Below the pieces are notes generated by a model. The model did no database searches. It was not told the origin of the DNA and saw only the letters and a program-made list of their open reading frames with translations. This document shows positions 1 to 27,631 of a DNA stretch of 27,631 bases, in pieces. Within the stretch, counting starts at the first letter, position 1; every line of letters starts with the position of its first letter. Origin of the DNA: a virus. Made by a program: the position numbers and the translations under genes. The stretch covers positions 1 to 27,631 of the IMG/VR virus record IMGVR_UViG_3300020222_000141; one strand, given 5' to 3'.

Positions 1-234
1 AAAGTTAACGAATATTTGACAACAAAAGAATCAAATTTTGAATTAACATATCATTCATATTTATTACAATATCACAGAAACTTTTTTACAAAATTAATAA
101 CATGTCCAATATGTCTTACAACCTGGTTAAGTATTATATCAAGTCTATTATTTACAAAATCTATATTCGATTTTTCAATTATATTCGTGTTATCAATACT
201 TGGTTATAATATTTATAAAAAACTATCAACATGA
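1..234 (+). CDS. Small membrane protein with CPxC motif, 5'-truncated by window edge
   Basis: The frame is open from base 1, so the true start lies upstream of the window; the TTG at 16 is only an internal codon. The visible 77 residues contain a CPICLTTW motif followed by two hydrophobic stretches near the C terminus, suggesting a small inner-membrane protein. A Cys-Pro-x-Cys pair followed by Trp resembles the CPxCxGxW signature I associate with DUF1360-type phage membrane proteins, but that link is by memory of the motif only. Its TGA stop overlaps the ATG of the next gene (ATGA), so the two are probably translationally coupled. These are the only plus-strand genes in the window. Function unknown. 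Confidence 0.6.
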   Translation, partial: KVNEYLTTKESNFELTYHSYLLQYHRNFFTKLITCPICLTTWLSIISSLLFTKSIFDFSIIFVLSILGYNIYKKLST

Positions 235-518
235 TTATAACCAATATTACAGAATTCTTTTACTTCCTAAATAACAATGGATTACAAGGTCTAAATCCTG
301 TATTTGGTAGATTTGTTACATGCGTAAATGAATTCAATGGAACTTGCAACTGTCAAGCTGCTCAAAAAACAAAAAAATTGAATCAGTGTCAACAATTATA
401 TACAGAATGTGCAAATATGTTGTCAATATTCAAACCTACTTTGTTCTCTAAGTTTCCAAGTGAATCATTTATTGAATTAAGAAACAATTCTGTAGTATTA
501 AATACTATTGTGAGATAA
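231..518 (+). CDS. Hypothetical Cys-rich small protein (95 aa)
   Basis: The ATG overlaps the stop of the preceding gene as ATGA, which supports both the start and coupled translation. The protein has five cysteines within residues 31-60, including a CNC pair, but no clear membrane segment and no family I can name. The phrase GLNPVFGRFVTCVNEFNGTC is reminiscent of small conserved hypothetical proteins in T4-like phages, though I cannot confirm this. Its 3' end overlaps the 3' end of the minus-strand dNMP kinase gene by 21 bp, tail to tail, and I see no credible terminator there. Function unknown. Confidence 0.6.
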   Translation: MIITNITEFFYFLNNNGLQGLNPVFGRFVTCVNEFNGTCNCQAAQKTKKLNQCQQLYTECANMLSIFKPTLFSKFPSESFIELRNNSVVLNTIVR

Positions 519-1136
519 TACTCCGATATCATATAATACTTTAGTTACATTATCTCTAATGTATGGACATTCTATTATAGTTTCCTTAGTGGGATATTTA
601 TTGGAATAATCCTCCCATTCAAAACTATAATCAGCTCTATTTTTTACCTTTGGATTGTTTATAGCTTCATGTTCGTTCGGTGGAACATCATATATCTTCT
701 TCTTTCTCTTTGAAGAAGTATCATACTTAAATCTAGTTATATGAACTAATTTTCCACATTGTTTATATTGTAACCATGAACATTCATCCTCTACATAAAA
801 ATCATATCGTATATCAGTAATAAAAATCACATCCGCTTTGCTTTTACCAATACGTTGTTCCATCTTTTGTGTCCAATACTTACCCTCACTAATCTTTCTC
901 ATTACATCGCCATATGCAACGAGCAATGGACGAATAATAGTCTTCTCTCCGGTGTTTTCTGTAAAGACATCAATGCCTGTCTTTTTGTATATCAATTGTT
1001 TTAAGTCATTCTTTAATTCATAAGCAAGAGCATATCTTTCAGCTTTTAAACCTTGTTCTTTTAATATATCTTGTGCTACAGTAGTAAATAAATCCTTGCC
1101 ACTTCTAGCTAGTCCAGATACACCAATCAATTTCAT
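498..1136 (-). CDS. Deoxynucleoside monophosphate kinase-like P-loop protein (T4 gp1-like)
   Basis: This 212-residue protein begins with a strand followed by a Walker A P-loop, GLARSGKD (residues 8-15), the form typical of dNMP and adenylate-type kinases. Residues 107-112 read TDIRYD, matching the conserved T-D-x-R segment of phage dNMP kinases such as T4 gp1. The expected reaction is ATP-dependent phosphorylation of dNMPs to dNDPs, feeding phage DNA synthesis together with the NrdAB reductase at 11060-14413. The start ATG overlaps the stop of the clamp-loader gene upstream (ATGA), suggesting coupled expression. The 3' end overlaps the convergent plus-strand gene. Substrate choice cannot be read from sequence, so the kinase call is stronger than any particular dNMP. 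Confidence 0.8.
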   Translation of the reverse strand: MKLIGVSGLARSGKDLFTTVAQDILKEQGLKAERYALAYELKNDLKQLIYKKTGIDVFTENTGEKTIIRPLLVAYGDVMRKISEGKYWTQKMEQRIGKSKADVIFITDIRYDFYVEDECSWLQYKQCGKLVHITRFKYDTSSKRKKKIYDVPPNEHEAINNPKVKNRADYSFEWEDYSNKYPTKETIIECPYIRDNVTKVLYDIGVLSHNSI

Positions 1137-1654
1137 ACTTCTAATAATCTTTCTATTTCTTTGTCAGTCTTTCCATACTTCTGACAAATATTATGTATAT
1201 ATGATATACCATTTTCGTCTCTAAACAAGATTTTACAATAGTCTTTTACTTCATCTTGTCCAATTTGGAAATATTTTGATAACAACTCCAATAGTTCACC
1301 ATTAAACTTTGTTCCACTTGATTTAATCCATTTACAATATTTCTTGCCTACAGGTGTTAAATCACAACAAGCAGTGTAAAATTGTTTGTTTGGAATTAAT
1401 TCAAAATATTTCGATAGATATGCTATTGTGTCAATAGACCCAATATCCATACTTAAACCAATCAACAATGTATATTTGTTAAATCCTTTCTTTTCAACTT
1501 CAGTAAGTTTATCATAATAATCAATCGTTTTAGATTCACGGATATGATTAATATAATCAAAAAGAGTCCTACTCTTCGTTGAGTTCGGATTCTTTACGCT
1601 CAATTTGTCTGAGTCGTTCTTCGATTGTTTTAGGTTTTTCTTCGGCCTTACCAT
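1133..1654 (-). CDS. 62: Clamp-loader small subunit, T4 gp62-like
   Basis: The protein matches the pattern of phage gp62 proteins along its length. An N-terminal TLFDYINHI segment corresponds to the FDFLNDI-like start of the family. It is followed by a GLSMD segment (family GLSYF), and then GKKYCKWIK aligns with T4 gp62 GKRYGKWAK. The following LLSKYFQIGQDEVKDYCKIL matches the T4 segment LLAKRYQVNTNDAINYKSIL. gp62 is the non-ATPase subunit that, with gp44, loads the gp45 sliding clamp; neither partner gene is in this window. The start is uncertain. ATG at 1654 gives 173 aa and overlaps the upstream gene by 86 bp; TTG at 1603 gives 156 aa and fits the family N terminus better; the frame is open up to an ATG at 1723. 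None has a clear ribosome-binding site. The stop overlaps the dNMP kinase ATG. Confidence 0.78.
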   Translation of the reverse strand: MVRPKKNLKQSKNDSDKLSVKNPNSTKSRTLFDYINHIRESKTIDYYDKLTEVEKKGFNKYTLLIGLSMDIGSIDTIAYLSKYFELIPNKQFYTACCDLTPVGKKYCKWIKSSGTKFNGELLELLSKYFQIGQDEVKDYCKILFRDENGISYIHNICQKYGKTDKEIERLLEV

Positions 1655-1907
1655 TTGATTTAATTTTATTAACTCTGTTTCTGACTGCATTGATTGATAA
1701 TGATAATCGTTTTTGATTATCATTCAAAATTTTTATATCATCATTTATACGTGACGTGCGATTATCTAATATATCCAATTTAGAATCGTTTATTTGAATT
1801 ACATTCAATATAAAAAGTGCCAGTAATCCTATAATTACTGGCACTGTTACAGGGAATGCCGCCGACACTATACAAAGAATTATAATTAGTGTCGTTTTAA
1901 CTATCAT
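1569..1907 (-). CDS. Membrane-anchored coiled-coil protein (112 aa)
   Basis: Residues 5-38 are strongly hydrophobic, split by a Pro-containing turn (AAFPVTVP), and probably form one long or two short membrane helices. The rest is charged and helical, with heptad-like spacing, and likely forms a coiled coil ending in an Arg/Lys/Glu-rich tail. I recognise no family. The start overlaps the 48-aa gene upstream by 11 bp, and the 3' part overlaps the clamp-loader frame. The DNA encoding the membrane segment holds a perfect 12-bp inverted repeat followed by a T run, described separately as a terminator-like element. The start is ATG at 1907. Function unknown; the topology suits a phage inner-membrane accessory protein. 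Confidence 0.6.
   Translation of the reverse strand: MIVKTTLIIILCIVSAAFPVTVPVIIGLLALFILNVIQINDSKLDILDNRTSRINDDIKILNDNQKRLSLSINAVRNRVNKIKSNGKAEEKPKTIEERLRQIERKESELNEE
1812..1845 (-). terminator. Intrinsic-terminator-like hairpin inside the 112-aa membrane gene
   Basis: On the minus strand a perfect 12-bp stem, AGTGCCAGTAAT with its complement (1834-1845 and 1816-1827) and a 6-base loop, is followed directly by TTTTAT. This is the form of a rho-independent terminator oriented for the minus-strand transcript, yet it lies in the coding sequence for residues 21-31. It could reduce transcription into the downstream clamp-loader and dNMP kinase genes. No T run follows on the plus strand. Confidence 0.6.
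1863..1894 (-). repeat. Second hairpin, 18 bases upstream of the terminator-like stem
   Basis: An 8-bp perfect inverted repeat (CGACACTA at 1863-1870 and TAGTGTCG at 1887-1894) with a 16-base AT-rich loop lies at the 5' end of the 112-aa gene. In the minus-strand RNA it precedes the 12-bp terminator-like hairpin. Two stable hairpins within 80 bases of an otherwise AT-rich gene are unusual. Function not known. Confidence 0.45.
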
Positions 1908-2043
1908 TTTCTTCTTCTAGGAAGTCTCTGACTGACTTCTTTTTTGGAAGATTAGAAGTTTCCCACTTCTTTGTTTTCTTTCCAATCTTCGGCTTCTTGT
2001 CTTTAAAAGCACGATCCGAATCACGGCGATATGTTTTTCCCAT
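1897..2043 (-). CDS. Small basic hypothetical protein (48 aa)
   Basis: An ATG at 2043 opens a 48-codon frame ending in TAA at 1897-1899. It begins MGKTYRRDSDRAFKDKKPK and ends in an acidic helix (VRDFLEEENDS). It fills the gap between the 70-aa and 112-aa genes exactly, overlapping the latter's ATG by 11 bp. That fit, plus the bipolar charge pattern (Lys/Arg-rich first two thirds, Glu-rich end), makes it a likely real gene. The ribosome-binding site is weak (AGAGTAGAAC upstream). Possibly a nucleic-acid-binding or adaptor peptide, but no function can be assigned. Confidence 0.65.
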   Translation of the reverse strand: MGKTYRRDSDRAFKDKKPKIGKKTKKWETSNLPKKKSVRDFLEEENDS

Positions 2044-2064
2044 AGTTCTACTCTACTTTAGTTA

Positions 2065-2277
2065 TTAACGACGAGAAGCAGCACGTTTGCTAGCGGTGAT
2101 GATACGGGTCAAAGCATTAACTTGACGACCGTTCAATTCAATACGCTTTTCACCTTCAACGATAACCAACTTGGTTGCCTTCTTGGTGGAAGCAAACGGA
2201 ACAACAACGTGAGCACGAACTCCTTGAACAGCAGTTTTAGCAAACGTAGTGCGCTTCTTAGTATTTGTAATAGTCAT
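2065..2277 (-). CDS. Small basic protein (70 aa), probably strongly expressed
   Basis: The start at 2277 (MTITNTKKRT) is chosen because a strong ribosome-binding site, AAAGGA, precedes it in an A-rich leader; the frame is open further upstream but those codons lie in the leader. The protein is rich in Lys, Arg, Thr and Ala, with a central beta-like segment (KLVIVEGEKRIELNG) and a basic tail ending KRAASRR. No family is recognised; the charge suggests a nucleic-acid-binding role, which is inference. It has its own sigma70-type promoter (2344-2372) and a leader with a hairpin at the predicted mRNA 5' end, so it probably heads the unit that runs through the 48-aa, 112-aa, clamp-loader and dNMP kinase genes. 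Confidence 0.72.
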   Translation of the reverse strand: MTITNTKKRTTFAKTAVQGVRAHVVVPFASTKKATKLVIVEGEKRIELNGRQVNALTRIITASKRAASRR

Positions 2278-2314
2278 ATTTTTTTTTTCCTTTTTTTGTT
2301 TTTTTGTTTTTTTA

Positions 2315-2335
2315 GTTAGTAGTTTAACAACTAAC
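2315..2335 (-). promoter_or_regulatory. Hairpin at predicted 5' end of the 70-aa gene leader
   Basis: GTTAGT (2315-2320) pairs with ACTAAC (2330-2335), with one internal mismatch, one further pair and a 5-base loop. The predicted transcription start is about 2337, so the hairpin sits at the mRNA 5' end and is followed by an A-rich stretch with AAAGGA before the ATG. 5' stem-loops of this sort can stabilise phage mRNAs. Confidence 0.45.
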
Positions 2336-2343
2336 ACAAAATC

Positions 2344-2372
2344 ATATTACCACGTTAATCCAAAAAGGTCAA
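2344..2372 (-). promoter_or_regulatory. Sigma70-type promoter for the 70-aa gene
   Basis: Minus strand: -35 TTGACC (2372-2367), 17-bp spacer, -10 TAATAT (2349-2344). It lies in the intergenic gap after the uvsE stop codon, so a new transcript probably starts near 2337. Confidence 0.6.
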
Positions 2373-2384
2373 CGGTTTTATTTA

Positions 2385-3299
2385 TTATAATTTATATGTT
2401 TTTTCAAACTGTATAATAGCATAATCCTTAGATTTAAACTCAAATTCAAAATCCACATTATCTAGATTGTTATATTCATCAGGTATGCAACGAACATAAT
2501 CACCATGCGCACGTGGATTTGTATTGGTAAGGTCATTGTCACTAAAATGAAATAATGGACGATGCTTCCCCCAAGTAGACATGGCTACATTTACAGCCTC
2601 TTTCGCAGAGAACTTACCATTGTTACACCGATAATGTAAATTGTCGTAGGTAATCGGAATACCAGTTTGAGAATAAATAAGGTCATACAATTCGTCCACT
2701 TTCCAACTATTAGGTTTATCTTCGTTCTCCAAGACTAGTCTTGGCCTAACATTGTCAGGTAATGCTTTATAGACATCAATAAAACGCAATGCGGTGTCTT
2801 TTACGTTACCCTTATAACAATTCATATGAATGTTAATAGGAGCTTCGTATGAACGAGGAAGACCAAAGTAGTCCATCATTTTGCCATGCATAGCCAATTC
2901 CTCAATAGATTTTTTAACAACTGTAGAATTTGCACTAGCAGGAACCACAAATTGATCAGGATGTGTTGAACAACGAATATTGTATTTTTTAATAATATCC
3001 GCACACAAATCAAATTCTTGTTTAATTTTAGAAAAATTGTAATTGTTTTCCAATAACAAATTAGCATCTGGTAGTGTTTCCAACGGCATCATACCGCTAC
3101 TAATGCGATAATTCCATCCACGTTGGCCACAAAACTCAAGAGTCTTACGAGTTACATAAACATTGTTAAGAGTTCTATCCGCAACAATACGTTCTGCACT
3201 CTTACGCTCAAGAGCAAGAAATCGGGTTTTGGTCATGGTAGAAGCCTTGATACCTTGTTCTTGCAGCTTGAGGGAAATACAACAAAGAGATTTTTTCAT
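2385..3299 (-). CDS. uvsE: UV damage endonuclease, UvsE/UvdE family
   Basis: The 304-residue protein has the TIM-barrel signature of UV damage endonucleases in order: WNYRISSGMMPLE, then STHPDQFVVPAS, NIHMNCYKG, LVLENED, ITYDNLHYR, LFHFSDND, RAHGDYV, and a C-terminal DFEFEFKSKDYAI segment that fits the metal-binding Glu/Lys end of the family. Length is normal for the family (about 300). The enzyme nicks DNA 5' of UV photoproducts using divalent metals and so starts alternative excision repair; here it would protect or repair phage DNA. I chose ATG at 3299 rather than the TTG at 3314: GAGAA lies just upstream, and a promoter places the mRNA start at or near this ATG. Most T4-like phages use DenV for this task, so UvsE is a different solution. 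Confidence 0.9.
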   Translation of the reverse strand: MKKSLCCISLKLQEQGIKASTMTKTRFLALERKSAERIVADRTLNNVYVTRKTLEFCGQRGWNYRISSGMMPLETLPDANLLLENNYNFSKIKQEFDLCADIIKKYNIRCSTHPDQFVVPASANSTVVKKSIEELAMHGKMMDYFGLPRSYEAPINIHMNCYKGNVKDTALRFIDVYKALPDNVRPRLVLENEDKPNSWKVDELYDLIYSQTGIPITYDNLHYRCNNGKFSAKEAVNVAMSTWGKHRPLFHFSDNDLTNTNPRAHGDYVRCIPDEYNNLDNVDFEFEFKSKDYAIIQFEKTYKL

Positions 3300-3305
3300 A
3301 TTCTC

Positions 3306-3334
3306 AATATACAATATACATTATAATAAGTCAA
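3306..3334 (-). promoter_or_regulatory. Sigma70-type promoter for uvsE, possibly leaderless
   Basis: Minus strand: -35 TTGACT (3334-3329), 17-bp spacer, -10 TATATT (3311-3306). Only six bases separate the -10 from the ATG at 3299, so transcription would start at or next to the start codon. Confidence 0.6.
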
Positions 3335-3337
3335 CTG

Positions 3338-4513
3338 TTATCGTCCTACTTCTTTGAAATAAACTGATTTGGCTTCTTCATATGTCATACCTATCATTTT
3401 ATTATAATAAAGAATATCAGATTTTAGATTATTTTCCGATTTCAATTTCTTGTATCTTTCAATTGCTTTTGGTTTCCACCATTCCATAATACCATTTATA
3501 TCTTTCTTAAATAGTTCTTTCATCTTCAATTGGTCTTCTCCGATTTTATTTTGAAGAAATTCTTTGGTATTTTCATAAAAACAACTATAATATACCCCAC
3601 GTTCATATCCATGTTGATAATCAGTTGTTTTTATTCCCAATTGTTGAAATATCATACTAATAACTCGGTTCTTAGCACCTGTTACGGGTCCACTAACACC
3701 TTCTTTTTGAGTCATTGCTTCATTATATTCTTGACTCTTATTATCTTTCAACCATTGATGCCATACTTCATAAACACTATCATCTGGTTTAATCATCATT
3801 TTACCTGCACTACTACCACATTTGTGCCACCATTTAAGACTGTTATACATACTATAACTACCATATAGTGATGTTGTAGTAATACCTACAAGTGTTTGAT
3901 TATATAATTGTTTCCAGAGTTCTCTAGTTTTGGAACATGTAACTAAAGCGGCTATTAATTTACCACCCAAGAAATTATAACCAAATGGTTGAGTAGACAT
4001 AATACAACTTCCAATAGCACTATGTGCAAGTTTTTTATTGTCTAATCTATTTTCACTAGTCCAGCCAATATAATTATCTCTATCAGTTATGGCAATTACA
4101 TCACTGGATATGCTTACCACACCCAAATAACGAGGTTCATCTACATTCCCATCAGCAATCAACAGTTTTATAAATCTACCAGGTGTCTGAGCATATTCCA
4201 TCGTATGACAAAATGTTCTTAACATTAACCAATCATTATCTACTCGGGATTCAGTTACATGAACAACAGTTGGATTTATTGACTCAATTTCTTTAATAGT
4301 TAATTGTTCGTCATTAATATCAGTTGGGGTCCAAATCTTAGCTTTTGATTGAGATGACTTATTTATATAATGACTCAATCCTTGAACTTCCAACCATTTC
4401 TTATAAAAGGTCTGTTCTTCCGCAGTCATACCCCTCAAGAAATTTAAATTATTTATAAACTTTTGTTTCTCAAGGTAAAAGTCAAAATCTCCACTATCCC
4501 AAAAATCACTCAT
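3338..4513 (-). CDS. DUF4338 family protein (DruA-related)
   Basis: The 391-aa protein carries the core pattern of DUF4338: RYLGVVSISSDV (128-139), then DRDNYIGW (144-151), a helix, TQPFGYNFLGGKLIAAL (174-190), a segment starting RELW (197), and LVGITTTSLYGSYSMYNSL (208-226). DUF4338 is the domain of DruA, a component of the Druantia anti-phage system; its biochemical activity is not established to my knowledge. The C-terminal half (MTQKEGVSGP to WWKPKAIERY) looks like the phage form of the family. It follows two small unknown genes with ATGA overlaps, so the three are probably one translational unit. A role in phage DNA metabolism or in counteracting or excluding other elements is inference. 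Confidence 0.7.
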   Translation of the reverse strand: MSDFWDSGDFDFYLEKQKFINNLNFLRGMTAEEQTFYKKWLEVQGLSHYINKSSQSKAKIWTPTDINDEQLTIKEIESINPTVVHVTESRVDNDWLMLRTFCHTMEYAQTPGRFIKLLIADGNVDEPRYLGVVSISSDVIAITDRDNYIGWTSENRLDNKKLAHSAIGSCIMSTQPFGYNFLGGKLIAALVTCSKTRELWKQLYNQTLVGITTTSLYGSYSMYNSLKWWHKCGSSAGKMMIKPDDSVYEVWHQWLKDNKSQEYNEAMTQKEGVSGPVTGAKNRVISMIFQQLGIKTTDYQHGYERGVYYSCFYENTKEFLQNKIGEDQLKMKELFKKDINGIMEWWKPKAIERYKKLKSENNLKSDILYYNKMIGMTYEEAKSVYFKEVGR

Positions 4514-4779
4514 TCAGTTTTTCTTAATTCTAATTTAAATTTCATTGTGATAGTTAGTTCGTTGGCAGTGGATTTGGTTTCTTCTATTTCTTTTAGAATC
4601 CACTTTTCTTTAAAACTATCTACATAATTGTTAATCCCATTATATACTACATCTACATCTTCGTTCAACAACTTTTTGCTCGGAGTTTTTCCAGATTTAA
4701 CTTCGGGTTTAGTATATGCAATAAATATTTTTTTGAGTTTGTCAAAATATAATATTACTTTGTTTCTTTTATCACTCAT
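4510..4779 (-). CDS. Hypothetical protein (89 aa)
   Basis: The frame begins with an ATG overlapping the stop of the 67-aa gene and ends overlapping the ATG of the DUF4338 gene, both as ATGA, which is good evidence of a real gene in a coupled cluster. The protein is Lys/Glu-rich and soluble-looking, beginning MSDKRNKVILYFDKLKKIF, with a C-terminal amphipathic strand (ELTITMKFKLELRKTE). No family or motif is recognised. Confidence 0.6.
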   Translation of the reverse strand: MSDKRNKVILYFDKLKKIFIAYTKPEVKSGKTPSKKLLNEDVDVVYNGINNYVDSFKEKWILKEIEETKSTANELTITMKFKLELRKTE

Positions 4780-4979
4780 AGTTTCACATTTAATTTAACA
4801 ATGGCGTATTTATCTTCTTCATACATATTAGAATCATACTCAAACAAAGTATCTTCTTCGATTAAAGATACATAAATTAATCTAGAATCATCAAAAGAAA
4901 AGATGCCAAATATAGTCACATAGGATATATTCGGCACCTTACTCTTATTTGTTTTTATTTTTTTAAGCATTAACAGCAT
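4776..4979 (-). CDS. Hypothetical protein (67 aa)
   Basis: The ATG at 4979 is preceded by GAGAAG at about 10 bases; an in-frame ATG at 4970 is the alternative. Both overlap the 3' end of the 131-aa gene. The sequence is mostly alternating hydrophobic and polar residues (NISYVTIFGIFSFDDSRLIY), suggesting a small beta-rich fold, with an acidic middle (EEDTLFEYDSNMYEEDKY). It is coupled downstream by ATGA to the 89-aa gene. No family is recognised. Confidence 0.5.
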   Translation of the reverse strand: MLLMLKKIKTNKSKVPNISYVTIFGIFSFDDSRLIYVSLIEEDTLFEYDSNMYEEDKYAIVKLNVKL

Positions 4980-5358
4980 GAGAAGTATTCTTCTCAGAAG
5001 TTTCCACCTTTGTGGTGTCAGTTTCGACTGCGTTAGTAGAACTAATATTCATTACATTTACAGCAGAATAACGTTCATCCAACAACACTTCATTGTTGCG
5101 AGCAAGTTCAAGTGCTTTATCCGTAACTGGTGCCATAGCGTATGCTACCTTTGGACGACCCTTACCACCATGAATGGTTCCCAAACGGCAAATATTACAT
5201 TCTTCAATCGATTTGTTAAGTTTGACACGAAGGGTAATCGCCTTGATGTGGGAGTTCTTCTCCAAGAGAGATTCTACGGTAAAGAATGTATCTGCACTTG
5301 GCCAAGTAACAACCTGATTGGTCATATTCTTGCGGTCGGTCTTCTTAGTATTGTTCAT
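4963..5358 (-). CDS. Hypothetical protein (131 aa), well-expressed leader
   Basis: The start ATG at 5358 follows AAAAAAGGAAAAAACAT, a strong ribosome-binding site in an A-rich leader, and a near-consensus promoter lies at 5422-5450. The central part (residues 34-90) has predicted helices and a GTIHGGKGRPKVAYAMAPV segment; the Gly/Arg-rich turn flanked by helices is reminiscent of small winged-helix DNA-binding proteins, but this is only a suggestion. The last 40 residues are Thr/Ser/Glu/Val-rich and probably disordered. It heads the cluster that ends with the DUF4338 gene. Function unknown. Confidence 0.65.
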   Translation of the reverse strand: MNNTKKTDRKNMTNQVVTWPSADTFFTVESLLEKNSHIKAITLRVKLNKSIEECNICRLGTIHGGKGRPKVAYAMAPVTDKALELARNNEVLLDERYSAVNVMNISSTNAVETDTTKVETSEKNTSHAVNA

Positions 5359-5397
5359 ATGTTTTTTCCTTTTTTATGTTTTATTTGTTTATGTTTC

Positions 5398-5414
5398 TGG
5401 TTAAATCCTAACCA
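5398..5414 (-). promoter_or_regulatory. Hairpin at predicted 5' end of the 131-aa gene leader
   Basis: TGGTTA (5398-5403) and TAACCA (5409-5414) form a perfect 6-bp stem with a 5-base loop. The predicted transcription start is about 5415, so the hairpin begins at the mRNA 5' end. It is followed by an unstructured A-rich leader, the same layout as at 2315-2335. Confidence 0.5.
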
Positions 5415-5421
5415 TTTTTAA

Positions 5422-5450
5422 AGTATATCAGACGTTATATATTATGTCAA
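5422..5450 (-). promoter_or_regulatory. Near-consensus sigma70 promoter for the 131-aa gene
   Basis: Minus strand: -35 TTGACA (5450-5445, perfect), 17-bp spacer, -10 TATACT (5427-5422). The -35 overlaps the stop codon of the VWA gene. This is the best-matching promoter I found in the window. Confidence 0.75.
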
Positions 5451-7552
5451 TCTTTATCTAAAAACATTTTATTGATTGTTTTGGCAATATCAAAAATGTT
5501 ATCTATGTTGACATACGTAGCATGTTTACCATACATGGTCTTAAATTGTTTACGAATCTTATCAGATTCAATTGAAAGAGAAGCGAGATTATAAGTAGAT
5601 TCATAGGAGTCTCTGATGAAATAACTCAAAATCTTATATCCCTTGTCACGAATTTTATTTACCTGTTGACGAGTATGTATTAAAGCATTTTCGTCTTGAT
5701 AAGCAACAGAGTCACCATTAGGTTCTGAATAAGTCATGTATGGTTGTCCATCACTAAAATTCAAAAAGTAAAAATTGTCATCCGTAGATGTGGGTAGATG
5801 TTCCATGATTGCCTCATAACACAATCCTTCAGGAGTGCATCCAGCGGGAACAATATACGGAAATAGATTCTTTACCTTATTAATTTTATCAATAGAAGAG
5901 TCATAAGCAAGAACCACGTATGGCAATTGAGAATTTGTAACTCGCGTGCAACTAAAGGTTGACCTAAAACTCACACTTACTCTCAAATTATCAATCATAG
6001 AAGCGGCCTTACAAATAGCTACAACAGCAGTCATTGTGCTTGTCCACTTCTTGCCATTCATGCTAGAACTGGCATCTATACTAATGTGAATATATGATTT
6101 ATTATAACGGTCTACATCGATGTTATAAAATACATTTTCATTATCAAACGACAATTCTGATAGAATACGTTTGTCAATTCTTCCGGTAGACTTACGCATA
6201 TGCTTACATGTATTGATTTCATTGCGAATTTGTAGTCTACGGCCAAGAGCAGCGCCTTGAATAAATCCAAGGTTTACAGCGTCCGTCAACTCTTTTGTTG
6301 TATAAGCATTTTCTTTATAATCAAGACGGCTTAACGGGAACATTTCGCTGTTGATAAGTTCTTTGGTAAGCTTCTTAACAACAATTGAATCTACACTATA
6401 AGTTCCATCTGACTTAATATAGTTATTACCAACAACTACAAGAGTCATTCCAGACTGTTCGATAGCATCCAGAATCTTCTTTTCTTTGGCGGTAACCTTT
6501 TTCTTTTTAATATTACCGCTCAAAAAATCCCGTTGTTTATCCAAAGCCTTACGAATTTGGTTATTTTTAATCTTAGAAATGTTTTTATCTTCACCAATAT
6601 TTTGTTTTACTTCTTGTTCTTTTGTAGTATCAACCTTTGTTGTATCATTGACACCAAGAATATCATCAATAGATTCAGATGATTTAGATTTGTTCGATGA
6701 ATCAGAAGAACCAATTTTGGAAATAATTGCATTTTTGGATTCAGACTGGGATTTAGAATTTCCCCCATCTGATTGATTATCAGAATTATTATTTGATTTT
6801 GTAGACTGTTTAGGAGCCTCGACAATGTTCTTTAGAATAATTTCTGATATCTGATATGCTATATTCAATCGATCAGTTGTAGTCTTTAACCTATCAATAT
6901 CAGATAGGTCAATAATTTTAGCAATGTCACGTAAACCTGGCAACGCTTCCAAGTCAGTATTCTTATTATTAAAATTAACAATACGAGCTTCATAACTCGC
7001 AATACTGGGAACTCTATATAGATTACTCTTTAACATCACATCAATCTTTGGACTGTTAAAATAAGTATCGTATAGTGCGGTGTAATATCCTCTATATCCA
7101 GGAGCGTTATTAAAGACATAGTTGTCAATATAGCGGTCCTCAATATAGTTCAACATGTTCTTTACAAGAGAATGAACATCTTCCTTTGTAATTTGTAAAT
7201 GTTGGGCATAGTTGTATAGATCACGAGGAACTTTTTGCCAAACGGTCTTGAATATATCAAAATTGGTCAACAATACATGACTACCTTCATGTAAAGCAAG
7301 ACCTACAGCGGGGTCAAAATCCTCTTTGTTAACAATATCAGAAGAAATATACACAACACTACCGTCAGTGCAATTTTCCCCAGTATCATTAAAATAGACA
7401 GGAATAGACTTGTTTGTAAGAATATGAACGAAATTGCTGATAGCTCTACGAGCCATTGCCAACTTAATCAAGTTGGTATTAATTGCCTTTTCGTTATCAA
7501 CTTCTTCGAAATCAAAGTCGTCCAACCAATAATCGCTGTAGGTATTTTCCAT
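5447..7552 (-). CDS. VWA-domain protein with N-terminal HExxH metallopeptidase-like region (CobT-like)
   Basis: The 701-aa protein has two recognisable parts. Residues 80-100 contain GLALHEGSHVLL, an HExxH zinc-protease motif (H88-E89-x-x-H92). Around residue 493 HISIDASSSMNG supplies the DxSxS metal-ion-dependent adhesion site of a von Willebrand A domain, with further site residues in GCTPEG and NFSDGQP. Between them, roughly residues 245-325 are Ser/Asn/Lys-rich and likely disordered. The gene follows a MoxR-type AAA ATPase by 12 bp; such ATPase/VWA pairs (MoxR-VWA, CobS-CobT-like) remodel or insert cofactors into target proteins. In phages they are often labelled cobalt chelatase, but nothing here points to cobalamin. 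The target is unknown. Whether the peptidase is active cannot be decided, since the third zinc ligand is not clear. Confidence 0.8.
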   Translation of the reverse strand: MENTYSDYWLDDFDFEEVDNEKAINTNLIKLAMARRAISNFVHILTNKSIPVYFNDTGENCTDGSVVYISSDIVNKEDFDPAVGLALHEGSHVLLTNFDIFKTVWQKVPRDLYNYAQHLQITKEDVHSLVKNMLNYIEDRYIDNYVFNNAPGYRGYYTALYDTYFNSPKIDVMLKSNLYRVPSIASYEARIVNFNNKNTDLEALPGLRDIAKIIDLSDIDRLKTTTDRLNIAYQISEIILKNIVEAPKQSTKSNNNSDNQSDGGNSKSQSESKNAIISKIGSSDSSNKSKSSESIDDILGVNDTTKVDTTKEQEVKQNIGEDKNISKIKNNQIRKALDKQRDFLSGNIKKKKVTAKEKKILDAIEQSGMTLVVVGNNYIKSDGTYSVDSIVVKKLTKELINSEMFPLSRLDYKENAYTTKELTDAVNLGFIQGAALGRRLQIRNEINTCKHMRKSTGRIDKRILSELSFDNENVFYNIDVDRYNKSYIHISIDASSSMNGKKWTSTMTAVVAICKAASMIDNLRVSVSFRSTFSCTRVTNSQLPYVVLAYDSSIDKINKVKNLFPYIVPAGCTPEGLCYEAIMEHLPTSTDDNFYFLNFSDGQPYMTYSEPNGDSVAYQDENALIHTRQQVNKIRDKGYKILSYFIRDSYESTYNLASLSIESDKIRKQFKTMYGKHATYVNIDNIFDIAKTINKMFLDKD

Positions 7553-7561
7553 AGTCCACTT

Positions 7562-7590
7562 ATTTTAGAATGGAGGCTGGGTATTGTCAA
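7562..7590 (-). promoter_or_regulatory. Candidate sigma70 promoter for the VWA gene
   Basis: Minus strand: -35 TTGACA (7590-7585), 17-bp spacer, -10 TAAAAT (7567-7562), inside the last codons of the MoxR gene. The predicted start is within about three bases of the VWA ATG at 7552, so the mRNA would be almost leaderless. Confidence 0.5.
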
Positions 7591-8518
7591 CCTTTAAGGG
7601 GTCATTGATTAATGTTTCTGCCGTAGCAGCAGGAATATACTTCTGAACCAATTGTTTAATATAAGTTCGTTCACTGTCAACTCCACCATCAGTCATGAAG
7701 TTGGGATAAATTGCAGTTTCAGCAATTTCGTTCAATGTAAATCCATCAAGAATAAGTTCACTCATTTCTACAGTAGAACGTGTAGGAATAAAGTTAGTAA
7801 TCTTACTATCTTCACTCTTTACCTGTTCACGGGTATGATGAGCAATCTCACAAACAGCAGTAAGAATCTTTAGAGAAAGTTCATCCGTAATAGAAAACCG
7901 AGTCTTCAAATAATTAAATTCAGTTAGATTATCCATAGGAGACATTTCAATCTTGATAGGGAAACGACTCATAAGAGCACGGTCCATTACCCTAGTAGCA
8001 GTATATTCGTTACCGATATTTGCGGTTCCAATGAAACACACACCCTCAGCAACCTTTACAACATCACTCTCTATCTTTTCGTCCAATCGTAGATAACGTT
8101 GAATGTCGTCCAATACAGTCATCAATACGTTCCAAGCATCGTGATGAGCACGGCTAACTTCATCAAGAAGAATTACAGCATTTGGAGTCTTGATTGCCTT
8201 GACGAATGTAGATTCACTAAAATAAGTTCCAGATTCCTTATTGTAATGTGTATTTCCAATAAGAGATGCACGTGCATCTTGCGCAGCACCAAGATTGAAA
8301 TAAAAGAAAGGGCGGTCTAAAGCATTAGCTACTGTTTGAGCCGCAAGAGTCTTTCCACATCCTGTTGGTCCCACAACCAAAATGTTCTTTCCACGATAAA
8401 CAGACCGAACCAAATATTTCCATTTGATATCGTCCATTATGAGACTTACCGGCTTCAACTTGGAAGCGTTATTAATTAGCGATTTCGTATTCATTGTTTT
8501 GTTTAATACTTTCTTCAT
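7565..8518 (-). CDS. MoxR/CobS-type AAA+ ATPase
   Basis: The 317-aa protein has a Walker A motif GPTGCGKT (residues 50-57 from this start), a Walker B motif VILLDEVSRA with D119-E120, a sensor-like GVCFIGTANIG segment, and the arginine-containing MDRALMSRF. This is the CobS/MoxR branch of AAA+ ATPases. It is paired with the VWA protein directly downstream, the usual arrangement in which the ATPase ring powers remodelling by the VWA partner. I chose ATG 8518 because an extended -10 promoter ends seven bases before it and upstream codons fall in promoter and terminator DNA; ATG 8527 is possible. The C-terminal extension is variable. Substrate unknown. Confidence 0.82.
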   Translation of the reverse strand: MKKVLNKTMNTKSLINNASKLKPVSLIMDDIKWKYLVRSVYRGKNILVVGPTGCGKTLAAQTVANALDRPFFYFNLGAAQDARASLIGNTHYNKESGTYFSESTFVKAIKTPNAVILLDEVSRAHHDAWNVLMTVLDDIQRYLRLDEKIESDVVKVAEGVCFIGTANIGNEYTATRVMDRALMSRFPIKIEMSPMDNLTEFNYLKTRFSITDELSLKILTAVCEIAHHTREQVKSEDSKITNFIPTRSTVEMSELILDGFTLNEIAETAIYPNFMTDGGVDSERTYIKQLVQKYIPAATAETLINDPLKVDNTQPPF

Positions 8519-8525
8519 TACACCC

Positions 8526-8553
8526 ATCTTACCATGAGTTTTTATAAAGTCAA
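8526..8553 (-). promoter_or_regulatory. Sigma70 promoter with extended -10 for the MoxR gene
   Basis: Minus strand: -35 TTGACT (8553-8548), 16-bp spacer, -10 TAAGAT (8531-8526) preceded by TGG (extended -10). The -35 directly follows the T run of the upstream terminator, and the -10 ends seven bases before ATG 8518, again suggesting a leaderless mRNA. Confidence 0.55.
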
Positions 8554-8580
8554 ACAAAAAAACCGCCAAAATGGCGGTTT
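8554..8580 (-). terminator. Rho-independent terminator after the exported-protein gene
   Basis: On the minus strand AAACCGCCA pairs perfectly with TGGCGGTTT (8580-8572 and 8568-8560) around a 3-base loop and is followed by TTTTGTTT. It lies 24 bases after the stop of the 112-aa exported protein and ends that transcript just before the MoxR promoter. Confidence 0.88.
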
Positions 8581-8603
8581 GATTTAAATTATCTATTCAC
8601 CAT

Positions 8604-8942
8604 TCAACGACAACGATGATGATAATAATGATACCTATATATTGGAGTAGGATAACCGGGATATACAATTAGTTGTGGGGAACCATAATAAACTACTGGT
8701 GCTGGTTGGACATATACAACAGGATGTGATTGAACAACCACAGGTGCTAATTGGGTGTATACAACGGGTTGTTGAACATAAACTACTTGAGTTGGAGGGT
8801 TTACAATTCTATCGATGACTTGAATAGCTGCAACGCCTGTCAATACTTTCCCTACAGTTGCCCATTCTCTATCACCTGCATAAACTGACATGTTTGATGC
8901 CAAAAGTATTGCACCAAATACTGCCATTAATTTATTTTTCAT
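8604..8942 (-). CDS. Exported Val/Pro/Tyr-rich repeat protein (112 aa)
   Basis: A typical signal peptide (MKNKLMAVFGAILL, with likely cleavage after A22 in SVYA) is followed by a short helix and then a repeat region with PVVY/VVYVQ units (VVYVQQPVVY, PVVYVQPAPVVYY), ending in a Tyr/His-rich tail (YRYHYYHHRC). The protein would be exported, to the periplasm or cell surface. Pro/Val/Tyr repeats of this type occur in bacterial secreted or envelope proteins and are unusual in a phage, so capture from a host is plausible (inference). No enzyme motif is visible. It has a strong terminator downstream, and the motif CGTCTATAAA lies 32 bases upstream of the start, a possible promoter -10. Confidence 0.7.
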   Translation of the reverse strand: MKNKLMAVFGAILLASNMSVYAGDREWATVGKVLTGVAAIQVIDRIVNPPTQVVYVQQPVVYTQLAPVVVQSHPVVYVQPAPVVYYGSPQLIVYPGYPTPIYRYHYYHHRCR

Positions 8943-8955
8943 ATTACTTTGTTTT

Positions 8956-9606
8956 TTATTTACTCCTACCTTTATAGACGGAAGGTTTTACAACAAGTTT
9001 CTTATCCTTTTGTTTAGGATACTTGTAGTTAACCTTTTCACCTTTAACGCTATGGTCGCTCTGTTTCTTTATTTTTTCAACAGATTTCATAGGTGCGGTA
9101 GGAAAATCATCTTTCTTTTCGACAGCATCATCAGTTTTTTCGTTAGTTTCTTGTGGTTTGTCGAGGTCTTTCTTACCTTCTTTGTCTTCTGAATTGGTTA
9201 CACATTTGTTCCATTTTTGTTGACCAAAGTCCGCTTTCTTTTCTTTCAATGTATCGACGACGAATTTCTTCAAATCTTCAAAGGTAAGATTCAATTTCTT
9301 TGTTCTATCGGTATTATTTTTAAAATGTGTTACGGTGAAATTGTCATCTGTTATAGGTTGGATATTAAAGTGATGTGGTTTGCAGTCACATACGTTATAT
9401 CTTTTGGCATCATCAAGAGAAACCTTTGCTTCTTTGTTTACACCTTTAACCACATCAGCCAATTCTTGCATCTTTGCTTCCAATGAATGTTCTTTTTCAA
9501 CTTTCACAGGCTTCAATGATTCTTTTACTATACCACGTATAGCTTTTTCTAATTTTAGTTCCGCTACACATTCACCGATAAGTTTCTTTAATTCGTTTCT
9601 GGTCAT
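8956..9606 (-). CDS. Lys-rich hypothetical protein (216 aa)
   Basis: The protein starts with a charged helix (MTRNELKKLIGECVAELKLE). A middle domain follows, containing CDCKPHHFNIQPI and a conserved-looking LTFEDLKKFVVDTLKE helix. The second half is very rich in Lys, Glu and Asp and probably disordered. No family is recognised. The start ATG has no ribosome-binding site and lies in an AT-rich 30-bp gap. It sits between the Mom-like gene and the exported protein and is probably co-transcribed with both. The charge and disorder could suit a virion or scaffold protein, but this is a guess. Confidence 0.55.
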   Translation of the reverse strand: MTRNELKKLIGECVAELKLEKAIRGIVKESLKPVKVEKEHSLEAKMQELADVVKGVNKEAKVSLDDAKRYNVCDCKPHHFNIQPITDDNFTVTHFKNNTDRTKKLNLTFEDLKKFVVDTLKEKKADFGQQKWNKCVTNSEDKEGKKDLDKPQETNEKTDDAVEKKDDFPTAPMKSVEKIKKQSDHSVKGEKVNYKYPKQKDKKLVVKPSVYKGRSK

Positions 9607-9636
9607 ATATATGAAAATGGTTGTATATAAATATCA

Positions 9637-10419
9637 TTAAAAATACAAATTATCATTGTTATTTTTTACAGTTATTTCTGTTATTTGATCTATATGATTA
9701 TTTATCTTAGGTGGAGTCAACACTTTATGCTTAAGTGATTTAGCAAGTTTTTTGTTTTCTATCTTGTTAGTTATAAACTTTATATATCTATGTTTACCGC
9801 TTTCCTTTTTACGCCAAAAGGTTCTTCCTATCTTCTTCTTTAATATATCCACACTGTGACTTCCCCACTTAGAATACACAGTTCTACTATGTATCCAATC
9901 ATAATTTGGTGGACCAGATAGACTTACACTGTAGTTAGGCATTAATGCCACACTTACATAATTGTCTCCCTGATATAAAAAGCCAGTAGCTTGATAGATT
10001 TTACCAGTATGTCCAGCCTCACTATCCGCGTAACTGAGAATGCATTTAATTTGTGGATAATCTTTGTTTAGGTGTCTAAACGATTCTGCGATACAATAAC
10101 TTTCTATATTCTTACCATATCCATCCTCAATCCACAGACGGGTTAATTCAAACACATTATTGTTATTAAGTAATGGACTAACACTGGTGCTAGCATTCCT
10201 ACCAACAGCTTGTCCATATACTAATACACCAATTAATTTACTATTATACCCACCAAAAAATGTGCTTTCTATGTATTGTTTATAATAAATACCATAAGCA
10301 ATCCTACAAACTGTCCATTTGTGTGTATAATGGTTTTTTATTATTAAATCCTTGGCTAAATTCTTATGAATTGGTTTGAGATAAACCAATGAAGTGTCAC
10401 AATAATTTTCGTTTGTCAT
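9637..10419 (-). CDS. Mom-like GNAT-fold DNA-modification protein
   Basis: The 260-aa protein carries the pattern of Mom-like phage proteins: a KLIGVLVYGQ strand (61-70), FELTRLWIEDG (90-100), a helix beginning KNIESYCIAESFRHL, and SYADSEAGHTGKIYQATG (129-146) ending in LYQGDN. Mom of phage Mu converts adenines in phage DNA to N6-methylcarbamoyl-adenine, protecting it from host restriction; its fold is an acetyltransferase-like (GNAT) fold. Here an acyl or carbamoylmethyl transfer to DNA is inferred from the pattern, not shown. The basic C-terminal region (RRKKES, many Lys) could bind DNA. The 5' end overlaps the SemiSWEET-like gene by 23 bp. An alternative is a GNAT protein with another substrate. 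Confidence 0.65.
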   Translation of the reverse strand: MTNENYCDTSLVYLKPIHKNLAKDLIIKNHYTHKWTVCRIAYGIYYKQYIESTFFGGYNSKLIGVLVYGQAVGRNASTSVSPLLNNNNVFELTRLWIEDGYGKNIESYCIAESFRHLNKDYPQIKCILSYADSEAGHTGKIYQATGFLYQGDNYVSVALMPNYSVSLSGPPNYDWIHSRTVYSKWGSHSVDILKKKIGRTFWRKKESGKHRYIKFITNKIENKKLAKSLKHKVLTPPKINNHIDQITEITVKNNNDNLYF

Positions 10420-10669
10420 ATAACCAAATAAAAAACAATATAAAGCAGTTCAATATTATTGAACCTATACTGTTAATATACACCCACAATCCAGAGTGTG
10501 TCAAGTATGCATAACATAAAACACATATCTGTCCCATGTTATTTAACCAAAACGCAGGTCCACTTACTGCTTTGCTATCTTTTTCGGATATTAACTTTCC
10601 TAATTGAAAACACGGCCCTAGTAAAAATAAGACAGTAAATGCAATACCCAAAACCATTTTTAATGTCAT
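10397..10669 (-). CDS. SemiSWEET/PQ-loop-like three-helix membrane protein (90 aa)
   Basis: Three hydrophobic helices (about 4-22, 41-58 and 62-83) fill the protein. After helix 1 comes the Pro-Cys-Phe-Gln turn with a short basic/acidic loop and KAVSGPAFWLNN, resembling the PQ-loop and the S-x-G-[IVL]-S-x-x-x-W region of SemiSWEET transporters, which are about 85-100 aa with three helices. Such proteins dimerise to form a sugar-transport channel in bacteria; a lipid-A biosynthesis-type PQ-loop domain is another relative. The call is by pattern and length only. The start (ATG 10669) shares one base with the upstream stop (TAATG). Confidence 0.45.
   Translation of the reverse strand: MTLKMVLGIAFTVLFLLGPCFQLGKLISEKDSKAVSGPAFWLNNMGQICVLCYAYLTHSGLWVYINSIGSIILNCFILFFIWLYDKRKLL
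10448..10504 (-). promoter_or_regulatory. Candidate internal promoter and hairpin ahead of the Mom-like gene
   Basis: Inside the SemiSWEET-like gene, on the minus strand: -35 TTGACA (10504-10499), 18-bp spacer, -10 TATATT (10480-10475). The predicted start near 10468 is followed at once by a GTTCAA/TTGAAC hairpin (10448-10464), the same layout as at the two strong leaders. It would give the Mom-like gene its own transcript. Confidence 0.4.
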
Positions 10670-11025
10670 TATTTAATTTTTACAGCTTTTTTATTTATTA
10701 AACTTTTTATAACTTCGTTTGCAGATTCTAATTTTGATTCGAGTTTATCAAGTTCTGTCTTTAAAGTTTTATTTTCTTCTTTGTATGTATCTAATTGTTT
10801 CTTATAACCGTCTAATTCTTTTCGTAGAATTTCTCTGTCTTTTCTACATTCATCTAATTCTTGTTTTAATTCGTTTTTAAGCTGACTGCTTAATTTGTTA
10901 AATTCCGTTTTTACCTTACCTTCACTATCAACTTGTAATTTTTTAATTGCTAATGTGTAAGATACAATTGCCGATATTACAGCAGGTAAAATTCCGATAA
11001 GTGCTAAAGTAGTTGGTTCGTTCAT
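10669..11025 (-). CDS. Membrane-anchored long coiled-coil protein (118 aa)
   Basis: From ATG 11025 the protein has one N-terminal membrane helix (LALIGILPAVISAIVSYTLA) and then about 80 residues of continuous charged helix with Leu heptads, a long coiled coil, ending VKIK. I use 11025 because upstream codons run into the 3' end of nrdB and add no domain. A TATAAT with six bases to the ATG lies just upstream, but it has no good -35. The layout (N-terminal anchor plus long soluble coil) fits several phage accessory membrane proteins; spanin-like topology is possible but unproven. The stop shares one base with the next ATG. Confidence 0.65.
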   Translation of the reverse strand: MNEPTTLALIGILPAVISAIVSYTLAIKKLQVDSEGKVKTEFNKLSSQLKNELKQELDECRKDREILRKELDGYKKQLDTYKEENKTLKTELDKLESKLESANEVIKSLINKKAVKIK

Positions 11026-11059
11026 ATTGTTATTATAAATATAGATATTTTTTATAAAA

Positions 11060-12118
11060 TTACAATTTAAAATCATCAAAAGCGTTTTCAGTAATAGTAT
11101 TATCCACACCTTTTACATAACTACTTAATTCAGTTTCTTGGGGAGCTACTTGTAGTTTTTTACTATCATAATAACTATCCAACCAACCTGCCAAGGGATT
11201 TGACTTGGTATTAGGATACAATTTCTTAAATCCCAAACTAGTTAATCTATTATTAGCTAACCACTCAATATAATTCTTGAGACTTTCAGAAGTTAATCCA
11301 ATTAAATTACCTTTACTAAATAGATAATCCGCCCAATCTTTTTCTGCATTAACTGCGATTTCATAAGCCGCATATATTTTATCTTCATTTTTCTTAATAA
11401 TATCTTGGAATCCTTCATCTGGATTATTAATCCAGTTCTTCATAATATTTAATGTAATAGCTACATGTAGATTTTCATCTCTACTAATAAATTTAATAAT
11501 TTTACTATTTCCCTCCATTTTTCCACGATAACCAAAATAAAAACTACAAGCAAATGATACATAAAATATCAATCCTTCAGTAATTTGAGTAGCCAATACT
11601 GTATCAAATAATTGTTGTTTTACATCATTTGTTTGTGTTAGTAATTCATCATATTTCTTACTAATAGCATTAGCTCTCTTAACAATTTCTTGATCGTTTA
11701 AGATACTATCAAAGAACTTAGTGGCATCTGGATAAACATTATTCAAAATATAGGTATAACTATTACTATGAATGGTTTCAAAGAAACTCCATGTATTCAT
11801 GCAAATCTCAAGTTCGCTATTTGTTACATGTTTCATCAATTGATGAATACTACGGCTCAACATACTATCAGTCATAGTCTGAAACTTTAGATTACTATCA
11901 AATACAAATCGTTCTTCGTAAGATAGATTTTTATAATCGCTAATATCTTTGATGAGTGAAACCTCTTGTGGTCTCCAGAAAAAATTTAATTGTTGATCAT
12001 ATAAATCATAAAATTTAGGATATTTAATTAAATCATATCTTTGCAGAGAAAGAGGTTCTCCCAAAAACATTGGATTTTTTAATTGGTCTATATTTTTTTT
12101 ATTTAATACGGTTTTCAT
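11060..12118 (-). CDS. nrdB: Ribonucleotide reductase class Ia, beta subunit
   Basis: All diiron ligands of class I NrdB are visible: D84 (TMTDS), E114 and H117 (FFETIHS), E181 (ITEGLIFYVSFA), and E215 and H218 (RDENLH). The radical tyrosine is Y121 (SNSYTY), equivalent to E. coli Y122. The C-terminal ENAFDDFKL resembles the NrdA-binding tail of E. coli NrdB. With 352 aa the length is normal for phage NrdB. The protein makes the tyrosyl radical that NrdA uses to reduce ribonucleotides to deoxyribonucleotides. It starts 9 bp after nrdA, so the two form one operon. The protein appears complete and functional. Confidence 0.97.
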   Translation of the reverse strand: MKTVLNKKNIDQLKNPMFLGEPLSLQRYDLIKYPKFYDLYDQQLNFFWRPQEVSLIKDISDYKNLSYEERFVFDSNLKFQTMTDSMLSRSIHQLMKHVTNSELEICMNTWSFFETIHSNSYTYILNNVYPDATKFFDSILNDQEIVKRANAISKKYDELLTQTNDVKQQLFDTVLATQITEGLIFYVSFACSFYFGYRGKMEGNSKIIKFISRDENLHVAITLNIMKNWINNPDEGFQDIIKKNEDKIYAAYEIAVNAEKDWADYLFSKGNLIGLTSESLKNYIEWLANNRLTSLGFKKLYPNTKSNPLAGWLDSYYDSKKLQVAPQETELSSYVKGVDNTITENAFDDFKL

Positions 12119-12127
12119 ATTTTTGTA

Positions 12128-14413
12128 TTATAAAGCACAGGCGCCACTTTCACAACCAGATTCTTCAATAATTTGTTTTTGTTGAACATTTTTTTCATCC
12201 ATTATGGTTTGTTTATCACCGTCATCTGTATTAGCATAATATAAATTTTTGATGCCATATTTATAAGCTGTCAAAATATCTTTAATAACTTCTTGAATGG
12301 GAACTTTATTACTAGGATATCTTGAGGGAACATAATAAGTATTTGTGCTTATGCTCATATCTGTAAACTTTTGAATAGCCGCAGCTACTTTCAAATAACC
12401 TTCGTTATTTGGCATGTCAAAAGCAAAAGTGTAATCATCTTTATACTTATCAATTCCTGGAATTACCACAGGTAATATACTAGCTTTGCTGCCTTTGTAA
12501 CTGATTGCACTACGTGGAGGTTCGATGCCATTAGTGCTACTTTGAATAACGCTACTAGATTCTACAGGCATACAAGCTGTTAAGGTAGAGTGTCTCATAC
12601 CGTGATTCTTAATTTGTTCACGAAGAGTTTCCCAGTCACAGTGTAATTTTTCTGTAATAAACTCGTCGATGTCTCTCTTATAAGTATCAATTGGAAGAAT
12701 ACCTTGACTAAATTTTGTTCTATCAAATTTTTCACACTTACCAAATTCCTTAGCCATTTCTACACTCGCCTTAATTAGATAATAACTAGTCTTTTCCATC
12801 CATTGTGCGACGAAGTTAGGAGCTTTGGTATCCCAATACTTCAATCCTTCTTTAGCCAATAGAGCAGCCAAATTACTTACACCCACACCAAGGCTACGAC
12901 GTTTCTTAGCAAAGTTTTCAGCAGCAGGTACAAAGTAATCTTGATGTTCAATCAAAGAATCTAACATTCTGACAATAACATCACATACACTTTCCATTTC
13001 ATTATCATCCTTGATTTCCAACCAATTTACAGCAGCCAAAATACAAACACCGATTTCTCCATCTTTATCATTAACATCCTTAATAGGAATTAAGGGATGA
13101 TTTACTTCAAGACATAGATTACTTGTATCAACTTGGTCTAACCAACTACCATGTTCATTTGCATGATCGACATGCATCGTATAAATACGTCCAGTTTCAA
13201 GACGTTCTTTTGCTAGTAATCCCATCAATTCTCTTGCGGAAATCTTCTTTTTAAATTTAATGTTCTTGTTGACTTCTGCTTTCTCATAAGCTTCTCTAAA
13301 TCCTTCCATACCAAATTTGTTCCACAATGAAGCACATTCATGGTAACTAAACAATGTTATATCTTGATTCTTTAAGAACCGTTCAAAGATTAGTTTATCT
13401 AAACCAATACAATAGTCTAGTTTACGAACGCGGTTATCATCAGTCCCTTGATTGTTCTTCAATACAAGAATATCAAGAATATCGTAATGAAACCATGCAA
13501 AGTTTACGGTAGCACTACCGCCTCTAATACCGTTTTGATGACAACTCTTTACAGTAGACTCAAATGCCTTGCTAAAAGGAATTGGTCCAGTATGAATTAC
13601 TTCACCATTACGAATAGGAGCATTTGTAGCACGTAGTCTTGATAGATTTAATCCAATACCATAACGACTAGCGGTAGCAAATCCAACTGCACTATTATTA
13701 GCAAAAATACTCTTTAGTGTATCGTCTACTGTGAACAGTGAACAACTAGCATAACTCTTCATTACAGTTCTTACACCCGCCATAATTGGAGTGGGGAGAT
13801 TAATCTTATGTTTACTAAAATAGTTATATGCCTTTTTGATATATTCCAATCTATATTCTTTATAATCTTTAAAAAACGTCATCGCAATCAACATATAAGC
13901 AAATTGCGGAGTCTCATAAATTTTTTTAATAGACCTATTTTGGACTAAATATTTATCGCATAGTTGTTTAACACCGGCATATGTAAAATTGAAATCACGA
14001 TCGTGTTTTAAAAATTCATCAATTTTATCAAACTCTTGTTTGGTATACCAGTTCATGATATTTCCATCATATACTAAATTAGCAACGTTGTCTTTTACAA
14101 TATCATATAACTTTGGTGGATTCTTTCCTCCCCAAACTTGTTTTCTTAGTTGATAATTAAGTAATCTAGAAGCAACATATTGATAGTTCGGTTTATCTTC
14201 GTTGATTAGATTTGCGGCAGATTCAATTAACAATTTGTGAACATCAGATGTAGACATTCCGTCAAAAAATGAAAGATGTGCATTCATTGCGACTTCTTCA
14301 AAACTAACACCTTTGATATCTTCTGTTGCCCACTGTAAAACTTTGTTTATTTTATCTGCACTAAACTTTTCTACTTTCCCGTTACGTTTTTTAATATAAA
14401 TTTCTTTGTTCAT
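12128..14413 (-). CDS. nrdA: Ribonucleotide reductase class Ia, alpha subunit
   Basis: An N-terminal ATP-cone (about residues 4-95, from IYIKKRNGKVEKF) is followed by the ten-stranded catalytic barrel. Active-site residues are C224 (YASCSLF) and C457 (GVCILA) for the redox pair, and N432, C434 and E436 in SNLCLEV for thiyl-radical chemistry. Tyrosines in NLYYANTDD correspond to the radical-transfer pair, and the swinging-arm cysteines are C754 and C759 in CESGACAL. Length (761 aa) equals E. coli NrdA. The enzyme reduces NDPs to dNDPs for phage DNA synthesis. The ATP-cone suggests dATP feedback control is kept, but binding residues were not checked. No intein or intron is present. Confidence 0.97.
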   Translation of the reverse strand: MNKEIYIKKRNGKVEKFSADKINKVLQWATEDIKGVSFEEVAMNAHLSFFDGMSTSDVHKLLIESAANLINEDKPNYQYVASRLLNYQLRKQVWGGKNPPKLYDIVKDNVANLVYDGNIMNWYTKQEFDKIDEFLKHDRDFNFTYAGVKQLCDKYLVQNRSIKKIYETPQFAYMLIAMTFFKDYKEYRLEYIKKAYNYFSKHKINLPTPIMAGVRTVMKSYASCSLFTVDDTLKSIFANNSAVGFATASRYGIGLNLSRLRATNAPIRNGEVIHTGPIPFSKAFESTVKSCHQNGIRGGSATVNFAWFHYDILDILVLKNNQGTDDNRVRKLDYCIGLDKLIFERFLKNQDITLFSYHECASLWNKFGMEGFREAYEKAEVNKNIKFKKKISARELMGLLAKERLETGRIYTMHVDHANEHGSWLDQVDTSNLCLEVNHPLIPIKDVNDKDGEIGVCILAAVNWLEIKDDNEMESVCDVIVRMLDSLIEHQDYFVPAAENFAKKRRSLGVGVSNLAALLAKEGLKYWDTKAPNFVAQWMEKTSYYLIKASVEMAKEFGKCEKFDRTKFSQGILPIDTYKRDIDEFITEKLHCDWETLREQIKNHGMRHSTLTACMPVESSSVIQSSTNGIEPPRSAISYKGSKASILPVVIPGIDKYKDDYTFAFDMPNNEGYLKVAAAIQKFTDMSISTNTYYVPSRYPSNKVPIQEVIKDILTAYKYGIKNLYYANTDDGDKQTIMDEKNVQQKQIIEESGCESGACAL

Positions 14414-14527
14414 AAAACTTCAAAATAGGTAATACATAATTATAGACGAAGATAAAAATAAAACTAAAAAATAATTTCAAAAATTTTAATTTTTTCTAGC
14501 TTTTTTATTTCTTATCTGATATACTAA
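14414..14527 (-). promoter_or_regulatory. AT-rich intergenic region upstream of nrdA with possible -10
   Basis: This 114-bp gap between the helicase stop and nrdA is almost pure A+T. On the minus strand it contains CGTCTATAAT (TATAAT at 14444-14439), about 25 bases before the nrdA ATG, but no good -35 at the right distance. It could be a phage middle or late promoter read by a modified polymerase. No convincing terminator for the helicase gene is seen. Confidence 0.3.
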
Positions 14528-15913
14528 TTAATCGGTGTCCTCATCACTCATATGAGCGTTCCATTTACCTGACATCATTTTCTTGACTAGATTTTCGCCT
14601 TGGTTCATCTCATTAATAATACCAACACCTTCTCTGCTATTTTCAGAAAAAATCTGGATATCACCACAACCAGCATTCATTCTACTTGGAAATGTAATAC
14701 CATCAGGTCCAAATCGATTCTTTATGATATGAAATCGTGCGGTGTTACTAACTTTATCGTTAACTTTACGACTTAGTGACATAACAAAGTCTGCGGTCAT
14801 AATTTTTCTATAACTATCCGAGATATTATTTGCTTGGATAATATCCTCATCCATTGCCGCTCTATTACTTTGACTCGCTGTCCAAATTGGAACCTGAAGT
14901 TCGCCGGCAACACCACGAAGTTCTTCATATATACCACCAGCTTCACTATAACTGTTACTATTACGTTCACTTTGTGTTGGACGTAGAATATCAGCATAAT
15001 CGACTACAATCATATCTACTTTCGTTCCCAAGGTTTGAATACGTTCTGCGTGAAGTTTCAAACTATGAGCGGACACAGTTTTGATAGGGAAATACTTAAT
15101 GATAAGTTTACCAGGAACTTCAGAAATCTTTTTCTTTACAGTATCAATGTTGTTACGAATGTTCTGGAAATCAATACCAGTAAAACACGCGTCATACCTT
15201 AACCCGACATAATTTTCATTTAACTCAAGAGTATAATGTAATACATTTTTTCCTTGTCTCATTGCTTCAGCACCAATTTTACTCAATACCCAACTCTTAC
15301 CACTACCTGCACAAGCTGTAACAATACCAAGTTCGCCACCGGCTAATCCGCCGTCCAAAATAGTATCAACTTCAACCCAATTAGTTTTGATTGTTTTACG
15401 AGCCATCATGCTCATACGTTTTTCGATATCAACGTCGTATTCATGACCAATATTACGTTCCATACCAGCTTTCATTGCAATATCTACAACGTGCTTAATT
15501 TTATCATATTGACCGTTTTTCAAATGATCAACACTTTCCATGATAGCGTTCTTTAACTTCTGATTCTTACAGAATTCAAGAAACTGCTCTTTAATAAATT
15601 TCAAATCACTATCTGTGATTTTTTGGTAAACCAAACGTAATTGGTCTACTACTGTTTTCTTTAACAGTTCATTTTCAATACTATCAACCTTTACCTTAAA
15701 GACGGCGAGTGTAGGCAGTTCCTTGTAATGTAGAAAATAAGTTATTGTTTCTTTAACAATAAATTGATGTGCATCTGTCTCGAAAGATTGCGGTTCAATA
15801 ATATCGCTGATTCGTTCAATAAATGTTTTGTCACTTACAAGTGCTGAAATGCACTTGGTTTGAAACTCAGTTCCAAACTTCTTTAGATTGTCTATAATAT
15901 ATGTTTCGCTCAT
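14528..15913 (-). CDS. 41: Replicative DNA helicase, DnaB/T4 gp41-like
   Basis: The 461-aa protein has an N-terminal helical domain (to about residue 165) and a RecA-type motor. The motor carries Walker A ACAGSGKS (200-207) after GGELGIVTA, Walker B MIVVDYADIL, and the helicase segment PIWTASQSNR of the DnaB family. It would form the hexameric 5'-3' helicase that unwinds DNA at the fork and binds the primase (gp61 in T4; no primase gene is in this window). The acidic tail (MSDEDTD) is typical of phage replication proteins. It lies next to RNase H, UvsX and gp32, a compact replication block. A 63-bp gap separates it from the upstream RNase H gene, containing TTCTATAAAA, a possible -10 element. 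Confidence 0.93.
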   Translation of the reverse strand: MSETYIIDNLKKFGTEFQTKCISALVSDKTFIERISDIIEPQSFETDAHQFIVKETITYFLHYKELPTLAVFKVKVDSIENELLKKTVVDQLRLVYQKITDSDLKFIKEQFLEFCKNQKLKNAIMESVDHLKNGQYDKIKHVVDIAMKAGMERNIGHEYDVDIEKRMSMMARKTIKTNWVEVDTILDGGLAGGELGIVTACAGSGKSWVLSKIGAEAMRQGKNVLHYTLELNENYVGLRYDACFTGIDFQNIRNNIDTVKKKISEVPGKLIIKYFPIKTVSAHSLKLHAERIQTLGTKVDMIVVDYADILRPTQSERNSNSYSEAGGIYEELRGVAGELQVPIWTASQSNRAAMDEDIIQANNISDSYRKIMTADFVMSLSRKVNDKVSNTARFHIIKNRFGPDGITFPSRMNAGCGDIQIFSENSREGVGIINEMNQGENLVKKMMSGKWNAHMSDEDTD

Positions 15914-15976
15914 AATGTTTTATACATACCTTCTGAGTATAATACTACACCCCAATCAGTTTTATAGAAAGATATT

Positions 15977-17044
15977 TTACGATACAAACGAATTTACTTT
16001 ACCAAATACTTCTTGTAACCAAATCATACTATTTGGAAAGTTATTCTGCATATTATCTTCTAACAACAACTTGCTAAAGTTGTATCTATCAAGTTTAGTC
16101 AGTGATTTCTCAAGAATTTCATTGATTCGGAGTTGACTAAATGTCTGTATCTGTGTGTCTTGTAATTGCATTAATTGCCAATTACGTTCCATGATATTTT
16201 TATTATCTAATATTGTGTTATATAATTTATACTTTCCCTTGTGGGTATCACTATAATTATATATTTCCTGCAAACCATATTGTTTCTCCTCAGTGAAAAT
16301 AGGAAAACATTTGATAATGGTCTTTAATCCAGCACCATTTATACCATCAATATTATCGCTGTTATCGCCTTCCATAATACGATAATTAAGGAAGTTACTA
16401 CAACTAACACCATATTCAGTTAGTATTTCAGCACAACCATATAATTTCTTTTTAGTAGGACTCCATATTTTAACTCTATTATTTGCAAGTTGTAGAAAAT
16501 CTTTATCCGCACTCATAATAGTCACATTACTATTTTTGAAATATTGCGTAGCAAGATATGCAATAGCATCATCCGCTTCAATATGGTCAATTGCCATTGT
16601 TGTAACAGGCAATGTATTCAAATATTTTACAGTCTTAATTAACTGTATCTTTAGATTCTTTTCTTCTGAATCTGGGTTGCTTAAGTCTTCGTAAGTTCTA
16701 TTTAGTCTTACTTTTGTTTTTCTACCACTCTTATATTGTGGATATATTTTACGACGTTTCATCGACCCACCATTACCATCAGATACGATAATTATTCTTG
16801 TTGGATTCAACAATTTAACCGCATATCCAATACTCTTTAAACACCCAGCAATACCACCTGTGTGGTTCCCGTTTGCGTTTAATGATGGACTTGCCATAAA
16901 CGCTCTTAGAAAAGTATTCATGAAGTCTACAATAAGAACGTCCGAATTGAGGGTCCGATTAAGACCCTCAACCCGGTCAGTTGGTTTAATTTGATTGAAC
17001 AAACTAAACAACTTTTTCTTTTCACTATCAGTCAGATTGCTCAT
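15977..17044 (-). CDS. rnh: 5'-3' exonuclease / RNase H (T4 Rnh-like, FEN family)
   Basis: The 355-aa protein shows the FEN-type nuclease motifs: VDFMNTF (D40), SDGNGG with D89 and then MKRRKIYPQYKSGR for the DNA-contact Arg/Lys residues, HIEADDA (E156, D158, D159), SADKDFLQL (D180, D182), and EGDNSDNIDGINGAG with Asp residues at 227, 230 and 233 before a helix-hairpin-like loop. Like T4 RNase H it should remove RNA primers from Okazaki fragments. Its start overlaps the UvsX stop as ATGA, so it is co-translated with the recombinase. All metal-binding acids I expect are present, so activity is likely. Confidence 0.93.
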   Translation of the reverse strand: MSNLTDSEKKKLFSLFNQIKPTDRVEGLNRTLNSDVLIVDFMNTFLRAFMASPSLNANGNHTGGIAGCLKSIGYAVKLLNPTRIIIVSDGNGGSMKRRKIYPQYKSGRKTKVRLNRTYEDLSNPDSEEKNLKIQLIKTVKYLNTLPVTTMAIDHIEADDAIAYLATQYFKNSNVTIMSADKDFLQLANNRVKIWSPTKKKLYGCAEILTEYGVSCSNFLNYRIMEGDNSDNIDGINGAGLKTIIKCFPIFTEEKQYGLQEIYNYSDTHKGKYKLYNTILDNKNIMERNWQLMQLQDTQIQTFSQLRINEILEKSLTKLDRYNFSKLLLEDNMQNNFPNSMIWLQEVFGKVNSFVS

Positions 17045-18189
17045 TCTTCGTTACCAGCGGTTTCTTCGTCAGTATCAACTACGGCATCATCAACAATTTG
17101 ACTGTTGGGGTCTTTGTATTTCATAATAACAGAGTCACAAATCTTCAAATAAACTTCTTCTTTGAGAGATGAATCACTCTGCATTGTTTCAACAAAGTCT
17201 TTGGATTGGAACTTCCATTCGTTTCCGTCATCCTTTTTATAGGTATAATAAGCGCCACCTTGTTTAACAATGTTGTTTTCTTTCAATACTTTAATCCAGC
17301 TACTATAATCAGCAATACCACTATCAAAGTAGATATCGAATGATGCTTGACGTTGTGGTGGACCCATTCTGTTTTTAACAACTACTGCTTTACACTCATT
17401 ACCGATGATTGTTTCACCTTTCTTGAGTTTACCAGTATTGGTCAAACGAACACGAACACTACAATGATAAGCAAGTGCCTTACCACCACTTACTACATAC
17501 TTATCACCGAATGCCATAGCATTTAGATTCTGACGCAGTTGGTTAGTAAATACAGTAAGAACCTTCTGACGACCAATCATGTTGGTAATCTTACGCATTG
17601 CTTTACTGATAATAATACTCTTTCCCGTTGCAAATCCATCCTTACCGTGATCACTCTCCAATTCTGCCTTTGTAGAAGCAGCGGCTACAGAATCAACAAT
17701 AATTGTAAGAATACGATCTTTGTTAGACTTTCTTACTACACCAATCATTTGTTCCATCTTTTCAAAAATAACTTCTACAGTATCAGTTTGAACATATAGA
17801 AGATTCTTTAAATCTACACCAAGACTTTTCCAGAATCCTGGAGCAGCGGCGTTTTCGGTATCTAATACAACTGCGATACCACCTTTACGTTGAGTTTCTG
17901 CACAAATATGTGCGGATATTAGACTTTTACCAGTTCCTTCCAATCCGTTTAATTCGACCATTTTACCAACAGGCAATCCGCCGTGGGAACGGTTACTAAT
18001 TGCCAAATCAAGAATGGATGAACCTGTGCTAATCCAATCACTAATTTCGGCGGGATTTTCTTGTTCGTCCAAGAAATAAGCAATCTTTCCACCGTCTTTG
18101 TTTGCTTTATTTAATTCATTCGCCAACATTTCGACCAATTCGTCTCTTTGCGAACAATCATTCTGCGTAACATGTGTTTTCTTTTTCAT
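17041..18189 (-). CDS. uvsX: UvsX/RecA-type recombinase
   Basis: This 382-aa protein has the RecA core: an ISTGSSILDLAI entry, Walker A GLEGTGKS (82-89), Walker B LTIIVDSVAA, and the loop/filament segments around KVLTVFTNQLRQN and YVVSGGKALAYH. It ends in a long acidic tail (DTDEETAGNEE). Compared with cellular RecA (about 350 aa), the insertions and tail match phage UvsX. The protein forms filaments on single-strand DNA and drives strand exchange for recombination-dependent replication, working with gp32 from the next gene upstream. It is separated from gp32 by a terminator-like hairpin, so its level is probably set by read-through or by a promoter I do not see. No ribosome-binding site is evident before the ATG. 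Confidence 0.96.
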   Translation of the reverse strand: MKKKTHVTQNDCSQRDELVEMLANELNKANKDGGKIAYFLDEQENPAEISDWISTGSSILDLAISNRSHGGLPVGKMVELNGLEGTGKSLISAHICAETQRKGGIAVVLDTENAAAPGFWKSLGVDLKNLLYVQTDTVEVIFEKMEQMIGVVRKSNKDRILTIIVDSVAAASTKAELESDHGKDGFATGKSIIISKAMRKITNMIGRQKVLTVFTNQLRQNLNAMAFGDKYVVSGGKALAYHCSVRVRLTNTGKLKKGETIIGNECKAVVVKNRMGPPQRQASFDIYFDSGIADYSSWIKVLKENNIVKQGGAYYTYKKDDGNEWKFQSKDFVETMQSDSSLKEEVYLKICDSVIMKYKDPNSQIVDDAVVDTDEETAGNEE

Positions 18190-18198
18190 AAAAATAGG

Positions 18199-18234
18199 AA
18201 ATTAAAAGGGTAATAGTAATATATACCATTACCC
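18199..18234 (-). terminator. Terminator between gene 32 and uvsX
   Basis: Minus strand: GGGTAAT/ATTACCC plus a G.U pair and GTA/TAC form an 11-bp stem (18234-18224 with 18218-18208) with a 5-base loop, followed by TTTTAATTT. It is oriented to end the gene 32 transcript. T4 also has a terminator after gene 32. Confidence 0.75.
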
Positions 18235-18252
18235 CATATCAAACCAGTTATT

Positions 18253-19062
18253 TTAACTGTTAAACAAATTATCAAAAGCCTTTGTGAGGTCTTCAGTATT
18301 TGATTTGCTTGCGGAAGCCGATGGTGATTTATTTGAAGTTGATGCTACTGGAGCAACAGCATCTACATCTCCATCATCATCTGATACCGCATTCACACTT
18401 GGTTCAGACGTGGTTTCTGGATTTAACCAAGCATCCATTACTGCCTTGAGTTGGTCATAACTCAATTCTGGAAACAAGTCAAGAATGTTGGTTTGTTTTC
18501 CAAGCAAATCTTTCTTTGAAACATCAATTGCGGTAGATGTGTTTGGTTTAACACGAATTGTAGTTTCTGGAAAACTCTTGCCAGATTCCTCTGCGGTTCT
18601 GAATTCCACAACAATATCACGACCATTTACAGGATCGGTAATATCACCATAATCCGCATCGCTGATAATGCTAAGAAGTTCTTGATAAACATTCTTTCCG
18701 AATCCCCAGAAACGGACACCTTGGTCTTCTTCACCACGAACAATCACAGGAACATAGGTTCTCATTTTGGGTTCCATCTTACGCCCCAACTGCCATTCTT
18801 CTTTGTTTCCGGTCTTTTTCATACGATTGGACCATTCAACGATTGGATCTGGACGGTTAAAACTATCAGGTGAAAGATAGGTTTTGTTATTGATATTATA
18901 GTGAAACTTTAACTCAATAAACGGATTCTCAGGAGCATACTTGTAGGGAACAATACGAACAACCTGTTTTCCAGGATTTGGTTTCCAAATCAAGTTAGAT
19001 TTTTGATTTGTGTTTGTTAAAGAATTCAAACGATTCTTAATTTTAGATAGGTCTAATGCCAT
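18253..19062 (-). CDS. 32: Single-stranded DNA-binding protein, T4 gp32-like, without zinc cysteines
   Basis: The start MALDLSKIKNRLNSL is the basic N-terminal cooperativity helix of gp32. It is followed by the OB-fold core beginning LIWKPNPGKQVVRIVPYKY, with RFWGFGKNVYQELL and a DITDPVNGRDIVVEF segment. A Ser/Ala/Asp-rich linker leads to the acidic-hydrophobic C-terminal tail DLTKAFDNLF, which in T4 recruits replication partners. The protein has no cysteine at all, so it lacks the zinc subdomain of T4 gp32. It should coat single-strand DNA during replication and recombination. It is monocistronic by layout: own promoter, structured leader and terminator. Length is 269 aa versus 301 in T4. 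Confidence 0.92.
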   Translation of the reverse strand: MALDLSKIKNRLNSLTNTNQKSNLIWKPNPGKQVVRIVPYKYAPENPFIELKFHYNINNKTYLSPDSFNRPDPIVEWSNRMKKTGNKEEWQLGRKMEPKMRTYVPVIVRGEEDQGVRFWGFGKNVYQELLSIISDADYGDITDPVNGRDIVVEFRTAEESGKSFPETTIRVKPNTSTAIDVSKKDLLGKQTNILDLFPELSYDQLKAVMDAWLNPETTSEPSVNAVSDDDGDVDAVAPVASTSNKSPSASASKSNTEDLTKAFDNLFNS

Positions 19063-19122
19063 AATTATTTAATAGTTAATTGTTAAGTGTTAATTAATTA
19101 ATCGATAAGTCCACACAGACTT
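19063..19122 (-). promoter_or_regulatory. Candidate gp32 translational operator (hairpin/pseudoknot and UUAA repeats)
   Basis: In the minus-strand leader AAGUC and GACUU (19122-19118 and 19111-19107) form a stem with loop UGUGUG. ACAC at 19090-19087 can pair with GUGU of the loop, giving a possible pseudoknot. The bases up to the ATG are unstructured and repeat UUAA several times. T4 gene 32 mRNA has the same plan: a 5' pseudoknot followed by UUAAA-type repeats, to which gp32 binds to repress its own translation. No Shine-Dalgarno is visible. Confidence 0.5.
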
Positions 19123-19146
19123 TACTTCATAACTAATACACGAATA

Positions 19147-19175
19147 ACTATAAACCGAAATGGCAAAACACTCAA
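19147..19175 (-). promoter_or_regulatory. Sigma70-type promoter for gene 32
   Basis: Minus strand: -35 TTGAGT (19175-19170), 17-bp spacer, -10 TATAGT (19152-19147). The predicted start near 19140 gives a leader of about 78 bases carrying the hairpin described at 19063-19122. Confidence 0.5.
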
Positions 19176-19561
19176 CTTATTATATCGAAAAGTTTTATCG
19201 GAATTATTCTAACCGAAATCTCACTAGTTAAAATAAGGCAGTTGCTATAAAGTTCCCAATTTAATTGAAATTTGTTATTAAATACCCCATTATTTTCTTC
19301 AGCTATTAACTTATTCATAGCATTCAACGTATAAAGAGTATTGGTTTGTTTTTTTCTATGAAGTCCAATAGTATTTGGAAACTTTGGAAAGTGAGAACTA
19401 TCTTCTACATCTATATTATAAGTGATGTATATATTTTTAGGAAGTTTTACTCCGTTAAATAAAAATAGTTTATTATTTACGGTATAAAATTGTCTAATTT
19501 GGGCAATTAGATTTTTGTATTCTTCAACGGTTGAGAAAGTACAAAGTAGTTGTTTTTTCAT
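19172..19561 (-). CDS. Hypothetical protein (129 aa)
   Basis: The ATG overlaps the stop of the 221-aa gene (ATGA), indicating translational coupling. The protein begins MKKQLLCTFSTVEEYKNLI and looks like a small alpha/beta fold with several strands (KNIYITYNIDVED, NCLILTSEISVRIIPI). I see no catalytic motif, membrane segment or repeat, and I do not recognise a family. The gene 32 promoter -35 lies across its stop codon. Function unknown. Confidence 0.6.
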   Translation of the reverse strand: MKKQLLCTFSTVEEYKNLIAQIRQFYTVNNKLFLFNGVKLPKNIYITYNIDVEDSSHFPKFPNTIGLHRKKQTNTLYTLNAMNKLIAEENNGVFNNKFQLNWELYSNCLILTSEISVRIIPIKLFDIIS

Positions 19562-20223
19562 CTTCTTGGACGTATAATTATTTTACCCAAGTCTTCAACA
19601 TATCTAGCGACTCCAACTTCAATTCCTTCCGTTGTATACCACATCAATCCTTTTCTATAAAAACCATTTGTGTTTGCTTCATCTAGTGTGTATTCGGTTG
19701 TCAATATTTTTTGAATTACTTGAGCATCAGATTGTTTTTCTTGAGAAGTTCTTAAATCTGGTTCGTTTTTATTTTTTTCTGCAGTTGTCTCCGGTGCAGG
19801 CGTATCCGGCGTTGGTTCTGTCGGAAAAGTTGGTTCAGATGTGGATTGTGCAGGTTGTTGCGGTTCGGTCTTTGGTGGGGGTTCGGTTGACGGTTGTTCT
19901 GACGGTGGGTCAAATACATTTGCACCAGCAGCTTTCTTTGGATTTTCTTCAAAATGGGTTCCCCTAGAAACTGCTCTTTGTTTATATTCGGGCGTGGGAA
20001 AAGTTACAAGTAAACCATTTACATTATATGCTTGACGGTCTGGATATTTTCCTTCTATCACCGTATTTCTAATTTCTATAGATTGTTGTTCATCTAATTT
20101 TAATTCGGTTTGCAAATATTCTTGTAAAATATTTAAATGTTCGTTGTTGTCTAATGAAAATATCCCGTCTTTTATACGAGAATCTAGACAAACTTGTTCT
20201 AAGAGTTCAGACAATATATTCAT
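19558..20223 (-). CDS. Two-domain hypothetical protein with Pro/Thr/Glu-rich linker (221 aa)
   Basis: An N-terminal helical domain (residues 1-60, MNILSELLEQVCLDSRIKDG) with a short beta region (NVNGLLVTFPTPEY) is followed by a long linker, about residues 103-160, made almost only of Pro, Thr, Glu, Gln and Ser. A small C-terminal domain (from DAQVIQKILTTEY to IIIRPRR) ends the protein. The linker DNA is more GC-rich than its surroundings. No family is recognised. The gene starts one base after the stop of the 383-aa gene and is coupled by ATGA to the next, so the three unknown genes probably form a unit. Pro-rich linkers often join virion or enzyme domains. Confidence 0.6.
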   Translation of the reverse strand: MNILSELLEQVCLDSRIKDGIFSLDNNEHLNILQEYLQTELKLDEQQSIEIRNTVIEGKYPDRQAYNVNGLLVTFPTPEYKQRAVSRGTHFEENPKKAAGANVFDPPSEQPSTEPPPKTEPQQPAQSTSEPTFPTEPTPDTPAPETTAEKNKNEPDLRTSQEKQSDAQVIQKILTTEYTLDEANTNGFYRKGLMWYTTEGIEVGVARYVEDLGKIIIRPRR

Positions 20224-20224
20224 A

Positions 20225-21376
20225 TCAACTTAAAGTTACTTGTGGTCTTACGTATTGGTTTATCGCATTAAATTTAAAGTTAGATGGATTTATTAAGAAA
20301 TCATTTGTTTCTGTTATTATCATTATGTTAACACCTGCACTTTTATACTTTTCATATAATTGAACAACCATTTGTGTTTGAAATAATTCAGATGTAGAAT
20401 ATCTATTTAAAAATTTATCCAATACAGATTTTACATCATCAGCAAACGATATTAGTTCTTCGGTATCTTGTGAATCTTCTGTTCGTTCTATTGTAGTTTG
20501 ATGTTTACCGCTTTTTAGTGCGCCCTTTAAATCATCAAATGATATCTTAAAGAATACATCTTTATCAACATCATTGGCTTTAAATACAAACTTTTTGCCT
20601 GTCGTTTTTTCTGATGACAAACTCTTTTGAGTTTTTTCATAAATCATATATTCACGTAATTTATTTATGAAAGAATAAAAAGCATTTAATTTATTAATAG
20701 TTACAGATGCTTCTGAACCTGCCATTAGTAAATCATATGCATCACCCATTTCTTTTACTTTTTCGCCGTCCTTGTATTCTTTGGAAGTGAATATCTTTTT
20801 AAGACCAAATGTTACATATCTAAAAAGATTAATCGAATCTAAATTAATATTTGTTCCAAATCTGATTGTATCTTTTGCCTTTTTAATTTTTTTGATTTCG
20901 AACTTTCTATCTCCAATTTGAATATCACCTACATCACTAGTAATTTTCTTTGCATCAGGCAATAACAAATAAAAAGCAAATTCCCCTTGACCAATTTGTT
21001 TTTTTTCAAATTCTATCAATCTAGGATTCTGTTTCAAAAACTCAAATGAAGATTCTAATGTTTGTGGAGTCTTTTTGAATTCACGGACATAATTGACAAG
21101 CAATTCCAAATCCTGAGCAGATGGTTGGTTTTTAAAAAAAGAAATATATCTTTTTCTTGTATAATTTACAATTTCTTCTGTAGGAGATTCTCCTACATCA
21201 CCAGCTTCTTCAAACAGTTCATTTATCTTTTCTTTTTTAAAAAGATTTGTATAACCATTTTCAATTAAAAATGTCTCAAAATGATATAAATCATTTGAGT
21301 TTTTTATATTAAACTTGGAACCGCCATCTTTTCTGGTTATAAAGTATTCTTCTAATACGTCATCGATTGTTAACAT
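20225..21376 (-). CDS. Hypothetical protein with possible PD-(D/E)XK nuclease-like core (383 aa)
   Basis: I do not recognise the full protein. Around residues 128-160 it reads IGQGEFAFYLLLPDAKK, then DVGDIQIGDRKFEIKKI. A Glu on a helix, then G-D-I, then a strand ending F-E-I-K, is the order of the PD-(D/E)XK nuclease core (E...GD...ExK), with E155 and K157 as the pair. The rest is mainly helical and charged. Similar GxGE...GD...E-[IV]-K proteins occur in T4-like phages, where they are usually unannotated. The start is ATG 21376; a CTATATTTATA motif lies just upstream. It follows the polymerase gene and precedes the 221-aa gene by 1 bp. Nuclease activity is inference only. Confidence 0.5.
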   Translation of the reverse strand: MLTIDDVLEEYFITRKDGGSKFNIKNSNDLYHFETFLIENGYTNLFKKEKINELFEEAGDVGESPTEEIVNYTRKRYISFFKNQPSAQDLELLVNYVREFKKTPQTLESSFEFLKQNPRLIEFEKKQIGQGEFAFYLLLPDAKKITSDVGDIQIGDRKFEIKKIKKAKDTIRFGTNINLDSINLFRYVTFGLKKIFTSKEYKDGEKVKEMGDAYDLLMAGSEASVTINKLNAFYSFINKLREYMIYEKTQKSLSSEKTTGKKFVFKANDVDKDVFFKISFDDLKGALKSGKHQTTIERTEDSQDTEELISFADDVKSVLDKFLNRYSTSELFQTQMVVQLYEKYKSAGVNIMIITETNDFLINPSNFKFNAINQYVRPQVTLS

Positions 21377-21419
21377 ATAGTATAAATATAGAAATATTTA
21401 TTGAAATTTTGAATTTCTT

Positions 21420-22772
21420 CTATATGTTTATAAATGTCATATCATTATAGTTCTTACCAATATAACACTTTGTCGGAAATTTACCATTTTCCATCAAAGT
21501 TTTGATATGAAATAATGTTTGTTTTTTGTCATCCTTATGAACGTCAAACAGAATACTATCATAAGTATATAATACCGCTTTAGTCTTCTTGTCTTTTAGA
21601 TACTCATTTACGGATGCGAGAGAATGTATGCCAAATTCTGTTTCACTAGCTTGTAGAATATAATTAAACAACTTATTTGGATTGGGGTCAAATATATGTT
21701 TTTTAGTAATTTGTCTCTTAAACACAGGTGTTTCTACATAACCGTATTGATTAAAGAACTGCCATCTATGGTTTATGTATGCCTTCATTTTATTATAATA
21801 TGGGATTTCCAATAATTCATCTGGAATATTTCCATACATACACTGAAATGTTAAATTCTTTGATGTTTTAATCTCATCTTTTGACAGTTCCTCTTTACCA
21901 TAATAGTATCTGCCCAAATATTCATAGGCATTAGACGGTAAAGAATAGTTGATTAGCTTTGCTACAATATGCGGATGATATGCGCTGTAGTCTATCATAA
22001 ATAACATACCATCATCACCATATCTGCTGATAAAAGACGACCTACATCCATTTTCTTTATTTAATGCACTGTAGTTTACGTTACCAAATCTATTACTAGG
22101 TCTCCCCGTTGATGTATATAGATTATATTGTGTATATACATATCCATTTACTATCTTTGGATTTTTATCTCTAAAACATGACACGAATTGGTTTTCATCA
22201 ACTTTTAATCCATTTTCTTCAAGAACTTTTAAATTTTCAGTTATTGTTCCGTTTAATTCTTTAAAACTCTGGTCTAATCTAATATTTTTTACCCGTTTTA
22301 AAGATTCTACACACATTTGTTCAAACTTCTCCAAGTGCAAAGTCAATGGAATTATATTATTAATATCACTATAGTTATTATACTTTTGTTTATAGAAGTT
22401 ATGAGTCGTTGTATCACATTCACTATAATCTTCCACTTTACCATCCGATATAAAAAATATAATGTTTATATCATAAAGATTATTTATAGTCAAAAGTTGT
22501 GAAAACTTCTTTTTATCAAAAACCCACTTCTTTCCAGATATACTGTTCAAATCGTCCACTAATCGTTGTTTATTTACTTTATATAAACAATCGTTATGAT
22601 TTATAGATAGAATGTAGGTAGATTGTTTTTGTATGTTATATACACATAATAAACTGATTTTTGAGATGCATGGATGTAGACGATCATCAACTTGAATTAC
22701 GTCACAAATCAAGTCATGATTGTTGTTTTCATGTATAAATTGTTTATACTCAACTTCTGACTTAATAATCAT
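21420..22772 (-). CDS. Compact family A DNA polymerase-like protein (450 aa)
   Basis: The C-terminal half carries the family A polymerase core in order. STGRPSNRFGNVNYSALN (231-248) corresponds to the TGRLSS...NLQNIP region, and motif A is MIDYSAYHPHI with D261. Motif B is KNLTFQCMYG, matching Taq KTINFGVLYG with K305, F309 and Y313-G314. GYVETPVFKRQ matches Taq GYVETLFGRRR, and motif C is LYTYDSILFDV with D405 (the usual His-Asp-Glu is Tyr-Asp-Ser). Residues 1-160 are in the place of the 3'-5' exonuclease, but I find no DxE motif, so proofreading is probably absent. It is much shorter than Pol I or T7 polymerase. It may be an accessory or repair polymerase; T4-like phages normally replicate with a family B enzyme (gp43), not seen in this window. 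Confidence 0.8.
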   Translation of the reverse strand: MIIKSEVEYKQFIHENNNHDLICDVIQVDDRLHPCISKISLLCVYNIQKQSTYILSINHNDCLYKVNKQRLVDDLNSISGKKWVFDKKKFSQLLTINNLYDINIIFFISDGKVEDYSECDTTTHNFYKQKYNNYSDINNIIPLTLHLEKFEQMCVESLKRVKNIRLDQSFKELNGTITENLKVLEENGLKVDENQFVSCFRDKNPKIVNGYVYTQYNLYTSTGRPSNRFGNVNYSALNKENGCRSSFISRYGDDGMLFMIDYSAYHPHIVAKLINYSLPSNAYEYLGRYYYGKEELSKDEIKTSKNLTFQCMYGNIPDELLEIPYYNKMKAYINHRWQFFNQYGYVETPVFKRQITKKHIFDPNPNKLFNYILQASETEFGIHSLASVNEYLKDKKTKAVLYTYDSILFDVHKDDKKQTLFHIKTLMENGKFPTKCYIGKNYNDMTFINI

Positions 22773-22778
22773 TCTACC

Positions 22779-22807
22779 AAGATACTATATAAAAAAGAGA
22801 CTGTCAA
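22779..22807 (-). promoter_or_regulatory. Sigma70 promoter for the polymerase gene, possibly leaderless
   Basis: Minus strand: -35 TTGACA (22807-22802, perfect), 17-bp spacer, -10 TATCTT (22784-22779), inside the 36-bp intergenic gap. Six bases separate the -10 from ATG 22772, the same spacing as at uvsE. Confidence 0.55.
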
Positions 22808-22808
22808 T

Positions 22809-23189
22809 TTAACTTGATCTCCAAAATTCAAGGGGATCTCGTAACACGTTTTCTAAACCGGGTATATATTTTTTATATTTATTTATTTGTCGGAGATTAT
22901 ATTCATATACACCATTATAAATTTTTATTTTATTTTTAAATACATCATTTCTCTGTCCCGATATTCGCCATTCAACTGAAATTTTTGCATAAATATTTGG
23001 AGAAACATCCTTATAATTATCCTTGGAAATTTCATATATTACTTTGTCATTTATTTTTTTAACAAAATAACGATAGATAAACCCCGCCTCATAATCATTA
23101 GACTGTGGATAAGGTTTATTATAGACAGGGTATACTGTTTGTATCTCAGAATATCTTATATTTCTTTTATTGTCTGGATATTGTATCAT
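22809..23189 (-). CDS. Probable virion-associated protein (126 aa)
   Basis: The ATG overlaps the stop of the 889-aa structural gene (ATGA). The sequence (ending IQTVYPVYNKPYPQ at the start, then DYEAGFIYRYFVKKINDK and VIYEISKDNY) looks like a family of small proteins I associate with the tail region of T4-like phages, in which a YxxGxIxRYFxKK segment is conserved; this is recalled pattern, not a search result. Several Trp/Tyr residues (AKISVEWRISG) suggest a beta-rich fold. No enzymatic motif. It is the last gene of the structural run before the polymerase promoter. Confidence 0.5.
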   Translation of the reverse strand: MIQYPDNKRNIRYSEIQTVYPVYNKPYPQSNDYEAGFIYRYFVKKINDKVIYEISKDNYKDVSPNIYAKISVEWRISGQRNDVFKNKIKIYNGVYEYNLRQINKYKKYIPGLENVLRDPLEFWRSS

Positions 23190-25855
23190 TGTGGATTACC
23201 ATAAGTTAGTGAATTCGTGGTCGCAACAGGTGTAGTTTGTTGTAAATTATACGCCGGTCTAACAGATGCTTTAATTCTGGTTTCCCACCCATTTTCATCA
23301 AGGGTGTGATTAACATCCCTCACTTGAAATACTACAACATCATCTGTAAATGGAGGAGGTAAATTTCTTACTTTAAAAAATTGAAATACTTTTATTCCCG
23401 CAATTCCCATCAATGAAATTTCAAGTTCCACATTTCGTATAGGCGCACAATATACATTTGTATTTCCTTTTTTATCTTCGTCATTCAATAAATAAACCAA
23501 CGCTTCTTTATCAGGAATACATAAATCTGCAATATTGTATTCGCTAAAATTTGCAACTTTAACACTAATTGTACCTACACCACCGAAGCCACCGCCCACC
23601 GGTATCGCCTGGGTTCTTTCTTCTACGTTTCCAGAAGATGCTTTGTATACTTGAACTCTCATCAAGAAACCTGCATCAGGATTCTCCGGTTGAAAATTCA
23701 TGTATTTTTTAATGACGCTCAAAAAAGTCAACATTTGATCAGAATATGTACCTCTGCTATTATCTGTATTTTTTTTATCTTTTTCTTCATCTTTAATTCT
23801 ATCAACATAAACCCCTTCGTTTGAAAAATCTATTAAATTATTTGATGATAAAGATTTTTCTCCAAATGATCTATATAAAATCTGATTGGCCATACCATTT
23901 GTCAACGATGTTGTAAAGTTTATCTTTTTTACTATCGATTTGTTACTTCCGTAATCAAATGTAAAAATATCTCCCAAATTAAAGGCAGATGCTTTGTATT
24001 TAACATCAACAATTTGTAATCCTCCTTTTTTGTTAATATCTGGCTTCACTGCATCTACATTTACCAATTCAAGATTCCAAAAATCACAAACCGATTCATT
24101 GAGTTCGGACAAAACCTTGTCATACATATCTTTCATATTTATAACATCATCATCGACCACAAGAGAATCAATTATAAAATTTAAATTAATATATACATTT
24201 TTTAACAATCCTTTTTCATCAAATGCGGTATTCTCTCTCGTTTGTATTAAATTTCTACCATAATAATTTAAAACCACATCAAGATCATTTCTAAAAATTT
24301 GTTTTCCATAACCAATCAAAAGTTTTAATTGTATGTCGGCAGGATTAGTGTTTAAATTTTTTCTTTCTATTTTAATGTTGCTTAATGTTATTTTTTCATT
24401 TGTTACTGAAACAGACATAGACTCACCAACCGCTTGTCCTTTTTTATTTTGTGATTCTTCATTTTGACCAGTAAAAAAATCACGAAATACAGATCCCAAT
24501 TGTCCGCGCGTGGTATCAGATGCATCTGTTCCTGATTTATCATCTCCAATAAAAGTTGTGACTTCATCCTTATATGTGTTATATGAAATAGATCCGCTAC
24601 CATTAAATTTTGGAGATTTTGAATTTGGTATTAATACATCTTTGCTTGTAGATATTAAATTAGGGTGATATCCAACATTTGAATTTACTACATCCACTTC
24701 AAAAAAATCCTTTAAATATTCTTTTTCACTATTCTTATTTTTCAAAGAATTCATTATATCAACAAACAATTCCATTGTTATATAAGTGTCTAATAGAGAA
24801 TTATCTGATCCTTGTTGTTCTAACAATCCACTTGTTTTAGACCTATTTGGAAATTTATAAACATAATTTGGTAAATCGTTTAGTTGTTGCCCATACTTGG
24901 CTCTATAAGGACTTAATAACGCATGAAGTTTAATATTATCATTATCAAGATTACGTTCAGGATTTGATGTATCGCTTGGATCTGGAGGAACTGGAAATTC
25001 CCCATTGTCTGAGAATGATACCAACGTCTTTAAAGTTTGTTGAAATAAAGTTTTAAATGATAACGCAGGTGTTTCAGTTGCAGTTGCGTTATTGCCAGAT
25101 CCTAAATTAATCGATTTATCACCTCTAACATTAAATCCGGTATATAACATTTGACGAGATCTTATTTCAGTGTATCCTTTTATTATATTATCATCAAATC
25201 CGTATTCAAAATTAGTGACATCTCCAACCATGAAATCATAGTTTCCTTTTGATTTGGGAACTTTGGTGTCATAATGTTCAAAATGATTTTTTACTATACT
25301 CTTTAAATCTGTTATTTCTTTATAGTTAATTAACGAAGCTACATCAAAATTATTCCACCCCCATTCAACGAAAACAGTTACAAGAGGCGTTAAAAAATAA
25401 GGCGTTAATGCCTTCAGTTGGTCGATAGAGTGACAAATCCAGTTAATCTTTCCAGTGGCAAAGAAGTTTTTCTGAACATCCACTGTGAATGATACTATTC
25501 CAGGTTCAGGCACGTTTATTCTAAATTGTTGATTGCTTATAATTTTAGGCGATCCATCGTTTGAATACCCATATGTTTGTTCTTGATTTGATATTCCGTA
25601 TCTTTCCGAAAACGAATCTCCAGATTTTAATAATAATCCCCATTTGTTATTGGTATCTTTCCCCGCAGTTTTATTCATTCCATTAGAAAAAACTTTAATC
25701 CAATGTCTTCTAGGACCAGATGAATATTTCATGGCGCCATTTGAGTTTTCTGGAGACTGAATAATACCAGAAGATAAATATTTTATTCTGTTATTTAACT
25801 CATCAATGACCCATTTAGAGAATGGACCTGCTTCCCATGGACGATCTGCTGACAT
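23186..25855 (-). CDS. Large tail/baseplate structural protein (889 aa)
   Basis: This is the largest protein in the window. Its N-terminal part (MSADRPWEAGPFSKWVIDELNNRI) and the segment TPYFLTPLVTVFVEWGWNNFD have the aromatic, beta-rich character of phage baseplate or tail hub proteins; no signal peptide or membrane segment is present. Two regions are Ser/Gly/Asn-rich and likely loops. The C-terminal part contains FTDDVVVFQVRDVNHTLDE and ENGWETRIKASVRPAY, a pattern seen in phage tail proteins. The neighbours (a LysM/gp53-like protein upstream, a 126-aa small protein downstream) support a baseplate location. The exact counterpart in T4 is not clear. Confidence 0.6.
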   Translation of the reverse strand: MSADRPWEAGPFSKWVIDELNNRIKYLSSGIIQSPENSNGAMKYSSGPRRHWIKVFSNGMNKTAGKDTNNKWGLLLKSGDSFSERYGISNQEQTYGYSNDGSPKIISNQQFRINVPEPGIVSFTVDVQKNFFATGKINWICHSIDQLKALTPYFLTPLVTVFVEWGWNNFDVASLINYKEITDLKSIVKNHFEHYDTKVPKSKGNYDFMVGDVTNFEYGFDDNIIKGYTEIRSRQMLYTGFNVRGDKSINLGSGNNATATETPALSFKTLFQQTLKTLVSFSDNGEFPVPPDPSDTSNPERNLDNDNIKLHALLSPYRAKYGQQLNDLPNYVYKFPNRSKTSGLLEQQGSDNSLLDTYITMELFVDIMNSLKNKNSEKEYLKDFFEVDVVNSNVGYHPNLISTSKDVLIPNSKSPKFNGSGSISYNTYKDEVTTFIGDDKSGTDASDTTRGQLGSVFRDFFTGQNEESQNKKGQAVGESMSVSVTNEKITLSNIKIERKNLNTNPADIQLKLLIGYGKQIFRNDLDVVLNYYGRNLIQTRENTAFDEKGLLKNVYINLNFIIDSLVVDDDVINMKDMYDKVLSELNESVCDFWNLELVNVDAVKPDINKKGGLQIVDVKYKASAFNLGDIFTFDYGSNKSIVKKINFTTSLTNGMANQILYRSFGEKSLSSNNLIDFSNEGVYVDRIKDEEKDKKNTDNSRGTYSDQMLTFLSVIKKYMNFQPENPDAGFLMRVQVYKASSGNVEERTQAIPVGGGFGGVGTISVKVANFSEYNIADLCIPDKEALVYLLNDEDKKGNTNVYCAPIRNVELEISLMGIAGIKVFQFFKVRNLPPPFTDDVVVFQVRDVNHTLDENGWETRIKASVRPAYNLQQTTPVATTNSLTYGNPQ

Positions 25856-25861
25856 AATTTT

Positions 25862-26158
25862 TTATGAATTTGCTAATCTAAAGTTTAGTAATATTGAAGT
25901 TATGTTTGTTGGTATTCTAAGTTGTTTGGTTATATCCAAACTAAGTCTGCCTTTACCTAAATTATTGGCAACTGCAATAACCCACCATAAACTAGTATCT
26001 TTATAATACTTAAATGCCAAAGAGTCAAGATAATCATTTTCAGATACAGTTATATAAATATCAGATTCAGATATTGGTATTGATGGATATGTCAATGTTT
26101 TGTATACAGGTTTGCCATCCCATCTTTTTGATTTAGTTGTATAATCGTATCGATTCAT
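25862..26158 (-). CDS. LysM-like baseplate wedge protein (gp53/tail-X type, 98 aa)
   Basis: Residues 40-85 contain the signature of small LysM-like tail proteins: DYLDSLAFKYYKDTSLWWVIAVAN, then a Gly/Lys turn, and TKQLRIPTN near the end. This is the pattern seen in T4 gp53 and in phage tail protein X, which attach other baseplate proteins. The length (98 aa) suits the short form of the family; T4 gp53 is 196 aa, so assignment to gp53 is by motif only. Genes on both sides are structural. The ATG at 26158 lies 5 bp after the upstream stop. Confidence 0.7.
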   Translation of the reverse strand: MNRYDYTTKSKRWDGKPVYKTLTYPSIPISESDIYITVSENDYLDSLAFKYYKDTSLWWVIAVANNLGKGRLSLDITKQLRIPTNITSILLNFRLANS

Positions 26159-26163
26159 AATCT

Positions 26164-27631
26164 TTATACTAAATTTTGTAATTCGGCTCTGCGTTGTTCA
26201 AATCTATCCAACGCCCCACCTTCTCTTATAATTTGAGGAAATGTTTTATCAAATTCTCCGACACTAATTTTATTTTCGATATCTTGATTTTGTTTTTTAA
26301 TTAAAGATTGTTCTGTTAATTTTTTATTTTTTAATTCTTCTTCACTTTCAAACACAGATAATCGTCTTCCGAATAACGTTGAATTTGCATCATCAAAATT
26401 ATTTCTTCCGACTTTTGGTCTTTCTTTTTCCAAAATATTTAAATCAAGGGTTATATCTGCTTCCATTGGAAACTGAGCAACCCGAGCTTCTGATTTTAAT
26501 AATCCATTATAATATGCATATGATTCATTATAATTGACATCTGATTGTAACGTTTCCCACGTTGCATTGTCTGGTATCAATATGCTCATGTTGGTTATAA
26601 CAATTGGTTGTTGTTTATACATTTCGCCGATAGTTAATTTTACTAAAGGAGGAACAATAAATTCACCATTGTAATATTTAGCAGGCTTTGATAATCCCAA
26701 TAAATAGTTTATTCTAATCCACATCGGTAACAATTCTTTTACCGACATTGCGACTGCACTAAATGTAAAACCTAACGATCTTGTAAATCCTTTATAATTA
26801 TATATTTTGTCAGCATTTCCAACATATTGAAAATTATCCCAATCGCTCGTATATCTTTCGTTTATAGATTTAACGGTGGCTCTAAATGGTATGTATTTTT
26901 CATTTGCAATATCGTAAAACCAAAATCTAATCAAATCTCTATCTTTTACTACATCCAATTCATCTTTATTCAATACAGGAAGTTTATTTAAACTGTCTCC
27001 TCCTTTTGTGGACATATACTTTCCGGTAGAAGATTCTAACAATTGACGTTTTAGTTGATTACTCTTAAATCTGTTTATATACGTAGACTCATTAAAAGAT
27101 GTGTCCGTTAAAATGTTGTCAACGGATTTATTTTTTGTAGATTTTTGATTTTTTAATTTTTCCCAACTATTTGATCTCCCCAATAATTGTCTATTTAATA
27201 ATTGAACAGACAAGTTTTGGGGATTATCTAATTTTGTAGGATATACACCTGGACCGGAATTTGTTCCTTTTATATTATTGATATAATCACTATAATTTGC
27301 CAATATTTCAGATTGTTCTTTTGCTTCAAGAACTTGATATCCTCCGCCAGAGATACTTTTTCTTTTTATAGGATTTACGACAGGATTAACTACTACATTT
27401 TTATATTTTTCAAAAACTGTTATTTTATCAGTTTGGGGTTGTGCTACTAATCCGTCCAAATCATTTAAAACATATCTATATATTACGCTTCCTTTTATTG
27501 TTCCACCGGCCCATTTTTGTCTCAATCCATATTGTTCCGTATTATTTGTATCGACCCATACAAAACGTGGGATAGACGGAGCACTTCCGAGAAATGCGGA
27601 TAATAATTTACCAAATATTCCAGGTCTAGAA
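26164..27631 (-). CDS. Tail/baseplate protein, possibly tail-tube cap gp48-like, 5'-truncated
   Basis: The frame stays open from the TTG at 27525 to the window edge (from base 27630), adding residues such as SRPGIFGKLLSAFLG and FVWVDTNNTEQYG, so the start lies outside the window. Residues near the middle read TRSLGFTFSAVAMSVKEL, then LPMWIRINYLLGLSKPAKYYN, FIVPPLVKLTIGEMY, and VITNMSILIPDNATWETL. This order (packed beta segment, L-x-x-L-YP-like helix, PPxVxLTIGxxY, then a strand ending W) is seen in phage baseplate tail-tube cap proteins such as gp48, which close the tube in T4. Gene 48 identity is tentative. The C-terminal 80 residues are charged helix. Confidence 0.5.
   Translation of the reverse strand, partial: SRPGIFGKLLSAFLGSAPSIPRFVWVDTNNTEQYGLRQKWAGGTIKGSVIYRYVLNDLDGLVAQPQTDKITVFEKYKNVVVNPVVNPIKRKSISGGGYQVLEAKEQSEILANYSDYINNIKGTNSGPGVYPTKLDNPQNLSVQLLNRQLLGRSNSWEKLKNQKSTKNKSVDNILTDTSFNESTYINRFKSNQLKRQLLESSTGKYMSTKGGDSLNKLPVLNKDELDVVKDRDLIRFWFYDIANEKYIPFRATVKSINERYTSDWDNFQYVGNADKIYNYKGFTRSLGFTFSAVAMSVKELLPMWIRINYLLGLSKPAKYYNGEFIVPPLVKLTIGEMYKQQPIVITNMSILIPDNATWETLQSDVNYNESYAYYNGLLKSEARVAQFPMEADITLDLNILEKERPKVGRNNFDDANSTLFGRRLSVFESEEELKNKKLTEQSLIKKQNQDIENKISVGEFDKTFPQIIREGGALDRFEQRRAELQNLV

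Follow-up and report, generated by a model that had tools for sequence, protein, structure and literature searches.

The window, that is, the whole stretch of DNA analysed here, is a 27.6-kb viral fragment that encodes a compact family A DNA polymerase together with genes of replication, recombination and repair:

21420..22772, minus strand: compact family A DNA polymerase, 450 aa (Pfam DNA_pol_A, AlphaFold2 model, Bst Pol I structural match)
22809..23189, minus strand: orf126, a small ORF usually upstream of the polymerase (synteny scan)
19172..19561, minus strand: orf129, a protein conserved between the polymerase and gp32 (locus comparison)
18253..19062, minus strand: gp32-like single-strand DNA-binding protein (Pfam gp32, 54.6 bits)
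17041..18189, minus strand: UvsX/RecA recombinase (PHROG UvsX, E 3.4e-72)
15977..17044, minus strand: FEN-type 5'-3' exonuclease, counterpart of T4 RNase H (Pfam 5_3_exonuc_N, 98.2 bits)
14528..15913, minus strand: gp41/DnaB-like replicative helicase (PHROG, E 3.2e-74)
2385..3314, minus strand: UvdE UV endonuclease (Pfam UvdE, 137.8 bits)

The ORF of the polymerase reads from 22772 down to 21420, and the opposite (plus) strand carries stops throughout this interval. An earlier note on this DNA had described the product as a 450-aa family A polymerase with motifs A, B and C, and the checks it named include a search against PF00476 and a structure prediction for palm and fingers. The search gave 36.8 bits (E 3e-9), above the cut-off of 34.3; DNA_pol_A is the sole Pfam listing for the protein, and the family B profile PF00136 gave no match. 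PHROG DNA polymerase families also match it, and the profile of the compact family recovers the Klenow fragment with an E value of about 5e-11. The AlphaFold model (mean pLDDT 93.5, pTM 0.89) has the Pol I fold, with palm, fingers and thumb all predicted to be complete. Residues 1-446 of the model superpose on the large fragment of Bst Pol I (Z 27.8, 413 residues, 3.3 Å); ordinary bacterial Pol I large fragments are the closest structures, and Pol theta and Pol nu are also among the matches. It is clear that the protein belongs to family A. Given the Pfam score, the Klenow profile match, the Bst fold and the relatives found in IMG/VR, the polymerase likeness of this ORF is not due to chance.

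The conservation of the active site was counted in a 68-sequence alignment of compact relatives that reaches down to 33% identity. Every motif listed in the earlier note lies at the residues given there:

21969..21992, minus strand: motif A, D261-Y-S-A-Y-H266-P-H (alignment to Klenow; D and H each 68/68)
21831..21872, minus strand: motif B or O helix, residues 301-314, with K305, F309 and Y313-G314 (alignment to Klenow)
21555..21566, minus strand: motif C, T403-Y404-D405-S406 (Y404 and D405 68/68, S406 64/68)

Residues R224, D261, Y313, G314, N370, Q374, Y404 and D405 are invariant, and K305 is present in 67 of the 68 rows, the remaining row having an ambiguous X. F309, the helper aromatic, is retained in 60/68 rows, and the GYVET segment corresponds to residues 344-348. 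The earlier reading of Tyr-Asp-Ser in motif C was confirmed (Y404-D405-S406), and family-wide this motif is Tyr-Asp-Ser or Tyr-Asp-Ala versus the canonical HDE. In motif A the catalytic D261 is retained, and H266 occupies the position of the steric-gate Glu (Klenow E710, Bst E658). The position of Klenow Arg754 is an Ile in the window protein and hydrophobic in nearly all rows. The altered motif C, the His gate and the loss of Arg754 could indicate weak or altered catalysis, and they speak for a reading in which polymerase activity has been lost and the protein has become a structural or regulatory subunit of the replisome. This outcome is very improbable, however, given that both catalytic Asp residues, the O-helix Tyr-Gly, N370, Q374 and R224 are maintained in every sequence, and K305 in every readable row, when a scaffold would not need them. 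The whole-gene dN/dS, where dS is unsaturated, is 0.06-0.14, which indicates purifying selection.

The His gate also raises the possibility of a ribonucleotide-tolerant polymerase, suited, for example, to making or extending RNA-containing primers or to gap filling late in infection at low dNTP levels, which would be compatible with the other readings discussed below. When the gate residue (E710 of Klenow, E658 of Bst) is mutated to Ala, discrimination against rNTPs is lost (PMC7200780). Glu is replaced by His throughout the compact family, and it is kept in the PolA of Kayvirus and in the full-length PolA of Immutovirus. Nonetheless, His may still exclude the 2'-OH and F309 is mostly kept, while a DnaG-type primase is encoded by relatives (5/5 searched records of at least 129 kb) and the window carries nrdA/nrdB. 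Ribonucleotide tolerance is regarded as unlikely. We are likewise doubtful that the family, as a whole, represents an undescribed and environmentally common subfamily in which the invariant His gate goes with relaxed sugar selection and with mixed dNTP/rNTP gap filling in a two-polymerase replisome shared with a family B enzyme. With His at the gate in each of the 68 aligned sequences, the family offers a natural test of the steric-gate rule.

The N-terminal part of the protein is occupied by one further feature:

22353..22772, minus strand: N-terminal domain, residues 1-140 (approximate boundary), degenerate 3'-5' exonuclease fold (whole-length structural match, column counts)

In the whole-length comparison, the structural alignment to Pol I large fragments starts at residue 1 of the model, which points to an exonuclease-type fold in the predicted structure; pairwise hhalign against single full-length proteins left this domain unaligned. 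Across the 68 relatives, no D-x-E column pair of the DEDD exonuclease residues is present in residues 1-145, whereas the exonuclease pattern was found in both positive controls, Immutovirus gp199 and Kayvirus PolA. The only near-invariant acids in this region are D101 and the D/E at position 61, and H33, H59, K87-K88, T121 and H124 are strongly conserved. The claim that no proofreading site is recognisable thus holds for the whole family, with the exonuclease fold present and its catalytic residues absent. Most likely, the N-terminal domain has the fold of an exonuclease but is catalytically dead, and remains under constraint; it may have been retained in miniaturised form as a structural or docking module. 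A separate exonuclease acting in trans was also considered; the Pfam family DNA_pol_A_exo1 matched only the full-length PolA of Immutovirus, and no dedicated partner was identified.

The large fragments of Bst and Taq Pol I, in which the exonuclease domain is inactive, share with the compact polymerase the whole-length fold, a degenerate exonuclease-like N-terminal domain, motifs A, B and C and the GYVET segment. The compact polymerase is smaller (450 aa versus approximately 580), with shorter fingers and a shorter exonuclease remnant, and differs from them in having His for the steric-gate Glu, YDS for HDE and no Arg754. It is also phage-borne beside gp43, with the FEN domain encoded separately. 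Two full-length phage PolA proteins were compared with the family, and the better profile match was the 1072-aa PolA of Kayvirus (Twortvirinae), with an hhalign E value of 4.9e-13. That enzyme differs in being full-size and in having the DxE exonuclease motif, a Glu gate (DYSALE) and HDS in motif C.

A single-sequence search with the window protein matched 85 stretches in IMG/VR, and the family profile matched at least 589. Five loci come from bacterial or archaeal genome bins and are probably phage contigs binned with these genomes. Protein length in the 68-sequence alignment is 418-468 aa (median 449), and the small size is therefore a family trait and not the result of truncation. A comparison with 50,697 named phage records gave matches covering most of the length in only three lineages, which are Flavobacterium phage Immutovirus (four records), Microcystis phage Mel-JY01 and LR756508, a record of 484 kb. 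RM378 was rejected as a relative, given that its PolB is present and a PF00476 match is undetectable. Immutovirus gp001 (441 aa, annotated as 'DNA polymerase family A') is a clear family member, with 30% identity over 92% of the query, and it lies in the same context (polA-x-y-ssb-recA-FEN-helicase-nrd). No paper describing gp001 was found, and a search of the open-access literature, with most subscription journals outside it, found no description of the compact family. The Far-T4 study reports DNA polymerases in the replication module, and no description of the compact enzyme was found there (PMC4360716).

The earlier note had left open whether the compact enzyme is a divergent second polymerase or the sole replicase. 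T4 gp43 works within the same T4-type replication module as the compact enzyme but belongs to family B. In the window itself, the ORF list and the family scans show no other polymerase; missing genes mean little in such a fragment, and gp43 was sought in relatives instead. All 13 records of at least 54 kb that carry the compact gene also encode a full-size second polymerase, which is a gp43-like family B enzyme in 12 and a full-length family A enzyme in Immutovirus. PolB was found in 10/10 IMG/VR contigs of this size, including those of 173 and 130 kb, and also in Mel-JY01 and LR756508. The closest case is the 72-kb contig G001, whose compact polymerase is 74% identical to that of the window and which encodes an 847-aa gp43-like PolB with Pfam polymerase and exonuclease domains, adjoining clamp and clamp-loader genes. 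The same two domains and the same neighbours are found for the PolB of contig G027, and in Mel-JY01 the annotation places PolB at a distance of two to four genes from clamp-loader subunits. In relatives, the gp43-like PolB is encoded separately from the compact gene, with the clamp and clamp loader. An exonuclease domain was confirmed in 3/3 of the full-size second polymerases checked. The PolB matches in contig G029 (locus L127, 69652-71978) and in LR756508 (260623-266900) are split over separate frames or interrupted by in-frame stops, and introns, inteins, a split gene or recoding may be behind this.

These results mean that the compact polymerase is not the sole replicase of its lineage, and that a second polymerase, as one of the two earlier proposals had it, accompanies a full-size enzyme wherever the record is long enough. 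A role as sole or main replicase, like that of family A enzymes in T7-like phages, would agree with its place alongside gp32, uvsX and gp41 in the core block of replication genes and with the lack of another polymerase in the window. The window is only a fragment, however, and the regular presence of a full-size polymerase in relatives, placed by the clamp and clamp loader in G001 and G027, together with the missing proofreading site, makes this role extremely unlikely.

Immutovirus deserves separate mention, given that no PolB match was detected in this T4-like phage and that a 777-aa PolA with an exonuclease domain (gp199; NC_055915, 37898-40231) is found instead. It appears that one replicase family has been exchanged for another here within a T4-type module. 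The compact enzyme is not a recent duplicate of this full-length PolA: a comparison of the family with gp199 by hhalign was not significant, and the compact copy of Immutovirus groups with the other compact proteins, in a tree whose deep placements are long-branched. The partners of the compact enzyme being PolB in some relatives and a full-length PolA in another, the compact enzyme is the constant element and the replicase the variable one. In crAss-like phages, A- and B-family replicases are swapped and none encodes two polymerases (PMC7886860), whereas here a constant compact PolA accompanies the exchangeable replicase and persists even where that replicase has been exchanged.

T4 is the textbook example of a phage replisome with one polymerase. 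It is seen here that a large and mostly uncultured T4-like lineage brings its own proofreading-dead enzyme of Pol I type beside a full-size replicase. A division of labour between two polymerases is directly testable in the cultured phage Immutovirus, which has Flavobacterium sp. LMO8 as its laboratory host, and the compact polymerase is on offer as a small Bst-like enzyme.

The position of the polymerase beside T4-like replication genes, as first noted, was borne out by the presence of gp32, uvsX, FEN and gp41 in the same gene block. The order polA-(...)-orf129-gp32-uvsX-FEN-gp41 recurs wherever the flank suffices. The gp32 gene follows the polymerase in every fetched locus with more than approximately 2.7 kb downstream, with uvsX, FEN and gp41 coming next as the flank allows, and baseplate genes lie upstream. 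The fetched loci include many near-duplicates, and the set spans down to 25-30% identity. The recombinase slot of the Immutovirus group carries the annotation RecA/RadA and was not matched by the window UvsX in the synteny scan. Protein distances of the polymerase correlate with those of gp32 (r 0.90), uvsX (0.93), FEN (0.96), orf129 (0.91) and gp41 (0.95), with 0/999 permutations as high for each gene, r partly reflecting shared phylogeny. With regard to the small proteins of the block, orf126 had no match in Pfam and PHROG searches. At 145 fetched loci, orf129 is encoded between the polymerase and gp32; the protein has an HRKK..NTLYT motif with invariant HRK..N..Y. Its model is alpha/beta (pLDDT 92.2), the fold search gave no convincing match (best Z 4.9), and it is a candidate partner of the polymerase or of gp32.

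The compact polymerase is most likely dedicated to gap filling or repair rather than being a replicase. Because it has the Pol I fold, lacks a proofreading site and shares its block with FEN and gp32, it can be read as part of a split Pol I, and from this we infer its catalytic activity, its partnership with FEN and gp32 and its biological role. The FEN protein would take off RNA primers or flaps, the compact polymerase would fill the resulting gap, probably with strand displacement as in the exonuclease-dead Bst Pol I, and ligase would then seal the product. Such an enzyme might serve Okazaki fragment maturation as well as gap filling linked to recombination or to damage (UV). T4 RNase H, itself a FEN, leaves a gap that either gp43 or the Pol I of the E. 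coli host can fill (PMC3012046), so that a Pol I-like filler of phage origin fits a known need; by the same token, a second enzyme is not strictly needed, given that gp43 can fill Okazaki gaps. We see about an even chance that the protein is a competent, proofreading-dead second polymerase that works beside a gp43-type replicase and, with FEN, fills gaps as a split Pol I.

The nearest rival to gap filling is recombination-linked or UV-linked synthesis, in which a second polymerase comparable to Pol theta or Pol nu would extend UvsX D-loops or pass UV lesions. Recombination-dependent or origin synthesis would account just as well for the linkage with uvsX and gp41, and gp32 nearby, the lack of proofreading, the altered active site and the structural matches to Pol theta and Pol nu are in line with such a function, as is the UvdE found in the window and in seven other records. 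Nonetheless, ordinary bacterial Pol I large fragments are structurally closer, the protein is too short for insertions like those of theta and nu, and UvdE is missing in Immutovirus, Mel-JY01 and the 484-kb record. The neighbourhood with FEN and gp32 favours gap filling over lesion bypass alone, and the recombination or bypass function is considered possible, if rather unlikely.

UvdE could supply nicks for recombination-linked or UV-linked synthesis in the window and in some relatives, and it is a possible upstream partner in excision repair. As a family-wide role, excision repair led by UvdE was rejected, given that the gene was found in only 8 of the 35 compact-polymerase records searched, and that LR756508 and the complete-genome records of Immutovirus and Mel-JY01 lack it.

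Further genes on the minus strand of the window are of interest in their own right. A Mom-family DNA modification protein (9637-10419, PF25680, 145.5 bits) suggests that the DNA of the phage is modified. A homologue of DruA, from the Druantia defence system, is present in this phage genome at 3338-4513 (PF14236, 81.6 bits). At 5447-8569, an AAA_5 ATPase (7565-8569) precedes a 701-aa partner in which a likeness to CobT/von Willebrand-type proteins is seen by eye, the pair being CobS/CobT-like.
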